This document shows positions 1 through 64,000 of a stretch of 64,000 bases of DNA, one piece after another (position 1 is the stretch's first letter; every line of letters starts with the position of its first letter). Both the position numbers and the translations under genes were made by a program. The DNA lies in NCBI GenBank assembly GCA_017445225.1, contig JAFSUN010000011.1, positions 1 to 64,000 on the forward strand, given 5' to 3'. The notes under the pieces were generated by a model that was given only the letters and a program-made list of their open reading frames with translations, was not told where the DNA came from and did not search any database. The DNA comes from Erysipelotrichaceae bacterium (GTDB lineage: Bacteria; Bacillota_I; Bacilli_A; Erysipelotrichales; Erysipelotrichaceae).

Positions 1-9
1 CCATGTTGT

Positions 10-109
10 GTGTGCTAAACTTTGTGTGACATTATCTTGATTCAATTTAGTGTTATCCTCCTTTTGTCTTTCTTTTTAAGCTGGCAGGCTTAGTCAAAGT
101 TTAGCACAC
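10..109. repeat. 15-bp perfect inverted repeat, possible IS end or small MITE
   Basis: A 15-base arm at 10-24 (GTGTGCTAAACTTTG) is matched exactly by its reverse complement at 95-109, with 70 bases between. The outward bases (9 and 110) and inward bases (25 and 94) no longer pair, so the repeat has sharp limits. No coding sequence or U-tract is associated. The spacing is too wide for a simple terminator. It could be a roughly 100-bp miniature transposable element or the internal end of an insertion sequence that begins outside the window. The family cannot be named from this sequence. Confidence 0.45.
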
Positions 110-144
110 TGGGAGGATCTTTTTTCACCGCTGAAGCTCTTATG

Positions 145-170
145 AACCCCGTCACTATGACGGGGTTTTC
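145..170 (+). terminator. Hairpin with short T-run
   Basis: A 10-bp perfect stem (145-154 with 158-167, loop CTA) is followed on the plus strand by TTTTC. It may terminate a plus-strand gene lying left of the window, or serve as a second hairpin behind lon. Together with the inverted repeat at 10-109 and the lon terminator it fills the gene-free first 211 bases. Confidence 0.5.
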
Positions 171-177
171 GGATACA

Positions 178-206
178 AGAAAACAGGCATTATGGTTAAT
201 GCCTGT
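178..206 (-). terminator. Intrinsic terminator of lon
   Basis: A perfect 10-bp stem (183-192 with 197-206, loop TGGT on the plus strand) is followed on the minus strand by TTTTCTTG. It begins six bases after the lon stop codon. Confidence 0.8.
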
Positions 207-211
207 CAGTC

Positions 212-2536
212 TTACTTGCGGATGGCCAGTTCGAGAACCTCATCAACGGTCTTGACCGGGATGAACTTCATCTTGTCCTTGACGCTTTCCGGAATCTCAT
301 CCAGATCCCGCAGATTGTTCTTCGGCAGGATGATCCGGCGGATGTCGCTGCGGTGAGCGGCCATGGTCTTTTCCCTTAAGCCGCCGATCGGCAGCACATT
401 GCCTCTCAGGGTGACTTCACCGGTCATGGCCAGCGAGCTGTCGACCGGTTTGCCGGTCAGAGCGCTGACCACGGCGGTAGTCAGGGTAATGCCGGCAGAG
501 GGGCCGTCCTTCGGAACGGCGCCTTCCGGTACGTGAATGTGAATGTCATGGCTTTCAAAGAATTTCGGATCGATGCCCAGGCGGGCGGCATTGCTCTTGA
601 CATAGCCGACCGCAATGGTGGCACTTTCCTTCATGACATCACCCAGCTGTCCGGTTATTATCAGCATGCCCTTGCCGTCAAAATAGGTAACTTCGATCGG
701 CAGGATGTCACCGCCGAACTGGGTATAGGCCAGACCGGTTGCGACGCCGACCTGATCCTCGTTTTCCTTCTGCCCGTATTCGAACAGTTCCTTGCCCAGC
801 CATTTTTCAATGAGCTTGACGGTAACTCTGACGGTCTTTCTCTCGCCCTTGGTAATGGCCAGAGCGGTCTTGCGGCAGAGGTTGCCGATGTTTCTTTCCA
901 GCTGACGGACCCCGGCTTCCCGGGTATAGTGCCTGACGATGTAGAGAACTTCCTCATCGCCAAGCCGGAAGGTACCCGGTTTTAAGCCGTTGGCGGCCAT
1001 TTCCTTCTTGATCAGGTGTTCAGCGGCGATGTGCATCTTCTCCTCTTCGGTATAGCTGCTCATCTCGATGATTTCCAGACGGTCTCTCAAGGCACTGGGG
1101 ATCGTTGAAAGGTCATTGGCCGTGGCGATGAAAAGCACCTTGCTGAGATCGTAGGGTTCTTCAATGTAGTTATCAGAGAACATGCTGTTCTGCTCAGGGT
1201 CGAGCACCTCCAGCATGGCGCTGCTGGGATCGCCCTTGTAGTCGGCTCCCATCTTGTCCAGTTCATCGATCAGGAAGACCGGATTGATGGTCCCGGCTCT
1301 CTTCATGCCCTGAATGATCCTGCCCGGCATGGAACCGAGGTAGGTCCTTCGGTGGCCTCTGATCTCAGCCTCATCGCGGACACCGCCCAGGGAGATCTTG
1401 ACGAATTCCCTTCCCAGGGCCCGGGCGATCGACTTGGCCAGTGAGGTCTTGCCGACACCCGGCGGACCGGCCAGGCATAAGATCGGCGCCTTCAGCGAGT
1501 TGGTGAGTTTCTGGACGGCGATGTATTCCAGCACTCTCTCCTTGACCTTTTCCAGACCGTAATGGTCTTCTTCCAGGATCCGGGAGATGTCCTTGATGTC
1601 TTCGCGGTCTTCCGACTGCTGCCACCAGGGGATCTTTTCCAGCCAGTCGAGATAATTGCGGATGACAGAGCTTTCGGCGGATACCGAAGGCATCATCTCC
1701 ATCCTTCTGATCTCTTCCATCGCCTTTTTCTTGACGTTTTCCGGATAGGGATTGTTCTGGAACTTTTCCTTCAGGGCATCGGCGTCGTCGTCACTGCCGG
1801 CATCGCCGAGTTCTTCCTTGATGGCTTTCAGTCTTTCTCTTAAGTAGTATTCCTTCTGGGAGTCTTCAATGGAATCCTTTACCTTTTCGTTGATTTCATT
1901 TTCGACTTCCTTCATTTCACGGGTCATTTCAAACTGCTGCAGCAGCAGCAGCAGCCGGCGGTTGATCTCAACGGCTTCCAGGATCTCCTGACGGGCCTGT
2001 AAGCTCATCGGTATGAACTGACCGAACTGGTCAGCGACCTTGTTGGCGGTCATGCCGACAGTGGCCTGACTCATGAAGTCGCGGGGGACGCCCGGTATCT
2101 GGCTGGAAATGTTTTCAAATTCCTGCAGAAGTCTCTTGACCAGCACCAGTTCTTCCTTATTGTCACCGACGATGTCATCGACGACGGAGATGTTCGCCAT
2201 GAACATGTCCTTATTGCGCATCATGACGTTGGCCTGAGCCCGGGCCAGGCCATGGAACTTGACCTTTATGACGTTCTTATCCTGACGGACATGCTTGATG
2301 GAACAAAGCGTTCCGAAACTGTACATGTCGGAAACCGTCGGTTCTTCCACCATGATGTCCTTCTGGGTCACCAGAAAGATCAGGGAATTGTAATCGCTTC
2401 TTGCTTTCTCCAGGGCATTTACACTCAGGGGTCTTCCCACATCAATGACGATGTCCTGATCTGGGAATATGATGACACCACGAGTACAGATCACGGGATA
2501 ATCAACATTCTTGTACATATCTGCATATACACTCAT
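212..2536 (-). CDS. lon: ATP-dependent protease Lon
   Basis: Cytoplasmic AAA+ serine protease (LonA type, 774 residues) that unfolds and degrades damaged and regulatory proteins. The order is an N-terminal substrate-binding domain (about the first 200 residues), a helical linker, an AAA+ module with Walker [10 protein letters not shown] near residue 356 and Walker [10 protein letters not shown], and a C-terminal protease with catalytic Ser in PKDGPSAG and catalytic Lys in the GGLREK segment. The start at 2536 was preferred over an ATG two codons upstream because GGAG then lies 7 bases away instead of one. It follows tig by about 40 bases with no terminator between, so it is probably cotranscribed from the tig and CIRCE promoters. 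In many Bacillota clpX lies between tig and lon; it is absent here. Confidence 0.97.
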
Positions 2537-2576
2537 AGTCATACTCCTTCCCGGTAGAAAATCGAATTAGTAAAGA

Positions 2577-3878
2577 TTATTCAGCAGCCTCTTCTTTCTT
2601 TTCGAAGCCCTTCTTCAGGGTATCGAGGGCCTGACGCATCTTGACGTCATCCTTCAGGTAATTGGCCGGAACCAGTTCCTTAATCTTTTCAACTTCCATA
2701 CCATACTGTTCGCTCATTGCCTTGTACTCTTCTTCCAGATCCTGTTCGGTCGGATTGATGGCGAGATCATCAGCGATGGCTTCTAATATTAATCTGATTC
2801 TTACTTTCTTTTCAGCTTCCGGTCTTAACTGGACCTTGAAACCCTTCTCATCGGTACCCATGATCTTATAGTACATATCCATCTGCATGCCCTGCTGCTG
2901 GATGCGGTTAACATAGGTATTGAAGGTATCTTCAACTTCACGCTCGATCATGGCCTCCGGTACGGTTACCTGGCAGACATCGCATAAGCCATCCAGCAGA
3001 GTGTTGGTAGCCTTTTCCTCGGCTTCGTTCTTCTTCTGGTTCTTCAGGCCGTCCTTGATGTACTTGGTCAGGTCGTCAACGGTCTTGACATCATCATTGA
3101 GCTTCAGTTCGGTGACGAATTCATCGGTCAGTTCCGGCAGTTTCTTTTCCTTGATGCCGTCGACCTTGACATGGAAGACGACCGGCTGGCCGGCCAGTTC
3201 CTTGACACCGTAATCTTCCGGGAAGGTAACGTTGATGTCCTTTTCCTCATCAGTGGTCATGCCGATCAGCTGATCTTCAAAACCGGGGATGAAGCTTCCG
3301 GAACCGATCTCCAGCGGATACTCGGTACCCTTGCCGCCTTCAAAGGCGACGCCGTCCTTGAAGCCTTCGAAATCGATGACGGCGATATTGCCCTTATCGA
3401 CAACGCCCTCTTCCTTCAGAATTTCCTCAGCCTGTTCCTGGAGGATGGACTTGATCTGTCTGTCAACTTCGTCCTTCTTGACGGAAACCTTGTCTTCCTT
3501 ATACTCTACGGCCTTGTAGTCACCAAGGGTAACTTCCGGATAGACCTCCAGACGGTAGACCAGCTTGGCTTCCTCATCACTGATGGCTTCGACATCCAGG
3601 CTCGGACGGTCAATGATCTTGACCTCCGGGAACTGCTCGAAGCCGTAGTTCAGGGCTTCCTGAGCGATGGCATCAACGGCTTCATACCAGACTTCTCTCT
3701 GGTTGACGGCCTTCTTTACCAGATCAGCCGGGGCATGTCCCGGACGGAACCCCTTTATATGTACCTGCTGGGCAACCTTGCGGAAAGCCTTCTTCTGGGC
3801 TTCCTTCCACTGATCGCCGTCAACGGTAACTCTTAATTCTGCAAAATTGTTTTCTTTCTTTTCGTAAGTCGCTTTCAT
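2577..3878 (-). CDS. tig: Trigger factor, ribosome-associated chaperone and peptidyl-prolyl isomerase
   Basis: Binds at the ribosomal exit tunnel and helps nascent chains fold. The 433-residue length is typical. The ribosome-binding signature appears as GFRPGHAP at about residues 43-50 (family form GFRxGxxP). An FKBP-type isomerase domain follows at about 150-240 (for example SGSFIPGFEDQLIGM), then the long helical C-terminal chaperone domain. A strong AAAGGAG lies 7 bases before the ATG. It has its own promoter upstream (3903-3931) and is also downstream of the CIRCE-controlled gene, so basal and heat-responsive transcription are both possible. Confidence 0.97.
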   Translation of the reverse strand: MKATYEKKENNFAELRVTVDGDQWKEAQKKAFRKVAQQVHIKGFRPGHAPADLVKKAVNQREVWYEAVDAIAQEALNYGFEQFPEVKIIDRPSLDVEAISDEEAKLVYRLEVYPEVTLGDYKAVEYKEDKVSVKKDEVDRQIKSILQEQAEEILKEEGVVDKGNIAVIDFEGFKDGVAFEGGKGTEYPLEIGSGSFIPGFEDQLIGMTTDEEKDINVTFPEDYGVKELAGQPVVFHVKVDGIKEKKLPELTDEFVTELKLNDDVKTVDDLTKYIKDGLKNQKKNEAEEKATNTLLDGLCDVCQVTVPEAMIEREVEDTFNTYVNRIQQQGMQMDMYYKIMGTDEKGFKVQLRPEAEKKVRIRLILEAIADDLAINPTEQDLEEEYKAMSEQYGMEVEKIKELVPANYLKDDVKMRQALDTLKKGFEKKEEAAE

Positions 3879-3902
3879 GTTTATCTCCTTTTAATCCTGT
3901 TC

Positions 3903-3931
3903 ATTATACTTACAATGGTCATCTTAATCAA
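3903..3931 (-). promoter_or_regulatory. Sigma-70-type promoter for tig-lon
   Basis: On the minus strand TTGATT and TATAAT are separated by exactly 17 bases, in the short gap between the DUF3196-like gene and tig. It carries no CIRCE element, so it could supply HrcA-independent expression of tig and lon. Confidence 0.75.
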
Positions 3932-3932
3932 C

Positions 3933-4646
3933 TCAGATAACCAATTCCTCAATCATTTCTGCGGTCAGATCATGCCTCTGGGCAAACTCCCGCAGCCCTT
4001 CCTCATCGCCATAAGCCCTGAATACATAGGCGGCAACGCGGTAAGCCAGGTTTTCCTCATTTTCCAGTGACTGCGGGTACCTCTGGTAGGCATGCTGCAG
4101 CAGGACCTGATGGCACAGCTGCATGAAGGACGGATTCTCGTTTTCAAACAATTCCGTCAGCTGCTGCCAGGTTCTCCTCAGCCCTTCATCGTCAGTAACA
4201 TCCTTAAGTTCATCGGGTACGACCGTTCTGATTTTCTTACCGTCTCGGTAGCTCAGAGGCGTCCTGATGCCCTGCTTCTGGCACAGCTGCAGTAGCAGGG
4301 AGACCATCATCCGGTCACCGGTCTCATCGAGCAGGTATTCCTGAATGATCCCGAGGTAGTTGCGGATGTTGCTTCTGTTAAGGGTGTTCAGCGCTTTGTA
4401 GGCACTGTCAGAATCCTTCCGGAGATAAGTTCCGACTTCTTCCGGCGTCAGGAGAATGTTGACCCTTTCCTTTATAAGATAGGGATCCACTTCCTTCTTG
4501 AGCTTTTCCAGTTCCTTGAGAACGTCAGAAGGCACGTATGGCATCGACAGTTCCTGCTTCAGCAGTTCACTGGCCTTCTGCCAGGCCTGCCGGTCCATGG
4601 CGTTGTGAATGCGTTCCAATATTTCAGCATAGTAATTGTCGGCCAT
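3933..4646 (-). CDS. DUF3196-like helical protein, heat-shock operon
   Basis: A 237-residue soluble, alpha-helical protein with no signal peptide or membrane segment. Its N-terminal pattern (MADNYYAEILERIHNAMD, then KASELLKQEL) resembles the DUF3196 family known from Mollicutes and Erysipelotrichia, which has a TPR-like fold and no assigned function. The start at 4646 is supported by AAAGGAG 7 bases upstream; a longer reading with seven extra residues has no ribosome binding site. It is the first gene behind a consensus promoter overlapped by a CIRCE operator and is followed by tig and lon. The context suggests a role in protein quality control or early folding. The function is inferred from neighbourhood only. 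Confidence 0.7.
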   Translation of the reverse strand: MADNYYAEILERIHNAMDRQAWQKASELLKQELSMPYVPSDVLKELEKLKKEVDPYLIKERVNILLTPEEVGTYLRKDSDSAYKALNTLNRSNIRNYLGIIQEYLLDETGDRMMVSLLLQLCQKQGIRTPLSYRDGKKIRTVVPDELKDVTDDEGLRRTWQQLTELFENENPSFMQLCHQVLLQHAYQRYPQSLENEENLAYRVAAYVFRAYGDEEGLREFAQRHDLTAEMIEELVI

Positions 4647-4672
4647 CGTTTTTCTCCTTTCCAGCAAGATAC

Positions 4673-4714
4673 ATTATAACAGTTTATTTAGCACTGTCAA
4701 TATTTGAGTGCTAA
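4673..4714 (-). promoter_or_regulatory. Consensus promoter overlapped by a CIRCE (HrcA) operator
   Basis: CIRCE has the form TTAGCACTC-N9-GAGTGCTAA. Read on the minus strand, the left arm at 4706-4714 is exact and the right arm at 4688-4696 is CAGTGCTAA, one mismatch, with a spacer of exactly 9. Overlapping it, TTGACA (4695-4700) and TATAAT (4673-4678) are both perfect hexamers 16 bases apart, and the ATG of the DUF3196-like gene lies 27 bases past the -10. HrcA bound here would cover the -35. This predicts heat-shock induction of the DUF3196-like gene, tig and lon. Confidence 0.92.
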
Positions 4715-4782
4715 AGCTTTTTATCTGTTCTCCCTGCTCCATAGGTATTATAATGATAATGCTGAAAGAGAGGATGATAATC

Positions 4783-5454
4783 ATGGATAAGAAGCTGTTA
4801 AGGGAAGCCGTTATCAAGTTTACGGCCGGCATCATTCTGGTCGGAGCACTGCTGTTTGTGCCAGCCGGCACTCTTAAGTGGTCCAATGGCTGGCTCTTCA
4901 TGGGCGTCCTGTTCATTCCCATGTTCATCGCCGGCATCGTCATGTATCTGAAAGCCCCGGCCCTGTTGAGAAGCCGTCTCAGTGCCAGGGAAAAGGAAGC
5001 CACCCAGCAGGGTGTCATCAGGTACAGCGGCTTGATGTTTCTGGCGGCCTTCATCGTCGCCGGTCTGAACTTCCGCTTTGGCTGGACTTCCCTGCCCGCC
5101 TTCGTGGTAACCGGAGCCGTCATCGTCTTTCTGCTTTCCTACCTGATGTTTGCCGAGGTCTTAAGGGAGAACGCCTATCTGTCACGGACCATTGAGGTAC
5201 AGGAAAACCAGACCGTTGTCGATACCGGACTGTACGGCATCGTCAGACACCCGATGTACAGTGCCACCGTCCTGCTGTTTCTTTCCATGGGGCTGATCCT
5301 GAATTCGATCATCTCCTTCGTGATCATGCTGGCCTACATACCCCTGATCGTTACCCGCATCAGAAACGAGGAAGAAGTTCTGGAAAGAGAGCTGAACGGC
5401 TATGTCGAATACGAAAAGAAGATCCGCTGGCGCCTGCTCCCCTTCATCTGGTAA
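4783..5454 (+). CDS. Isoprenylcysteine carboxyl methyltransferase-like membrane protein
   Basis: A 223-residue integral membrane protein of the ICMT/phospholipid methyltransferase superfamily. Four to six hydrophobic segments are followed by the C-terminal signature YGIVRHPMYS and the EEEVLERELNGYVEYEKK region ending near RLLPFIW, which in this superfamily forms the S-adenosylmethionine pocket. The substrate cannot be deduced; bacterial homologues mostly have no known one. The start at 4783 has GAGG 9 bases upstream; an ATG at 4774 sits too close to it. A TATAAT at 4749-4754 gives a plausible -10 without a clear -35. It diverges from the CIRCE promoter, whose operator ends about 35 bases before this -10. 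Confidence 0.75.
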   Translation: MDKKLLREAVIKFTAGIILVGALLFVPAGTLKWSNGWLFMGVLFIPMFIAGIVMYLKAPALLRSRLSAREKEATQQGVIRYSGLMFLAAFIVAGLNFRFGWTSLPAFVVTGAVIVFLLSYLMFAEVLRENAYLSRTIEVQENQTVVDTGLYGIVRHPMYSATVLLFLSMGLILNSIISFVIMLAYIPLIVTRIRNEEEVLERELNGYVEYEKKIRWRLLPFIW

Positions 5455-5515
5455 GGGGCAGATACTTTCCAGCTGGGAGAATTTGTTATAGAATGTGAGT
5501 ATGGAGAAAGAAAAA

Positions 5516-6109
5516 ATGAATGTAAAGTATAAGGACAAGCTCATTAAGATACTGCTGGCTCTGGTCATTGCCATGGGCTGCTTTCTGATCGGCTACTTCT
5601 CCCGCCCCAAGGAAGAGACCGGCCCTTCCCATTCCTCGGTGACCATTGAGGCAACCGTCAGGGAGCTGGCCGAGTTCACGACGCTGGAATACAACTATAC
5701 CAACATCGGCAAGTTTGAAAACCACAAGGAATTCTACGGCTGGGTGATCCCCTTCACCACCAGTCAGTTCATCGTGACCTATGACGGATCCATCAAGATC
5801 GGCATGGACATGAAGCAGGCAGCCGTTATTCAGAATGATAAGGAAGTTACCGTCCATCTGCCGGCCGCCCGGATCGTATCCCACACCATCGATTACGATT
5901 CCCTGGAGGTGATGGATGAGACCTACAGCATCTTCACCCCGATCGTCATCACTGACTACAATGCCTTCTACCGCGATCAGAGCATCGTCATGGAAAACAA
6001 GGTCATCGAAAAAGGCCTGCTGAGCGAGGCCCGGGAGAGCGGCATCAAGTATGTCGAGCAGCTGTTAAAGAACATCCTGCCGGAGGACTATAAGATAACC
6101 GTAAAATAA
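5516..6109 (+). CDS. DUF4230 family membrane-anchored protein
   Basis: A 197-residue protein with one N-terminal membrane anchor (about residues 8-26, KILLALVIAMGCFLIGYF) and an exported domain. The pattern ELAEFTTLEYNYTNIG, then FIVTYDGSIKIGMDM, then VTVHLPAARI matches DUF4230, a family of unknown function found mostly in anaerobic Bacillota and Bacteroidota. The start at 5516 follows GGAG by 9 bases; an ATG five codons upstream is possible but has a poorer site. It lies about 60 bases after the ICMT-like gene on the same strand and may be cotranscribed, ending at a strong terminator. Confidence 0.75.
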   Translation: MNVKYKDKLIKILLALVIAMGCFLIGYFSRPKEETGPSHSSVTIEATVRELAEFTTLEYNYTNIGKFENHKEFYGWVIPFTTSQFIVTYDGSIKIGMDMKQAAVIQNDKEVTVHLPAARIVSHTIDYDSLEVMDETYSIFTPIVITDYNAFYRDQSIVMENKVIEKGLLSEARESGIKYVEQLLKNILPEDYKITVK

Positions 6110-6135
6110 GAGCTGAAATCAGCTCTTATTTGTTT
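6104..6135. terminator. Bidirectional terminator between convergent genes
   Basis: A perfect 12-bp stem (6104-6115 with 6120-6131, loop AAAT) is followed by GTTTT on the plus strand and by TTTTA on the minus strand. It separates the DUF4230 gene from plsC and overlaps both stop regions. Confidence 0.88.
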
Positions 6136-6761
6136 TCCAGATACATCTGCTCCATGAGGGAGCGGATTTTTTCATTGGCCGCTTCCAGATCCTCATCCTT
6201 CCCGATCCAGACCGGATCGGCGAAATAGACCCGGGCCTTATCGATCAACGGCCGGTACTTCCCGCAGCATACCACCAGCGGAATGATCGGTGCTCCGGTC
6301 TCCTGCGCCATCTTCACGGCTCCGAACTTGAACGGCAGCAACGGTTCGGCAGTCCGATTGCGGGTCCCCTCCGGGAAAACGCCGATAACATTGCCCATTT
6401 CCAGTACCCGGATGGCAGCGGCCAGGCTCTTGCCGTCATGGCTGTTACGGTCCACCGGAATCGTCCGGGCCCCGCGGAACAGAAAGCCGAAGAGGCCTTC
6501 ATGGAGTTCCTTCTTGGCCAGGTATCTGATGGTCCGGCGAGTCGAAGTAATGATGAAGCCGGCATCGGGCAGCGAACGGTGATTGCTGGCGAGAATGACC
6601 GGCCCGTCCTTGGGAATCTTTTCCCTTCCGCAGAAGGAAGGACGGTACAGAGCATATGAAAGCGCCATGCACAGGAGCCTCAGTAACCGGTAGGCTCCGT
6701 CATCCGCTGTTGCATATTTCTCACTGAACTGCTCTTCCTTTAATCTGTCATCGCTTTCCAT
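6126..6761 (-). CDS. plsC: 1-acyl-sn-glycerol-3-phosphate acyltransferase (PlsC family)
   Basis: Transfers an acyl chain to lysophosphatidate at the membrane, giving phosphatidate for phospholipid synthesis. The 211-residue product carries the acyltransferase motifs in order: NHRSLPD (NHx4D, residues 60-66), the segment ending RGARTIPVDR (about 97-105), FPEGTRN (129-135) and APIIPLVV. One N-terminal hydrophobic stretch (about 28-40) may touch the membrane. The start is ATG 6761 with AGGT about 10 bases upstream; TTG 6767 is less likely. It is a single gene with its own stop in the bidirectional terminator. Related acyltransferases with other acceptors share these motifs, so the exact substrate is an inference. 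Confidence 0.85.
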   Translation of the reverse strand: MESDDRLKEEQFSEKYATADDGAYRLLRLLCMALSYALYRPSFCGREKIPKDGPVILASNHRSLPDAGFIITSTRRTIRYLAKKELHEGLFGFLFRGARTIPVDRNSHDGKSLAAAIRVLEMGNVIGVFPEGTRNRTAEPLLPFKFGAVKMAQETGAPIIPLVVCCGKYRPLIDKARVYFADPVWIGKDEDLEAANEKIRSLMEQMYLENK

Positions 6762-6920
6762 TAACAATTACCTGTTCTTACTCATATCATTTACACTTCC
6801 ACAATGCCATCGGATAATTCCGCAGTCACTCGACAATCCCGGCATTCTCAAAAAGCTATTCCGACTTATATTCCTCTGCCATGAATCTTCAGGCAGACAT
6901 CAGGATCATTTTGAACAGCA

Positions 6921-7619
6921 TTATGGCTCATAGGGAAGCGTGTCACTCCACGGTTCCACCGCAATGGCCCTGTAGATGTACGGTTCCCCTTTCTTCTTCG
7001 CTTCCTTCAGTTCACCGTTCGTGTAGATAGCGGTTATTCTGAGGCCGACATGTGGTTCTCTGGACAGAAGAACATTCCGAAGTTTCTGTTCAATCACTGT
7101 TTCATCGTTAATCAGGAAACGGTCAATGCTCATTCCCTGATTGAGAAAAACCACAAGATCAAGCGATGATTCATCGTATCTATTATAGGAAGACACCTGG
7201 CCATATGCTATTTTGATCCGCTGTTGTTTATCAAGGTTCATCTGCCTGCTGAGATAAAACTGGTAAATTACCAATAACATCACTGCCACGGCAGCACCCA
7301 GCACCCAAAGCAGTTTTTTTCCTTTTACGGCCCGGGAGTTGAGCCGGTTGTTTTCCTGAACAACACTGGAGAGATTATCCTCCAGTTTTTCAGTATAATG
7401 CTGCTCATCAAGGCGTTCACCGCTGATGAATTCATTGAATGAGATACCGAACAGTTCACAGAGTTCCTTGATGATCTGGATGTCCGGAAGACATTTGCCG
7501 TTTTCCCACTTTGATACGGCCCTGTCACTGACAGAGAACTTCTCTGCCAGCTGTTTCTGTGTTAATCCCTGTTCTTTTCTTAACTGGGCTATGAACTTTC
7601 CGATTCTGATCTGATCCAT
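6921..7619 (-). CDS. XRE-family regulator with a C-terminal membrane anchor
   Basis: A 232-residue protein with a helix-turn-helix of the XRE/Cro type at about residues 6-60 (LTQKQLAEKFSVSDRAVSKW), one transmembrane segment at about 101-123, and a C-terminal domain of about 105 residues that should lie outside the membrane. Such a layout suggests a one-component sensor that passes an extracytoplasmic signal to DNA; target and ligand are unknown. The start has AGGAGG about 8 bases upstream. A 45-codon reading frame with its own good ribosome site overlaps this start. A second XRE/membrane regulator lies upstream. The 152 bases between this gene and plsC hold no recognised feature. Confidence 0.75.
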   Translation of the reverse strand: MDQIRIGKFIAQLRKEQGLTQKQLAEKFSVSDRAVSKWENGKCLPDIQIIKELCELFGISFNEFISGERLDEQHYTEKLEDNLSSVVQENNRLNSRAVKGKKLLWVLGAAVAVMLLVIYQFYLSRQMNLDKQQRIKIAYGQVSSYNRYDESSLDLVVFLNQGMSIDRFLINDETVIEQKLRNVLLSREPHVGLRITAIYTNGELKEAKKKGEPYIYRAIAVEPWSDTLPYEP

Positions 7620-7726
7620 CTTCCCTGCCTCCTATGCCTAAATCTTAAGCCCTTTTCTGCCAGATTGAAAACAAACCTGTGGTTGAGTTGGCTATTCTGG
7701 CTTGGAGATCTTTCCCTGTCCTGCAT
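7589..7726 (-). CDS. Possible upstream open reading frame overlapping the XRE gene start
   Basis: A 45-codon frame begins at ATG 7726, with GGGGAG six bases upstream, and ends at TAG 7589-7591, about 30 bases inside the XRE gene. Its predicted product is basic and resembles no family known to me. It fills part of the 237-base gap between the two XRE genes, where a TACAAT preceded by TG (about 7752-7757) could be a promoter -10. It may be a translated leader that tunes the XRE gene or simply chance. Confidence 0.22.
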   Translation of the reverse strand: MQDRERSPSQNSQLNHRFVFNLAEKGLRFRHRRQGRWIRSESESS

Positions 7727-7856
7727 CTCAATCTCCCCATATACCAGAAGGATATTGTATCACATCAGCCCTTGCTATAGTACGCCTGTGCTGTTTTGAT
7801 TCAGTTCTCACGCTGCTTTGGCTGACCGACAAACCGGATACGGTATCAGCAGGTCA

Positions 7857-8663
7857 TCAGCTGTCATCTCGCTTGCGGCGGTTTTCGGCAATCAGGGTAT
7901 ATGTGCAATGGGCTGACCAGAACAGATAAACTGCCATGGTTGCCACTAGAAGGAATTCCATGCTGTCAGGAACCATTGCCGACAGACCGAATGCCGGACC
8001 ATTGACAAGCAGCAGCAGGGCATTGACCATTATTCCCGGTGAGGAGTCCTTCAGAAGAGCATAATTGACGAGCAGATTTACCAGCGCTGCCAGGGAATAG
8101 ATCAGGAACATTCTCTGACTGAAGCCATTATTACGCTTCCTGAGCACAAGAAAGCTTACCGCCGTTACATAAAGAACCGACGTCAGGACCGCGATGCCCC
8201 GGGTAGGGGTATTCAGCACCAGCCAGCAGAAACAGATCCCGGCGCTGAAGAGATGGATCAGCAGCAGATACAGCCAGCTCAGATCATCCCTGCCGGCACT
8301 CTGCCGGTCAAAGGCGGTCCTGTTCAATTCATTTTTAAAGTCATCAAGCTGTTCACTGATGTTTTGTTCGGTCTGAACGAGGCGGCTGTTAATGCCGTTT
8401 ATGCCGTCACTGACCCGGGTAAGTTTCCGGTCTACCTCCCTTTCAATGCTCAGCTGGCCGGAAAAGACCTCCTCAAGTGAAATGCCGAAATAATTAACGA
8501 TGTTGACGACATCATTCATGGTCGGCAAAGCCGAGCCCTTTTCCCAGCGGCCGACGGTTCGCTCCGATACCCCGAGAACGTCAGCCAGATCCGTCTGGCT
8601 AAGGTTATTCCTTTTTCTTAATTCGGCCAGAAAACGGGCTATTTTCTCATTATCAAGTTCCAT
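7857..8663 (-). CDS. XRE-family regulator fused to a multi-span membrane domain
   Basis: A 268-residue protein with an XRE helix-turn-helix at about residues 7-61 (LSQTDLADVLGVSERTVGRW), a likely coiled-coil linker at about 70-118, and four or five transmembrane segments between about 128 and 260. The architecture is common in Bacillota but functionally unassigned; it probably ties DNA binding to a membrane state. GGGGGA lies six bases before the ATG. It follows the small anchored protein gene by 17 bases, so the two are probably one operon and the small protein may be its signal partner or target. Confidence 0.72.
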   Translation of the reverse strand: MELDNEKIARFLAELRKRNNLSQTDLADVLGVSERTVGRWEKGSALPTMNDVVNIVNYFGISLEEVFSGQLSIEREVDRKLTRVSDGINGINSRLVQTEQNISEQLDDFKNELNRTAFDRQSAGRDDLSWLYLLLIHLFSAGICFCWLVLNTPTRGIAVLTSVLYVTAVSFLVLRKRNNGFSQRMFLIYSLAALVNLLVNYALLKDSSPGIMVNALLLLVNGPAFGLSAMVPDSMEFLLVATMAVYLFWSAHCTYTLIAENRRKRDDS

Positions 8664-8680
8664 TTATATCCCCCATTACC

Positions 8681-9085
8681 TTACTTAACTGCTTCCGTGA
8701 TCTTATCCAGCAGATCGGCATTCAGCACGGTGTACTCATTAAAGGCGCCGGCTGATTCATAACAGTAACTCTGCTGCCCTACCATCAGATGCCACCGTTT
8801 GGTGTATTTATTGAGATAAATCGTAATCTCAAAGGAATAACTGTCCAGCGAAGTTGTCTGTTCATAATCCCTTGACGTCCAGCGGCACTTAACACCTTTC
8901 AGGATCGCGTCAATGTTTTTCCCCGTCAGTTCCCGGTCCGTCCGCAGATCCCTGATGACGATATTCTCTATTACATCATCCTGTTCAATGAGATCGATAT
9001 CTCTTCGGGAAGCATGTATAACCAGTACGAATAATGACAGCAGCAGCACAACAGCTGTTAATACGATTGCTCTCTTCATTTTCAT
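8681..9085 (-). CDS. Small secreted or membrane-anchored protein of unknown function
   Basis: A 134-residue protein with an N-terminal hydrophobic segment (about residues 5-24, AIVLTAVVLLLSLFVLVIH) acting as anchor or uncleaved signal, followed by a soluble domain of about 105 residues outside the membrane. There is no lipobox Cys. I do not recognise the family. AAAGGAGG lies 11 bases before the ATG. It is the first gene of a likely two-gene operon with the downstream XRE/membrane regulator. Its promoter region contains GACAA/TTGTC half-sites (9141-9177) that could be an operator. Confidence 0.5.
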   Translation of the reverse strand: MKMKRAIVLTAVVLLLSLFVLVIHASRRDIDLIEQDDVIENIVIRDLRTDRELTGKNIDAILKGVKCRWTSRDYEQTTSLDSYSFEITIYLNKYTKRWHLMVGQQSYCYESAGAFNEYTVLNADLLDKITEAVK

Positions 9086-9140
9086 TCTGCCGTCTTCCTC
9101 CTTTTACAGCACCATTTTACCGCGGAACGCCAGCCATAAA

Positions 9141-9177
9141 TTGCCATAATTGTCCTAAATGCCGACAATTTTGTCCG
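9141..9177. promoter_or_regulatory. Clustered TTGTCC/GACAA half-sites, possible operator
   Basis: The plus strand contains TTGCC at 9141, TTGTCC at 9150 and a small palindrome GACAA-TT-TTGTC at 9164-9175. They lie upstream of the small anchored protein/XRE pair, in the position expected for an operator. The XRE protein is the natural candidate for binding, but nothing in the sequence proves it. Confidence 0.3.
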
Positions 9178-9183
9178 ATTAAC

Positions 9184-9207
9184 AAAAAAACTCCTTTCGG
9201 AGTTTTT
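9184..9207 (-). terminator. Intrinsic terminator of tRNA-Arg
   Basis: AAAAACTCC (9186-9194) pairs with GGAGTTTTT (9199-9207) around a TTTC loop. On the minus strand it is followed by a run of T. It begins three bases after the encoded CCA of the tRNA. Confidence 0.85.
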
Positions 9208-9209
9208 CA

Positions 9210-9286
9210 TGGCGCCCTCGGGGCGACTCGAACGCTCGACCGTACGCTTAGAAGGCGTATGCTCTATCCAGCTGAGCTACGAGGGC
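9210..9286 (-). tRNA. tRNA-Arg (anticodon TCT)
   Basis: A 77-nt cloverleaf on the minus strand. The acceptor GCCCTCG pairs with CGAGGGC, followed by discriminator G and an encoded CCA. The D-arm contains AGCTCAGCTGGATAGAGC. The anticodon stem TACGC/GCGTA encloses the loop CTTCTAA with anticodon TCT (9250-9252), reading AGA codons. The T-arm contains GTTCGAGTC. It is transcribed alone between a promoter at 9298-9326 and a terminator at 9184-9207. Confidence 0.97.
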
Positions 9287-9297
9287 ATCGCTCATTT

Positions 9298-9326
9298 ATT
9301 CTAGTCGAATAAGGCCATAAAATCAA
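9298..9326 (-). promoter_or_regulatory. Promoter of tRNA-Arg
   Basis: On the minus strand TTGATT and TAGAAT are 17 bases apart; the -10 ends 11 bases before the tRNA 5' end. Confidence 0.8.
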
Positions 9327-9356
9327 TAGTTATTTTCTTTTTCCCGGCCGGCCCCG

Positions 9357-9381
9357 AAACAAAAGACAGCCTGCGGCTGTC
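9357..9381 (-). terminator. Intrinsic terminator of typA
   Basis: GACAGCC pairs with GGCTGTC around a 3-base loop and is followed on the minus strand by TTTTGTTT. It starts six bases after the typA stop. Confidence 0.8.
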
Positions 9382-9386
9382 CTTCA

Positions 9387-11222
9387 TTACTGTTTTTCCT
9401 CTTCGCTCTTCTTTTTGGCCCGGAAGGCATTGAGTCTGTCCATGCTGGTCAGATAACGCTTGCGCAGTCTGATGGCATCAGGAGTGATTTCGGCCAGTTC
9501 ATCGTCACCGATGAATTCCAGGGCGTATTCCAGAGTCAGCTGGATCGGCGGCGTCAGCTTCATGGCCTCATCATGGCCTTCGCTTCTGACGGCCGTCATC
9601 TTCTTGTTCTTGGTCGGGTTGACTTCCATGTCCATGTCCTTGTTGCAGACACCGACGATCATGCCCTCATAGACTTCGGTCTGGGGGCCGATGAAGAAGC
9701 TTCCTCTTTCCTGCAGGTTCCAGATGGAATAGGTCATGGCGGTGCCATTGGCATTGGAGATCATGACGCCGTTGCCTCTGGTGTTGATCTCACCCATGTA
9801 CGGCATGTACTGTTCAAAGTTACGGACCAGAATGCCTTCGCCTCTGGTCATGTTGATGAACTCAGAACGGAAGCCGATCAGGCCTCGGGTGGAGACCAGG
9901 AATTCAATGGCAACATAGTTGTTCCTCTCCGTAACGTTTTCCATGATTCCGCCACGCTGATTCAGCTTGTTGATGACTGCTCCCTCATACTTTTCAGGAA
10001 CTTCACAGATGACTCTTTCCACCGGTTCGCAGCGCTTGCCGTCGATGTTCTTGAAGATGACCTGCGGCTTGCTGACGGCCAGTTCATAGCCCTCTCTTCT
10101 CATGTTTTCAATGAGAATAGTCAGTCCCAGTTCGCCACGGCCGCTTACCTTGAAGGTATCGGTGGTATCGGTCGGCTCTACTCTTAAGCCGACATTGACT
10201 TCCAGTTCCTTTTCCAGCCTTTCCTTCAGATTACGGCTGGTAACAAACTTGCCGCTTCTCCCGGCAAACGGTGAGGTGTTGACCATGAAGTTCATGGACA
10301 GCGTCGGTTCATCAATGTGGATCGGCGGCAGCGGTTCGATGTGGTCGCGGTCGCAGACGGTTTCCCCAATGGAGATGTCCGGAATGCCGGCGATGATGGC
10401 AATGTCACCGCTTCTGGCTTCATTGACAGCCTTTCTCTTGATGCCTTCATAGATGAAGAGTTTGGAGATGGTGCAGCGCTGCTGGCTGCCGTCATTCTTG
10501 CACAGAACGACCTGCTCACCGGTTCTTAAGGTTCCCTTATAGACGCGGCCAATGCCCAGTCTGCCGATGTAATCATCGTAGGCCAGATTGCTGATCTGCA
10601 TCTGCAGCGGTTCCTCATCCAGATCCGGATAAGGCTTTACATAGTCGATGATGGTCTCAAACAGCGGTACAATGCCGTTGTCAGGATCATTCTCGTGATA
10701 TTTGACGATTCCTTCCTTGGCGATTCCATAGAGGATCGGGAAGTTGATCTGGTCATCATTGGCGTTGAGGTCAAAGAAGAGCTCGTATACCAGGTCGATG
10801 ACTTCCTGGCTTCTGGCATCCTTCTTATCGATCTTGTTGATCAGCAGGATCGGTCTTAAGCCCAGTTCCAGGGATTTCTGCAGAACGAAACGGGTCTGCG
10901 GCATCGGTCCTTCGGAGGAGTCTACCAGCAGAATGACGGTATCGACAGTCTTGATGATGCGCTCGACCTCACTGGAGAAGTCCGCATGCCCGGGAGTATC
11001 AACGATGTTTATCTTATAGTCCTTATAAAATATGGAACAGTTCTTTGAATAAATGGTGATTCCTCTTTCTCTTTCCAGATCATTGGAATCCATGATCAGT
11101 TCACCGTGTTCCTCATTGGCTCTGAAAACGCCTGACTGATTCAGGAAGGCATCAACCAGAGTTGACTTACCGGCATCGACGTGGGCGATTACTGCCAGAT
11201 TTATGATCTTCTGCTTGCTCAT
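9387..11222 (-). CDS. typA: Ribosome-associated GTPase TypA/BipA
   Basis: A translational GTPase of the EF-G/LepA group (611 residues, typical length) that binds the 70S ribosome and supports 50S assembly and growth under stress. G1 is AHVDAGKST at residues 13-21, followed by the RGITI switch, DTPGHADF (G3) and NKIDKKDA (G4). The beta-barrel and EF-G-like domains III and V follow, then the TypA-specific C-terminal domain. GGGGGA lies six bases before the ATG. It has its own promoter, overlapping the end of the upstream phosphoesterase gene, and its own terminator. Confidence 0.96.
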
Positions 11223-11249
11223 AAGATCCCCCTTTCACACAACTTTTGT

Positions 11250-11277
11250 ATTATATTACAGTTCATCGCAATGTTAA
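11250..11277 (-). promoter_or_regulatory. Promoter of typA
   Basis: On the minus strand TTAACA (one mismatch to TTGACA) and TATAAT are 16 bases apart. The -35 overlaps the stop codon of the upstream phosphoesterase gene. Confidence 0.75.
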
Positions 11278-11732
11278 AGTGTTTTTCTTTCAACCTCATA
11301 CTGGCTGCCGTGAATGGTCAGAACGATGTAGCCGATGTCGGTACCGTCGCGGTTATAGAATAACGAACCCGGATTCATCAGCCTTACGCCCTCGTAGAAA
11401 TCATCTTCCTGAGTATGGGTATGCCCGTAGAAGCACAGCTGACAGCCGTTTTCCCGAGCCAGCTTGCTCAGTGACTTGATCCTTCCCATCCCCCAGTAAC
11501 GCTCGGAATGGATCATGTAGATCCTTACCTGCTCAAAGTTGATGATGCGGTGATGGGGAAAGTCGGAATACCAGTCGTTGTTTCCCCGGACGAAGATGAC
11601 CTCCGGGAACTGGTCCTCATCACTGCAGAGATCGCCGCAATGCAGAAAATAATCCGCATCGGGATTAAGATCAATTACCTTTCTGACATTGGCATCATGG
11701 CCATGGGAATCACTCATTACAACAATTTTCAC
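11274..11732 (-). CDS. YfcE/MJ0936-type metallophosphoesterase
   Basis: A 152-residue calcineurin-like phosphoesterase, cytoplasmic. The dinuclear metal motifs appear in order: MSDSHGH (6-12), HCGDLCSD, VRGNNDW and FYGHTHTQED, then NPGSLF. Short members of this family hydrolyse phosphodiesters in vitro; the physiological substrate is usually unknown. In Bacillota this gene often sits after a RdgB/Ham1-type pyrophosphatase; here it does not. The start is GTG. A TATAAT lies only eight bases upstream of it with no clear Shine-Dalgarno sequence, so the transcript may be nearly leaderless. The upstream gene ends in a terminator just before this site. Confidence 0.85.
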   Translation of the reverse strand: MKIVVMSDSHGHDANVRKVIDLNPDADYFLHCGDLCSDEDQFPEVIFVRGNNDWYSDFPHHRIINFEQVRIYMIHSERYWGMGRIKSLSKLARENGCQLCFYGHTHTQEDDFYEGVRLMNPGSLFYNRDGTDIGYIVLTIHGSQYEVERKTL

Positions 11733-11763
11733 GAAAAAATTATACCCATCTGCCGGTAAAAAG

Positions 11764-11800
11764 AAAAGAAAAAAAGCGCAGAAATGCTTACTTTCCGCGC
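11764..11800 (-). terminator. Intrinsic terminator
   Basis: GCGCAGAAA (11776-11784) pairs with TTTCCGCGC (11792-11800) with one G-U pair and a 7-base loop, followed on the minus strand by seven T and more. It ends the unknown gene at 11818-12456. Confidence 0.85.
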
Positions 11801-11817
11801 CGTCATTCTCTCCTTTT

Positions 11818-12456
11818 TTAGCCGACGTGCCAGATCTCCCCGTTAGGCATTAAGAACAGATCACCCTTCAATGTCTCAATGATCTCACCGGTTTCCGCAT
11901 CTCTGACGATGGTCTCTTCCCGGTAATCCGGATCTTCATACCAGATGTTGAAGTACAGCCTGCTGCCCTCTCTTAAGAAGAAGGATTCCCGCACATCAAT
12001 GCTGTAGGTCTTTCTTTCCGGCCACAGGATCTCAAAGGTGCCGTTGCCGGGCTGCCGCGAGAGGGTCAGGGGTGAATTGTGAAGCATGAGGTTATAGCAG
12101 TTTTCCACTTCCCTTAAGGGCACTAATACCGGCTCATTAAGCCGTCTGGCTTGGGGATCATATTCAAACACATGGATGATGCCTTCCCTGAAATGAACGC
12201 CCAGAAAGCAGATCCGGCCATCACAGAAAAGCGGCCGCCCCAGGCAGAGTCCTTTTTTTCTTTTAATCGGTTCAATGATCTCGCCGTCAAGATAGTGGAC
12301 CAGAAGCAGCCGGGTTCCGGTTATCTCCCGGCCCATGGCATGCAGTTCTTCGGCTTCATACATGTCGCCATCCGGAAAGTCAATGGAGTAATACCACTGA
12401 TCCGTGCCGTCCAATGGCTGAAGGTAGGTTATTCCCTCTGTATCGATTCTCTTCAT
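11818..12456 (-). CDS. Protein of unknown function, beta-rich
   Basis: A 212-residue soluble protein without signal peptide or membrane segment. It is rich in aromatic residues and alternating hydrophobic strands (for example EGIIHVFEYD, SRLYFNIWYED, TGEIIETLKGDLFLMPNG), which suggests a beta-propeller-like or beta-sandwich fold. I recognise no family. The start at 12456 has GAGG 7 bases upstream; a longer reading that adds MTVRGVF lacks a ribosome site. It is flanked by terminators on both sides, so it is transcribed alone. Confidence 0.5.
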   Translation of the reverse strand: MKRIDTEGITYLQPLDGTDQWYYSIDFPDGDMYEAEELHAMGREITGTRLLLVHYLDGEIIEPIKRKKGLCLGRPLFCDGRICFLGVHFREGIIHVFEYDPQARRLNEPVLVPLREVENCYNLMLHNSPLTLSRQPGNGTFEILWPERKTYSIDVRESFFLREGSRLYFNIWYEDPDYREETIVRDAETGEIIETLKGDLFLMPNGEIWHVG

Positions 12457-12501
12457 AAAGACACCTCTTACTGTCATTGTATATCAATCAGGTCTCTCAG
12501 A

Positions 12502-12529
12502 CAAAAGAAAACGTTCCCGCAGGAACGTT
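12502..12529 (-). terminator. Intrinsic terminator
   Basis: AACGTTCC (12510-12517) pairs with GGAACGTT (12522-12529) around CGCA and is followed on the minus strand by TTCTTTTG. It ends the membrane protein gene at 12540. Confidence 0.8.
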
Positions 12530-12539
12530 CTTTAGCAGT

Positions 12540-13262
12540 TTAGTTACCGTCGTGCAGTCTCTTCTCACAGAAGGCACACAGGGAGGTACGGCCGGCATCC
12601 ATGGCGGACTCGATGGTTCCGACGAAGATGTTTTCAGAGCCGTGGAAGGCCTGGCAGTCTTCATAGAGATGATACTTCTTGCCCCACTGGGTCCAGTAGA
12701 TGGCTTCACCTTCAAAGGTGGTTTCGGCCGCTTCTCTTTCCTCAGCGGAGATCGGATCGTAGTCAAACGATACCAGTCCGGCGACCAGTAAGCCGACAAC
12801 GGCCGCAGCCGTGGCGATCTTCTTGGTCTTGCCGTCGAGCTGCTTGTTCAGCAGTAAGACGATGATTACCGGTAAGAAGGCCAGACAGGCAACGATCAGG
12901 CCCATCTGATTCCACAGCCAGAACTTGACCTTGTTTTCTTCACTGGCAGGATCAACGTCATTGGCGCGCTTCCAGAACTGGCTGCCGATGATGATGAATA
13001 CCAGGTCAGCGGCGAAGGCGATCAGCACCCACATCAGCAGCTTGTCATCGGTGACATAGAGCTTGCGGCACAGCAGCAGAATGGCAACGATCTCGCAGGC
13101 AATGCCCAGAAGCCAGAAGATGACGGCGGCAACACGCTTGCCGGTAGCCTTCTCTCTTCTCTCAGCCTTGGTGGTCCTGGTTACCTTTTTAGGTTCCTTC
13201 TGATCCACATCATCGACCTTAATGAACTTCTTTTCCTTGGTCTTTGTTTTCTTCTCAGTCAT
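12540..13262 (-). CDS. Membrane protein with a C-terminal Ada-like zinc-binding module
   Basis: A 240-residue protein. Residues 1-42 are highly charged (KTKTKEKK and similar), followed by four transmembrane segments at about 43-65, 75-95, 118-138 and 150-165. The C-terminal 50 residues contain GKKYHLYEDCQAFH and, after GTIESAMDAGRTSL, CAFCEKR. Cys203, His207, Cys229 and Cys232 have the spacing of the small metal-binding module also seen at the N-terminus of Ada and as tails of many Bacillota surface proteins. The role is unknown. It lies 28 bases downstream of the DUF937 gene, with AGAGG about 8 bases before the ATG, so the two may be cotranscribed. Confidence 0.55.
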   Translation of the reverse strand: MTEKKTKTKEKKFIKVDDVDQKEPKKVTRTTKAERREKATGKRVAAVIFWLLGIACEIVAILLLCRKLYVTDDKLLMWVLIAFAADLVFIIIGSQFWKRANDVDPASEENKVKFWLWNQMGLIVACLAFLPVIIVLLLNKQLDGKTKKIATAAAVVGLLVAGLVSFDYDPISAEEREAAETTFEGEAIYWTQWGKKYHLYEDCQAFHGSENIFVGTIESAMDAGRTSLCAFCEKRLHDGN

Positions 13263-13290
13263 ATAAGTTACCTCTTTCTATTTTCTCAGA

Positions 13291-14082
13291 TCACTCTGAT
13301 TTTCCCGTCAGCAGCGAGGTCAGGATACTGCTGATTCCTGAATTCTTGCTGCTGTTACTGGTGCTCTTCTTGGTTGTCGTCTTTTTAGTAGTTGTTGTCT
13401 TCTTCGTCGTGCTTTTCTTGGTCGTGGTCTTCTTCTTGGAAGTGTCGGTGCTGACCAGGGAACTGAGGGTTCCCAGCAGATTTCCCAGATCCAGACCGTT
13501 ATTTGCTGATTTCTTAGTTGTTTTCTTCTTGGTGGTCGTATTGGTTGAAGTCAGAGAACCGATCAGGCCCATGACATCATTCATGTCCAGCCCGTCGCTG
13601 AGATCTACACCGCTGTTAGCGCCTAGAAGACTGCCGACCCCGGAGAGTAAGCCTCCGTTGCCGTTCTTCTTTGAACTCAGAAGATTGGTGACCACTCCTG
13701 ATAACATGGCCGGAGCGATGCTGGTCAGAACGGAACTGACGCCGTTGGTGGATACGCCGGTATCCTTGGAGACATTGCCGATCAGGCCGTTCAGCTTGTT
13801 GCCCATGATGGTGCTCAGGATGTCGCTGCCCAGCTGGTCATCGGCATTGGTAACCTGGGTTTCCGCCGAGTCACCGTTGGTAGCCTTTCGTATCAGCTCT
13901 TCCAGGCCGCCCGAGGAGTTCTTCTTGGTGGCGGTATTTACCAGCCCGCCGACCATTGACGGCAGGGCATCGGTCACGACGCTGGTCGTGTCCTTCTTGC
14001 TGACGCCGGTCTTCTTACTGACGGCGCTTACGGTCTGAGATGACAGCAGCTGCTGCTGCAGCAAACCTAATATCTGATCCAT
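13291..14082 (-). CDS. DUF937 family protein with a lysine/threonine-rich tail
   Basis: A 263-residue protein. The first 175 residues are Ala/Gly/Ser/Leu-rich helices with repeated patterns (VVTDALPSMVGGLVN near 35, VLTSIAPAMLSGVV near 122), as in DUF937 (YidB-like) proteins of unknown function. Residues about 175-250 are low-complexity runs of Lys and Thr (KKKTTKKS, TTKKTTTTKK), and the protein ends with a short hydrophobic helix. There is no signal peptide. A strong AGGAGG lies eight bases before the ATG. It follows uvrC by about 50 bases and may begin its own unit with the downstream zinc-module protein. Confidence 0.65.
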   Translation of the reverse strand: MDQILGLLQQQLLSSQTVSAVSKKTGVSKKDTTSVVTDALPSMVGGLVNTATKKNSSGGLEELIRKATNGDSAETQVTNADDQLGSDILSTIMGNKLNGLIGNVSKDTGVSTNGVSSVLTSIAPAMLSGVVTNLLSSKKNGNGGLLSGVGSLLGANSGVDLSDGLDMNDVMGLIGSLTSTNTTTKKKTTKKSANNGLDLGNLLGTLSSLVSTDTSKKKTTTKKSTTKKTTTTKKTTTKKSTSNSSKNSGISSILTSLLTGKSE

Positions 14083-14135
14083 GATCTACCTCCTGCCCTT
14101 ATAATTCAGTATAACATTTTCCAATGCAAATGGCA

Positions 14136-15881
14136 TTATTTCTTGAAATACTCTTTGAGGATGGCGGCCTGCTTTTTTCCAACCACTTCTGCCAGTTCTT
14201 CCTCACTGGCATCTTCGATCCTGTCGAGGGAGCCGAACTTCCTCATCAGGGCCTTTTTGCGCTTTTCGCCGATGCCCGGCACCTCATCGAGCTGAGAACG
14301 GGTCATCTCCTTGCTGCGGACACGGCGGTGGAAACTGATGGCAAAACGGTGAACCTCATCCTGCATTCTGGTCAGCAGGAAGAACAGTTCCGACTGGCGG
14401 TCGATCTCCAGCAGTTCAAAATCCTCATTCATCAGCGTTGCGGTCTGGTGGCGGTCATTCTTGACCAGGCCAAAGACCTTCACCGGCTGATTGAGCTGGC
14501 TGATGATCTCCCTGGCAGCGGTTATCTGGGGGATGCCGCCATCGACGATGATCATGTCCGGCAGTACCGTTTTCTCCCTCATGGCCCGGAAAAAGCGCCG
14601 GTAGAGGACTTCCTGCATGTTGGCAAAGTCGTTGTTGCGGTTATGGACCCGGTAGAGGCGGTAATCCTTCTTGCTGGGGGCCCCGTCGATGTAGACGACC
14701 ATGCCCGCTACCGCATATTCTCCGGAGATATGGGAGTTATCGTACAGTTCGATCCGGTGAGTGGGACAGCCGGTCAGCTTCTGCAGCTCACCCATCACCT
14801 CTTCCAGATCGGTCATTTCCTTTTTCCTGATTGCAAATTTCTGATGCAGATTGATTTGAGCATTCTCGACGGCCAGGGCGATCAGCTGGCGGTACTTGCC
14901 CCGCTGGGGCTGATGGATCTTGCAGTCGAGGGATTCAGCCAGTTCACTGACATCCAGTTCCTTCGGCAATACCAGGGTCTTGGGCAGCGGGTTGTTCTGA
15001 TAATACTGCCACAGATAGGAAAGGAAGGCCTCATCGGGATCGTCATAGAGCGGATTGAGATAGAGATGCCGGTGCAGCAGCTTGCCGTCCCGGTATAAGA
15101 GACCGACAATGGAGATGAAGCCGTTATCGACATAGTAAGCGAAGACGTCCTCATTCTTCATTCCCTTGGCGCCCTGAACCTGGTTGTCGCTGGTAACGTG
15201 TTCGATGGCGTTGAGCAGTTCCTGACACTTCTGGGCCTGTTCAAACTCCAGCGCTTCCGAATGACGGTTCCGCTTTTCAGTCAGTTCCCTGACCATCTCA
15301 CTGGTATCGCCCTTCATGAAGCGGATGATCCGCTCACTGATCTGCTGGTAGACTTCCTTTTCGATTTCAAATTCACAGGGGCCCAGACACAGGCCCAGGT
15401 GATAGTACAGGCACACCTTGTTGGGCATCGTCCGGCATCTTCTCAACGGATAGAGTTCATGCAGCAGATCGGTCAGCTGGTGGGCGTAGCCGGCATTGGG
15501 ATAGGGGCCGAAATAGGCCGCATTCTTCAGCCTTTTGGCATCTCTTACCACCTTCAGGGTCGGATACTGCTCCAGGGTCAGGCGGATGTAGGGATAGGAG
15601 GCATCGTCCATGAACATGATGTTGAAGCGCGGTTTGTACTTCTTGATCAGGTTGTATTCCAGGATGAAGGCCTCTTTTTCACTTGGCGCGACGATATAGT
15701 CAAAATCCACCACGTTGGAAACCATCTTGGTGGTCTTGTTGTCATGAGTACCGACGAAGTACTGGCTGACCCGATTCTTCAGTTTCTTGGCCTTGCCGAC
15801 ATAGATGACCTCGCCGTTTTTATCCTTCATCAGGTAACAGCCCGGTTCCATTGGCAGGGTTGCCAGCTTGCTCTTCAGCAT
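14136..15881 (-). CDS. uvrC: Excinuclease ABC subunit C
   Basis: Dual-incision nuclease of nucleotide excision repair, acting with UvrA and UvrB. The 581-residue product shows an N-terminal GIY-YIG domain (PGCYLMKDKNGEVIYVGKAK, 13-32) making the 3' cut, a UVR motif that binds UvrB at about 203-230, the RNase H-like domain with DNSHISGEYAVAGMVV making the 5' cut, and C-terminal helix-hairpin-helix motifs (VPGIGEKRKKALMRKFG). It starts one base after the mutS2 stop and uses AGAAGG within the end of mutS2, so translation is likely coupled. The mutS2-uvrC pairing puts two DNA-structure repair enzymes in one operon behind cvpA. Confidence 0.97.
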   Translation of the reverse strand: MLKSKLATLPMEPGCYLMKDKNGEVIYVGKAKKLKNRVSQYFVGTHDNKTTKMVSNVVDFDYIVAPSEKEAFILEYNLIKKYKPRFNIMFMDDASYPYIRLTLEQYPTLKVVRDAKRLKNAAYFGPYPNAGYAHQLTDLLHELYPLRRCRTMPNKVCLYYHLGLCLGPCEFEIEKEVYQQISERIIRFMKGDTSEMVRELTEKRNRHSEALEFEQAQKCQELLNAIEHVTSDNQVQGAKGMKNEDVFAYYVDNGFISIVGLLYRDGKLLHRHLYLNPLYDDPDEAFLSYLWQYYQNNPLPKTLVLPKELDVSELAESLDCKIHQPQRGKYRQLIALAVENAQINLHQKFAIRKKEMTDLEEVMGELQKLTGCPTHRIELYDNSHISGEYAVAGMVVYIDGAPSKKDYRLYRVHNRNNDFANMQEVLYRRFFRAMREKTVLPDMIIVDGGIPQITAAREIISQLNQPVKVFGLVKNDRHQTATLMNEDFELLEIDRQSELFFLLTRMQDEVHRFAISFHRRVRSKEMTRSQLDEVPGIGEKRKKALMRKFGSLDRIEDASEEELAEVVGKKQAAILKEYFKK

Positions 15882-15882
15882 C

Positions 15883-18195
15883 TTAGCCTTCTCTCAGGGT
15901 CACGATCGTGGCTCCTGAGCCTCCGTTGGCGCTGTCAGCGTATTCATACTTCTTAACGAATTTATATTTCTTCAGTTTATCCCAGACGGCCTTTCTCAGC
16001 GTACCGGTGCCGATGCCGTGAACGATGCGGACAAAGGGAGCGTTGGCCAGCAGGGCCTCATCCATGAACTTGTCAAGGATGGGCAGAGCCTCATCGACTC
16101 TCATGCCGATCAGGTTGCATTCGATCCGGAAGCTGGAGCTTCTGGTGACCTTGGTCCGGGTGGAAACGACCTTCTTGGGCTGCGGTTTCACCGCCCTGGT
16201 GATGTTGCCGACGGAAACCCTGATCTTGGTACCGGAGCACAGGACGGTAGCATTCTTCTTGTCGATGGCGATGATCTCACCGGACTGATTGGTCATGGCG
16301 ATCTTCACCCAGTCCCCTACCTGCAGAGGCCGGTCGTCCTCAACAGTTTCTTCTTCATCTTCCGGTTCCTCAGCTACCTGTGACAGGGCATGCTTAAGCC
16401 GGGCCACCTGGGCCATGTCGTAGTTCTTCTGCTGCTTGAGCTCATTGATGATCTCCTCAGCTTCCTCTTCGGCGTTCTGGACGGTTATCCAGGCTCTCTT
16501 ACGGGCTTCTTCCAGGATGGTGATCCGGTCAGCATCGAGCTTTTCCTTCTCCTTAATGACCTCCTGCTTCTTCTCTTCGGCTTCCTTCAGGAGTTCTTCG
16601 TACTTCTCCTTTTCCTGTCCGACCAGCTCCAGCTGCTTCTGCAGCTTTTCCAGCAGATCGTCTTCCGGCTGCTGCTGGATCGACTTGAACCATCTGGCCT
16701 TTTCGATGATCTCTTCCTGCATGCCATAGCGGGCCGCCGTCTCCAGGGCATTTGATTCACCCATGGTGTTTTCCAGATAGCGGTAAGTCGGGCGCAGATT
16801 GATCTGGTCAAATTCCACTCTTGCCAGCATGATGTCATCGTACTGCTGGCCATAGGCCTTGAGCTTGCTGTAGTGGGTGGTGGCCACCGTATAGATCTGC
16901 TTCTGGCGGAAGTAGTCCAGCACGGCGCTGGCCAGGGCCTGACCCTCGACCGGGTCGGTGCCCGAACCCAGTTCATCCAGGATGACCAGGGAGCGGTTGG
17001 TGGCTTCGTTGCAGATGGCCGAAAGCTTCTTTATGTGGGCCGAGAAGGTAGAAAGATCCTCGGCGATGGACTGATTGTCTCCGATGTCATAGAAGACATT
17101 ATCGTAAATGGGAATTGATGCTTCCCGGCACGGTAAAGCCATGCCGCTTAGGTGCATGACGGTAAACAGGCCGATCAGCTTCAGTGATACGGTCTTGCCG
17201 CCGGTATTGGGGCCGGTGATCAGGATGGTCCTCACCGGATCGATGATGTGATAGCTGTTGGCCACGACCTTTTTGGGATCGATCAGCGGATGACGGCCCT
17301 TCTCGATGATCAGGTTCATGTCCTCGTTGATCTCGGCCACGACGGCATCGTGCTTCCGGGCCCAGACGGCCTTGGCAAAGATGGAGTCCAGCAGGGAAAG
17401 TGTATTGATGTTGGCCAGATAGCGGTCCCCATCCTTCTTTACTTCCTGGGACAGGTGATGCAGGATCCTCTGCACTTCCCTTCTCTCGTCTTCGATGCAG
17501 TTCTGCAGTTCGTTGTTCAGCGGGATGATCTCAGCCGGTTCCACGTAGGTAGCCTGGCCGGAGGCACTGGAGCCGTAATGCAGGCCGTTGACGGTATTCT
17601 TGAAGTTGTTCTTGATCAGCACAACGCTGCGGTCGTTTCTGGTGGCGATGATGTCATCCTGCAGCCAGCTGGAATGCGTGCGCATGTACTGGCTCAGGCC
17701 GGAAGCGATCTTCAGCTGGGACTGCTTCTTCTGCTTTCTGATTTTGCTCAGGGCTACCGAAGCGTTGTCATTGACCTCACCGGAGGGATTGATGCACTTG
17801 AAGATGCTGGTAGCGGTCCGGTCCATGGCTTCCAGGGAATTGGTGAGATCTTCGATGCAGTTCTTCTCCCCTTCCGCACTCTTCACATATTTTTTGATAG
17901 CTTCAATGGAATAGGCCTGCTGAGCGATCCTTAACAGGTCGTCGGGCAGCAGTGTGGCATCCTTCATCGCCAGCATTACCTGATTCGACACGTCATAGAC
18001 GCCGCCAAAGGGCATCGATCCGTAACGGACGGTCAGTCCCAAAGCCTGCCGGGTCCGATCAAGAGCCAGCTTGACAGGCAGCTTGTGGAATTGGGGGTAA
18101 GCCTCCATGATGATGGCCTTGCCACCGGAAAAACAGCAGCATTCGCTGATCTGCTGTTTTATTTCTTCAAACTGTAAGCCATCGTAGTTTTCCAT
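15883..18195 (-). CDS. mutS2: Endonuclease MutS2 (ribosome rescue/anti-recombination factor)
   Basis: A MutS-family ATPase without the mismatch-recognition domain (770 residues). The core and clamp are followed by the ABC-type ATPase with Walker A TGPNTGGKT near residue 333 and LVILDELGSGTDP, then a coiled-coil region, a KOW-like segment (about 625-680) and the C-terminal Smr nuclease domain with IVHGIGTGTLR (about 690-770). MutS2 is described as suppressing recombination and, in Bacillus, as splitting collided ribosomes. The start has GAGA upstream. It lies nine bases after cvpA, as in many Bacillota where cvpA precedes mutS2. Confidence 0.96.
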   Translation of the reverse strand: MENYDGLQFEEIKQQISECCCFSGGKAIIMEAYPQFHKLPVKLALDRTRQALGLTVRYGSMPFGGVYDVSNQVMLAMKDATLLPDDLLRIAQQAYSIEAIKKYVKSAEGEKNCIEDLTNSLEAMDRTATSIFKCINPSGEVNDNASVALSKIRKQKKQSQLKIASGLSQYMRTHSSWLQDDIIATRNDRSVVLIKNNFKNTVNGLHYGSSASGQATYVEPAEIIPLNNELQNCIEDERREVQRILHHLSQEVKKDGDRYLANINTLSLLDSIFAKAVWARKHDAVVAEINEDMNLIIEKGRHPLIDPKKVVANSYHIIDPVRTILITGPNTGGKTVSLKLIGLFTVMHLSGMALPCREASIPIYDNVFYDIGDNQSIAEDLSTFSAHIKKLSAICNEATNRSLVILDELGSGTDPVEGQALASAVLDYFRQKQIYTVATTHYSKLKAYGQQYDDIMLARVEFDQINLRPTYRYLENTMGESNALETAARYGMQEEIIEKARWFKSIQQQPEDDLLEKLQKQLELVGQEKEKYEELLKEAEEKKQEVIKEKEKLDADRITILEEARKRAWITVQNAEEEAEEIINELKQQKNYDMAQVARLKHALSQVAEEPEDEEETVEDDRPLQVGDWVKIAMTNQSGEIIAIDKKNATVLCSGTKIRVSVGNITRAVKPQPKKVVSTRTKVTRSSSFRIECNLIGMRVDEALPILDKFMDEALLANAPFVRIVHGIGTGTLRKAVWDKLKKYKFVKKYEYADSANGGSGATIVTLREG

Positions 18196-18203
18196 GGTTA
18201 TCT

Positions 18204-18911
18204 CTACTGACCGATGAGGTCATTGATCTTGTTGATGTCGATGCCGTATTCCTTCAGGAAGTTCTTGATCTGTTCCCCGGACAGCTTGGAAGCGTTCAGC
18301 CATTCAACAATGGACTTCAGGTCTTCCTCGGTCAGGGAAAGCGGGTCCGACAGCATCTTCTGAATGGCGACATTCTCACCGAACTTGTCGGCGATGAAGC
18401 TGATGCCGTTGTTGGCCACCATCTGAACGTACTTGAAGCCCGACTGGCTGACGATGTCCTTGCCGTTTTTGATCAGGGCGGAATTCAGGACAAAGGTCAG
18501 GATCATCATGTAGAACAGGGCAATGACCGCTGACAGCATGGCTCCCAGAACCCCGTTGATCTCCTTCATGACCGGGATCTCGCTGATGGCCTTGAACATC
18601 GGCTTGAGGATGCACAGGAAGAGCAGGCCGATCACCAGAATGATCAGGAACCAGCTCAGATAGTTAAGACGGTCATAAAGCAGGGCACCAACGCTGGTAC
18701 CGGCAAACGGAGTCCAGGACTTCGGTACGATATTGATCAGCGAGCTGATGCCCGGGGAGACGATCCAGGCCACGAACAGAGCGGCCGCAAAGCCCAGGAT
18801 CCTCAACAGTTCCCACAGCAATCCTTTCTTATAGCCCATGATGATGGCCAGAACCATCCAGACGGCCAGTACGACATTTATGATGGGAATATAGCTTTCA
18901 GGTATACTCAT
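18204..18911 (-). CDS. CvpA family membrane protein
   Basis: A 235-residue integral membrane protein with four hydrophobic segments (about 9-30, 32-50, 75-100 and 112-135) and a soluble C-terminal domain. CvpA proteins were named for colicin V production; in Bacillota the homologue YshB sits before mutS2, as here, and its function is unknown. The start at 18911 follows GGA by 9 bases; a reading seven codons longer lacks a site. An extended -10 promoter (TGCTATAAT) lies upstream and diverges from rnhC. It is the first gene of the cvpA-mutS2-uvrC unit. Confidence 0.85.
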   Translation of the reverse strand: MSIPESYIPIINVVLAVWMVLAIIMGYKKGLLWELLRILGFAAALFVAWIVSPGISSLINIVPKSWTPFAGTSVGALLYDRLNYLSWFLIILVIGLLFLCILKPMFKAISEIPVMKEINGVLGAMLSAVIALFYMMILTFVLNSALIKNGKDIVSQSGFKYVQMVANNGISFIADKFGENVAIQKMLSDPLSLTEEDLKSIVEWLNASKLSGEQIKNFLKEYGIDINKINDLIGQ

Positions 18912-18949
18912 GTTTATCATTCCTTTCCTCACACTGTGAGATTTGCTTC

Positions 18950-18979
18950 ATTATAGCATCTTATCCGTAAAATTGCGAA
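18950..18979 (-). promoter_or_regulatory. Promoter of the cvpA-mutS2-uvrC operon
   Basis: On the minus strand a TATAAT preceded by TGC (extended -10) is 18 bases from TTCGCA. The -35 overlaps that of the divergent rnhC promoter. Confidence 0.7.
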
Positions 18980-19001
18980 CAGGTTACTTGTATGCTATGA
19001 T
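18973..19001 (+). promoter_or_regulatory. Promoter of rnhC
   Basis: TTGCGA and TATGAT are 17 bases apart and the -10 carries TGC in front (extended -10). The initiating ATG is 20 bases downstream. Confidence 0.7.
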
Positions 19002-19020
19002 ACTTGGTGGAGATGACAGA

Positions 19021-19884
19021 ATGAATTACGTACACAGTTTATCGGAAGAAAGACGTCAGAAACTGCTCAGAGACCTTAACAGGATTGCTTCAGAAGCAAA
19101 GGACGTCCCCTATGGAAAACAGTTCAGACTGGACGACTGTACCGTAACCGTCTACGACAGCGGCAAGGCGGTCTTTCAGGGTGCCAACAGCCAGTATTAC
19201 GCGGAAAACCTGATCGCGGTCAGCGATGTGATCCTGCCCCAGTGCGGCAGCGATGAAGTCGGCACCGGCGATCTGTTCGGCCCGATCTGCGTCTGCGCCT
19301 GTTACATCGATAAGAAGATCTATGAGCAGATCAGGGATCTGCATCTGATCGATTCCAAGCAGCTGACCGATGAAATGATCATGGAGATGGGCCCGAAACT
19401 GGTAAAGACCGTCCCCCACTCCCTGCTGATCCTCAATAATGAAAAGTTCAATGAAGTTAATAAGACCAACAATCTCAATGAGATCAAGGCCAGGATGCAC
19501 AATAAGTGCTATCTGAATCTCCAGGACCGGGGTATCAGACTGCCAAAGGTGACCGTCATTGACCAGTTCTGCCCCGATTACTCCTATTACCGTTATCTTA
19601 GAAATGAGGAAAGGATCGTCCGCGGGATCACCTTTACCACCAAGGCGGAAAACCAGTACATCGCCGTCGCCTGCGGAGCCATCATCTCCCGCTACGGCTT
19701 CCTGCTGACGATGGAGGAAATGGAAGAGAAATATGATTTCATCTTCCCCAAGGGCGCCGGCGGAAAGACCGATGAGGCCCTGAAGGAATTTATCGAAAGG
19801 TACGGTTTACAGGAGTTAGCCAAGGTCTGCAAGCTCTCCTGGAAGAACGTCCGCAATCTCCTGTCCGTAGCCGCAGAAGACTAG
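19021..19884 (+). CDS. rnhC: Ribonuclease HIII
   Basis: Degrades RNA in RNA-DNA hybrids such as R-loops. The 287-residue product has the N-terminal TBP-like substrate-binding domain of RNase HIII (about residues 1-80) and the type 2 RNase H domain beginning CGSDEVGTGDLFGP, which carries the first Asp and the Glu of the DEDE active site; IDSKQL and VIDQFCP follow. The ATG at 19021 has GGTGGAG about 9 bases upstream; a reading 26 residues longer would start inside the promoter. It stands alone on the plus strand, divergent from cvpA as in Bacillus (rnhC next to the zapA-cvpA-mutS2 region). A second RNase H (HII) is at 55385-55996. Confidence 0.94.
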   Translation: MNYVHSLSEERRQKLLRDLNRIASEAKDVPYGKQFRLDDCTVTVYDSGKAVFQGANSQYYAENLIAVSDVILPQCGSDEVGTGDLFGPICVCACYIDKKIYEQIRDLHLIDSKQLTDEMIMEMGPKLVKTVPHSLLILNNEKFNEVNKTNNLNEIKARMHNKCYLNLQDRGIRLPKVTVIDQFCPDYSYYRYLRNEERIVRGITFTTKAENQYIAVACGAIISRYGFLLTMEEMEEKYDFIFPKGAGGKTDEALKEFIERYGLQELAKVCKLSWKNVRNLLSVAAED

Positions 19885-19908
19885 GATACCTCAAAGATCA
19901 TCAGAACC

Positions 19909-19942
19909 AAAAACAAGCTGATTTTCATGTCAGCTTGTTTTT
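19909..19942. terminator. Bidirectional terminator between rnhC and the unknown NACHT partner
   Basis: A perfect 13-bp stem with A-rich left and T-rich right ends (19909-19921 with 19930-19942, loop of 8 bases) works for both convergent genes. Confidence 0.9.
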
Positions 19943-19953
19943 CATTTGAAGCA

Positions 19954-22233
19954 TCAGATATTTCTTCCGGGCTTTGCTACCCTGCTGATCCGGAAATAAC
20001 CGGTACGGCGGTCGCGGAAGATCACGTTGAAGGACAGGAAATCCCCTTCCCTGACCCCCTTGAGAATACTTATTTTCCGGCTCTGAATCGCTATTGTCTT
20101 ATCATTGTCAAGGCAGTGGCGGATGTGAAGAAGACAGTTTCCCGCATCCAGATCCTCCTTTTTTTCCAGGAAGCCGGAAATGGTCAGCGGATAGATGTTG
20201 CCGTGGCGCTGATGGTAGAACTCATCAGCCTCATCCAGCGGCAGCAGGTATCTTAAGACTGTTTCCAGGTAGGTTCTCGGAATCAAGGGCTGCGGCAGCA
20301 GTGATTTCTTCAGGGTGGTCAGAAGACTTTCAACTTCGACCTTATTGGTCCGGAAGTATTCCTGTCCCTGGCCAAACTGTTCCTCATCGAGAACGCTGTC
20401 CTTCCGGAAGCAGGATTCAACCAGCTCAGATACCTCAACCACCGCCTCAAAGCGTTTGTTGTCATGGACCAGTTCCTTCATGGCCTCCAGCATCAGATTC
20501 TGACAGATGAGGTCATAGCGGAAGTTTCTCAGGGTCAGCCGCAGGGAGTACAGCGAAGCCTTGAAGTTATCAACGGTAAGCTGCTGGCGCATCAGGGAGT
20601 TGAAGATCAGCCGGAGCTTGCTGCCGGACTTCTCCTGCTTCTGCACCATCCCGGCAAATTCCTCATTGCCGTACAGCCGGGTATATTGCCTTGATGAATA
20701 GACCTTGCCGGTTTCTTCCGGCAGCCGGACGGCGGCATTGATGATCAGGTTTCCGGGGCTTTCCCGGTCGGTCTTCAGACTGACGATCCGAAAGCGGACC
20801 GTCTGGTGATCATCGATATAACTGTTGATCTTTTTCTTACTGAGCCCCTGAACGTCAGCGGCCACGATGACCGTATAGTCGTTTCTGAGGTTATAAGAGA
20901 ACACTCTCAGGCGGTTCTCCTCATCCCGCTGCAGAAAGCCGGAGAACTCATAGGGAGCCAGAGCTTCGATGTTTCTGACCTCGCCGTCTTCACTGTTGTT
21001 AAGTTCCAGCAGACACCACAGAAACAGCGATACCGGATAGCCGGCCCTTAAGCGGGAATTCATGTAAAGTTCCATGATCTCCTCTTCCCCTAAATCGCTG
21101 GCCAGCAGCTTTTCCAGCGCCGTTCTGGTAACTTCAAAGGAGATGGAAGAAGTGGCAATCAGTTCTCTTTCCGCCGTAAAGGCAAAGATGTTGTTGCGGC
21201 CCAGGGTTCTGATGTAGTCCGGCAGCAACCGCGGATCGGTGATCATCAGGCTTTCAAAGGCCGCTTCCACCGCATCCTTCATGACAAAGGAACGCAGCGC
21301 CGGATAGCCGATGGGTTCCAGGGAGTATTCCCGCAGGATCTCTTGGGCGTGCTGGGGGTCCAATGCCAGGAGTTGATTGAAATGATAGAAAGCCAGAATG
21401 CTGAGGTATTTCGACTGGCTAAGCGGATCCAGCTGCTGCCTTACGAAGCGGTACCAGTCCGCCAGCAAGGTCAGGGTATCTTCATCCTGACAGGAGCGCT
21501 GCTGCATCTCCCAGCTGAAGGCCACATAGCGCAGGAAACGGACGTTATCCGCTTCACTACGGCGATAGATCAGTTCTTCAGGAGCCGTTTCCAGTTGGGC
21601 CAGGGTAACGGTCGGAAAGACCTTGATCAGGCTGTAGAGATATTCATACTGCCCCTTTTCCAGTGCCTGACGGAAAAGGGTCTTTATTTCTTCGGGCGTC
21701 TCTCTTAATTCGATGATGCGGCCGTAGTTGAACAGCTCATCTTCGGCATCGCGGAAATCGGAATGCAGATAGCGGTTGAGAATGTAGGAACACTGGTGTA
21801 TCTCGGTAAAGATCGGCAGGTTCAGCAGTTCCTGACAGCACCTTCTGAATGACTTCTGACCCTTGGGGGAGACATTGACCTCCCGGTTCTTCTGCAGGGC
21901 CCTGATGATCAGTTCCAGATCGTTCAGATAGATGCCCGTAATTGTCAGGTTGGCCAGATAGAAGTTATAGGGTCTTTCACTGGCCAGATATTCATCGGCA
22001 TATTGCCGGACTTTTTCCAGAAAGCGGGAGCGTTCCTCCTCGCTGAACAGCCGGCGGAAGCGGCGGAAGACGATGCAGGTGATGCACGCATTAAAGGGCA
22101 GAGCGTCCTCAAAGAATGCCAGGAGTGCTTCCCTGCCTTCACTCCGGTATACTCTGTTGGCTCTGTCCAAAGTGTCCAGATAGATATGTTCGCTGTCCTT
22201 TTCCCAGTCGATCAGGTTAACCGAGTAATTCAT
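19954..22233 (-). CDS. Large protein of unknown family, partner of the HEPN-NACHT NTPase
   Basis: A 759-residue protein with no signal peptide, membrane segment or recognised catalytic motif. Residues 1 to about 480 are helix-rich with TPR/solenoid-like spacing of hydrophobic positions. Two later segments resemble each other and OB-fold/cold-shock domains: one starting YEFSGFLQRDEE, the other, at the C-terminus, starting YPLTISGFLEKKED and ending with GDFLSFNV and GYFRISRVA (compare the GDxVxFxV pattern of cold-shock proteins). The ATG at 22233 lies 17 bases before the NACHT stop, with only a weak ribosome site, so translation is probably coupled. A longer reading of 825 residues is just the other frame of the NACHT gene. 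The tight pairing suggests a sensor or regulator for the NACHT protein; binding to nucleic acid is only an inference. Confidence 0.5.
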   Translation of the reverse strand: MNYSVNLIDWEKDSEHIYLDTLDRANRVYRSEGREALLAFFEDALPFNACITCIVFRRFRRLFSEEERSRFLEKVRQYADEYLASERPYNFYLANLTITGIYLNDLELIIRALQKNREVNVSPKGQKSFRRCCQELLNLPIFTEIHQCSYILNRYLHSDFRDAEDELFNYGRIIELRETPEEIKTLFRQALEKGQYEYLYSLIKVFPTVTLAQLETAPEELIYRRSEADNVRFLRYVAFSWEMQQRSCQDEDTLTLLADWYRFVRQQLDPLSQSKYLSILAFYHFNQLLALDPQHAQEILREYSLEPIGYPALRSFVMKDAVEAAFESLMITDPRLLPDYIRTLGRNNIFAFTAERELIATSSISFEVTRTALEKLLASDLGEEEIMELYMNSRLRAGYPVSLFLWCLLELNNSEDGEVRNIEALAPYEFSGFLQRDEENRLRVFSYNLRNDYTVIVAADVQGLSKKKINSYIDDHQTVRFRIVSLKTDRESPGNLIINAAVRLPEETGKVYSSRQYTRLYGNEEFAGMVQKQEKSGSKLRLIFNSLMRQQLTVDNFKASLYSLRLTLRNFRYDLICQNLMLEAMKELVHDNKRFEAVVEVSELVESCFRKDSVLDEEQFGQGQEYFRTNKVEVESLLTTLKKSLLPQPLIPRTYLETVLRYLLPLDEADEFYHQRHGNIYPLTISGFLEKKEDLDAGNCLLHIRHCLDNDKTIAIQSRKISILKGVREGDFLSFNVIFRDRRTGYFRISRVAKPGRNI

Positions 22234-23872
22234 CGATTCTGTTTCCCAGACCGCTGTCACGGCAGCAGTTCGTAAAGTAGACGCGGTATTCTTCGCTGCT
22301 GAAAGCCAGCTGGTCGTCGTTTTCCCGCTGCAGGATACCCATGCCGACGGCCAGATCGATGCAGCTCTGGCTGTCCGGCTTGGTGAAGGCCTTGATCCGG
22401 TTGACCAGAGCGATCTGCTCCATGGCGTCATCGTAGCTGAAGCGGTCCTTGTTCAGATGGGCAAAGGCTTCCAGATAGTAGCGCAGATAGGCCACATTGG
22501 GATCCTTCTTCTCCTCCATTTCCCTCTCATACAGCATGTCAACATAGCCGCCGGTAAGGTCAAACGGTATTTCGCCGGTCTTCTCCACGACATCAATCAG
22601 ATGCTTGAGGGTCAGCGGCTTGTTCATCATCGCAAAGGTCTCCGGGCTCTCGGAAAACTCCTTCATGATGATCTGCAGCTTTTCCGGGTCCTTCATGTTG
22701 GCCTCAAAGAACTTCTTCTTGTCTTCCAGCGACAGGGAGAACAGATAGAACATTCTGGCCATCCGCAAGGTCGGGACGTCATTCCTCATGACATTTCTGG
22801 TGGTGTAATTGCGGTCGGTCATGATGATCTTCAGGCCGTCATTCTGCGCCGCCAGGCTGTCCAGTTCCGATGCCACCTTGCGCTTGGTCTCATCATTGAG
22901 GATCTCGTTATAGCCATCCAGCAGCAGGATGACTTCCTTGTGGCTGATGAGTTCCTGGGCATCCCAGCGGCTGATGTTAAGGACATTGGCCGCTTCGCTC
23001 AGGATGATGCTCTTGCCGTTTCTCAGATTGGCCAGGGAGATGAAGACCGGCAGCGGTTTCTCCTGACCGCCCGCCGGCTGCTTCGCCAGCAGGTATTCCA
23101 TTCTTCTTAAGGCGGTGGTCTTACCGGTACCGGCATCGCCTAACAGCTTGATGATGTTGAAATTGTAATTCAGGATCTCATCAACACTTAAGACCTCGTT
23201 ATTGGCCTGGATGTTGGTCCACTTGATGTCCACATAGGTAAAGTCAGCCGTAAAGGCCGCCCAGTGTTTTTTGGCGGTTTCGCGGTATTTATAGCGGTCA
23301 ATCATCGTCTTTCGCTGATTGGCACCGTATTTGGCATTGATCTGTTCCCGATAGGTGTAGGCCAGATCCAGATAGCAGATCAAAGCGGCTCTTATTACTT
23401 TGTCAACCTCGTTCTTCTTCATTTCCGTCTGGGAATCATGGGTCACCTTGTTGCGGTTCTGATAGGTGATCAGATATTCCATCTTGAACCCCGGCTGCCC
23501 GGCCAGCGTTTCCGCCACGGTCCCCGTCAGGTTGGGGATCTGCAGCTTCTTGAAGACATTTCTTAACAGCTCGGCATATTCTTCCCGGTCAACATCCTGA
23601 ATGTAGTCATCACCGATGTGGTATGACGGGGAAACCAGCGTATTGTAGAGAGCCTTCATGAAGACTTCGATGATGTTGAAGGCTCTGATATAGTCCTTTT
23701 TCTCGGTGGGAAAGGCATCGGAGATGTCCATCAGATATCTCTCAAAGTTTACCTGTGTCTCATTGATCTCATAGAACTGCTGAAGAGCTTCCAGAGCCCT
23801 GGCAAACCGGTTGCCCGGAAACACATCGCCAACTTCGTATTCGATCCAGTCCGTGTATTTCTTATCCAGCAT
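22217..23872 (-). CDS. STAND NTPase with N-terminal HEPN-like region and NACHT domain
   Basis: A 551-residue protein. The NACHT module has Walker A GDAGTGKTT (245-253), Walker B VILLLDGYNE (314-323) followed by acidic residues, a sensor-like IIMTDRN (349-355), MMNKPLTLKHLI (415-426) and a C-terminal FSSEEYRVYF motif typical of STAND proteins. The N-terminal ~190 residues are helical and contain NRNKVTHD with Arg140 and His145, the Rx4H spacing of HEPN ribonucleases. There is no LRR, WD40 or TPR sensor in the protein itself. The ribosome site GGAG sits in the last codons of trmK, one base before the start, and the next gene overlaps its end by 17 bases. HEPN and NACHT proteins are known in phage defence; that role here is inference. 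The HEPN call rests on motif and helicity only. Confidence 0.72.
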   Translation of the reverse strand: MLDKKYTDWIEYEVGDVFPGNRFARALEALQQFYEINETQVNFERYLMDISDAFPTEKKDYIRAFNIIEVFMKALYNTLVSPSYHIGDDYIQDVDREEYAELLRNVFKKLQIPNLTGTVAETLAGQPGFKMEYLITYQNRNKVTHDSQTEMKKNEVDKVIRAALICYLDLAYTYREQINAKYGANQRKTMIDRYKYRETAKKHWAAFTADFTYVDIKWTNIQANNEVLSVDEILNYNFNIIKLLGDAGTGKTTALRRMEYLLAKQPAGGQEKPLPVFISLANLRNGKSIILSEAANVLNISRWDAQELISHKEVILLLDGYNEILNDETKRKVASELDSLAAQNDGLKIIMTDRNYTTRNVMRNDVPTLRMARMFYLFSLSLEDKKKFFEANMKDPEKLQIIMKEFSESPETFAMMNKPLTLKHLIDVVEKTGEIPFDLTGGYVDMLYEREMEEKKDPNVAYLRYYLEAFAHLNKDRFSYDDAMEQIALVNRIKAFTKPDSQSCIDLAVGMGILQRENDDQLAFSSEEYRVYFTNCCRDSGLGNRIDELLG

Positions 23873-23873
23873 G

Positions 23874-24530
23874 TCATTCTCCTTTCCCGATGATGCGGTC
23901 GATCTCGCTTATCTGTTCGTCCAGATGCCGGCGGTCCGGATGGCCTTCCGCCAGGGAATCCCGGATCCCGGCCAGCTTGTCCCGTTTCTGCTGCCAGCAC
24001 ATTAAGAAGATCTCGCTTCTTTCCTTAAGCAGGTACGGTCCGTAGTTTATCTCGTCTTCACTAAGGGTCATTTCCCCCTTCTCGACGATGAGTATTTCGT
24101 AGTACTTATAGTCTTTGATGATCCTTTCGTCAATGATCCGGTAGCCGTTGGTCATCAGCCACTTTCTTAAGACATTGACATTGCGGTTGACCTGAATGAT
24201 GGTCAGGCAGTCTGCGAAGAATTCCGGGGAGCTGCTCATGATGTGGATGGCCGTGGCTTCGCCCATGCCGGCAATGACCGCCACTTCGCATGGCGGCAGC
24301 ATGGTTGCCCCATCGCTCAGGATCGTTTCCACGTCATTGTATCCCCAGGCCAGCAGGTTCCGCAGGCAGTTTTCCAGCGGGCCCACCCGGTAGTCGGAAC
24401 AGATGATCTTGCCGGTATGGCCGTGATTCTTCAGCCAGATGGCCAGAAAACCGTGGTCACAGCCGATGTCCGCCACGCTCTTATCCTTCGGCACCAGGGA
24501 GCCGATCAGCTGCAGACGGCGGCTGATCAT
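23874..24530 (-). CDS. trmK: tRNA (adenine(22)-N1)-methyltransferase TrmK
   Basis: Methylates N1 of A22 in tRNAs, using S-adenosylmethionine. The 218-residue product has motif I as VADIGCDHGFLAIWL (about 20-34), followed by SDYRVGPLENC and AVIAGMGEATA, then a C-terminal helical extension of the TrmK/YqfN type. In Bacillus, trmK follows sigA directly and is followed by a Nif3-like gene. Here an extra sigma factor precedes it (ATGA overlap) and the NACHT gene follows after one base. AGGAGG is well placed inside the end of the sigma gene. Confidence 0.92.
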   Translation of the reverse strand: MISRRLQLIGSLVPKDKSVADIGCDHGFLAIWLKNHGHTGKIICSDYRVGPLENCLRNLLAWGYNDVETILSDGATMLPPCEVAVIAGMGEATAIHIMSSSPEFFADCLTIIQVNRNVNVLRKWLMTNGYRIIDERIIKDYKYYEILIVEKGEMTLSEDEINYGPYLLKERSEIFLMCWQQKRDKLAGIRDSLAEGHPDRRHLDEQISEIDRIIGKGE

Positions 24531-25522
24531 GCTTCCTCCTTCTCGGAAAGAGCCGCGATGCGTTCTCTGATCATCCTGATGATCTGGCTTTCGATCTGCC
24601 TTACCCTTTCCTTGGATACACCGTATTTATCGGCTATCTGCTGCAGGGTATGGTTTTCATAGCCTGACAGCCCATAGCGCATTCTGATTATTTCGCGGTC
24701 CCGCTCACTGATCTCCTCCAGGATCCGGTTGACCATCCGGTCGAGATCTTCATCAAAGAGCGCTTCGTCTTCCCTTTCATCGGGGATGATGTCCCCCAGT
24801 TCCACGTCCTTCTCCTCATTGATAATGCGGTTCATGGAGACCGGATCATACTGGATCAGCTGAAGCTGTCTTACTCTTCTGACATCCGCCTTCAGCTCGG
24901 AGGCGATTTCATTTTCCGTCGGCATTCGCTCCAGTTTCTGTTCCAGCAGCTTTTCCACCCGGTTCATCTGCTGGATCTCCTCGACGATGTTGACCGGCAG
25001 ATGGATCATGTGGTCCTGATTAATGGCCAGGGAGATGTACTTGCGGATCCAGTAGGAAGCATAACCGGCAAAGCGGATCCCCTTATCGGGATCATACTTC
25101 TCCGCCGCCTTCATTAAGCCGACATTGCCCTCCTGGATCAGGTCATTCAGGGAAAGATTACTGCCCCCGTATCTTCTGGCGATGGCGACGACTAAGCGGA
25201 GATTGCTCTTGACGATGGTGCTGCGGGCTACCACGTCGCCGTTCTTCGACCTGACGGCCAGTTCATATTCCTTCTCGGCGCTTAACAGCGGATACTGGGA
25301 GATATCCTTGAAATAGACGGAAGAGGCATCAAAGCTCTTCTCATCAGCCGGTAACGTCTCAATGGCCAGATCATTCTGATTGACCCACGCAATAAAATCA
25401 CCGATCTGACTTTCTGACAGTCCATAGGTCTGGATCGTCAGATCGATGTCTTCCTCATCGACGATGCCCTTGGCTTTCTTGATCAGCAGCAGGGCCTGCT
25501 GGGCGGCGGTATATTTTTCCAT
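24527..25522 (-). CDS. Second sigma-70 family factor (group 2-like)
   Basis: A 331-residue sigma factor distinct from RpoD next door. It has region 2 ([20 protein letters not shown] then LIQEGNVGLMKAAEKYDP, KGIRFAGYASYWIRKYI), region 3, and region 4 ending in the helix-turn-helix TLQQIADKYGVSKERVRQI. It lacks the acidic region 1.1 of RpoD. The N-terminal 80 residues are unlike RpoD. The start at 25522 is preferred because the ATG nine codons upstream lies across the -10 element of the apparent promoter; the resulting leader would be only about seven bases with a poor Shine-Dalgarno. It is preceded by the rpoD terminator, so it heads its own operon with trmK and the NACHT pair. Confidence 0.82.
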   Translation of the reverse strand: MEKYTAAQQALLLIKKAKGIVDEEDIDLTIQTYGLSESQIGDFIAWVNQNDLAIETLPADEKSFDASSVYFKDISQYPLLSAEKEYELAVRSKNGDVVARSTIVKSNLRLVVAIARRYGGSNLSLNDLIQEGNVGLMKAAEKYDPDKGIRFAGYASYWIRKYISLAINQDHMIHLPVNIVEEIQQMNRVEKLLEQKLERMPTENEIASELKADVRRVRQLQLIQYDPVSMNRIINEEKDVELGDIIPDEREDEALFDEDLDRMVNRILEEISERDREIIRMRYGLSGYENHTLQQIADKYGVSKERVRQIESQIIRMIRERIAALSEKEEA

Positions 25523-25535
25523 AGTATCTTCGTTT

Positions 25536-25564
25536 ATTCTAGCATTCATCGGTAAAAATATCCA
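25536..25564 (-). promoter_or_regulatory. Promoter of the sigma-trmK-NACHT operon
   Basis: On the minus strand TGGATA and TAGAAT are 17 bases apart and the -10 is preceded by TGC (extended -10). It lies just after the rpoD terminator. The initiating ATG is only about 14 bases past the -10. Confidence 0.55.
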
Positions 25565-25570
25565 CCACCG

Positions 25571-25593
25571 AAAAAGCACCCGCAGGTGCTTTT
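25571..25593 (-). terminator. Intrinsic terminator of rpoD
   Basis: AAAAGCACC (25572-25580) pairs with GGTGCTTTT (25585-25593) around CGCA, with five T on the minus strand. It separates rpoD from the second sigma gene. Confidence 0.88.
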
Positions 25594-25605
25594 GCTTGTA
25601 TAATG

Positions 25606-26910
25606 CTAAACTTTATCAACGAAATCCTTGAGCCTCTTGCTCTTGGTCGGATGCTTCAGCTTTCTCAAGGCCTTGGCCTCGATCTGTCTGATTCGCTCTC
25701 TGGTGACGTTGAATTCCTTGCCGACCTCTTCCAGAGTCCGGGTCCGGCCGTCGATCAGGCCGAATCTCAGCTGGAGTACCTTTCTCTCCCTTTCGGTCAG
25801 CAGCTGCAGGACGCTGTCGATCTCATCCTTCAGAAGCTGCCTGGTGGCGTATTCATCCGGTGACAGGGCATCCTTGTCTTCGATGAAGTCACCCAGATGG
25901 CTGTCATCCTCTTCACCGATCGGGGTCTCCAGGGAAACCGGCTCCATGGCGATCTTCTGGATCTCCCGGACCTTTTCCGGTGATAAGGTGCCGCCCAGCT
26001 TTTCGGAGATCTCCTCAGCTGACGGTTCCCGACCCAGTTCCTGAACCAGCTGTCTCTGGACTCTGGTCAGCTTGTTGATGGTCTCAACCATGTGAACGGG
26101 GATCCGGATGGTCCTGGCCTGGTCAGCGATGGCACGGGTAATGGCCTGTCTGATCCACCAGGTGGCGTATGTGGAGAACTTGAAGCCCTTGGTGTAGTCA
26201 AACTTTTCAACAGCCTTGACCAGACCCATGTTGCCTTCCTGGATCAGGTCCAGGAACAGCAGACCGCGGCCGACGTATTTCTTGGCAATGGCCACTACCA
26301 GTCGCAGGTTGGCGCTGATCAACTGGTCCTTGGCGATCTTGGCTGACTCTTCATTCTGTCTCTTCAGTTCCTCGATCTCGGCACTGTGATCCCCTTTCAG
26401 GGCCTTCAGCTCTTCGATCTTGGCATTGATGACCGGATCTCCTTCCTGAATCATCTGGGCGATCCTTCTTTCCTCTTCCGGTTTCAGCAGCGGAACGCGG
26501 CCGATCTCCTTCAGGTACATCTTGACCGGATCGTTGGCCTTGCTGGAGGGGGTATCAGCGTAGTTGGACTGCAGTTCCCTCAGGAAATCGTCATCGCTGG
26601 TCTCATCATCGAGGAAGTCGTCCGAGTCGATGATCTCATCATCACCCTCACCGAGATCGATGTCTTCATCGAGCAGGTCATCTTCGTCAATGGTCATCTC
26701 CCGGCCTTCATACCAGTTGATGATGTTGTCCAGTTCCCCGTCGCTTAATTCCAAGGATTCCAGAAAATCCTTGATCTCATCGGCTTCCTGAGCATTCAGG
26801 TTGAGCGTTCCCAGCATCGTGGAAAGCTCTTCTTCCGTGATCAGTCCATCACTGGCATGCAGATGGCGGAAATAATCCTTTACGGCTTCAATAACAGTCT
26901 TGTCACTCAT
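25606..26910 (-). CDS. rpoD: RNA polymerase primary sigma factor RpoD (SigA)
   Basis: Housekeeping sigma factor of 434 residues. Region 1.1 (about 1-60) leads into a very acidic linker ([16 protein letters not shown] and following). Region 1.2 starts [16 protein letters not shown], region 2 contains [20 protein letters not shown] and [17 protein letters not shown], and region 4.2 ends with [25 protein letters not shown] lies seven bases before the ATG. It follows dnaG by seven bases, the classical macromolecular-synthesis order dnaG-rpoD. Confidence 0.97.
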
Positions 26911-26917
26911 AAATACT

Positions 26918-28681
26918 TCACCTGTTCTTTCCTGTTAATTCGTCTTTCTGCTTACGCAACTCCTCCGCGCTGCCGGCCAGTCGGGCTTTGATCAGCGGAT
27001 CGGTATAGTTGGTCATTTCCTGTCGCTTGGCATTCTTCTGCTCGTCGTAGACGCTCGAGACAATCTTTGTGATGCAGTCGCGAAATGCCTTCTCATTTAC
27101 TTCATCGGGAATCATTTCCCGGTCACAGATATTGTACAGATAGCTCTTCATCTCCTCGTTTTCCAGCGAGCCCATGAAGTCGGCGATGTCGATCTCATCG
27201 TGGGTATGATAATAGTCGATGATGTACAGCGCCAGGGTATTGGCCTGGGAACTGCGCAGATAGTTGAGTTCCTGCTTGTACAGTTCACACATCCGTCGGC
27301 TGGCCAGCATCTGCTTCAGGATCGTATACTCCGCCAGCGTTACCCCATCGATCCGCGGGGTTCGGTTCCGGTAGATCGGAGCCCGTTTTTCCTGGGGATT
27401 ATCCACCTTATAGTTGCTCTCAGGCGCCAGAACGGCGGCTGAGAAACCGGTCAATGACGCCAGCATGCTGATGTAATTGTCCCGGTCAAAGCGATCGGTC
27501 AGGGTTTCGATCTCTTCCATTGCCTTGGCAGCGAATTCCTTCTTGCTGGTATAGTTGTTCAGATCGTAGAATCTTCGCAGATAATCGAAGATGAACTCCA
27601 TCCAGGTCTTCGGCTTCTGAACCATCGCTACCAGACGCTCACCGCCGTATTTATTGACGATCTCATCGGGGTCGAGGTCAGTATCGTTGTTCAGCACCAA
27701 TACTTCCATGCCTTCGCTTCGGGCCAGTTTTCCGATCTTGTAGATGGCATTTTGTCCGGCATTGTCACCGTCAAAGGCCATGATGATCTTCTTTCCCAGC
27801 TTATGGATCCGCTGGATCTGTTCACGGGTACAGCTGGTGCCCATGGAACAGACGGCGTTTTCAATGCCGGCCCGGTCAAAGGCGATGACATCCATCGGTC
27901 CTTCGGCCAGTACCGTGGTCTTTTCCCTGCGGATGGCCTCTTTGGCCCGGTGGCAGTTGAACAGTACATCGCTCTTCCTGAACAGCGGGGTCTCCGCCGT
28001 ATTGATGTATTTGCTTTCGGCATTGGGATCCAGTGAACGGGCGGTAAAGCCGATTGGATGGCCGTCCTCATCATGGACCGGTATCATTAAGCGGTCCGCA
28101 AAGACGTCCCTGAATCCCCTCTGGGTCAGCCTGGCCATGTTGGCCGCTACGATGTCGCGGTCTTCGTATCCCTTGCGGCTTAAGAAGGTATAGAGGGCAT
28201 CATTGTCGGGATTATAGCCAAACTGGTATTTTTCGATCGTTTCTTCATTCAGCTGCCTCTTCTGCAGGTATTTCAGGAATCTTTCCCCCGCCTGAGAGTT
28301 GAGCTCATGCTGGCAGAAAATCACCGATTCCCTCATTATCTTGTGCAGGGAGGTTTCCTTAAAACTGCTTTGCGGAGACAGCGAACCGAAGTCATAGTCA
28401 TAATTGCTCAGTTCGGCTGCCTTCCTTACCGCCGTGATGTAATCGACGTTCTCAAACTTCATGATGAAGGAGAAGACGTCACCGGCGGTACTGCAGACAA
28501 AGCACTTGAAGATCTTCTTGTCCGGAGAGATGTTCAGTGACGGGTCGTGGTCGTCATGAAAAGGACATACGGCTACATAGCGGCTTCCCTTTTTCTGGAC
28601 CTCAATGTAGTGGCCGATGACTTCTTCGATCCGGGCCTTGCGGCGGATATCACTGATAACTTCTTCCGGTATTCTCGCCAT
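26918..28681 (-). CDS. dnaG: DNA primase
   Basis: Makes RNA primers for replication with the DnaB helicase. The 587-residue product has the CHC2 zinc finger (Cys39, His42, Cys60, Cys63; [12 protein letters not shown] and FKCFVC), the TOPRIM core with [12 protein letters not shown] (acidic residue near 256) and AFDGDNAGQ (near 303), and a C-terminal helicase-interaction domain. TAGGAG is five bases before the ATG. It is flanked by glyS and rpoD in one operon. Confidence 0.97.
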
Positions 28682-28689
28682 TATTACTC

Positions 28690-30075
28690 CTAGAATTCAA
28701 TCTTCTTAGCAATATACTCTCTTAAGTCCTTAATGTCGACCAGTTCCTGCTGCATGCTGTCACGGTCTCTGATCGTAACCTTGCCGTTGCTGGCGGTGTC
28801 GGGATCGACGGTAATGCACATCGGGGTGCCGATGGCATCCTGACGGCGGTATCTCTTGCCGATGCTGCCGGCTTCGTCATAGACAACGTCAAAGTACTTG
28901 GCCAGCTGGCAGTACAGATCATAGGCTTCTTCGCTCTGCTTCTTGGTCAGCGGGAAAATGGCAGCCTTGATCGGAGCCAGGACCGGGGACAGATGCATGA
29001 CGACACGGCTGTCCTGCTTGCCGTCCTTGCTGAGATCTTCGACGTCGTAGGCATCACAGCAGAATGATAAGAACAGTCTTTCCACGCCGACAGCCGGCTC
29101 GACGCAGTACGGCACATAGCGTTCGTTGGTATACGGATCCAGATAGCTGAGATCTTCTCCTGAATGCTCCATGTGGCGCTTTAAGTCATAGTCGGTACGG
29201 TCAGCGATGCCCCACAGTTCACCCCAGCCAAACGGGAACAGATATTCAATGTCACAGGTTCCCTTGGAATAGAAAGCCAGTTCCTCAGGAGTGTGATCTC
29301 TCATTCTCATCTTTTCTTCTCTCATCCCTAATGACAGTAACCAGTCCTTGCAGAACTGCCGCCAGTATGGATACCACTTCTCATCAGTTCCCGGCTGGCA
29401 GAAGAATTCCATCTCCATCTGTTCGAACTCGCGGGTACGGAAGATGAAGTTGCCGGGAGTGATCTCGTTACGGAAGCTCTTGCCGACCTGGCCGATGCCG
29501 AACGGCAGCTTCTTACGCATGGTTCTCTGAACGTTCTTGAAGTTGACAAACATGCCCTGAGCGGTTTCCGGACGCAGATAAACGGTATTCTTGGCATCCT
29601 CCAGAACGCCCTGGAAGGTCTTGAACATCAGGTTGAACTGCCTGATATCGGTAAAGTCCTCAGCTCCGCAGTTAGGACACTTGACATGATTTTCCCTGAT
29701 GTATTTCATCATGTCATCATTGCTCATGGCTTCGGTATTGGCGGTTCCGCCGGACACCTGATCGATGAGCTGATCGGCACGGTATCTGGTCTTGCACTTC
29801 TTACAGTCAATTAACGGGTCAGCAAAGTTAGCCAGATGTCCGGTTGCTACCCAGACTTCCGGATTCATTAACAGAGCTGACTGAATGCCGACGTTATTCG
29901 GATCTTCCTGGATGAATTTTTTCCACCAGGCAAGCTTGATATTCTTCTTTAGAGCAACTCCCAAGGGGCCAAAATCCCAGGTATTTGATAATCCGCCATA
30001 GATTTCGGAACCCTGGAATACATAGCCGGAAGTTCTCAGATGATTTACGATTTCGTCAAATGTATATTGTGCCAT
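28690..30075 (-). CDS. glyS: Glycyl-tRNA synthetase, single-chain class II type
   Basis: Charges tRNA-Gly. The 461-residue product is the alpha2 form seen in eukaryotes, archaea and some Bacillota, not the two-subunit form. Class II motifs are visible: [18 protein letters not shown] (motif 2 region) and [10 protein letters not shown] (motif 3). A zinc-type cysteine cluster occurs in the inserted region (DCKKCKTRY and [11 protein letters not shown]). The start at 30075 has GGGGGA 7 bases upstream; a longer reading adds eleven residues across the upstream terminator. No T-box leader fits in the 75 bases before the gene; instead there is an intrinsic terminator after recO. Confidence 0.95.
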
Positions 30076-30094
30076 ACAAAATCCCCCTATGTTA

Positions 30095-30139
30095 TAAAAA
30101 AGTACCATCAGTTTTACTCAAAGTCAAGTTGACGGTACT
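30095..30139 (-). terminator. Terminator or attenuator between recO and glyS
   Basis: A 10-bp stem with one G-U pair (30101-30110 with 30130-30139) and a 19-base loop is followed on the minus strand by six T. Only 20 bases separate it from glyS, leaving little room for a separate promoter (a TATAAC at 30091-30096 is possible), so partial readthrough is likely. Confidence 0.75.
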
Positions 30140-30148
30140 CATGTTTTT

Positions 30149-30865
30149 TTAATAATTTACGCTGCGGAAACTTCTCACATGCAGACCGCTGTGCATGGCC
30201 AGAAATTCCGTCAGATACTTCACCAGTTCGTAGTCATTCAGATTCATGGCGACGATCTTGTCATGAACCTCATAGCTGGCCTTACAGATGATGCGGAAGC
30301 GTCTCATGAAGTCAGCATCCAGCGGCTTGCTGTGATACTGCTTGTTACAGTCATGGCAGATGAAGCCGCCGTCAGCCAGCGAGATGGTCTCGATGTTCTT
30401 CTGACTGCCGCACACTACACAGCCGTCCACAGCCGGAGAGATGCCCAGATAATCCAGGATCCTGACCACAAACAGTCCATAGACCATATAAGGCTCCGGT
30501 GATTTCTCCAGCAGCTGCAGTCCCGCCAGCAGGACGTCAAAGAGGTCCTCCTGCTCCAGCTGAGCAATGATTTCTAGCATGACCGATCCCAGGGCCAGCT
30601 TATCGTAATCACCCTTGATGCCGTGAAAGTCATTCTTCAGGGTGGCTGACTTCAGCAGCTGGACGCTGCGGGAATCGCTGTAGTCGCAGTTGAATTCACT
30701 CAAATCAAACAGCTGGCAGGCGTAGGCATTTTTACTGGTGCTCTTCTTAAGTCCCTTACCGTAGAAGCTGACGATTCCCTGCTCCTGGCAGCAGACCTTC
30801 AGGATCTCATCGTTTTCCTTTACATCGTTCTTGGCAACGACGATGCCTGGGATGAAATCATTCAT
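30149..30865 (-). CDS. recO: DNA repair protein RecO
   Basis: Recombination mediator that helps load RecA with RecR and RecF. The 238-residue product has an N-terminal OB-fold (PGIVVAKNDVKENDEILKV) and a C-terminal helical domain with a four-cysteine zinc site (CVVCGS and ICHDC). The start at 30865 overlaps the end of era by eight bases; longer readings run through the other frame of era. It follows era, as in most Bacillota. Confidence 0.92.
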   Translation of the reverse strand: MNDFIPGIVVAKNDVKENDEILKVCCQEQGIVSFYGKGLKKSTSKNAYACQLFDLSEFNCDYSDSRSVQLLKSATLKNDFHGIKGDYDKLALGSVMLEIIAQLEQEDLFDVLLAGLQLLEKSPEPYMVYGLFVVRILDYLGISPAVDGCVVCGSQKNIETISLADGGFICHDCNKQYHSKPLDADFMRRFRIICKASYEVHDKIVAMNLNDYELVKYLTEFLAMHSGLHVRSFRSVNY

Positions 30866-31754
30866 TCTGGCCGTTGTCCCAATAGCCCAGCTGCTGCAGC
30901 TGGCTCTTGCGGTCGCGCCAGTTTTCCTGCACGCGGACAAAGGTCTCCAGGAAGACCTTGCTGCCGAGATGAGTCTCCAATTCTTCGCGGGCTTCGGTAG
31001 CGATCTTCTTGAGCATCTGGCCATTGCGGCCGATGACAATGCCCTTCTGCGACTGTTTCTCCACGACGATCAGAGCTCTGATATAGATCACCGTCTTACG
31101 GTTGGTGATTTCTTCAATTACAACCGCAATGGAATGAGGCACTTCCTCTTCGGTATTCATCAGGATCTTCTCCCTGATGATCTCCGAGATCAAGAAACTC
31201 TCGGGATAATCGGACACCATCTCCGCCGGATAATACTGAACGTCTTCCGGCAAATACTTCTTGATGGTTTCGATCAGTTCATCGATGTTGCGGCTCTGCA
31301 GAGCGCTGACCGGAATGATTTCATCAAACATTTCGGTGTCCACATCCATTAAGAATTCCAGCAGATCGCCCTTGTTGATCTTGTCAACCTTGTTGACGAT
31401 CAGAAACTTCGGCTTCTTGCTCTCTTTAATGGAATCGATGATGGCCAGGTCGGCCCGGTTGATGCCCTTGCTGGCATCGACCAGCACCAGCAGCAGGTCA
31501 ACATCGGCGACGGCATCATAGGCTCTCTGCACCATGGCCTGGTTGAGCTTCTGCTTGCCCTTGTGGATGCCGGGCGTATCGACGAAGATGATCTGCGCAT
31601 CATCCAGGGTCAAGATGCCTCTGATGTTGTCCCGGGTGGTCTGCGGCTTGGGAGTCGCAATGGCGATCTTCCTTCTGACCAGGGCATTCAGCAGCGTGCT
31701 CTTGCCGACATTGGGCTTTCCGATGATGGCAACGAATCCCGCCCGGAAACTCAT
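30858..31754 (-). CDS. era: GTPase Era
   Basis: Essential GTPase in 30S maturation that binds the 3' end of 16S rRNA. The 298-residue product has G1 GKPNVGKSTLLN (12-23), G3 DTPGIHKGK, G4 NKVDKI, and a C-terminal KH domain with VIGRNGQMLKKI (the GxxG loop as GRNG). GGAGG lies seven bases upstream, inside the last codons of cdd, and the ATG overlaps the cdd stop (ATGA). Confidence 0.97.
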   Translation of the reverse strand: MSFRAGFVAIIGKPNVGKSTLLNALVRRKIAIATPKPQTTRDNIRGILTLDDAQIIFVDTPGIHKGKQKLNQAMVQRAYDAVADVDLLLVLVDASKGINRADLAIIDSIKESKKPKFLIVNKVDKINKGDLLEFLMDVDTEMFDEIIPVSALQSRNIDELIETIKKYLPEDVQYYPAEMVSDYPESFLISEIIREKILMNTEEEVPHSIAVVIEEITNRKTVIYIRALIVVEKQSQKGIVIGRNGQMLKKIATEAREELETHLGSKVFLETFVRVQENWRDRKSQLQQLGYWDNGQNE

Positions 31755-32149
31755 TTCAGATCCTCCGGTCCGAAGCTGTACGGCAGCAGTTCCCGCATGT
31801 TGGTGACCATGGTCTGTTTGCCGTTGGACAGGATGATCGGGGTATCCGGCTTCAGCAGTTCACTCAGGACCTGACGGCAGATGCCGCAGGGTGTGGCGAT
31901 GGTATCACCGTCCGAGACGATGGCCAGCTTCTCGATGTCATCCCGGCGGTAGCCATTGGAATAGGCGGCGAAAACGGCGCTCCTCTCTCCGCAGTTGGTT
32001 GCGCCATAGGAAGCATTTTCAATGTTGGCGCCGTAGAAATAGTTACCGTCCCTGGTGGCGATGCAGGCACCGACGTGATAGTTTGAATAAGGAGCATAGG
32101 CGTTTTCCATGGCCTTAAAGGCGTGTTCTAATATTACTTTATCTTCCAT
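31751..32149 (-). CDS. cdd: Cytidine deaminase
   Basis: Deaminates cytidine and deoxycytidine for pyrimidine salvage. The 132-residue length is that of the homotetrameric form. The zinc ligands and catalytic Glu are in NCGERSA and TPCGICRQ; AYSNYHVGACI is the substrate-binding segment. GGAGG is six bases before the ATG. It sits between ybeY and era, the usual place in Bacillota; the dgkA gene often found there is missing. A nucleoside hydrolase and a deoxyribose-phosphate aldolase elsewhere in the window fit the same salvage theme. Confidence 0.96.
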   Translation of the reverse strand: MEDKVILEHAFKAMENAYAPYSNYHVGACIATRDGNYFYGANIENASYGATNCGERSAVFAAYSNGYRRDDIEKLAIVSDGDTIATPCGICRQVLSELLKPDTPIILSNGKQTMVTNMRELLPYSFGPEDLK

Positions 32150-32164
32150 ATGTACCTCCGTTAA

Positions 32165-32623
32165 TTATTTATCATCCCGGCTGACGACCTCATCGAGGAT
32201 CTTCTTCTGCCAGGCGATCATTTCCTTTTCTTCTTCGGGATTCTGATGGTCAAAGCCGCACAGATGCAGCAGACCGTGGGCAAACAGGAAACAGATCTCC
32301 CTCTTCTCACTGTGACCGTAATCAACGGCCTGCCTTCGGGCGGCGTCGATGTTGATGAAGATGTCACCCAGTTCCTGGGGAATGAAGTCAAATTCTTCTT
32401 GCGAATCCTGCAGGGCGAAGCTGATGACATCAGTCGGCCGGTCAACACCGCGGTAATCGCGGTTGATCCCATGTATCTTGTCATCATCCACGAAGATGAC
32501 GCTGACAGCCACGTTCTTCTTCAGTTTCAGTTCTCTGATGGCGTTGTTCATGATCTGTCTGAACAGCGGCTTGTATTTGCTGTAACCGCGGTAGGCGGTC
32601 TCGTTGAAAACATTAAGGGCCAT
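32165..32623 (-). CDS. ybeY: Endoribonuclease YbeY (rRNA maturation factor)
   Basis: Metal-dependent RNase involved in 16S rRNA 3' end maturation and ribosome quality control. The 152-residue product carries the zinc signature HGLLHLCGFDH (Hx3Hx5H) near residue 115, plus NRDYRGVDRPTDVISF, the conserved upstream segment. GAGG lies eight bases before the ATG. It is followed by cdd and era. Confidence 0.95.
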   Translation of the reverse strand: MALNVFNETAYRGYSKYKPLFRQIMNNAIRELKLKKNVAVSVIFVDDDKIHGINRDYRGVDRPTDVISFALQDSQEEFDFIPQELGDIFINIDAARRQAVDYGHSEKREICFLFAHGLLHLCGFDHQNPEEEKEMIAWQKKILDEVVSRDDK

Positions 32624-32648
32624 GGTATTTCCTCACTTTGCCCCCTCA

Positions 32649-32990
32649 TTATACCACAACCTCCAGGAAGTATTGATACCCTGTCACAAAAAGAAACCGG
32701 CAGGGCAGCCGGAAATCTCCCCGATTGGGATCATAGATGACATAGGACTTCCCTTCTCTTCTTATCAACAGCAGATAATGATTCCCATCAAACAGAAAAC
32801 CGGAATGATCGATCTTCCTCAGTTTTCCCTGATGGATCCTAACTTTCAAACCGCTTTTCTCCAGACAGTCTGCCAGATCAAAGAGCGAAAGTCCCTTTTC
32901 CGTAGTTCTTTCCCTGACCAGGGTTATCAGCCCAGGATCGCATCCCAGGGCCTTTACCAGCCTTCTGACACATAAAACGCCGCAGTACAT
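32649..32990 (-). CDS. Small C39-type cysteine peptidase-like protein
   Basis: A 113-residue protein that resembles a bare peptidase C39 domain: YCGVLCVRRLVKALG at the N-terminus, LSLFDLADCLEKSGLKV in the middle, and GNHYLLLIRREG with YVIYDPNRG, positions typical of the catalytic Cys, His and Asp of bacteriocin-leader peptidases. The presumed catalytic Cys would be residue 3, so the usual oxyanion Gln upstream is missing unless translation starts earlier at a non-ATG codon. There is no transporter domain or precursor peptide nearby. The ATG has no Shine-Dalgarno and lies in the loop of a hairpin with 8-bp arms (AACGCCGC/GCGGCGTT). It sits between phoH and ybeY, normally adjacent. Confidence 0.5.
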   Translation of the reverse strand: MYCGVLCVRRLVKALGCDPGLITLVRERTTEKGLSLFDLADCLEKSGLKVRIHQGKLRKIDHSGFLFDGNHYLLLIRREGKSYVIYDPNRGDFRLPCRFLFVTGYQYFLEVVV

Positions 32991-33013
32991 GATAATACTT
33001 AGCGGCGTTATTG

Positions 33014-33952
33014 TTATTTTCCTGCCTTTTCGTAGGCATCGATGATCTTCTGAACGACCGGATGGCGGACCACGTCACGGCTGCTTGTCTCGATGAAGGC
33101 GATCTCCTCGATATTGCCGACGATCTCCCTTATTTTAACCAGGCCGGAGGGCTTGTTATTGGGGAGGTCGATCTGGGTGATGTCACCGGTGATGATCATC
33201 CGGGAGTTGAACCCCAGTCTGGTCAGGAACATCTTGATCTGCATCTCGGTGGTATTCTGAGCTTCATCCAGAATGACGCAGGCATCATTCAGCGTCCGGC
33301 CTCTCATGTAGGCCAGCGGGGCGATCTCCACAACGCCTTTTTCTAACAGCTTATCGGTGTTCCCCATTCCGAAAATCATCTCCAGAGAGTCGTAGATCGG
33401 CTTCAGATAGGGATCTACCTTCTCCTTCAGATCACCGGGCAGAAAGCCCAGGGACTCGCCGGCTTCCACGACCGGACGGGTGATGATGATCTTGCGGATG
33501 GCCCCCTTCTTCAGAAGGTTGCTGGCATAGACGACGGAAAGAAAGGTCTTGCCGGTACCGGCCGGGCCGGTGACGACGGTGATGATGTGATTCTCAAAGG
33601 CCTCATAGAGCTGTTTCTGACCCCAGGAACGCAGATAGAAACGGCGGTTGCCGCTGCCGGTAGCGATCTCCTTGCGAAAGAAAGATGCTGAAGCCTTGTT
33701 GACCAGCACACTGGTAACGTCTTCCTTTTCCAGGCTCTTTTTCATCCGATAAAGGGTCAGCAGTTCCTGGAGAACTTCACTGATGCCCTTGACCTTTTCT
33801 TCATCCGGGCAGACCAGCCGGTTATCTTCCAGCGTGAGTTCCGTTCCGAAATACTGGCCGATGGTCTTCAGATTACTGTCATTTTCTCCTAACAGGGCCA
33901 TTAAGGTATCAACGTTAAGATCCTTTAGTTCTAATACTGTTTGCTTATCCAA
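33014..33952 (-). CDS. phoH: PhoH-like ATPase (YbeZ)
   Basis: A cytoplasmic P-loop NTPase of the PhoH/YbeZ group, thought to act with YbeY in RNA metabolism. The 312-residue product has Walker A VTGPAGTGKTFLS (about 132-144) and Walker B CVILDEAQNT (about 227-236), then RMIITGDITQIDLP. The start is TTG at 33952, supported by GAGGTAGG five bases upstream and conserved N-terminal sequence. A TATAAT at 33974-33979 could be its -10, although the matching -35 is poor. Its partner ybeY is separated from it by the C39-like gene. Confidence 0.93.
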   Translation of the reverse strand: MDKQTVLELKDLNVDTLMALLGENDSNLKTIGQYFGTELTLEDNRLVCPDEEKVKGISEVLQELLTLYRMKKSLEKEDVTSVLVNKASASFFRKEIATGSGNRRFYLRSWGQKQLYEAFENHIITVVTGPAGTGKTFLSVVYASNLLKKGAIRKIIITRPVVEAGESLGFLPGDLKEKVDPYLKPIYDSLEMIFGMGNTDKLLEKGVVEIAPLAYMRGRTLNDACVILDEAQNTTEMQIKMFLTRLGFNSRMIITGDITQIDLPNNKPSGLVKIREIVGNIEEIAFIETSSRDVVRHPVVQKIIDAYEKAGK

Positions 33953-33981
33953 TATAACCTACCTCTTACTTATATTATAAC

Positions 33982-35421
33982 CTAATACGGCGATTCCAGG
34001 TTATGGTAAATGCGATATCCGTCCGCTTCCGCTACCAGTTCCATCTTGTCGGTATATGACAGGACGTGATCGATGTGATAGCCCTTCTGGCAGAGCCAGT
34101 AGTCAAAGTGATACTTATCCTGCATCTCCTTGACCGTGATGCCCATGTGCATGGAGTCCCAGACCTCCGCCAGGATGTCTTCCTTGCCGTTGATGCTCTT
34201 CAGGAATACTTCTGCCCGCGGATCAGCATAGCAGCGGTAGCCCCGCCACTCGGCATAGGATCCGCAGTTGAAGTCGGTATAGAGACTGATACGGCGATCG
34301 GCTTCAAAGTCCTTCATCACCTCATAGCCATAGGTAGCACTGTTGAAGTCAAAGGGAATGCACCAGAAAATGATGGTGGCAACGATGCAGCCTATACCGC
34401 CCAGCTTCCACAGAGGGACGGCGATCTTCTCGGGAAGTTCCAGATGCCTTAACTGCCAGGCACCGACCAAACCGGCAAACAGCGCATAGAAGGCATTGTT
34501 TCTTACGGCATACAGCGCCATGACCAGGGTACCGGCGGCCATGAAGAAATACCTTAATGGGAATTTCTCCTTCTTCTTAAAGGCAAAGTACAGATAGATC
34601 ACCTCAGCGAGAAACGGAAAGCTTGAACAGCTGAAGAAGTCCTCCCAGGCTGTTCTTCCCACTTCCGAAATGTTTCTGAGCAGGCCGTTGTCATTGAGGG
34701 AAGCGAACAGGTAGACCACGCTTCTGACCCCATAGGGATTGATCAGGGCAGCGCCCCAGCAGATGACAAAGGTGACCAACAGTGGCAGTTTCCGGTAACC
34801 GGTGCCCTGAAGTCTGAAGATCTTTATGAAGCCGAAGTCGCAGAGATACGGCAGCATCATGATGAAGAAGATCGGCAGCATCGTCGAGTGAAACTGCATG
34901 TACAGAAACGCCTGCAGCGGCAGCCAGTAGAGATTTCTCTGATCACCGCTTCTGGCATATTTCTCCAGGCAGATCACTTCCCCTAACAGGAAGGCGTAGC
35001 TGAAGATCTGCGGACGGGTGCGGATGTATTGGAAGCCGAACATGCACATGTTACAGATGGCAAAGATCGTGGAAACACGCTTATTGCCGTCGGAGAACAG
35101 CAGACAGCCCTGATAGAACAGATAGATAATGATGGAAAACATCGCCATCATCACGAAGTAGACGCCCCAGCCGCCGAACCAGTCATAGGCCTTGTAGAAG
35201 AGAATGCAGGTCGCCCACTTCTCAAAGCTGAAGGCCAGACCTTCATGAACGGTAAACGGCTCAACGGTCGCAAAGCCGTGCTCCAGTATGTATCGGCCGT
35301 GGTTCATCGTAAACCACAGGTCGTTGTTCAGGTCCCGGGCCGCAAACATGAAGGGAATGGCGAAGACCAGGACCGCGGCGATCCGGTAGAATCTGGTATT
35401 GGGTTCAAACAGTTTCTTCAT
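33982..35421 (-). CDS. Polytopic membrane protein, GT-C glycosyltransferase-like
   Basis: A 479-residue protein with about ten transmembrane segments. The first loop has the acidic GT-C pattern DLNNDLWFTMNHGRYILE followed by PFTVHEG and SFEKWAT, as in lipid-carrier-dependent sugar transferases. The C-terminal soluble part (about 390-479) lies after the last membrane segment. It overlaps the stop of the gtrA gene (ATGA) with GGAG nine bases upstream. With the GT2 and GtrA genes it forms a classic module in which a GT2 charges undecaprenyl phosphate, GtrA may flip it, and a GT-C enzyme transfers the sugar outside. The acceptor is unknown. Confidence 0.65.
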   Translation of the reverse strand: MKKLFEPNTRFYRIAAVLVFAIPFMFAARDLNNDLWFTMNHGRYILEHGFATVEPFTVHEGLAFSFEKWATCILFYKAYDWFGGWGVYFVMMAMFSIIIYLFYQGCLLFSDGNKRVSTIFAICNMCMFGFQYIRTRPQIFSYAFLLGEVICLEKYARSGDQRNLYWLPLQAFLYMQFHSTMLPIFFIMMLPYLCDFGFIKIFRLQGTGYRKLPLLVTFVICWGAALINPYGVRSVVYLFASLNDNGLLRNISEVGRTAWEDFFSCSSFPFLAEVIYLYFAFKKKEKFPLRYFFMAAGTLVMALYAVRNNAFYALFAGLVGAWQLRHLELPEKIAVPLWKLGGIGCIVATIIFWCIPFDFNSATYGYEVMKDFEADRRISLYTDFNCGSYAEWRGYRCYADPRAEVFLKSINGKEDILAEVWDSMHMGITVKEMQDKYHFDYWLCQKGYHIDHVLSYTDKMELVAEADGYRIYHNLESPY

Positions 35422-35807
35422 GCTTCTTCGCTCCTTTCCATCCACAGTTTTCGGACAATGAAATTGATGACCATGGTAACCCCGGTCGCCATGATCTTTA
35501 CCAGCAGCTCATTTAGCTGCAGTTTTCTTACCCCGACATAGATGATCGCCTCGGAAATGGCCAGGCCGCTTAAGGCCGTGGTCATGAATTTGGCAAACTG
35601 CTTCGCCAACGTATCATCCGGTGAAAAGTTAAAGACATATTTTCTGGATGCCCAGAAATTGTAGATCACGGACACCAGAAAAGCGGCAACGTTGCCTGCC
35701 AGAGGATCAATGCCGACTTTTGTAAGTATGTAGTATAGGGTCCAGTCAATGACGGTAGCGATGCCCCCTACCATCAGATAGCTGATTATCTGCCGGCGGT
35801 TAAACAT
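35418..35807 (-). CDS. GtrA family membrane protein
   Basis: A 129-residue protein with four transmembrane segments, typical of GtrA, proposed to flip undecaprenyl-phosphate-sugar across the membrane. The characteristic opening FNRRQIISYLMVGGIATVID and VIYNFWASRKYVF are present. It overlaps the end of the GT2 gene by eight bases and is followed by the GT-C-like gene with an ATGA overlap. Confidence 0.88.
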   Translation of the reverse strand: MFNRRQIISYLMVGGIATVIDWTLYYILTKVGIDPLAGNVAAFLVSVIYNFWASRKYVFNFSPDDTLAKQFAKFMTTALSGLAISEAIIYVGVRKLQLNELLVKIMATGVTMVINFIVRKLWMERSEEA

Positions 35808-36693
35808 CGCTTCTTTCCTTCATCATCCGGCGGTATTGACGGGTAAACTCTTCCTGCTGGCTGCGCAGGGTGAATTCCTTCATGAACATCAAGAAGAACA
35901 GTCCCAGAGCCGCGATCAGCATGATCCAAGCCCCCAGAGTATGCTTAGTCCAGTTAAGTATGATGCCGATGACGGCAGCCAGGCCGCTCAGGGCCCCGTA
36001 GATCAGCGCCGGGCGGTATTTCAGGGTCAGCCGGCCGATCATCATGATTACCTTAAAGCCGTCTCTGACGGTATTGAGCTTGCTGAAGCTGCCCGCCGGG
36101 CGGTCGCGGTATTCGATCGGCAGTTCCCGGATGCGGAGCTTCTTGCTGAGGGAATGCATGGCCATTTCCGTCTCCACCTGGAAGCCATCCGAGGTGCACG
36201 GGAAGGTCTTGACAAAGCCATAGCTGAAGGCTCTTAAGCCACTCATGATATCCTTGAGGTCACTGCCAAAGATAAGGTTGACCAGGAATCTGACCAGGCG
36301 GTTGCCGAAGTTATGGAACGGCCGCTTGTTGGTGGTGAAATAGGTTGAGGACAGGCGGTCACCGACTACCATGTCGGCTTCCCCATTCAGAATGATGTCG
36401 GCCATTTCCCGGGCCCGGTCGGCCGGGTAAGTGTCATCCCCATCGGTCATGATGTAACAGTCGGCCTCAATGTCGCGGAACATGCTTCGGACGGCACAGC
36501 CCTTGCCCTGCTTATGCTCGTAGACTACCTGGGCGCCCCCCTGGCGGGCGATCTCATCAGTCCCGTCGGTGCTGTTGTTGTCATAGACGTAGATTTCGGC
36601 TTCCGGCAATTCCTGCTTAAAATCGCTGATGACCTTGGCAATGGTCTCAGCTTCGTTCAGACAGGGAATTAAAACGGCAATCTTCTTTTCCAT
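35800..36693 (-). CDS. Glycosyltransferase family 2, dolichol-phosphate-sugar synthase type
   Basis: A 297-residue protein with a GT-A domain that starts VLIPCLNEAETIAKVI and contains the acidic metal site MTDGDDTYPAD, then two C-terminal transmembrane helices (about 228-270) and a charged tail. Members of this class load a sugar from UDP/GDP-sugar onto a polyprenyl phosphate. The ATG at 36693 has AAAGG upstream; other ATGs up to 30 bases further upstream are possible. It is the first gene of the GT2-gtrA-GT-C unit, right after the rpsU terminator. Confidence 0.85.
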   Translation of the reverse strand: MEKKIAVLIPCLNEAETIAKVISDFKQELPEAEIYVYDNNSTDGTDEIARQGGAQVVYEHKQGKGCAVRSMFRDIEADCYIMTDGDDTYPADRAREMADIILNGEADMVVGDRLSSTYFTTNKRPFHNFGNRLVRFLVNLIFGSDLKDIMSGLRAFSYGFVKTFPCTSDGFQVETEMAMHSLSKKLRIRELPIEYRDRPAGSFSKLNTVRDGFKVIMMIGRLTLKYRPALIYGALSGLAAVIGIILNWTKHTLGAWIMLIAALGLFFLMFMKEFTLRSQQEEFTRQYRRMMKERSDV

Positions 36694-36735
36694 ATTCACC
36701 TTTTCAAACTTCATTACTCTCATTCTACACTAGAG

Positions 36736-36765
36736 TAAAAAGAAAAGCGATATTTAAATCGCTTT
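36736..36765 (-). terminator. Intrinsic terminator of rpsU
   Basis: AAAGCGAT (36744-36751) pairs with ATCGCTTT (36758-36765) around a 6-base loop; the minus strand continues with TTCTTTTTAC. Confidence 0.8.
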
Positions 36766-36768
36766 GTC

Positions 36769-36945
36769 TTACTTCTTTCTGGCCTTGCGTGCAGCTTCCT
36801 GCTTCAGCTTGCGCTTGACGCCTGGCTTTACGTAATATTCTCTTTTGCGAGCTTCAGCAAGGGTACCATTACGTGAAACTTGTCTCTTGAAACGACGAAG
36901 TGCATCATCAAGAACTTCGTTTTCCTTAAGAACGACCTTTGGCAT
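36769..36945 (-). CDS. rpsU: 30S ribosomal protein S21
   Basis: A 58-residue basic protein, [20 protein letters not shown] at the N-terminus and ending [15 protein letters not shown], a full match in pattern and length to S21 of Bacillota. It binds the 30S platform and takes part in initiation. GGGAGGG lies about 10 bases before the ATG. It has its own consensus promoter (36997-37025) and terminator. In Bacillus rpsU is also near mtaB, rsmE and the phoH-era region, so the setting agrees. Confidence 0.97.
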
Positions 36946-36996
36946 TTTCTATTCTACCCTCCCTTCTGAAACCGCATTAAAATATGCAACGTAAAT

Positions 36997-37025
36997 ATTA
37001 TAGTGTAATACTTCCTGATTTTCAA
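36997..37025 (-). promoter_or_regulatory. Promoter of rpsU
   Basis: On the minus strand TTGAAA and TATAAT are 17 bases apart, just after the deoC stop. The leader before the rpsU ATG is about 45 bases. Confidence 0.88.
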
Positions 37026-37028
37026 CTA

Positions 37029-37688
37029 CTAATCGTTTTTATTTGCCTCCGCAATGATCTTCATGCCGGCTGAACAGCCTAATCTGTCAGCGCCGGCCTC
37101 GATCATGGCTAAGGCGTCCTTCAGGGTACGGATGCCTCCGGCAGCTTTTACCTTCAGACCGGTACCTTCTACCTGCTTCTTCATTAAGGCGACGTCTTCC
37201 ACGGTAGCACCGCCGGTGGAGAAACCGGTTGAGGTCTTGACGAAGTCAGCCTTGGCAAGAACGGAGCAGTTGCAGGCCTGTCTCTTTTCCTCGTCGGTAA
37301 GCAGACAGGTTTCAATGATGACCTTAACGGTCTTACCCCTGGCAGCTTCCACTACTGAACAGATGTCATCGGTAACATAATCCAGATTGCCGTCCTTCAG
37401 GGCTCCGATGTTGATGACCATGTCGAATTCATCAGCGCCATCGGCTAAGGCTTCCTTAACTTCGTAGGCCTTGGCCGTGCTGCTCATGGCTCCCAACGGG
37501 AAACCGATTACCGTGCAGACTTCGACATCGGTACCGGCCAAAAGCTCCTTGCAGTACTTGACCCAGCAGCTGTTAACGCAGACACTGGCAAAATCGTATT
37601 CCTTAGCCTGCATGCATAACTGATAGATCTGTTCCCTGGTAGCGTCGGCCTTTAACAGAGTGTGATCAATATACTTGTTAAGCTTCAT
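37029..37688 (-). CDS. deoC: Deoxyribose-phosphate aldolase
   Basis: Splits 2-deoxyribose-5-phosphate into glyceraldehyde-3-phosphate and acetaldehyde in deoxynucleoside breakdown. The 219-residue TIM barrel begins with [14 protein letters not shown], has the Schiff-base Lys in [10 protein letters not shown] (about residue 150) and the phosphate-binding [12 protein letters not shown] lies seven bases before the ATG, which is 11 bases inside murE. Its placement at the end of a cell-division and translation operon instead of a nucleoside cluster is unusual. Confidence 0.96.
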
Positions 37689-39141
37689 TTTCTTCTCCTC
37701 TTTCTTCCATTATTTCCCTTAATATCTCATGGGCGGCGTTCTGGTCACCCATCCAATGCTCTTTCTTGCCTTCAATGTCCATGTAGTCCTCATCGCCCTT
37801 GCCCAGTACCATTACCGTATCGCCTTCCTGGGCCAGTTCAATGCCCTGGCGGATGGCGAAGTAGCGGTCCTTGATGAAGAGACAGGCACTTCTGGTAATG
37901 CCGCTCCTGATGGCTTCGGCGATCTGCGCGGGATCCTCATGCCGGGGGTCTTCCGAGGTCAGGATGATCACGCTGCAGTTTTCATCGGCGATCCTTCCCA
38001 GTTCACTTCTCTTTCGGGCATCCCGGGCCCCGGCACTGCCGAAGACCACGATGATGCGGTGATTGGGCTTGGTGATGGCTCTGGCATATTCGAAGACCTT
38101 TTCAAAGCCGTCCGGTGTATGGGCATAGTCGATCAGCATCGTGAAATTCTGACCTTCAACGATGTTTTCCATCCGGCCCAGCACCTGAGGAATGGTCCGG
38201 CACAACGGGATCAGCTGTTCAAAGGTGTAGCCGTCCTCGTGGAGAACTGCCAGTACGTTAAGCAGGTTATAGACGTTGAATCGGGCCACCAGGTTGGTAT
38301 AGACCGGGTATTTTTCTCCTTTGTAGAGAATATTGAATTCCGTATGGTCGGGGAACAGCTGGACATCAACGGCCTGATAGTCAGCCGCTCTTTCCAGCGC
38401 ATAGGTCACCACCCGGGCATTTGATTCTTTTCTTAACAGTTCGCCATAGGGATCGTCAATGTTGATGACCGCGGTCTTGTCGCTTCCCACCATGGTGAAC
38501 AGTTTTTTCTTGGCCTTATAGTAGTTGTCAAAGTTTCCGTGATAGTCCAGATGATCATGTGTCAGGTTGGTAAAGGATACGACATCGAAGTCGATGGTGT
38601 CGACCCGGTGTTCCTCCAGGCCGATGGAGCTGACCTCCATGGATACGGCCCGGCAGCCCTGATCATACATTTCCCGGAACATCTTATGCAGATAGACGGT
38701 ATCGGGAGTGGTCAGCGGGCTGTCATAGACATCCCTGTCAATGACCACACCGATGGTGCCGACGTAACCGCACTTGACGAAATTGTTGACCATGTATCTG
38801 GTTACCCAGGCAATGGTGCTCTTGCCGTTGGTGCCGGTTACCCCGTATACCTTCATCTTCTCACTTGGCGAGCCGTAGAAGATGGCCGCAAACTCATTCA
38901 GAGCCCGCATGGTATCCTCAACCATCAGATAGGTTACTCCTTCCTGATATTCTTCCAGCTCGCGGCTGTGCACCACGCAGATGGCGCCGTTATTGACGGC
39001 CTGGCTGACAAAGTCATGGCCGTCATTGACCATGCCCTTGATGCAGAAGAAGATGGCATTGTGCCCCTGCTTGCGGGAATCGGTCATTATCTCATCGATT
39101 TCCAGATCGGGTCCGTTCTCAAATATATTACTTATGTTCAT
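37678..39141 (-). CDS. murE: UDP-N-acetylmuramoyl-dipeptide third-residue ligase MurE
   Basis: Adds the third amino acid of the peptidoglycan stem peptide. The 487-residue Mur ligase has an N-terminal UDP-binding domain, the ATP loop [10 protein letters not shown] (about 111-120), [25 protein letters not shown], and the C-terminal domain. The residue position that selects the amino acid, DNPR in diaminopimelate enzymes, reads EDPR (SEDPRHEDP) here: Arg is kept but Asn is replaced by Asp. The substrate (meso-diaminopimelate, L-lysine or another) therefore cannot be settled. Its 3' end overlaps deoC by 11 bases, and its start lies 14 bases inside mtaB. It is not next to murF or mraY. Confidence 0.92.
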
Positions 39142-40429
39142 GTTTCTGATCCTCCCTGAGACTGCCGATCAGACATTCACCGTCCCGGCGGTGATAGCTG
39201 ACCGTCAGAATTCTTCCTGCCAGGTCCTCTTCACTGGTAACCTTTACCAGTACGTATTCACTGTTATGGCCCTGCCAGTAACCGTCCATCTTTCTTTCAA
39301 AGAGGACTTTTCCCTGTTTTCCGGCTAATCCGGATACATAGTCATTGTATAACCGGTCTGACAATTCTGTCAATTTGGTGACGCGCTGCCTCTTGATCTC
39401 CTCTCTTACCTGCTGCTTCAAGCCGGCAGCGACGGTATGCTGCTTGGCGGCGTACGGGAAGACGTGCAGGAAGGACAGATTGGCTCTTTCAATGAACTTT
39501 ACGGTAGCGGCGAAATCCTCTTCGCTCTCACCAGGGAAGCCGACGATGACATCGCTGGAGATGCTGATGTCGGGGATCTCACGGCGGATGGATTCGATCT
39601 TGTTAAGGTAATCCTCCGTGGTATAGGGTCGGCCCATCGCCTTAAGGGTAATGTCACACCCTGACTGTAACGGGATGTGCAGATGGCGGGCAATCCGCTC
39701 ATCGTTCTTCATCAGTTCAACGAATTCATCAGTGACCTCCGTCATTTCGATGGAGGAGATCCTTAATCTTCGCAATTCGGGGACTTCCGCCAGCAGCCTT
39801 CTGACCAGAGCGGTAAAATCGGTGCCGTCGTGGTAGTAGCGGCCGGTATGAATGCCGGTCAGCACCAGTTCGCTGTGGCCCTTTTCCGTCAGCGTTCTGG
39901 CAATGTCGATCACCCGGTCCGCGTCCAGTGATCTTTCCCGTCCTCTCGCTAAAGGAATGACGCAGTAGGTACAGAACTGGTTACAGCCGTCCTGGATCTT
40001 CAAATAGGCCCGCGTCTGCCGGTAGTCCAGCAGTTTCATTTCCTCAAAGGGGGTTTCCTCAAAAGGTTCAACTCTGGCGATTTTTTCTCTCTTTTCCAGG
40101 AATTCATCGATCAGGGCGGGAAGCTCCAGTTTATGATTACTCCCTATCAGGATGTCACAGTCCTCGAAGATCTTCTCATCGGTGTATTCCATCTGCACAT
40201 AGCAGCCGACCACGCAGAGCACGGCTTCGGGATTGATCTTCCTGGCCCGGTGCATCATCTGCCGGCTCTTACTGCCGGCGGTATTGGTGACGGTACAGGT
40301 ATTGATGATGAAGATGTCGCTGAACGCGCCGAAAGGAACTTCCTCGTATTTCTGAGCAAGCTGCTGGCTGTACCAGTTGGCTTCATAGTTGTTGACCTTG
40401 CAGCCGAGGTTGCAGATGGAAAACTTCAT
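39128..40429 (-). CDS. mtaB: tRNA t6A37 methylthiotransferase MtaB
   Basis: Radical SAM enzyme converting t6A37 to ms2t6A37 in tRNAs reading ANN codons. The 433-residue product has the N-terminal MTTase domain with cysteines in CNLGCKVN, NTCTVTN and CVVGCY, the radical SAM triad CNQFCTYC (about residues 146-153), and a TRAM domain near the C-terminus. CNLGCKVNxYE and ANWYSQQL identify the MtaB/YqeV subgroup, not MiaB. The start overlaps the rsmE stop (TGATG) with GGAGGG five bases upstream. Confidence 0.93.
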   Translation of the reverse strand: MKFSICNLGCKVNNYEANWYSQQLAQKYEEVPFGAFSDIFIINTCTVTNTAGSKSRQMMHRARKINPEAVLCVVGCYVQMEYTDEKIFEDCDILIGSNHKLELPALIDEFLEKREKIARVEPFEETPFEEMKLLDYRQTRAYLKIQDGCNQFCTYCVIPLARGRERSLDADRVIDIARTLTEKGHSELVLTGIHTGRYYHDGTDFTALVRRLLAEVPELRRLRISSIEMTEVTDEFVELMKNDERIARHLHIPLQSGCDITLKAMGRPYTTEDYLNKIESIRREIPDISISSDVIVGFPGESEEDFAATVKFIERANLSFLHVFPYAAKQHTVAAGLKQQVREEIKRQRVTKLTELSDRLYNDYVSGLAGKQGKVLFERKMDGYWQGHNSEYVLVKVTSEEDLAGRILTVSYHRRDGECLIGSLREDQKHEHK

Positions 40430-41142
40430 CATTTCCCTCCCCCAAATGCGTCAATGACGCTTAATACATACATCACGGCGGTCTCGGCTCTTAAGATGTT
40501 TCTTCCCAGCGAAACTCTTTCAAAGCCGGCGGATGTCAGATAGTCTATTTCACTTTCGCTGATGCCGCCTTCCGGCCCCACCACAAAGGAAATGCTTCCT
40601 TCGTGCAGTTTTTCGACCAGCGAAACCTTCTCTTCATTTTCATAGGCGACCAGATTGATGTCGCTCTTATATTTCTCGATATCTTTCAGTTTGACAGGCT
40701 CCGTTACTTCCACGATCCGCGAACGGTTGGACTGCTGACAGGCCTCCCGGGCGATCTTGTTCCATCTTGCCACCTTCTTTTCGCTTTCCCCCTTTTCCAG
40801 GCGGATGACGGTCCTTTCGGTGATCAGGGGTACGATCCTGGTGACCCCCAGTTCACAGGCCTTCTGAATGATCAATTCCCATTTGTCCTTCATGATCAGG
40901 GCGGCCAGGCAGGTGATCTCCCTTTCTTCTGCGCCCTTTTCCTCTCTTGGCCCGATCAGGGCATAGGTCCGGCCGTCACGGTAGAAGACTGATGCCGAAA
41001 AGGCGGCATAACTGCCGTCAATGATCCGGATCTCGGTATTCTCCTTCATTCTCAGCACCCGGGAAAGATGGTGGCTGATCTCCCTGTCAAAGGCATATTC
41101 ATCACCTTCCGCAAGGATCTCCTGAACAAAATACTGACGCAT
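40429..41142 (-). CDS. rsmE: 16S rRNA (uracil(1498)-N3)-methyltransferase RsmE
   Basis: A SPOUT-family methyltransferase modifying U1498 of 16S rRNA. The 237-residue product has an N-terminal PUA-like domain and the SAM-binding knot VVGPEGGISESEIDYL followed by SLGRNILRAETAVMYVL. It begins one base after rluB and overlaps the mtaB start. In Bacillus rsmE also lies next to mtaB. Confidence 0.95.
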   Translation of the reverse strand: MRQYFVQEILAEGDEYAFDREISHHLSRVLRMKENTEIRIIDGSYAAFSASVFYRDGRTYALIGPREEKGAEEREITCLAALIMKDKWELIIQKACELGVTRIVPLITERTVIRLEKGESEKKVARWNKIAREACQQSNRSRIVEVTEPVKLKDIEKYKSDINLVAYENEEKVSLVEKLHEGSISFVVGPEGGISESEIDYLTSAGFERVSLGRNILRAETAVMYVLSVIDAFGGGK

Positions 41143-41143
41143 G

Positions 41144-41875
41144 CTACTCGGTCTTCCCCTCCAGAGCCATTTTCTTCAAAGTCTTGATCTCGTGCGGTCT
41201 CAAGCGGCGGTAGCTGCCGGAAGGCATCTGATCATCCCGGATGCAGCCGTATTCACTGCGGTGTAGCTTGGTAACTTCATAACCCAGCATCTCCATCATC
41301 CTTCTGATCTGGCGGTTGCGGCCTTCATAGATGGTGATGTCCAGGGAAGTCCGGGCATTGGGGATGTCCTGATTGGTGACCTTTACCTCCGCCGGCAGGG
41401 TCTTGATGCCGTCATCCAGGGTAACGCCGGTCTGAAGATGTCTGACATCGCTCTTGGTGACCAGTCCCTTGACGGTCACATGATATGTCTTCGGAATGTG
41501 ATAGCGCGGATGCATCAGCATGTTGGCAAACTCCCCGTCATTGGTGAGAATGATCAGTCCTGATGAATCGTAGTCCAGCCTTCCAACCGGATAGATTCTT
41601 TCTTCAGTATCGACCAGGTCGGTGACCTGATTGCGGCCGTGTTCGTCATTGGCCGTACAGACGTATTTCCGCGGCTTGTTGACCAGGTAGTATTCCAGCT
41701 GCTGCTGAGGCAGCGGCTGTCCATCGACGAAAATGACATCCTTACCGGACACCTGCGTTCCTAAGACATTTACGACTTCACCGTTGACCTTTACCCGGTT
41801 GGCCAGGATCAGTTCTTCGGCCTTTCTGCGGCTGCATAAGCCGCTGGCAGCGATGACTTTCTGCAATCTTTCCAT
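41144..41875 (-). CDS. rluB: 23S/16S rRNA pseudouridine synthase, RluB/RsuA family
   Basis: A 243-residue enzyme with an N-terminal S4 RNA-binding domain (MERLQKVIAASGLCSRRKAE) and the catalytic domain with GRLDYDSSGLIILTNDGE, where the Asp of GRLD is the nucleophile, then GRNRQIRRM. The target is probably U2605-equivalent of 23S rRNA by analogy with Bacillus RluB, which also follows scpB. The start overlaps the scpB stop (TAATG) and depends on coupling since no strong ribosome site is visible. Confidence 0.92.
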   Translation of the reverse strand: MERLQKVIAASGLCSRRKAEELILANRVKVNGEVVNVLGTQVSGKDVIFVDGQPLPQQQLEYYLVNKPRKYVCTANDEHGRNQVTDLVDTEERIYPVGRLDYDSSGLIILTNDGEFANMLMHPRYHIPKTYHVTVKGLVTKSDVRHLQTGVTLDDGIKTLPAEVKVTNQDIPNARTSLDITIYEGRNRQIRRMMEMLGYEVTKLHRSEYGCIRDDQMPSGSYRRLRPHEIKTLKKMALEGKTE

Positions 41876-42420
41876 TACTTGAACAGCTCTCTTTCTTCTT
41901 CCTTGTTCTGGTAGTCCGGCAGCTCCGGCAGTTCATCCAGAGAGGCCAGTTTAAAGGTATCCATGAATTCTTCCGTTACTTCGTAGGTAAATGGCCTGCC
42001 AGCCACCTCCAGACGGCCGGCTTCCCTGATCAGGTTTCTGGCCAGCAGTTTCCTGATCATCATGTCGCAGCCCACGCCTCTGATCTCCTCGATCTCGATG
42101 CGGGTGATCGGCTGCTTGTAGGCGATGATGGCCAGGGTCTCCAGAGCAGCCTGGGAGAACGGCCGGGTGCCGCTTTCGGCAAACAGCTTCTGGCAGTACG
42201 GATGGCAGATGGCCTTGGAGACCAGCTTATAGCGGCCGCCGTAGAAAACCATCTCCACACCGCGGTTGTCATCATCCTTATATTCATTCATCAGTTCGTC
42301 AAGTTTCTCCTGTACTTCCTGCTCATCCTTTTCCAGACAGCCGGCCAGCTGCTTAAGGGTGATGCCGTCATCACCTACGACGAATATGATTCCCTCAATT
42401 ACAGCTTTCAGATCATTCAT
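41875..42420 (-). CDS. scpB: Segregation and condensation protein B
   Basis: Winged-helix partner of ScpA in the SMC condensin complex. The 181-residue product shows the family patterns IEGIIFVVGDDGITLKQLA, QAALETLAIIAYKQPITRIEIEEIRGV and LLARNLIREAGR. The start at 42420 has GGGGAG six bases upstream and lies eight bases inside scpA. The smc gene is outside the window. Confidence 0.96.
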   Translation of the reverse strand: MNDLKAVIEGIIFVVGDDGITLKQLAGCLEKDEQEVQEKLDELMNEYKDDDNRGVEMVFYGGRYKLVSKAICHPYCQKLFAESGTRPFSQAALETLAIIAYKQPITRIEIEEIRGVGCDMMIRKLLARNLIREAGRLEVAGRPFTYEVTEEFMDTFKLASLDELPELPDYQNKEEERELFK

Positions 42421-43141
42421 ACTTAACTCCCCTCGCAAATATTACTTCTTCCTTCTTAACGGTAAACACCAGTTCACCCTCATGCACCATTTCCAGTAAG
42501 GACAGGAAGGTCATGACTACGGTATAGATGTCCTTACAGTCTTCCATGCACTTTTCCATCGTGAACTTCTCCGGCCACTTTCTGATCAGCTTCCTCAACT
42601 GCTTCTTGCGGTCATCGACCGTCAGTTCCCTGGTGGTGATGCTGACTTCGTAGGGCTGGGCCAGCTGCAGCCTTTTCAGGCACTTCTGCATGGCCTTGAT
42701 CAGTTCATAGGGTGAAGTCTCCTCAAAGGTCTCCTCCACCTTCATCCAGTCGTTGGCGATCTGGGCCTGCGGCTTGTCGTGCATCATCAGTCTTTCATGC
42801 CACAACTGTTCAAAGGAAGCCGATACTTCCTTGTATTTCTGATATTCCACCAGCCGGGCAACCAGCCGCTGGGATTCGTCCTCTTCATAGTCCTCTTCCA
42901 GCTTATCGTCGTTGTTCGGCAGCAGTTTCTTGCTCTTGTATTCGATCAGGGTCGCCAGTTCGACCAGATACTCGGAGGCAATGTCCAGATGCAGCTGCTG
43001 CATGGCCCGGATATAGGCCAGATACTGATCCGTCAGTCTGGCGATGTCAAGCGAAAAAAGATCCATCTCACCTTCCTTGATCAGGTGCAGCATGAGATCC
43101 AGCGGTCCGTCAAACTGATCGATCCTTACCTTGAAATCCAT
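42413..43141 (-). CDS. scpA: Segregation and condensation protein A
   Basis: Kleisin subunit that bridges SMC heads. The 242-residue product has the conserved N-terminus FDGPLDLMLHLIKEGEMDLF and LEYLVELATLIEYKSKKLLP-like helices (EYLVELATLIEYKSKKLLP), an acidic middle and a winged-helix C-terminus. The ATG at 43141 is placed by GGAGG about eight bases upstream; a reading 20 residues longer crosses the promoter. It is the first gene of scpA-scpB-rluB-rsmE-mtaB-murE-deoC, all overlapping or nearly so. Confidence 0.96.
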   Translation of the reverse strand: MDFKVRIDQFDGPLDLMLHLIKEGEMDLFSLDIARLTDQYLAYIRAMQQLHLDIASEYLVELATLIEYKSKKLLPNNDDKLEEDYEEDESQRLVARLVEYQKYKEVSASFEQLWHERLMMHDKPQAQIANDWMKVEETFEETSPYELIKAMQKCLKRLQLAQPYEVSITTRELTVDDRKKQLRKLIRKWPEKFTMEKCMEDCKDIYTVVMTFLSLLEMVHEGELVFTVKKEEVIFARGVKYE

Positions 43142-43159
43142 CGATATTACCTCCAATGT

Positions 43160-43168
43160 AGTATACCA
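43160..43168 (-). promoter_or_regulatory. Extended -10 promoter of the scpA operon
   Basis: On the minus strand TGG precedes TATACT (43160-43165), 18 bases before the scpA ATG. No good -35 is seen, as is common for extended -10 promoters. Confidence 0.6.
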
Positions 43169-43193
43169 CATTAAGCCCTTTTTATCATCATAA

Positions 43194-43214
43194 CAAAACA
43201 TGGCTCAGCCATGT
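43194..43214 (-). terminator. Intrinsic terminator of folA
   Basis: ACATGGC (43198-43204) pairs with GCCATGT (43208-43214) around a 3-base loop, followed on the minus strand by TTTTG. Confidence 0.75.
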
Positions 43215-43223
43215 CTGTTACTT

Positions 43224-43745
43224 CTAGATGCGGGCTCCCCTTCTGCCCAGGCGGGCCTTGTTGAGTCTTCTCTTTCTCCTTCTCATCTCCCGGTAGATGA
43301 ACTGTTCATACTCAACTTCCTTCTCGATGATCCAGTCATCCATGTTGAAGGCGTCAAAGTAGGTGTCCACGTCATGGGTTCCCTTGACAAAGGAGATGTA
43401 GGCCTTCTTGCAGTATGGGTAGCTCTGGCGGTAGATCGAGGCGCCGCCGCAGACGAAAACCTCTTCCTCATCATCCTGATGCTGCTTCAGGAAGGCTTCC
43501 AGGTCATGGATGACTTCCGCTTCCGGATCATCGGTGATCTGATATTCCGGATCAATGGAGCAGACATAGGTATGGCGGTCCCTCAGCTTCCGGGGCATGT
43601 GATCGTAGGTGGTCTGCCCCATCAGAATGCTGTGATGGAGGGTGTTCTGCTTGAAAAGCTGCAGATCCTCCCGGATATGCCAGGGCAGCTGGCCGTTTTT
43701 GCCGATGCCCTTTTCCTCATCGATGGCTACTATCGTTATTAACAT
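43224..43745 (-). CDS. folA: Dihydrofolate reductase
   Basis: Reduces dihydrofolate with NADPH. The 173-residue product opens LITIVAIDEEKGIGKNGQLPWHI (signature with catalytic acidic residue replaced in context by the usual ED of HIREDLQLF), has LMGQTTYDHMP and VFVCGGASIYRQ (cofactor loop). The last 20 residues, MRRRKRRLNKARLGRRGARI, form a strongly basic tail beyond the usual end of bacterial DHFR. No thyA is adjacent. It follows the LCP gene by 10 bases and ends at a clear terminator. Confidence 0.93.
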   Translation of the reverse strand: MLITIVAIDEEKGIGKNGQLPWHIREDLQLFKQNTLHHSILMGQTTYDHMPRKLRDRHTYVCSIDPEYQITDDPEAEVIHDLEAFLKQHQDDEEEVFVCGGASIYRQSYPYCKKAYISFVKGTHDVDTYFDAFNMDDWIIEKEVEYEQFIYREMRRRKRRLNKARLGRRGARI

Positions 43746-43755
43746 GTGCTACCTC

Positions 43756-45303
43756 CTATTCAACCGTTACCTTTTCGTTGTTAAGTACCTTGGCAATCAG
43801 ATCCTGGGCCTTCTGCAGGGAACTGTCGCTGATCTTGACGACGTCGAAGATCGGACCGTTGCCGGTACCCATGGCATAGCTGGTGGCCTTTTCCGACTTG
43901 CCGGAGAGCGAATAGGAAACAATGTCCCAGGTTGCCATGTCGTTGAGCTGCATCTGAGCCAGAGCATAGATCTGATTGACGTTAATGTCGGTAAAGAAGG
44001 TTCCTTCAACTGCCTTCATCAGGTCAGCAAAGTGCGTGATCTGTTCAACAGTGGTCACCTTGTCGATGATGGCCTTGATGGCGATGGCCTGCCGCTTGTT
44101 TCGCCCCAGATCACCCTGATTGCCATAGTGTCTTTCACGGACAAAGCACAGGGCCATCCGGCCGTCCAGGTGCAGCGGGCCTTCCGGGAACTCGTAGTTC
44201 TTTACGACGACCTGACCGTCAATGGTGTAATGCGGGTTATAGGTCGTCTTGAAGTAGGACGGATTGACGACATCGATGCCGCCGATGGCATCGACGACGT
44301 TGATGAAGGAACTGAAGTTGATCCGCAGGAAATAGTTGATGTCGACATCCAGGAAGCTGGAAACCGACTTCAGCCAGGTATTCAGGGAATAGACCGTGGC
44401 ATGGGTCAGCTTATCCATCTTCTTCTTATTGCCGTCCAGGGCCACATAGGAGTCCCGGGGAATGGTGACGACCAGCAGCTGCTTGGTCTTGGGATTGACC
44501 ACCATCAGCATGTTGGTATCGGTCCGGCCGGCACTGGTGGTCTTGTTGATGCGGGTATAGCCCCAGTCATCCCGTCCGCCTACCATGATGACGAACGGTG
44601 AAGTCGTGATGTCGCCGACCGCCGTGGTATCGAAGTCCAGCTTGATCTTCTGAATGCAGGTATACAGGATGCGGTTTTTCTCGTTGAAATCGGTGAACTC
44701 AACGTTATCTCCCAGGATCTCCGCATAGGACTGATTCAGCAGCAGAGCTTCGGTTTCTCCGTTATTGAGCGCTTCGGCCGCTGCGTAGATGTCTTCATAT
44801 TCGCTGGTGGTCAGGGTCTTGCCGCCCAGTTCGTTACTGATGACCTTCAGGGCATAGTCCTGATAGTCCTCATCGATTCCCTTAACGATGGCTACCTTCT
44901 TATCCAGCAGATCATCCAGTTTTCTGATCGGTGAGCTGGCAGCGACGTAGACATTGATGTTCATTTCCCCTTCCTCGGGTATCACCGTCCACATTCTTTC
45001 AAAGGTTCCCTGAAACTTCGGGATCTCAAGGGAACCGTAGACCATCGCCCCGGCCAATAACAGGCACATGACGCTCTGGAACACCTTGGCTCCCCGGCTC
45101 CTGATGGCCAGCAGGGCTACCAGCAGAGTAAGAGCTCCCAGGCCCAGCAGGCCGTAAACCAGATATTCGATGTATTTCTGCGGAATGATCGGCATGCCGC
45201 TGACCACGGTGTACAAATAGTACCCGCAGCCAAACAGCGCGATTATCGTCGCAAACCAGAAAATATATAAGCCGACTGAACCGGTCTTCTTCTTTACAGT
45301 CAT
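43756..45303 (-). CDS. LytR-CpsA-Psr (LCP) family cell wall glycopolymer ligase
   Basis: A 515-residue membrane enzyme likely transferring teichoic acid or other polymers from a lipid carrier to peptidoglycan. Three transmembrane segments (about 10-30, 38-58, 65-85) are followed by an extracellular accessory region and the LCP domain with RTDTNMLMVVNPKTKQLLVV, IPRDSYVAL (Arg and Asp for phosphate binding), and FVRERHYGNQGDLGRNKRQ. ATG 45303 has GGGG nine bases upstream. The N-terminal three-span layout with a regulator-like domain before LCP is seen in several Erysipelotrichia and Streptococcus homologues. folA follows in the same unit. Confidence 0.88.
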   Translation of the reverse strand: MTVKKKTGSVGLYIFWFATIIALFGCGYYLYTVVSGMPIIPQKYIEYLVYGLLGLGALTLLVALLAIRSRGAKVFQSVMCLLLAGAMVYGSLEIPKFQGTFERMWTVIPEEGEMNINVYVAASSPIRKLDDLLDKKVAIVKGIDEDYQDYALKVISNELGGKTLTTSEYEDIYAAAEALNNGETEALLLNQSYAEILGDNVEFTDFNEKNRILYTCIQKIKLDFDTTAVGDITTSPFVIMVGGRDDWGYTRINKTTSAGRTDTNMLMVVNPKTKQLLVVTIPRDSYVALDGNKKKMDKLTHATVYSLNTWLKSVSSFLDVDINYFLRINFSSFINVVDAIGGIDVVNPSYFKTTYNPHYTIDGQVVVKNYEFPEGPLHLDGRMALCFVRERHYGNQGDLGRNKRQAIAIKAIIDKVTTVEQITHFADLMKAVEGTFFTDINVNQIYALAQMQLNDMATWDIVSYSLSGKSEKATSYAMGTGNGPIFDVVKISDSSLQKAQDLIAKVLNNEKVTVE

Positions 45304-45431
45304 ATGAATCAACCCCTTTTGTACCATTAAAGTTTAACACAACCCCGCCAAAAGAAACAGTTAATATGAATCCAGCGGTTATTTAGGTTATTTTCATAAA
45401 TTCTTCTATGGATTATCAGGAGGAACCAAGC

Positions 45432-45719
45432 ATGCTGAATGAAGTAATACTGGCCGGAAGAATCGTAGAACTGCCGCCGTTAGCTGCCGGCAGTAATGAA
45501 CTGTTCTGTCAGATGAGGATCGCCGTGCGCCGGTCGGCCCTGGAACCGGAAGAGGAAACGGTCTTCCCCGTCCGCATCTGGAAAGGCCTGGCCAGCGTCG
45601 CCAATGAGAAGTATCAGCTGGGCACCGCCGTCGCCATCCGGGGCCGGCTGGACATCTGTGAAGATGCCATTGTGATCATCGCCGAAAGAGTCTCGTTCAT
45701 CGCGGCGGAAGGACAGTAA
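45432..45719 (+). CDS. Short single-stranded DNA-binding protein-like OB-fold protein
   Basis: A 95-residue single OB domain with an SSB/PriB-like opening (MLNEVILAGRIVELP) and VFPVRIWKGLAS, LGTAVAIRGRLDI. It has neither the glycine/glutamine linker nor the acidic C-terminal DDDIPF-type tail by which main SSBs recruit partners, so it is not the replicative SSB. It may be an accessory ssDNA-binding protein or a primosome part. GGAGG lies nine bases upstream of ATG 45432. It stands alone on the plus strand, divergent from the LCP gene and convergent with tsf. Confidence 0.7.
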   Translation: MLNEVILAGRIVELPPLAAGSNELFCQMRIAVRRSALEPEEETVFPVRIWKGLASVANEKYQLGTAVAIRGRLDICEDAIVIIAERVSFIAAEGQ

Positions 45720-45747
45720 AAGACCTGCCGTTTCTGACAGGTCTTTT
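45718..45747. terminator. Bidirectional terminator between ssb-like gene and tsf
   Basis: AAAAGACCTG (45718-45727) pairs with CAGGTCTTTT (45738-45747); T-runs follow on both strands. Confidence 0.88.
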
Positions 45748-45765
45748 TCATCAGTTCAAACTATC

Positions 45766-46656
45766 TTATAAGCCCTTGGTAGCGGCAGCTACTTCAGCGA
45801 CCCAGTTGTCCTTCTTCTTTTCGATGCCTTCGCCGGTAGCGTATCTGACAAATCTGTCAACTACGGCGTTGTTGCTCTTTAAGAAGGCTGAAACCTTGCT
45901 CTGACCATCACGGAAGTAGATCTGGTCAACCAGGCAGACTTCCTGTAAGGACTTGGAAACACGGCCTTCAACCATCTTGGCGATGATTGCTTCCGGCTTT
46001 CCGGCGTTCTTCGGATCGTTCTTGGCTAATTCCAGCTGAATCTGGCGCTCATGTTCAACTTCAGCGGCCGGCATGTGGTCTCTGTCAACATAAGTCGGAT
46101 TCATGGAAGCAACCTGCATGGCTACGTCCTTGGCAACATCAGCGTTTCCGCCATTGATGACTGCCAGAGCAGCGATCTTGCCACCCATGTGGATGTAAGG
46201 TCCGAAAGTCTGATCATCATTCTTTTCCAGAATTTCAAATCTTCTTAAGGTCATCTTTTCACCGGTAGCGAAGGAGATGGCAGCTAACACTTCGGAAACT
46301 GGTCCTTCAGCGGTAGCGACATTGGCTGCTTCTTCAACAGTCTTGGCATCTGAGTGCAGTAAGCCTTCAGCTACGACCTTGACAGCGTGCAGGAAACGAT
46401 CGTTTCTGGCTGTGAAGTCGGTCTCGGAGTTGATCTCGGCGATAACTGCCTTGTTGCCGTCAACGATAACGGTTGAAACGCCTTCAGCAGCGATACGGTT
46501 GCCCTTGCTGGCGGACTTGGAAATACCCTTCTGTCTTAACCAGTCGATGGCCTTGTCGATATCTTCACCACATTCAACTAAAGCTTTTTTGCAGTCCATC
46601 ATTCCGGCGCCGGTTCTGGCTCTTAAATCCTGGACCTTTTCGATTAAACTACTCAT
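45766..46656 (-). CDS. tsf: Elongation factor Ts
   Basis: Nucleotide exchange factor for EF-Tu. The 296-residue product has the UBA-like N-terminus [20 protein letters not shown], then CKKALVE, the TDFTARND core segment and a C-terminal dimerisation domain. ATG 46656 follows GGAGG by about seven bases; it lies eight bases inside rpsB. In most Bacillota pyrH and frr come next; here a terminator follows at once. Confidence 0.97.
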
Positions 46657-47599
46657 TTGTAACCTCCACTTCGGCTGCAGCTTCCGGTGCAGCTTCAACA
46701 GCAGCTTCCTTTACCTCTTCGCTCTTGGCCGGCTGTTCTCTGTTTTCAACAGGTCTGCGCGGACGGCGATTCTGGTTACGGTTGTTCATCTGCTTCTTTT
46801 CTTCGTAACGGGCTCTTCTTCTTCTCTCGTTTTCAGCAGCTACTTCCTGAACATTGATGATTACGTCTTCCATGGTGATTTCCGGTAATTCATCAGGAGT
46901 GTAAGCTACTTCGAGAACTCCACCCTTGGCTTCTACGATGGCATCAGCCATGGCAGCAGTAAGGATCTTGATAGCTTTTACAGCGTCATCGTTTCCTGGA
47001 ATCGCATGATCAACCAGGGCCGGATCACAGTTGGTATCGGTAATGCCGAATACCGGGATGTTGAGCTTTCTGGCTTCAGCAACAGCGTTGTGATCTTCCT
47101 TCGGATCGACTACGAATAAGGCATCCGGCAGCTTCTTCATTTCCTTGATTCCGCTTAAGAAGTTGTCGAGTCTGGCCTTTTCCTTATTGACTTCGGCCAT
47201 TTCCTTCTTGGTGTAGCCGGCAAATCCATCGTTCTCTTCCATCTGCTCGATTTCCAGCAGTCTTCTGATTCTCTTCTGAATGGTGCGGTAGTTTGTCAGG
47301 GTGCCGCCTAACCAACGGGTGGTTACATAGAATGAGCCTGAACGTAAGGCTTCTTCCATGACGATTACCTGAGCCTGCTTCTTGGTTCCGACGAACAGAA
47401 CTCTGCCGCCTCTTTCAGCGATGGCCTTTAACTCAGCATAGGCCTCGTCTAACTTTTCCTGAGTCTTATTCAAGTCAATGATATGGACTCCATTCTTTGC
47501 TGTGTAGATGTACGGCTTCATTCTCGGATCCCATCTTCTGGTCTGATGTCCATAATGTACGCCTGATTCCAACAGCTTACGCATTGTAACAACTGACAT
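46649..47599 (-). CDS. rpsB: 30S ribosomal protein S2 with long C-terminal extension
   Basis: The conserved part ([20 protein letters not shown] through DAIVEAKGG) covers about 240 residues. The protein then continues for about 70 residues with a basic segment ([20 protein letters not shown]) and an acidic, Ala/Glu/Val-rich tail ending VEVTNE, making 316 residues against about 245 in Bacillus. ATG 47599 has GAGAGG 10 bases upstream; a reading 33 residues longer lies in the leader. The leader of about 105 bases starts from the promoter at 47711-47738 and could hold an S2 autoregulatory structure, which I cannot verify. Confidence 0.95.
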
Positions 47600-47710
47600 T
47601 CTTTCTTTTCCTCTCTTTCCGTTGTTCCTCCACCATTTCGAACAATAATAACACCTAGGTGCACGGATTATTGAATCCATGGTGTGTGTAAAGCACAAAG
47701 TGCCTTATAA

Positions 47711-47738
47711 ATAATATCACAAAATCTTTCCGTGTAAA
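47711..47738 (-). promoter_or_regulatory. Promoter of rpsB-tsf
   Basis: On the minus strand TTTACA and TATTAT are 16 bases apart, about 105 bases before the rpsB ATG. An alternative -10 TTATAA lies seven bases downstream. Confidence 0.65.
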
Positions 47739-47747
47739 TAACGAAAT

Positions 47748-47776
47748 GAAAAAGTGAACAGTTCAAACTGCTCACT
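47748..47776 (-). terminator. Intrinsic terminator upstream of rpsB
   Basis: AGTGAACAG (47753-47761) pairs with CTGCTCACT (47768-47776) with one mismatch, followed on the minus strand by TTTTTC. It ends the small membrane-protein gene at 47856. The roughly 80 bases between the two hold no recognised feature. Confidence 0.7.
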
Positions 47777-47855
47777 ATCAACTTCTTTCAGATTTTTAAT
47801 GCCTGTATCCTTATCGCCTATTTCTTTGAAAAGGCCTGATGTCCGATATGTTTCA

Positions 47856-48302
47856 TCATTTAGGCAGACTTATTGGTTCTTTGATAAATCTGTATCCCAT
47901 TGAAACGGCCAAATTCGGAAGAAAGGTGACCTGTTCCTTTCCCTGATACCCTTCTTCATCATATATGACGATGATGCCCTCTTCCATCAGATAAAGGTTT
48001 TCCGGCTTGCCTTCTGCCCTGTATCCCTTCCAATATTTGTGAGCATCGTCAAGATACCAGTCTCCTTCATCATATCCAAGAGCAGTTACCATGTTTTCAT
48101 AGAGATAACCCGATCCGGTTAATAGAAAACGGTTATTCGCTATCTCCAGCATTACTTCCGGGCTTCCAATCATGTACCACACCTCTGGATTTCCTTCCAG
48201 ATGCCTGATCTCCTGTTTGTTCATTTTCTTGAATATGAATACGGACACAACCATGATTATCGCCAACAACGGCAGTATCCATTTTTTCTTAGAAAACAAC
48301 AT
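47856..48302 (-). CDS. Membrane-anchored protein of unknown function
   Basis: A 148-residue protein with an N-terminal anchor (about residues 8-25, WILPLLAIIMVVSVFIF) and an exported domain of about 120 residues. I recognise no family. The ribosome site is weak (GGTAAAG). Base composition is clearly more AT-rich than the neighbours. It overlaps the preceding small reading frame by 14 bases. Together they form a short accessory patch between rpsB and the EIIA gene. Confidence 0.5.
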   Translation of the reverse strand: MLFSKKKWILPLLAIIMVVSVFIFKKMNKQEIRHLEGNPEVWYMIGSPEVMLEIANNRFLLTGSGYLYENMVTALGYDEGDWYLDDAHKYWKGYRAEGKPENLYLMEEGIIVIYDEEGYQGKEQVTFLPNLAVSMGYRFIKEPISLPK

Positions 48303-48486
48303 ACTTTACCAACCCTTTATACTTGGAATACACACCAGTACTAATAATGTTAAAAATGTTATTAAAATTAAAGTTGCTTTTTTCATTGAACCGCCTTTCG
48401 AGAAAATAAATTAAGACAACTGTGATTAATGCTATCTGAAAAACCAGTTCCCATTTCCTCCAGTTGGAAAGTTTTAACAGGTTCAT
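48289..48486 (-). CDS. Possible small membrane protein
   Basis: A 65-residue frame with one hydrophobic segment (about 14-29, LVFQIALITVVLIYFL) and an AT-rich, Asn/Phe-rich C-terminus. A TATAAT overlaps its start codon and no Shine-Dalgarno is visible, so the frame may be transcribed leader instead of a gene. It overlaps the next gene by 14 bases. The remaining 150 bases up to the EIIA terminator hold no other feature. Confidence 0.28.
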   Translation of the reverse strand: MNLLKLSNWRKWELVFQIALITVVLIYFLERRFNEKSNFNFNNIFNIISTGVYSKYKGLVKYVVF

Positions 48487-48573
48487 TATAGTGTTTACCG
48501 TCTACATGATCAGCATTCACAAACACTCCCCAACAATGACGATATGACTTTAACGTTAACACTGATAACTTAT

Positions 48574-48602
48574 CAAAAAGAAATCGCTTATCTAGTGCGA
48601 TT
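48574..48602 (-). terminator. Terminator of the EIIA gene
   Basis: AATCGC (48582-48587) pairs with GCGATT (48597-48602) around a 9-base loop and is followed on the minus strand by TTTCTTTTTG. It lies 35 bases after the EIIA stop. Confidence 0.65.
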
Positions 48603-48636
48603 CCATAAAGATCTTGTTTTGTAATAATGACAGTTA

Positions 48637-49149
48637 TTACCTGATTACTGACTGACCTCTGGTTACCTGCTGAGGTTCAATGAACTCGATTTCCTTCTCG
48701 TTGGCATTGGTGATGATCAGCATGGTGCTCATGTCGTAGGTCTTGCTCAGCTTGGCAATGTCAGCTTCAACGATGGGATCTCCGGCCTTGACGGGGTCAC
48801 CCTGTTTCTTGCTTAAGATGCGGAAGCCGTCGCCCTTGGCATTGACGGTATCAACACCGCAGTGAACGAGAACTTCGACACCCTCATTGCTGGTGAGGCC
48901 ATAGGCATGTCCGGTTGGGAACAGTACGCTCAGGGTTCCGTTGACCGGTGAACATAATACTACCTTGCCGGCATTGTACTTGAAAGCGATGCTCTTTCCC
49001 ATCATTTCCTCGGCGAATACCGGATCCGGTACGGTATGAACATCAATTAATTCACCATCAGCGATGGCTACGATATCAGAATCACTTACATTCAGCTCAG
49101 GAAGCTTTACGGGCTCTTCCTTCTTAAACAACTTGTCGAATAATCCCAT
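48637..49149 (-). CDS. crr: PTS glucose-type EIIA component
   Basis: A 170-residue soluble EIIA(Glc) protein. His96 in VEVLVHCGVDTV is the predicted phosphorylated residue and His81 in PTGHAYGL the second conserved one; KAGDPIVEAD is typical of the C-terminal half. It accepts phosphate from HPr and passes it to an EIIB domain. No EIIB/EIIC genes are in the window, so it may serve one or more incomplete PTS permeases. AAAGGA lies 9 bases before the ATG, and a TATAAT at 49183-49188 offers a -10. The gene symbol is by family analogy. Confidence 0.9.
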   Translation of the reverse strand: MGLFDKLFKKEEPVKLPELNVSDSDIVAIADGELIDVHTVPDPVFAEEMMGKSIAFKYNAGKVVLCSPVNGTLSVLFPTGHAYGLTSNEGVEVLVHCGVDTVNAKGDGFRILSKKQGDPVKAGDPIVEADIAKLSKTYDMSTMLIITNANEKEIEFIEPQQVTRGQSVIR

Positions 49150-49189
49150 GTTACATGTCCTTTCTTATGATTAACCGCTTTTATTATAA

Positions 49190-49231
49190 CAGAAAAAAAC
49201 TGCCTTTATACTTTCACTGTATGTCAGCAGT
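49190..49231 (-). terminator. Terminator of xerC
   Basis: ACTGC and GCAGT (49199-49203 with 49227-49231) with an inner ATAC/GTAT pairing form an interrupted hairpin followed on the minus strand by seven T. It overlaps the end of xerC. Confidence 0.65.
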
Positions 49232-50144
49232 CATTTTTTTCCGGTTTTTCGCCCTCAAAGGCCTTTTCATAGACCTGGCGGAGATGTTCAACGGTTATGT
49301 GGGTATAGATCTGCGTGGTTGAAAGATTGGAATGTCCCAGCAGTTCCTGCACGATCCTGATGTCCACGCCGCCATCCAGCAGATGGGAAGCGAAGCTGTG
49401 CCTTAAGGTATGCGGATGGATCTTCATCGGCAACCCGTGTTTCTCCACCGCCTTGTTCAGCAGATACTGAATGCCCCGGGCTGACAGTTTCTCACCGTTG
49501 CGGTTGACAAAGACATAGCCGTGTTCCCTGATCACCAGCTTGTTGCGGATGTTCTTCAGGTAGTGATTCAGCAGGTCATTGATCACCGGATAGAACGGTA
49601 CGATGCGGGCCTTGGAACCCTTGCCGACGATGTGCAGCAGCTGATTGGCAAAATCAATGTCTTCGATCTTCAGATCAGCAGCTTCGCTGACTCGTAAACC
49701 GCAGCCGTACATCACCTCAAAGAGCGTCCGGTCCCGGTACTCCAGGTCATCGTTCAGATCAAAGCAACCCAATAGAGCATCGATCTCCTCTTCGAACAGA
49801 TAGTCCGGCAGCCGATTCTTGCGGAAAGACATCTTGATGGCCGCAAAGGGATTGGTGGTGACGATGCCCTTCTCATTCAGAAAGCGGTAATAGCTGCGGA
49901 TGCAGGAGAGATTATGGGCGATCGTGCGGTCGGAGAGATTCTTCCCCCTGACCTTCCGGTTTCGCAGCTGACTGATGTAATTCAGCACGACGATCCGGTC
50001 AACGTCCCCGTAGTTTTCGATTGCTTCCGACTGCAGAAAGTCATTGAAGCGCCTGATCTCCCTCTCATAGGAATCCAGGGTATGCTGAGAACCGGAATTG
50101 ACCAGGTTCTCGTATTTCAGGAATTCTTCCAGCAGAGGCTCCAT
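49224..50144 (-). CDS. xerC: Tyrosine recombinase XerC/XerD type
   Basis: A 306-residue recombinase resolving chromosome dimers at dif. N-terminal SAM-like core-binding domain (about 1-95), then the catalytic domain with Arg in GCGLRVSEA (I), His and Arg in HPHTLRHSFASH (II), and LLGHSNLSTTQIYTH with the nucleophilic Tyr. It starts one base after trmFO, as codV does in Bacillus. The clpQY-codY genes that follow there are absent. Confidence 0.93.
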   Translation of the reverse strand: MEPLLEEFLKYENLVNSGSQHTLDSYEREIRRFNDFLQSEAIENYGDVDRIVVLNYISQLRNRKVRGKNLSDRTIAHNLSCIRSYYRFLNEKGIVTTNPFAAIKMSFRKNRLPDYLFEEEIDALLGCFDLNDDLEYRDRTLFEVMYGCGLRVSEAADLKIEDIDFANQLLHIVGKGSKARIVPFYPVINDLLNHYLKNIRNKLVIREHGYVFVNRNGEKLSARGIQYLLNKAVEKHGLPMKIHPHTLRHSFASHLLDGGVDIRIVQELLGHSNLSTTQIYTHITVEHLRQVYEKAFEGEKPEKNDC

Positions 50145-50145
50145 G

Positions 50146-51438
50146 TTACCACTGCCTTCCTATCTCGGCAATGATCGGCAGGGACTGCCGGCTGTAGGCT
50201 TCCTTGCGCAGGCTCTTTCTGACATACTCCTGCAGATTGAAGATGCCGAAATTGGCATTCATCGGCTGGAAGTTATCAGGGGCCGCGGTGGTAATATAAT
50301 GGGCCATCGCTCCGATCATGGTGGTATCTGGCAGCACGACCGGCTCTTTTCCTTCCATTAACAGGGCCATGTTGTGGCCGGCCAAAAGACCGCTGGCTGC
50401 GCTCTCGCAATAGCCTTCCACGCCCGTCATCTGTCCGGCAAAGAACAGATCGCTTCTAATCCGGCTTTGATAGGTCGGCAGCAGGACCTTCGGTGACTTG
50501 ATGAAGGTGTTGCGGTGCATGACCCCATAGCGGACGATCTCACAGTTTTCCAGACCGGGGATCAGCGAGAAAACTCTCTTCTGTTCTCCCCATTTCAGAT
50601 GGGTCTGGAAACCGACGATGTTATATAAGCTGCCGACCGCATTGTCCTGCCTTAACTGGACGACGGCATAGGGACGGCTGCCTTCCTTTTCCAGGCCGAC
50701 CGGTTTCAGGGGACCAAAGGTCAGGGTCTGCGGCCCCCTCTTGGCCATGACTTCCACCGGCATGCAGCCTTCGAAGTAGACTTCCTTATCGATGTCGTGC
50801 AGCTCGGCGGTTTCGGCATTGATCAGTTCATTGTAAAAGACATCAAACTGCTCCTTGGTCATCGGACAGTTGATGTAGTCGGCTTCACCCTTGTCGTAGC
50901 GGGACTTGTAATAGGCAATGTTCATGTCTATCGATTCCCTGGTGACGATCGGGGCGGCCGCATCAAAGAAGTACAGGGAATCCTCCTGCAGAAGGTCCTT
51001 GATTCTTTCAGCCAGTTTTCCGGAGGTTAACGGTCCGGTAGCGATGATCACAGGCCCCTCGGGGATCTCCGTGATCTCCTCGTTGACGACCTCGACCAGG
51101 GGATGGTTTCTGATCGTTTCCGTGATCTGTCGGGCAAAGTCCCAGCGGTCAACGGCCAGGGCACTGCCGGCCGGAACGCTGCAGTTATCGGCTGCCTTCA
51201 TGATCAGGGAATCCAGCTGCCGCATTTCTTCCTTCAGAAGACCGACGGCATTGGTGAGGGCGTTGGAACGCAGGGAATTGGAGCAGACCAGTTCGGCGAA
51301 TTCACCGCTGTGATGGGCTCCCGTCTCCACCTTCGGACGCATCTCATACAGGGTTACCGGGATGTTGCGGCGGACCAGCTGCCAGACGGCTTCACTGCCG
51401 GCCAGACCGGCACCGATGACCTTAACTCTTGGCAGCAT
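50146..51438 (-). CDS. trmFO: tRNA (uracil(54)-C5)-methyltransferase TrmFO, folate-dependent
   Basis: FAD- and methylenetetrahydrofolate-dependent enzyme making T54 in tRNA. The 430-residue product starts with the FAD loop [11 protein letters not shown], then [20 protein letters not shown] and [12 protein letters not shown] (with the conserved Cys), [19 protein letters not shown]-type segments and [15 protein letters not shown]. It overlaps the topA end by 17 bases. In Bacillus the order topA-trmFO-xerC is the same. Confidence 0.97.
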
Positions 51439-53458
51439 TTTTCTTTCCTCTCACATAGCGTCTGGGAGCGGAATTGTCGCTCTTGATGTAATGGCACTTC
51501 GGGAAAGCGGAGCAGCCGACGAAGCTCTGGCCGCGGAAATTGACGCGCTTGACCAGCGGACTGCCACATTCCGGACACAGTTCACCGGTTTCCTGCGGGG
51601 CTTCCTTCGGGAGCTTGGCGTTGTACTTGCAGTCGGGGTAGTTGCTGCAGGCAATGAACTTGCCGTAGCGACCCTGGCGGTAAACCAGATCCCCGCCGCA
51701 CTGCGGGCACTTCTCGCCGGTCTTTTCCGGAGCCAGCTTCTCCATGTGCTCATAGGCATTTTCCATTAACGGCATGAAGTCACCGTAGAACTTTCTCAAG
51801 GCGACCAGATGATCGAGATGGCCTTCGGCGATCTCGTCAAGCTGGGATTCCATGTCAGCCGTATACTGGGTATTGATGATGGATGAGAAGAATTCATCCA
51901 GCTTCTTACTGGTCAGCACGCCCTGTTCGGTGGGTACGAAGACCTTGACCTTGCTGCCTTCCGAGGATTTCTCCTGGGTGACATAGCCTCTTTCCAGAAT
52001 GGTATCGATGATCGAGGCATAGGTTGAAGGACGGCCGATGCCGTTTTCCTCCATCGTCTTGACCAGCCGGGCTTCCGTATATCTCTTCGGTCCTTCGGTA
52101 AAGTGCTGCTTGGCCTGAACGTCCAGCGCCGTTAATGACTGACCCGAGGTCAGCGTCGGCAGCAGGCTGTCATCCTTGTCTTCATATTCACCATAGGCCT
52201 TCAGATAGCCGTCAAAGATCAGGGTCTTGCCACTGGCGGCGAAGGAATAGATCCCGTTCTCCAGGGCCACATTCAGGGAGTTGTACTTGGCTGGCTTCAT
52301 CATGGCCGCCAGGGAGCGGCAGTATATCATCTTATAAAGCTTATACTCTTCGCCTGACAGATATTCCTTTACGGCCTTGGGAGTATTGTAGATGCTGGTC
52401 GGCCTGATGGCTTCATGGGCATCCTGGGCATTCTTGTCGGTCTTGCCGTGATAGTAGCCGGCATACTCCTTGCCGTAGGTTTCATTGATGTATTCTCTTC
52501 CCTGCGCCAGGAAGACATTGGACATGCGCACGGAGTCGGTACGCATGTAGGTGATCAGACCGGTCAGCCCGGAAGCGATTTCGACGCCTTCGTAGAGCTT
52601 TTGAGCAACTCTCATGGTCTGCTTGCTGGAGAAATACAGCTTGTTGGCCGCATCCTGCTGCAGCGTACTGGTGGTATAGGGCAGCTTGGGACGGCTTTCG
52701 GTGACGTCTTCCTTGATCTCAGCTACCGTAAACGGATTGTTGCGGCACTCCTGCTGAACCTTGAGGGCGCTCTTTTCATCCGGCAGACCCTTCTTGGTCT
52801 TGGTTACGACCTTCTTGCCGGCGATCTTGTTAAGAGTCGCTTCAAAGGGAATCCCCTGCTCGTTGAACTGAGCCAGAACGCTCCAGTATTCTTCAGGAAC
52901 GAACTGTCTGATCTCCTCTTCGCGATCGACGATCAGCTTCAGAGCTACGGACTGTACGCGGCCGGCGCTCTTGGACTTGATCTTGTTCTTCAGCAGCGTG
53001 GAAAGCTTGAAGCCGATGATGCGGTCCAGCATCCGGCGGGTTTCCTGGGAAGATACCATCATCATGTCGACCTTCTTGGGCTGGTTTATGGCTTCGGAGA
53101 CGACCGGTTTGGTAATTTCGTTGAATACCACCCGGTTGGCCTTGTTCAGGTCCAGATCAAAACGGGTAGCCAGGTGCCAGGCAATCGCCTCGCCCTCTCT
53201 ATCCGGGTCGGTTGCCAGAAGTACTTCACTGGCCTTTTTGATCTTCTTGCCCAGGTCTTCGATTACATCCTTCTTGTCCTTGTTGTCGACGTATTCGGGC
53301 TTGAAATCATTCTCGATGTCAATGCCCAGTCCACCCTTTCCGGTGGTGGCCAGATCTCTGATGTGGCCCTTGGAAGAAACGACCTTGTAGTCGCCTCCCA
53401 GATATCTCTCAATCGTCTTCGCTTTGGAAGGCGATTCAACAATAACTAATTTGCTCAT
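51422..53458 (-). CDS. topA: DNA topoisomerase I (type IA)
   Basis: Relaxes negative supercoils. The 678-residue product has the TOPRIM domain ([34 protein letters not shown]), the active-site Tyr in [11 protein letters not shown] (about residue 298), and two C-terminal four-cysteine zinc ribbons (CPQCGG to CSNYPDC, and CPECGS to CSAFPKC). GGAG lies 9 bases before the ATG. It has its own promoter (53480-53507) after dprA. Confidence 0.97.
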
Positions 53459-53479
53459 GGTATCATCTCCTGTTAGTTA

Positions 53480-53507
53480 TTTTTAGACATGTTTGCCGTT
53501 TTGTCAA
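53480..53507 (-). promoter_or_regulatory. Promoter of topA
   Basis: On the minus strand a perfect TTGACA is 16 bases from TAAAAA. It lies in the 60-base gap between dprA and topA. Confidence 0.6.
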
Positions 53508-53518
53508 TCATTTATGTT

Positions 53519-54247
53519 TCATCCATTAAGCAGATCTTCTCTGATGGTTTCCAGATTAACCATGAAGGCCCCCTGCTGGATCAGCTGATTGCAGCCATCG
53601 GAAAACCAGTCATCGCTGCGGTAAGGGACGGCATAGACCTCCCGGCCCAGTTCCAGCATGTAGTTTACCGTATGCATGGTACCGCTTCTTCTTCTGGCCT
53701 GGGTGACGATCAGTTTTTCACTCAAACCGGCGATGATGCGGTTGCGGAAGGGAAAATGATTTCTCCTGACTCCGACTTCCCTGGGGTATTCGCTTAACAG
53801 CAGCTGGTGCTCTTCCATGTAGTTGTAAAGGTCGCGGTTCTCCGGCGGATAGATGACGTCAAGCCCTTGCCCCAGGATGCCGATGGTATGGCGGGCGGCC
53901 AGGTGAGCGATCCGGTCGATGCCCTCAGCCATGCCGGAAACCACCGTAAAGTCATCTCTGATCTGCCTGACGATCCCGGCTGTAGCGGCAATGCCCTGCC
54001 TTGCGGCCTGGCGGGAGCCGACCACGGCGAGTCGGCGGGTCTTCAGCAGTTCCCGATTGCCCCGGTAGAACAGTACATAGGGCGGCTGCTTAAGCTGCAA
54101 CAGTTCCCGGGGATAGTCTTCGTCCACGATGGTCAAAGCCGGCTGATCGCTGATCAGGCTGATCCTTTCTTCTTGCTTCAGGGCTTTTCGGATGCGGTAA
54201 TAGTCCCCGTCATACTTGACGGCCAGGCTGATTAAAAGGTTTCTCAT
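53519..54247 (-). CDS. dprA: DNA processing protein DprA
   Basis: Binds incoming single-stranded DNA and loads RecA in transformation. The 242-residue product is a Rossmann-like domain with VVGSRQAARQG, VSGMAEGIDRIAH and RNRIIAGLSEKLIV; the N-terminal part is shorter than in Bacillus and there is no C-terminal winged helix. The start codon lies in the 3' arm of a long hairpin (54238-54270) and the ribosome site AAGAG is in its loop, so translation may be repressed. Its neighbours topA, trmFO and xerC are in the Bacillus order. Confidence 0.92.
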   Translation of the reverse strand: MRNLLISLAVKYDGDYYRIRKALKQEERISLISDQPALTIVDEDYPRELLQLKQPPYVLFYRGNRELLKTRRLAVVGSRQAARQGIAATAGIVRQIRDDFTVVSGMAEGIDRIAHLAARHTIGILGQGLDVIYPPENRDLYNYMEEHQLLLSEYPREVGVRRNHFPFRNRIIAGLSEKLIVTQARRRSGTMHTVNYMLELGREVYAVPYRSDDWFSDGCNQLIQQGAFMVNLETIREDLLNG

Positions 54248-54270
54248 ACTAACTCTTAGTCTGAGAAACC
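54238..54270 (-). terminator. Hairpin over the dprA start, terminator or translational switch
   Basis: A 9-bp perfect stem (54238-54246 with 54262-54270) continues, after a 2x2 mismatch, with CTAA/TTAG. On the minus strand it is followed by CTTTTAATC? within dprA, more exactly TTTTAATC directly after the stem. It begins 16 bases after the aldo/keto reductase stop and covers the dprA ribosome site and ATG. It can be read as an attenuating terminator or as a structure occluding translation. Confidence 0.6.
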
Positions 54271-54285
54271 TCGGTTTCCTGTTAA

Positions 54286-55374
54286 TTATTCAAAGGTCCG
54301 GGCAATGAGCTGCAGATTCTCGATGATCGGCAGATGCTGCGGGCAGGCCGACTCACACTGGCCGCACTGCAGACAGGCACTGGCCGGATTCCTTAATCTG
54401 ATGTTGACGTTGTAGTTACTGCGGGCCGCCTTCAGATCGCCGAACAGCTTGTACATGTTGTAGGCGCCGTTGATCTTGGCGATCGGGATGTTCATCGGAC
54501 AGCCCTTCTCGCAATAGTGACAGCTGGTGCAGGCGATCCGGTCAATGGTATCCAGTTTCCGCTGAACCTCTCTGATCAGTTCCATCTCCTTTTCATTAAG
54601 GGGCTGGAAATCCTTCATGTAGGAGAGGTTGTCAGCCATCTGGGCGATGTTGCTCATGCCGCTTAAGACGATCATGACCGGCTCTTGGGAAGCGACGAAT
54701 CTGATGGCCCAGCTGGGCAGTGAGGCTTCCGGAGCATACTCCTTCAGTCCTCTGACGATGTCTTCCGGCAGATCGGCCAGCAGGCCGCCCTTGACCGGTT
54801 CCATGACGACGACTTTCTTGCCGTGCTTCTTACATACCTCCAGATTTCCTTTGGAGGCAATGGCCGGGTTTTCCCAGTCAGCGTAGTTGACCTGCAGCTG
54901 AACGAAATCGACATAGGGATGCTCCCTCAGGATCTGATCCAGCAGATCCGGGGTATCATGGAATGAGAAGCCCAGATTCCTGATGAGGCCTTTCTTCTTC
55001 TGTTCAATGACGAAATCCCACAGCCCTCTTTCCTCATAGAGGTGGATGTTGCTGTCGCGCAGGGAATGCAGCAGATAATAGTCAAAATAACCGGCCTGGG
55101 TCCTTTCCAGGGAAGTCGCAAACTGCGCCAGAGCGGCTTCGCGGCTTTCGGCCATCCAGCCGTTCATCTTGGTAGCCAGGGTATAGGTGTTGCGGGGATG
55201 ACGTTCAACCAGCGCCTTTCTGATGGCTTCCTCACTGCCTTCATAGACGAAGGCGGTGTCAAAATAGGTGCCGCCGGCTTCAATGAACATGTCGGCCATC
55301 ACCTTGACCTGTTCAACATCAATGCTCCCGTCTTCCAGTTTCGGTAATCTCATCAAGCCAAATCCCAGTTTCAT
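54286..55374 (-). CDS. Aldo/keto reductase with two C-terminal [4Fe-4S] motifs
   Basis: A 362-residue protein. The first ~280 residues are an AKR barrel (MKLGFGLMRLPKLEDG, FDTAFVYEGSEEAIRKAL with the Tyr, YYLLHSLRD). The C-terminus has CTSCHYCEKGCPMNIP and CLQCGQCESACPQHLP, two ferredoxin-type clusters. This fusion is common in anaerobic Bacillota and implies electron transfer from iron-sulfur clusters, but the substrate is unknown. ATG 55374 has GGAGG about five bases upstream. It lies 10 bases after rnhB in the rbgA-rnhB unit. Confidence 0.9.
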   Translation of the reverse strand: MKLGFGLMRLPKLEDGSIDVEQVKVMADMFIEAGGTYFDTAFVYEGSEEAIRKALVERHPRNTYTLATKMNGWMAESREAALAQFATSLERTQAGYFDYYLLHSLRDSNIHLYEERGLWDFVIEQKKKGLIRNLGFSFHDTPDLLDQILREHPYVDFVQLQVNYADWENPAIASKGNLEVCKKHGKKVVVMEPVKGGLLADLPEDIVRGLKEYAPEASLPSWAIRFVASQEPVMIVLSGMSNIAQMADNLSYMKDFQPLNEKEMELIREVQRKLDTIDRIACTSCHYCEKGCPMNIPIAKINGAYNMYKLFGDLKAARSNYNVNIRLRNPASACLQCGQCESACPQHLPIIENLQLIARTFE

Positions 55375-55384
55375 CTTATCCTCC

Positions 55385-55996
55385 TCAGTCAAACAGACTC
55401 ATCTGCAGCCGGTCCATGACCGGACGGTAGCTCTTGCGGTGAATGGGCAGTACCCCATACTTCTCCAGCGCTTCCAGGTGTTTTTTGGTCCCGTAGCCCT
55501 TGTGGCTGGCAAATCCGTATTCCGGGTAGATTCTGTCATATTCATACATGATCCGATCCCTGGTCACCTTGGCAAGAATGCTGCCGGCAGCGATGGAACA
55601 GCTCAGGGTATCACCCTTGATCAGGGAAATGACCTTCTTATCAATATATAAGTCGACGGCATCGGTCAGGATGAGGTCGGCTTTTGAGGCCAGGGCGATC
55701 TCGGTCATGGCCTTGCGGTCGGCTTCCAGGATGTTCAGCCGGTCGATCTCCTCCACTTCAACTACCCGGATGTCGTAGAACAGGGCATCGCGGATGATGA
55801 TGTCATAGAGGGCTTCCCGCTTCTTCTCGGTAAGTTGCTTGGAATCGTTGATCTCTCCGGAATCATAACCTTGCGGAAAGATTACCCCGGCAACGACCAG
55901 CGGTCCGGCCAGGGGTCCCCGGCCGGCTTCATCAATGCCAACAACTGAAAGGCCTTCTCTCCAGGCTTCCAGTTCGTATTTATTGGGCGTCTTCAT
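55385..55996 (-). CDS. rnhB: Ribonuclease HII
   Basis: Removes ribonucleotides from DNA. The 203-residue product has the DEDD-type site in VGIDEAGRGPLAGPLV and NDSKQLTEKKR, LTDAVDLY, and CSIAAGSILAKVTRDR. Its start overlaps the end of rbgA by 17 bases, the order rbgA-rnhB being that of Bacillus ylqF-rnhB. Confidence 0.97.
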   Translation of the reverse strand: MKTPNKYELEAWREGLSVVGIDEAGRGPLAGPLVVAGVIFPQGYDSGEINDSKQLTEKKREALYDIIIRDALFYDIRVVEVEEIDRLNILEADRKAMTEIALASKADLILTDAVDLYIDKKVISLIKGDTLSCSIAAGSILAKVTRDRIMYEYDRIYPEYGFASHKGYGTKKHLEALEKYGVLPIHRKSYRPVMDRLQMSLFD

Positions 55997-56861
55997 CCGG
56001 GCTCTCCCAGCTCACCTTGCCGATGGTGCCGTCGCGGAAGTCCTTATACAACAGCAGATAGGCCTTCCTGACATCCATTCCCTCATCGCCGGTCACGATC
56101 GAACGGTTGCGGGCGATGTCGGCAACGATCTTTTCATTCTCCTGATCGCTTTCCACGCCATAGCGCTGCTTCAGAATCTCCGGATAATGGACCTTAAGAT
56201 ATTCCAGTCCGTAATTGCACAGTTCCTCAACCGGAACGACATTCTCGCTGACGGAACCGCACAGAGCCAGCTTGTAGCCGATCTCCATGTCTTCAAACTT
56301 CGGCCACAGAACACCGGGTGTATCCAGCAGAGCAACATCAGGCGACACCTTGATCCACTGCAGATTTCTGGTCACTCCGGGATGGTTGGCGGTCTTAGCA
56401 GCCTTCTTGCCGGTGACGCTGTTGATCAGTGTGCTCTTGCCGACATTGGGGATGCCGACGACCATGGCCTTGATCTCGACATGCCGCATGCCTCTGGCCT
56501 TCTGTTTGGCGATCTTGTCGGCCATGATCTTCTGACAGGCATTGGAGATGGTTTTGGCGACGCTGTCCTTCAGCAGATTCATGGCAATGGCGTAGATGCC
56601 CTGCCCAGCCAGCCAGCTGATCCAGCTTTCCGTTACCCGGTCATCCGCCTGGTCCTTTTTGGCCAGCACGATGCAGCGGGGCTTGTTGCCGATGACTTCC
56701 GCCAGTAAGGGGTTCTGAGAGCTCAGGGGGATCCTGGCATCTCTTAATTCGATCACCATGTCTACAGAACGGATGTTTTCCTGCATTTCTCTCTTGGCTT
56801 TGGCCATGTGTCCCGGAAACCAGTTGATGGTGGTCCGGTTAATGCTCTTCTCTTCAGCCAT
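55980..56861 (-). CDS. rbgA: Ribosome biogenesis GTPase RbgA (YlqF)
   Basis: Circularly permuted GTPase for late 50S assembly. The 293-residue product shows the permuted order: INWFPGHMAKAKREM, then NKxD-like AKKDQAD (G4), then GIPNVGKSTLINSVTG (G1), then LLDTPGVLWPKF (G3), then the C-terminal helical RNA-binding domain. ATG 56861 has GGAG 8 bases upstream; a GTG three codons upstream is too close. Confidence 0.96.
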   Translation of the reverse strand: MAEEKSINRTTINWFPGHMAKAKREMQENIRSVDMVIELRDARIPLSSQNPLLAEVIGNKPRCIVLAKKDQADDRVTESWISWLAGQGIYAIAMNLLKDSVAKTISNACQKIMADKIAKQKARGMRHVEIKAMVVGIPNVGKSTLINSVTGKKAAKTANHPGVTRNLQWIKVSPDVALLDTPGVLWPKFEDMEIGYKLALCGSVSENVVPVEELCNYGLEYLKVHYPEILKQRYGVESDQENEKIVADIARNRSIVTGDEGMDVRKAYLLLYKDFRDGTIGKVSWESPDEDAQ

Positions 56862-56866
56862 GATGA

Positions 56867-57409
56867 TCACTCCTTTCCATGGTGATATTCCTCTGCCTCA
56901 AGGCAGTAGTTTTCAATGATTCTTTCGCTGCCGTCCTTTTCCCAGATGACCTTCTTTTCATTAAGGTATCTCAGGCCAGTGCCAATCGCCAGATGGCGGG
57001 AAGGTTCATTGTCCTTCAGGCAGCTGTAGATGAAGGCCTGCCCTTTCTTTTCCTCAAATACCAGTTTCATAAAGGCCTGCAGTATCTGCCGCCCGTATCC
57101 CTGCTTTTGCCAGGGTACGGCCAGACAGATGCCGCTTTCATGGTAGAAGCCCTCGCCTTCTTCCCGGATTCCGGCCATGCCGATGGCTTCACCGGTTTCC
57201 TTACGGCAGACAAAAAAGGCATCGTGATCCTGCTGATAGCGGATCGAGCGCTCCAGGCGGTCTTCAGCCTCTTCTTCGCTCAGGGTGGCCGGCCAGTACA
57301 TCCAGGCGGCGATCCTTTCATCGCTCCAGACATTCTTCCAGATGGCTTTCAGGTCACCCTGCTCAGCCTTCCTGATGATGAGGTCTCTGGTCGTAAGTTC
57401 CGTTACCAT
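56867..57409 (-). CDS. GNAT-family N-acetyltransferase (RimJ/RimL type)
   Basis: A 180-residue protein with the acetyl-CoA-binding pattern VPWQKQGYGRQILQAFMKLVF and LTTRDLIIRKAEQGDLKAIW at the N-terminus, as in RimJ/RimL-type acetyltransferases with small-molecule or protein substrates. The target is unknown. There is no Shine-Dalgarno before the ATG, which lies ten bases past a terminator. It precedes rbgA by five bases. Confidence 0.75.
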   Translation of the reverse strand: MVTELTTRDLIIRKAEQGDLKAIWKNVWSDERIAAWMYWPATLSEEEAEDRLERSIRYQQDHDAFFVCRKETGEAIGMAGIREEGEGFYHESGICLAVPWQKQGYGRQILQAFMKLVFEEKKGQAFIYSCLKDNEPSRHLAIGTGLRYLNEKKVIWEKDGSERIIENYCLEAEEYHHGKE

Positions 57410-57416
57410 AAATACA

Positions 57417-57441
57417 ACAAAAATCTGCGTTAACAGATTTT
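57417..57441 (-). terminator. Intrinsic terminator of lepB
   Basis: AAAATCTG (57420-57427) pairs with CAGATTTT (57434-57441) around a 6-base loop; the minus strand continues TTTTTGTTG. Confidence 0.75.
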
Positions 57442-57451
57442 CCTTTCTTTT

Positions 57452-58045
57452 TTACCTGGCGGCTCCGAAGTCCGCAAAGGGATAGAGTACGAACACGCCC
57501 TTGGAGAGGATGTTATCCCGTCTGAAGGGGCCGTAATAACGCGAATCCATGGAAACCAGACGGTTATCTCCGAGGCAGAAGTATTCATCTTCACCCAGGA
57601 TGTAGGTGAAGTTCTTGGTAAACAGGCCATCAGTAGTCTTCTTAACCTGCTGAGCAACATATTCACTGTCCAGGAACGGTTCTTCAACCAGCTGACCATT
57701 GACGTAGAGCTTGCTGTTTTCATAGCGGATCGTCTCATTGGGCAGACCGATGACTCTCTTGATCAGGTTTTCTTCCTTGGAATCCAGATCGATGACCACG
57801 ATGTCAAAGCGCTGGATCTCCTGAAGATTTTTCGCAATGATGCTGGAGAAACCGATGGACTTATCGTGAACTTCCGGATGCATGGAAGTACCCTTGACGA
57901 TGACCGGCTTAAAGAACCAGGTGGTTATCATCAGGCAGACCACGCAGGTGATGAAAACCGTCCAGATGGTATCCTTGATGTCATCCCATCTCAACATCAG
58001 CCAGACTATCACTACGGCCAGTTTATCCTTGATCGTTTCCTTCAT
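57452..58045 (-). CDS. lepB: Signal peptidase I
   Basis: Membrane serine protease that cleaves signal peptides. The 197-residue product has an N-terminal membrane segment (about 24-46) and the Ser/Lys dyad: Ser in KGTSMHPEV and Lys in NLIKRVIGLPNET, followed by LGDNRLVSMDSRYYGP. AGAGAG is four bases before the ATG. A TATAAT lies at 58075-58080. It follows rplS after a terminator; in Bacillus sipS is elsewhere but many Bacillota have lepB between rplS and rbgA as here. Confidence 0.96.
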   Translation of the reverse strand: MKETIKDKLAVVIVWLMLRWDDIKDTIWTVFITCVVCLMITTWFFKPVIVKGTSMHPEVHDKSIGFSSIIAKNLQEIQRFDIVVIDLDSKEENLIKRVIGLPNETIRYENSKLYVNGQLVEEPFLDSEYVAQQVKKTTDGLFTKNFTYILGEDEYFCLGDNRLVSMDSRYYGPFRRDNILSKGVFVLYPFADFGAAR

Positions 58046-58090
58046 ATCTCTCTTACGCGCACTCCTGTTTTTTTATTATATCAGTTAGAA

Positions 58091-58125
58091 CAGAAAAAGA
58101 AAAGCGTGCAGCAGAACTGCACACT
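58091..58125 (-). terminator. Intrinsic terminator of rplS
   Basis: AGCGTGCAG (58103-58111) pairs with CTGCACACT (58117-58125) with one G-U pair, followed on the minus strand by TTTCTTTTTC. Confidence 0.82.
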
Positions 58126-58133
58126 TGCATGTT

Positions 58134-58481
58134 TTAACGCTTTTCTTCGATACGGCTGGCTTTTCCAGAACGTCCGCGCAGGTAATATAACTTGCTTCTT
58201 CTGACCTTGCCATGGCGTACCAGTTCGATCCTGTCAATGATCGGGGAATTTACAGGGAAGGTTCTTTCAACACCTACACCGTTTGACATCTTACGAACGG
58301 TGAAGGTCTTGGCGATGCCTGTGCCTGTGGTTCCGATGACGACACCCTCAAAGTTCTGAATACGGGTCTTGTCACCTTCCTTGATTTTTACGTGTACTCT
58401 TACGGTTGAACCGGTACGAAAATCAGGAACATCATTGCGCAGCTGAGTTTTGGTAATCTCATTTAAGACTGATAATTTCAT
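58134..58481 (-). CDS. rplS: 50S ribosomal protein L19
   Basis: A 115-residue protein at the 30S-50S interface. Recognised by [34 protein letters not shown] and the C-terminal [24 protein letters not shown] lies 8 bases before the ATG. It has its own promoter and a leader of about 88 bases with two hairpins; it is separated from trmD by a nucleoside hydrolase gene, an unusual insertion in the trmD-rplS pair. Confidence 0.97.
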
Positions 58482-58569
58482 CTCTCTGCTCTCCTTTTCT
58501 CATGCATACGTGTCAATAGTTCATGAACACAAATAAAATCAGCGGAACTATTCAAGCTTACGCTCGAAT
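58482..58569 (-). ncRNA. rplS leader, candidate L19-type autoregulatory leader
   Basis: The leader holds two hairpins: TTCGAGC/GCTTGAA with a GTAA loop near 58551-58568, and ATAGTTC/GAACTAT at about 58516-58552 enclosing a large loop. Bacillota often have an L19 leader RNA (Rfam L19_leader) in this position that represses rplS. Match to the covariance model cannot be tested here. Confidence 0.4.
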
Positions 58570-58598
58570 ATATTAACACACCGCAGAGAAGATTTCAA
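58570..58598 (-). promoter_or_regulatory. Promoter of rplS
   Basis: On the minus strand TTGAAA and TAATAT are 17 bases apart, about 90 bases before the rplS ATG. Confidence 0.7.
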
Positions 58599-58613
58599 CA
58601 GAAATTTCGCTGG

Positions 58614-59552
58614 TTAACTGTAATGTTTCAGGCACTTTTCCACGATGTCCCAGAAGCGGTCGACATCGATATCTACGGCGACATGGACATTCGGCTTCTT
58701 CTTCTGCATGTTGAACAGGTCGCAGTTCGTCCGGCCATAGGACGGGCCCTTGTTGGTATCAACTTCGCAATGGCAGTGATTCAGTTTCAAAATGCTTTCA
58801 TCCAGCAGATAGGCAATGGTCACCGGATCATGCAGCGGTCCGCCGTCCCAGCCGAAGACCTGCTTCTGGTTCTTGTTGTAGAACTCCATCATATCCTTGA
58901 ACAGCGTGGAAGCCGTATTGCCCAGGGCGTTCATCCGGTCGATGATGTTCTGGTAGCAGCTCACCTTTCTGGTGACGTCCAGCCCGCACATGATGATCGG
59001 CACACCGCTGTTGAAGACGATGTCTGCAGCCTCCGGGTCAGCCACGATGTTGAATTCAGCCGCCGGAGTGACGTTGCCGAAGCCGTAGGAACCGCCCATC
59101 AGGACAATCCTGTCGATCTTCTCCAGGATCCGGGGTTCCAGTCTCATGGCCATTGCAATGTTGGTCAGCGGTCCGGTGGGGCACAGGATGATCTTCTCAT
59201 CACTGTTCATCAGCGTATTGATAATGAAGCTTACCGCATGCAGTGGCCGGGCTTCCTTATTGAGGGTTTCAAATACCGGGCCGTCCAGTCCGCTTTCGCC
59301 ATGGATGAAACCGGCATACATCGGTTCCCTGACCAGCGGCCGGGCATTTCCGGCATAGACATCGACATCGATGTCCAGGTGCTGAGTAACCTTGAGAGCG
59401 TTGTTGACGGTCTTGGCCAGAGTCTGGTTGCCGGCTACGACGGTAATACCCAGCAGGTCAAGTTCGGGATTATTACCGGCCATCATGATGGCCACGGCAT
59501 CATCATGACCGGGATCGCAGTCAAGAATCAGTTTCTTCTTCAGTGTTTTCAT
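58614..59552 (-). CDS. Inosine-uridine type nucleoside hydrolase
   Basis: Cleaves ribonucleosides into base and ribose. The 312-residue product has the calcium-binding signature ILDCDPGHDDAVAI at the N-terminus, VVAGNQTLAKT, ILCPTGPLTNIAMAM, LMGGSYGFGNVTPAAEFN and CGLDVTRKV, and ends with the DGGPLHDPVTIAYLL segment containing the catalytic His. The base preference is unknown. ATG 59552 (a TTG lies two codons upstream) overlaps the trmD end by 32 bases. It probably supports the salvage theme with cdd and deoC. Confidence 0.93.
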   Translation of the reverse strand: MKTLKKKLILDCDPGHDDAVAIMMAGNNPELDLLGITVVAGNQTLAKTVNNALKVTQHLDIDVDVYAGNARPLVREPMYAGFIHGESGLDGPVFETLNKEARPLHAVSFIINTLMNSDEKIILCPTGPLTNIAMAMRLEPRILEKIDRIVLMGGSYGFGNVTPAAEFNIVADPEAADIVFNSGVPIIMCGLDVTRKVSCYQNIIDRMNALGNTASTLFKDMMEFYNKNQKQVFGWDGGPLHDPVTIAYLLDESILKLNHCHCEVDTNKGPSYGRTNCDLFNMQKKKPNVHVAVDIDVDRFWDIVEKCLKHYS

Positions 59553-60279
59553 TTTCAAGTCTCATTTCCAGTTTAATGTCTTCAAGCATTCTTTCTTCTT
59601 CTTTGGTAAATTGGTGTTTCTCCAGCAGATCCGGTCTTCTTCTCAAAGTCTTCTTCAGACTCTCCTTAAGACGGAACTTGCGGATGTTTTCATGATGTCC
59701 GCTTAAGAGGACCTCGGGAACGATCTTTCCTTCATAGTCGATCGGCCTGGTATATTGGGGGTATTCCAGAAGATCGTTTTCAAAGGATTCATCGACGCTG
59801 CTGTCATCAGCGATGACACCCCTTAACAGCCTTACGATCGCATCGGTCACGACCATCGAGCCCAGCTCCCCGCCGGTCAGAATGTAGTCACCGATGGAGA
59901 TCTCCTCATCGACATATTCGGCTATCCGGGCATCATAGCCCTCATAGTGGCCGCACATAATGATGATATCATCCATTTTGGACAGTTCTCTGGCTTTTTT
60001 CTGACTGAAGGTCGTGCCGGAAGGTTCCATCAGAATGACATGGCTTTCCGGTTTCCTGACATATCTGAGGCAGTCCAGCAGCGGCTGACACATTAAAACC
60101 ATGCCCTGGCCTCCTCCGAAGGGATATTCATCGACCCGGGTATGCTTGTCATTGGTATGCTTGCGGAAGTCAACGATCTGGATATCCACCAGATCCTTCA
60201 GCCGTGCCTTCTTGATGATCGAGGTATTCAGGAATCCGTCGAACATGTCCGGAAAAAGCGTCAGGATCGTTATCTTCAT
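59521..60279 (-). CDS. trmD: tRNA (guanine(37)-N1)-methyltransferase
   Basis: A SPOUT enzyme making m1G37, which prevents frameshifting. The 252-residue product has ITILTLFPDMFDGFLNTSII, YPFGGGQGMVLMCQPLL, and the knot MCGHYEGYDARIAEYVDEEISIGD-type region with SIGDYILTGGELGSMVV. It overlaps the rimM end by four bases. The C-terminal tail (ENENTEEETDS) is acidic and extends beyond the usual end. Confidence 0.97.
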   Translation of the reverse strand: MKITILTLFPDMFDGFLNTSIIKKARLKDLVDIQIVDFRKHTNDKHTRVDEYPFGGGQGMVLMCQPLLDCLRYVRKPESHVILMEPSGTTFSQKKARELSKMDDIIIMCGHYEGYDARIAEYVDEEISIGDYILTGGELGSMVVTDAIVRLLRGVIADDSSVDESFENDLLEYPQYTRPIDYEGKIVPEVLLSGHHENIRKFRLKESLKKTLRRRPDLLEKHQFTKEEERMLEDIKLEMRLENENTEEETDS

Positions 60280-60773
60280 AGAAAACCCTCGATGAGGTTC
60301 ACATCGATCCTCTTATGGCTGATGTCAACATTGCGGATGAAGGCATCAACATAAGGTACCAGAACTTCCCTTTCCTCATTGCGGATCCGTAAGACGGTCT
60401 GGTAGCCTTCCTCAACATCGCTCACCGTTCCGATGAAGCTGTTGTTGTTATAGACCTGACAGCCTTCCAGTTCAAAATAATAATATTCACCGATCGGCAG
60501 GATGTGAACGGCTTCCTTATTGATGTAGATGTCGCATTCCTTGTACTTCTCCACCAGGTTGATGTTTTCCAGACCCTCAAAAAGAACCAGCAGCATTCCC
60601 TTATGCTGGCGCATGTTCTTGACGATGACGCTGTTGTACTTATTGTCCTTCTTAATGTAGAGTTCCTGCTGCTTCTTGAAGCGGATCTCCGGGAAATCCG
60701 TCAGGCATTCCACTTTCAGTTCTCCCCGGATGCCGAAGGTATTTACGATGTGTCCTACTTTTACATATTCCAT
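60276..60773 (-). CDS. rimM: Ribosome maturation factor RimM
   Basis: Helps assemble the 30S head, binding S19. The 165-residue product has VGHIVNTFGIRGELKVECLTD at the N-terminus and a PRC-barrel (IGEYYYFELEGCQVY, VLVPYVDAFI). It follows a terminator after khpA, and a TATAAT at 60806-60811 gives a promoter -10 for rimM-trmD-nucleoside hydrolase. The ribosome site is weak. Confidence 0.95.
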   Translation of the reverse strand: MEYVKVGHIVNTFGIRGELKVECLTDFPEIRFKKQQELYIKKDNKYNSVIVKNMRQHKGMLLVLFEGLENINLVEKYKECDIYINKEAVHILPIGEYYYFELEGCQVYNNNSFIGTVSDVEEGYQTVLRIRNEEREVLVPYVDAFIRNVDISHKRIDVNLIEGFL

Positions 60774-60829
60774 TTATTCATCACTGCCTATCTTTTTCCG
60801 CACCAATTATACTACATTTACGGGCTAAG

Positions 60830-60849
60830 AAAAAGGATGCATGCATCCT
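60830..60849 (-). terminator. Intrinsic terminator of khpA
   Basis: AGGATG and CATCCT (60834-60839 with 60844-60849) around CATG form a perfect palindrome, followed on the minus strand by TTTTTCTT. It overlaps the khpA stop region. Confidence 0.7.
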
Positions 60850-60850
60850 C

Positions 60851-61099
60851 TTAGTATGATTCAAACTTGATGGTGATGCGTCTGTTGTCAAGTCTTGAAC
60901 AGACGGACATCATCTGCCTGATGCTGCTGGCCATGCTTCCCTGCCGGCCGATCAGTCTGGCGATGTCTTCGCTCTTGGCGTAGACGTACAGAATGAGCTC
61001 ATTCTCGTTCACGCTCTCCATGGTCTGGATCCGGACACTCTTGGGATCTTCAACCATCGGCATGACGATGTCAGATAAGGTCTTCTCGTAGTCTATCAT
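60851..61099 (-). CDS. khpA: KH-domain RNA-binding protein KhpA
   Basis: An 82-residue protein made of a single KH domain with the GxxG loop as IGRQGSMASSIRQMM. It dimerises or pairs with KhpB (Jag) to bind small RNAs and mRNAs in Bacillota. The start overlaps the rpsP stop by one base (TAATG). In Bacillus ylqC is in the same place after rpsP. Confidence 0.95.
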   Translation of the reverse strand: MIDYEKTLSDIVMPMVEDPKSVRIQTMESVNENELILYVYAKSEDIARLIGRQGSMASSIRQMMSVCSRLDNRRITIKFESY

Positions 61100-61356
61100 T
61101 ATTTCTTCAGTTCATGAAACTGCTTCATGATTCCCTTGCTTGAAAGAATGCTTCTGACAGTGTCAGTCGGCTGAGCACCGTTCTGGAGCCACTTGATGAT
61201 GGCTTCATCCTTCAGGATGATCTCATTGCTGCGGGGATTGTAGAAACCTACTTCTTCAATGAAACGTCCGTCACGCGGAGCTCTGGAATCGGCTGCGACT
61301 ATACGGTAACTAGGCTGCTTCTTGGCGCCCATTCTCTTTAAACGTAATTTAACCAT
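61099..61356 (-). CDS. rpsP: 30S ribosomal protein S16
   Basis: An 85-residue protein with [20 protein letters not shown] and the [19 protein letters not shown] motif. AAAGGAG is five bases before the ATG. It follows ffh as in Bacillus and has a promoter embedded in the hairpin behind ffh. Confidence 0.97.
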
Positions 61357-61386
61357 AAAAATCTCCTTTTTTGTTTAACCTTTATA

Positions 61387-61415
61387 ATATTACTCAGCAA
61401 ACAATAAGCTGTCAA
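61387..61415 (-). promoter_or_regulatory. Promoter of rpsP-khpA
   Basis: On the minus strand a perfect TTGACA is 17 bases from TAATAT. The -35 lies in the 3' arm of the hairpin behind ffh. Confidence 0.7.
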
Positions 61416-61435
61416 GCATTTTTGCTTAACAGCTT
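61406..61435 (-). terminator. Terminator-like hairpin behind ffh
   Basis: A 13-bp stem with one G-U pair (61406-61418 with 61423-61435) follows the ffh stop by six bases. The minus-strand tail ATTGTTTG is only moderately T-rich, while the plus-strand tail has six T, so termination on the minus strand may be partial. Confidence 0.6.
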
Positions 61436-61441
61436 TGTTTT

Positions 61442-62758
61442 TTAGCGGAACATCCGGAAGCCGGCGCCCATCTGATTCATTACCTTCTTCATCCGCTCAA
61501 AATTGTTGAGCAGCTTGTTGACCTCGGAAACCGAGGTACCTGAGCCCTTGGCGATACGGTTCTTGTGGGATGATCTCAGGGTCTCCGGATGACTTCTCTC
61601 ATAAGGGGTCATCGACTGGATGATCGCCTTGGTCTTCTTCATCTGGGAATCGGCATCGGCGTCATTCATCATGTCGGCATACTGGTTGAAGCCCGGCAGC
61701 ATCTTCAATAATCCGCTGATCGGTCCCAGTTTCTTCATCTGATCCATCTGAACCAGCATGTCGTTGAGATCAAACTTGCCGCTCATCATCCGCTGCGCGG
61801 TCTTTTCCATCAGTTCTTCGTCCAGCTGAGCTTCGGCCTTTTCCACCAGAGTCTGCAGGTCGCCCATGCCCAGGATCCGCGAAGCCATGCGGTCCGGATA
61901 GAAGACATCGATGTCATCGATCTTCTCACCGTTACCGACGAACTTGACCGGTACGTCGGTGATGCTTCTAACGGATAAGACACCGCCGCCACGGGCATCA
62001 CCATCAAACTTGGTGACGATCAGACCGGTGATGTCCAGCAGTTCATCAAAGGTTCGGGCCACGTTGACGATGTCCTGACCGGTCATGGAATCGACCGTCA
62101 GTAAAATCTCATCGGGATGGAATTTCTTCTTCAGAACATCCAGTTCCTTCATCAGATCGTCATCGATGTGCAGACGGCCGGCCGTATCGATCAGTACGGT
62201 ATCATAGCCATTCTGTTGGGCATGATTAAGACCGGCTTTTACGGTATCGACCGCTGGGGTTTTCGGCCCCAGAGTGAAGACTTCGACACCGATCTGCTCA
62301 CCCAGGGTCTGTAACTGTTCAATGGCGGCCGGACGGATGATGTCACCGGCAATGATCAGGGGCTTGCGGCTCTGCTTGTCCCTGATGAGCTTGGCGATCT
62401 TGGCCACGGAAGTGGTTTTACCGGTACCCTGGAGACCTACGACCATGATCGTGGTGATGCCGGCGGTCCGGTAGTTGATACCCGCTTCATTCTGTCCCAG
62501 GAGATTGATGATCTCCTGATTGACGATCTTATATACCTGCTGATCAGGATTCAGTGCCTGGGATACCTGGACCCCAATCATCTGTTCCCTGATGCTGTTG
62601 ATGAATTTCTTGACGACTCCGTAGTTGACGTCAGCTTCCAGTAAGGCGATCCTGACTTCTCTCAGCATTGCCTCCATGTTCTTTTCATTCAGCTGATCTT
62701 TTCCTGCAATATGTTTGAAGGCCGCAGTCAGTCTGTTGCTTAATGACTCAAATGCCAT
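61442..62758 (-). CDS. ffh: Signal recognition particle protein Ffh (SRP54)
   Basis: GTPase that binds 4.5S/6S RNA and signal sequences of membrane proteins. The 438-residue product has the N domain, G domain with GLQGTGKTTSVAKIA (about 107-121), LIDTAGRLHIDD, TKFDGDARGG, and the Met-rich M domain (SGTSVSEVNKLL, FERMKKVMNQMGAGFR). ATG 62758 has AGGAGG 8 bases upstream. An extended -10 (TGCTACAAT, -10 at 62782-62787) precedes it. The ylxM and ftsY genes that commonly precede ffh are absent. Confidence 0.97.
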   Translation of the reverse strand: MAFESLSNRLTAAFKHIAGKDQLNEKNMEAMLREVRIALLEADVNYGVVKKFINSIREQMIGVQVSQALNPDQQVYKIVNQEIINLLGQNEAGINYRTAGITTIMVVGLQGTGKTTSVAKIAKLIRDKQSRKPLIIAGDIIRPAAIEQLQTLGEQIGVEVFTLGPKTPAVDTVKAGLNHAQQNGYDTVLIDTAGRLHIDDDLMKELDVLKKKFHPDEILLTVDSMTGQDIVNVARTFDELLDITGLIVTKFDGDARGGGVLSVRSITDVPVKFVGNGEKIDDIDVFYPDRMASRILGMGDLQTLVEKAEAQLDEELMEKTAQRMMSGKFDLNDMLVQMDQMKKLGPISGLLKMLPGFNQYADMMNDADADSQMKKTKAIIQSMTPYERSHPETLRSSHKNRIAKGSGTSVSEVNKLLNNFERMKKVMNQMGAGFRMFR

Positions 62759-62781
62759 GCCAAACACCTCCTAACCATCTT

Positions 62782-62790
62782 ATTGTAGCA
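62782..62790 (-). promoter_or_regulatory. Extended -10 promoter of ffh
   Basis: On the minus strand TGC precedes TACAAT (62782-62787), 23 bases before the ATG. The -35 (TGAAAA, 17 bases away) is weak. Confidence 0.5.
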
Positions 62791-62816
62791 CAACTGTTCT
62801 TTCTTTTTCATAAGTA

Positions 62817-62845
62817 TTGCCAGCATTCCCAAATTACAATAAAAT
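62817..62845 (+). promoter_or_regulatory. Promoter of the desulfoferrodoxin gene
   Basis: TTGCCA and TAAAAT are exactly 17 bases apart; the ATG lies 28 bases beyond the -10. Confidence 0.75.
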
Positions 62846-62873
62846 AGGGTTAGAAACAAGGAGATAAAAATAA

Positions 62874-63248
62874 ATGGTAAGATTCTTTAAATGTCCGGTT
62901 TGCGGAAAGATCCTGATGGAAATCGAAAAGAGGCCCTGCCCGACCATGTGCTGCGGCAAGCCGATGGAAGAAATGACTCTGAACACCAGCGACGGTGCTT
63001 TTGAGAAGCACGTTCCGGTTGTTGAACAGGACGGCAACAAGGTCACCGTCAAGGTCGGAAGCGTTGCTCATCCGATGCTGGCAGCTCACTATATCACCTT
63101 CATCGCCCTGGAAACCAATAAGGGACTGACGATCAGAAACCTGAACCCCGGTGAAGAGCCGAAGGCTGAATTCATTCTGGCTGATGACGAAAAGGTCATC
63201 ATGGCTTATGAATACTGCAACCTGCACGGCCTGTGGGGCGGCAACTAA
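62874..63248 (+). CDS. Desulfoferrodoxin (superoxide reductase)
   Basis: A 124-residue iron protein that reduces superoxide to hydrogen peroxide in anaerobes. The N-terminal desulforedoxin-type centre has CPVCGK and CCGKPM (a CxxC...CC pattern). The active centre is supplied by EKHVPV, VAHPMLAAHYI and YEYCNLHGLW, giving four His and one Cys. AAGGAG lies nine bases before the ATG. It is a single gene between its own promoter and terminator and is the clearest sign of an oxygen-sensitive lifestyle. Confidence 0.95.
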   Translation: MVRFFKCPVCGKILMEIEKRPCPTMCCGKPMEEMTLNTSDGAFEKHVPVVEQDGNKVTVKVGSVAHPMLAAHYITFIALETNKGLTIRNLNPGEEPKAEFILADDEKVIMAYEYCNLHGLWGGN

Positions 63249-63263
63249 TCCTTGATCATCTGT

Positions 63264-63304
63264 TAAGGGGTGAATACTCTTAAGGCAGTATTACCCCTTT
63301 TCTT
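63264..63304 (+). terminator. Intrinsic terminator of the desulfoferrodoxin gene
   Basis: AAGGGG plus AATACT pair with AGTATT plus CCCCTT across one bulged position, 8-base loop, followed by TTTCTTTT on the plus strand. Confidence 0.75.
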
Positions 63305-63328
63305 TTAATTATCTTTACAGGAGGTTTT

Positions 63329-64000
63329 ATGAAAGATACAAGAAGAATCATCACAGCCCTCGTCATTCTGGCTGCCAGCCTGCTGTTGGGCCAGCTTACC
63401 GGCTTGAAACTCGGTGAATTCCTGGGCAATGTCCGCTTTGACATCAATTCCCTGCTGAAGGTCATCGCCATCGTCGCTACCCTGATGGTGATCAAATACC
63501 TGCTGAAGCTGATATTGGCCAGCATCAAGGTCAACAACACCTTCATCACCCTGATCCGAAGCCTCATCGACTACGTCGCCGTCATTCTGGCCGTCGTCTG
63601 GTCCTTAAGGATCCTGGGTGCTGACATCAACGGCATCATTGCCGGCTTGGGAATCTTAGGACTGATCATCGGCATGAGCGCTCAGGACATCATCAATGAC
63701 CTGATGACCGGCATTTTCATGCTGTTTGAGCAGGAATACAAGGTCGGTGACATTATTGAAGTCAACGGCTTCACCGGGGAAGTAACCGAGATCGGCGTAA
63801 GAACAACGACCCTTACCGATAATGGCGGCAATGAAAAGATCTTCAACAACTCCGCCATGAAGAACATTCTGAACAAGTCATCCAACCGCAGCATCGCCGT
63901 TGTTGACATCACTCTGCCCAAGAGCGTCGATGTCAAGTCGGTAATTGAGGCGGATTACGGCGACATCATGTGCCTGGGTCTGCAGGAGATCGGCAGCGGA
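63329..64000 (+). CDS. MscS-type mechanosensitive channel, 3' end outside the window
   Basis: The first 224 codons of a small-conductance mechanosensitive channel that releases solutes on osmotic downshock. Three membrane segments at about 8-25, 45-64 and 70-110 are followed by the MscS pore and beta domain: GIIAGLGILGLIIGMSAQDII, FEQEYKVGDIIEVNGFTGEV, IFNNSAMKNILNKS. AGGAGG lies five bases before the ATG at 63329. The frame is open to the window edge, so the C-terminus is missing. Confidence 0.9.
   Translation, partial: MKDTRRIITALVILAASLLLGQLTGLKLGEFLGNVRFDINSLLKVIAIVATLMVIKYLLKLILASIKVNNTFITLIRSLIDYVAVILAVVWSLRILGADINGIIAGLGILGLIIGMSAQDIINDLMTGIFMLFEQEYKVGDIIEVNGFTGEVTEIGVRTTTLTDNGGNEKIFNNSAMKNILNKSSNRSIAVVDITLPKSVDVKSVIEADYGDIMCLGLQEIGSG

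Follow-up and report, generated by a model that had tools for sequence, protein, structure and literature searches.

A Putative HEPN-NACHT Gene and Its Fast-Diverging Partner in a Gut Erysipelotrichaceae Genome: A Probable Two-Gene Conflict Module

Introduction

What would two overlapping genes, one encoding a NACHT NTPase and the other a large partner protein, be doing in the middle of a housekeeping region? In the window (the whole 64,000-nucleotide stretch of DNA that was analysed) such a pair lies among uvrC, mutS2, cvpA, rnhC, trmK, two sigma factor genes, dnaG, glyS, recO and era, a setting that an initial annotation of the same DNA had read correctly as housekeeping. We put forward, with a probability of roughly two in three, that the pair is a two-gene conflict module, probably anti-phage, in which an NLR-like receptor is distributed over two chains and which is horizontally mobile or sporadically retained. 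The genes and their immediate signals are as follows:

22217..23872, minus strand: putative HEPN-NACHT gene P0001, 551 aa (Pfam NACHT; six homologues at 37-44% identity)
19954..22233, minus strand: partner gene P0002, 759 aa, predicted sensor chain (adjoins the NACHT gene in 7/7 genomes)
22217..22233, minus strand: 17-bp overlap of the two genes (ORF coordinates)
23877..23885, minus strand: RBS of the NACHT gene, AAAGGAGAA, inside the 3' end of trmK (sequence)
19909..19942, no strand assigned: strong near-symmetric terminator hairpin after the partner gene and after rnhC (13-bp stem)

Results and Discussion

The trmK-rnhC Junction

The initial annotation expected a Nif3-like gene as the usual neighbour after trmK; this proved wrong for this genus, where trmK faces rnhC. 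The two genes are 6-34 bp apart in five same-genus genomes, and the cassette therefore sits at an otherwise empty junction; one of these five (G008) has a pair of its own, located elsewhere. Since a lactonase gene fills the same site in G001 and G007, the junction seems merely insertion-tolerant. The window's terminator hairpin is stable (-22.6 kcal/mol, z -5.7), and the empty junctions of relatives carry hairpins of similar layout. The ATG of the NACHT gene begins 1 nt past the stop codon of trmK, the two genes are co-directional, and no promoter belonging to the pair itself was recognisable above shuffled background.

Linkage, Distribution, and Divergence of the Pair

Both genes occur in the same 7 of the 316 genomes of the order, adjacent and overlapping every time, and in all seven as two ORFs rather than a single polypeptide; these seven examples are all MAGs, some on short contigs. 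The 759-residue partner and its 17-base overlap are as the initial annotation had described them, and the overlaps across homologous pairs measure 17, 23, 4, 14, 14, and 14 bp. Occurrence as core genes lacking partner linkage had been set beforehand as an outcome that would refute the initial reading; the survey found the pair not to be core, and partner linkage to be complete. The pair is missing from 7 of the 8 other genomes of the window's genus and from 309/316 of the order, and is found at several genomic sites, where the other copies adjoin unrelated genes. Genus g63 has kept it in 4/4 genomes, with dN/dS of ~0.1 for both genes, indicating purifying selection. Sequence divergence is much faster in the partner: its homologues are 26-27% identical to the copy in the window, against 37-44% for the NACHT protein.

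Co-directionality with trmK and an RBS lying inside it, neighbours that act on tRNA and on RNA:DNA hybrids, and the retention under purifying selection throughout g63 would all suit a stress or RNA-quality-control regulator of the trmK operon, cleaving cellular RNA on a physiological cue. The patchy distribution within the genus and the order argues against this explanation, as do the unrelated neighbours of the other copies and the lactonase gene at the same junction, and we consider it the least probable of those weighed here. A defence-island context, for its part, did not emerge: the window neighbours are housekeeping genes, and only the g63 copies have an AbiEii-type gene nearby.

A single-sequence scan of genome contigs with P0001 gave no match, and a P0001 alignment recovered six loci, taken as records of genomes already in the set. 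Weak matches appeared in a class-wide profile search; those inspected proved to be AAA+ proteins of the ClpA-like kind and were put down to chance P-loop similarity. Among plasmids, a 1094-aa Sinorhizobium protein and E. coli/Shigella NACHT proteins shared the NACHT region alone, and the former was not counted among single-chain relatives because its N-terminus looks HNH-type, not HEPN. No partner homologues were found in plasmids, and viral contigs held homologues of neither gene. Phage matches came from two Vibrio phages, which carry a bNACHT01-like gene, and a homologue of the pair was not found in phages.

The HEPN-NACHT Chain

The following features, all on the minus strand, were located in P0001:

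23303..23872, minus strand: predicted HEPN effector domain, aa 1-190, all helical (AF2 secondary structure; invariant motifs)
23654..23668, minus strand: Ex3K motif, E69-K73, in helix 67-80 (invariant in seven homologues)
23438..23455, minus strand: RNx3H motif, R140-H145, at the end of helix 130-145 (R140, N141, T144, and H145 invariant)
22694..23152, minus strand: NACHT NTPase domain, aa 241-393 (Pfam; Foldseek and VIA matches to NLRP3, NLRC4, and NOD2)
23114..23140, minus strand: Walker A, GDAGTGKTT, G245-T253 (sequence alignment)
22904..22927, minus strand: Walker B, LLLDGYNE, aa 316-323 (sequence alignment)

The identification of a STAND NTPase with complete Walker A and B motifs was borne out. 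The NACHT profile (PF05729) matches aa 241-393 with an E-value of 1.1e-7 and 32.2 bits against a cut-off of 26.7, and it is matched in all seven homologues, among which G245, A247, G248, G250, K251, and T252 of Walker A and L317, L318, D319, G320, N322, and E323 of Walker B are invariant. Structural matches of the AF2 model (pLDDT 68, falling below 50 in the HEPN insert) include NLRP3, NLRC4, and NOD2 (VIA Z 14-15) as well as Avs4 (Z 10.1). The VIA matches span aa 190-477 only, outside the N-terminal domain, and contain no HEPN structure. About 150 aa lie beyond the NTPase core, a low-confidence region in which no repeat domain was seen in the AF2 model. P0001 also weakly matches NCBIfam EruA, far under the cut-off. 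One more protein of this genome matches the NACHT profile, a LevR-like regulator.

The nature of the N-terminal domain is the more delicate matter. HEPN domains are characterised by Ex3[KR] in helix-2, an insert, and Rx4-6H at the end of helix-3 (PMC3710099). In P0001 the predicted order, at moderate confidence, is helix 67-80, insert 81-129, helix 130-145, and helix 153-173, and the positions of Ex3K and RNx3H agree with the canonical layout, including a polar residue (N141) after R140. The initial annotation had numbered Arg140 and His145 of an Rx4H motif in a helical region correctly, and R140-N141-x2-T144-H145 is invariant. E69-x3-K73, which that annotation had missed, completes the HEPN signature. 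Because a bare Rx4-6H motif is present in 4% of shuffled N-termini, it is weak evidence without conservation; random placement of the 21 invariant N-terminal residues produced Rx4-6H in 3.1% of trials, and the full signature, R[NDH]...H with an upstream Ex3[KR], in 1 of 200,000.

An HMM search of the homologues against Pfam gave no significant HEPN family, an N-terminal profile searched against the PDB returned nothing beyond YcjX and helical proteins that were either designed or unrelated, and hhalign against three ApeA-type HEPN sequences, a thin test, scored no better than controls. The missing profile match and the modest model confidence would be expected if the N-terminus served instead for binding or oligomerisation and its motif were coincidental, the effector lying elsewhere or the pair acting without an enzyme; an effector domain is likewise not readily discernible in some bNACHT clades (PMC12169576). 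Nevertheless, both motifs are invariant in an otherwise variable domain and fall on the expected helices, a combination met once in 200,000 random placements, and this alternative seems to us unlikely. A HEPN domain, as the initial annotation had proposed, is probable.

The Partner Chain

P0002 has no family in Pfam, NCBIfam, or PADLOC. Modelling predicts that it comprises a helical-repeat arm and an S1-like OB domain, followed by another helical block and another OB domain:

21001..22194, minus strand: helical-repeat arm, aa 14-411 (AF2, pLDDT mostly >75)
20725..20946, minus strand: first OB domain, S1-like, aa 430-503, b1-b2-b3-a-b4-b5 (AF2; VIA)
20194..20664, minus strand: second helical block, aa 524-680 (AF2, low confidence)
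19975..20187, minus strand: second OB domain, aa 683-753 (AF2; VIA)

The arm resembles consensus TPR with a Foldseek probability of 0.93-0.94, but an E-value of only ~0.02. Over the model range 399-510 the first OB domain aligns with an S1-type OB protein (VIA Z 7.4, rmsd 2.9, 79/83 residues), and the second with the anticodon-binding OB of LysRS, a telomere end-binding OB, and PolD (Z 7-8.2, rmsd ~3), Z-scores of 7-8 being close to the background of the aligner; the second also resembles the OB folds of RecO and SSB, with lower Z-scores. The second helical block is absent in the 550-aa partners of g63, and the C-terminal half of the partner is lost or split off in some genomes, where the pair persists. 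With predicted helical repeats, OB folds of nucleic-acid-binding type, and fast evolution, the partner does look like the sensor that the initial annotation had taken it to be.

Could the partner be an antitoxin or inhibitor of a HEPN-NACHT toxin, with no dedicated phage sensing? HEPN toxins are common among toxin-antitoxin pairs (PMC3710099), the two genes overlap tightly and co-occur strictly, and the AbiEii-type gene near the g63 copies points the same way. However, P0002 is large, repeat-rich, and encoded downstream, with two OB-like domains; the pair is kept where its C-terminal half is lost or split; and a toxin that carries a NACHT switch implies activation under signal control. A toxin-antitoxin pair is hence improbable in our judgement.

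Relation to Known Systems

The initial annotation's label of a candidate undescribed module overstates the case: bacterial HEPN-STAND-TPR-S1/cold-shock proteins of one chain had been reported by 2013, examples being Npun_F6454, MED222_16016, Desac_1927, and a B. cereus protein (gi 229028907) with HEPN at its N-terminus and OB at its C-terminus (PMC3710099). The pair shares with these, in matching order, an Rx4-6H HEPN, a STAND NTPase, TPR, and S1/OB, its own HEPN being probable and its repeats and OB predicted. Compared by published description, it differs in that the chain is broken into two after the NTPase and before the repeats, and its arm has a second helical-OB unit, which some pair homologues lack. 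No description of the two-gene arrangement was found in the literature searched, most subscription journals being outside its scope.

The SAMD9 family follows the plan AlbA_2-Sir2-STAND-TPR-OB, with a predicted RNA-binding OB, and acts against viruses in animals; two OB folds are present in certain members, and the AlbA_2/Sir2 domains are lost in some (PMC5445408). The order of effector, STAND-like NTPase, TPR array, and OB is the same in the pair. SAMD9, however, is a single chain with an AlbA_2 plus Sir2-like N-terminus and belongs to another STAND branch, whereas the pair has two chains and a HEPN-like N-terminus; no AlbA_2 or Sir2-like domain was matched in it by Pfam.

With the bNACHT antiphage proteins the pair shares a central NACHT and, putatively, an N-terminal effector. 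In bNACHT clade 6 the effector is a PD-(D/E)XK DNase whose nuclease is needed for defence, and bNACHT25 requires host DnaJ (PMC12169576). These proteins carry their C-terminal sensor, of NCH1 or SNaCT type, on one chain, while the candidate sensor of the pair is encoded separately. ApeA-type HEPN (PF18739) shares R[ND]x3H, seen as RNDVDH, RNRISH, and RDKFTH in same-class members, in proteins where a NACHT was not seen and which have no partner, unlike the pair, which has both. Avs (AVAST) systems, represented by Avs4 among the structural matches above, combine a STAND switch with an effector and a repeat sensor. They do so in one very large chain with the sensor built in, and use another NTPase branch.

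Proposed Mechanism

Of the initial interpretation, then, the probable HEPN domain, NACHT switch, sensor-like partner, linkage, and patchy multi-site spread stand, while the novelty claim and the Nif3 context fall. We infer that chain 1 would join a HEPN RNase effector to a NACHT switch, and that chain 2 would be a fast-evolving TPR-like arm bearing one OB domain or two, of the nucleic-acid-binding type. In the resting state the NACHT chain would be kept inactive, probably together with chain 2. Recognition by chain 2 of an infection-related ligand, which might be RNA, an RNA-protein complex, or a phage protein, would lead the NACHT domain to exchange or bind NTP and to oligomerise. The HEPN domains would then pair, and their RNx3H sites could cleave RNA (tRNA or mRNA), so that translation, and with it infection, would stop. 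More speculatively, the pair might amount to an NLR built as two modular chains, a split bacterial version of the SAMD9 plan that both senses and cuts RNA, its conserved HEPN-NACHT chain working alongside a fast-diverging, RNA-reading TPR/S1-type OB arm that has its own gene and whose second half is droppable or separate; this stronger version we regard as a tentative possibility.

Implications

In this gut bacterium, the pair resembles an immune receptor of the animal type divided over two proteins. If this is true, an NLR-like system has its effector-plus-switch in one protein and its sensor in another, and each could therefore be purified, mutated, or swapped alone, which is hard in single-chain Avs, bNACHT, and SAMD9 proteins. 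The OB-fold arms of HEPN-STAND and SAMD9 proteins, predicted to bind RNA, would likewise gain a directly testable sensing role. The hosts are gut Erysipelotrichaceae, whose immunity is little studied, and the position of the pair in a housekeeping operon shows that island-based defence searches can miss such modules.

Composition of the Gene Pair

The two genes of the cassette lie on the minus strand and their reading frames overlap by 17 bp:

22217-23872, minus strand, gene for P0001, the HEPN-NACHT protein, 551 aa
19954-22233, minus strand, gene for P0002, its partner and predicted sensor chain, 759 aa

The Pfam NACHT match of P0001 (aa 241-393) is above the curated cut-off, with no other family above its own, and P0002 has no family match in Pfam, NCBIfam or PADLOC. 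The Walker A and Walker B residues are invariant in the P0001 homologues, and in structural comparison aa 190-477 of the P0001 model superpose on NLRP3, NLRC4 and NOD2 with a VIA Z of about 14-15 and an rmsd of about 6 Å. Avs4 is matched as well, at a VIA Z of 10.

Only 21 positions of the N-terminal 190 residues are invariant in the alignment of seven homologues, and these include E69 and K73 (Ex3K) as well as R140, N141, T144 and H145 (RNx3H); all alignments used here are thin, at 7-8 sequences. HEPN domains are described by an Rx4-6H motif, located where helix-3 ends and with a polar residue following the arginine, together with Ex3[KR] in helix-2; inserts are common between the two helices (Anantharaman et al. 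2013, PMC3710099). In the AlphaFold2 model of P0001, E69 and K73 fall in helix 67-80, the insert 81-129 is poorly ordered, and R140-H145 stand at the end of helix 130-145, with another helix at 153-173. The full signature arose once in 200,000 random placements of the same invariant residues, a test chosen after the motif had been seen, although the motif definition itself predates it and comes from the literature. Profile searches reached no HEPN family, and thus membership rests on motif and anatomy.

The AlphaFold2 model of P0002 (pLDDT 75; confidence in both models is moderate) comprises:

aa 14-411, long helical-repeat arm (predicted)
aa 430-503, first b1-b2-b3-a-b4-b5 domain (predicted)
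aa 524-680, weaker helical block (predicted)
aa 683-753, second domain of the same topology (predicted)

For the first of these OB-type domains, the match is to an S1-type OB protein across 79 of 83 residues, at Z 7.4 and rmsd 2.9. The matches of the second are the OB folds of LysRS (anticodon-binding), telomere-end-binding protein, PolD, RecO and SSB, with Z values of about 7-8 and rmsd of about 2-3 (larger for SSB). Since these Z-values are modest, the OB assignment rests on topology and consistent OB matches more than on any one score.

Linkage and Distribution

Among 316 genomes of the order, the NACHT and partner searches each return the identical seven genomes, every one of which has the two genes side by side with an overlap of 4-23 bp. 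The distribution is patchy: the pair is found in all four g63 genomes of the data set and in one of eight other genomes of the window's genus. The window derives from a MAG (1.03 Mb, 75% complete), and the carrying relatives are likewise Erysipelotrichaceae MAGs, some contigs being just 7-12 kb; where stated, the source is mostly goat and sheep gut. The partner evolves fast, with 26-27% identity to the window copy versus 37-44% for the NACHT protein. Both genes are under purifying selection in g63 (dN/dS about 0.1, similar to neighbours, with dS near saturation).

Three g63 genomes (G270, G272, G273) encode 550-aa partners without the C-terminal half of the P0002 type. In G271 an in-frame stop (L015:5864-5866) at the same boundary severs this half, leaving a separate 220-aa frame, which could reflect decay or a genuine gene split.

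Genomic Site

The initial annotation took trmK to be normally followed by a Nif3-like gene, which fails in this genus: trmK instead converges with rnhC, 6-34 bp apart in G002, G003, G004, G005 and G008. A terminator-like hairpin is present in the empty junctions that were read out. In the window, the rnhC side has a strong hairpin of this kind, with -22.6 kcal/mol and z -5.7, which places the cassette after the trmK stop and ahead of the terminator. The NACHT gene has its ribosome-binding site within trmK and its ATG 1 nt beyond the trmK stop, suggesting that the cassette probably rides on transcription of the trmK operon. In G001 and G007 the junction holds an unrelated lactonase gene (PF10282; L054:2403-3335, L056:2170-3102), so this site seems to tolerate insertions.

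In the window, rpoD and trmK are separated by a gene for a second RpoD-like sigma-70 factor (24527-25579). It also occurs in G005, G001 and G007 (L051, L054, L056) and is missing in G008 and G004 (L052, L053), where trmK directly follows rpoD.

In G008 the pair occupies a different contig, where its neighbours include a macro-domain gene and a gene for a large repeat protein. Nearby are a TPR-like repeat gene, the macro-domain gene and a gene whose 1535-aa, surface-type product matches a carbohydrate-binding domain (L009:23-655, 668-1186, 5441-10048). The g63 copies of the pair adjoin an M16 peptidase gene, immediately beyond which come an AbiEii-type toxin gene (PF08843, E 4e-40) and the gene upstream of it (L016:521-2058); L017 and L018 have similar-looking genes at the corresponding place. 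In G272, though not in G270, a DUF4143/AAA_14 ATPase gene (L018:4723-6141) separates gldA from the pair and is a further insertion beside the cassette.

Relation to Known Systems and Proposed Mechanism

For a few bacteria, a 2013 paper lists HEPN, STAND, TPR and S1/OB domains within a single chain, and it mentions Bacillus cereus as well (PMC3710099); the domain set predicted for our pair is the same, split over two chains. SAMD9 is an AlbA-Sir2-STAND-TPR-OB protein, some members having two OB folds (PMC5445408), and bNACHT proteins protect from DNA and RNA phages (PMC12169576). The genome of a Vibrio phage (Tectiliviricetes; PQ189336.1), very small at 14.8 kb, contains an NLR-related gene that is annotated as bNACHT01-like (L073:2755-4545).

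Because the domain set is known in one chain, and a two-chain form with strict linkage and a detachable second OB unit was not found in the literature searched, we regard the pair as a variant of a known architecture, in which these two features appear to be new. Sequence comparison establishes the composition, the motifs, the linkage, the junction, the patchy distribution and the fast evolution of the partner; the repeat arm and OB folds are predicted, and the mechanism that follows is an inference. P0002 would sense a ligand, for which its predicted OB folds may point to RNA or an RNA-protein complex; the NACHT chain, turned on by NTP, would then assemble, and the HEPN domains may dimerise and cut RNA, an established activity of several HEPN families (PMC3710099).
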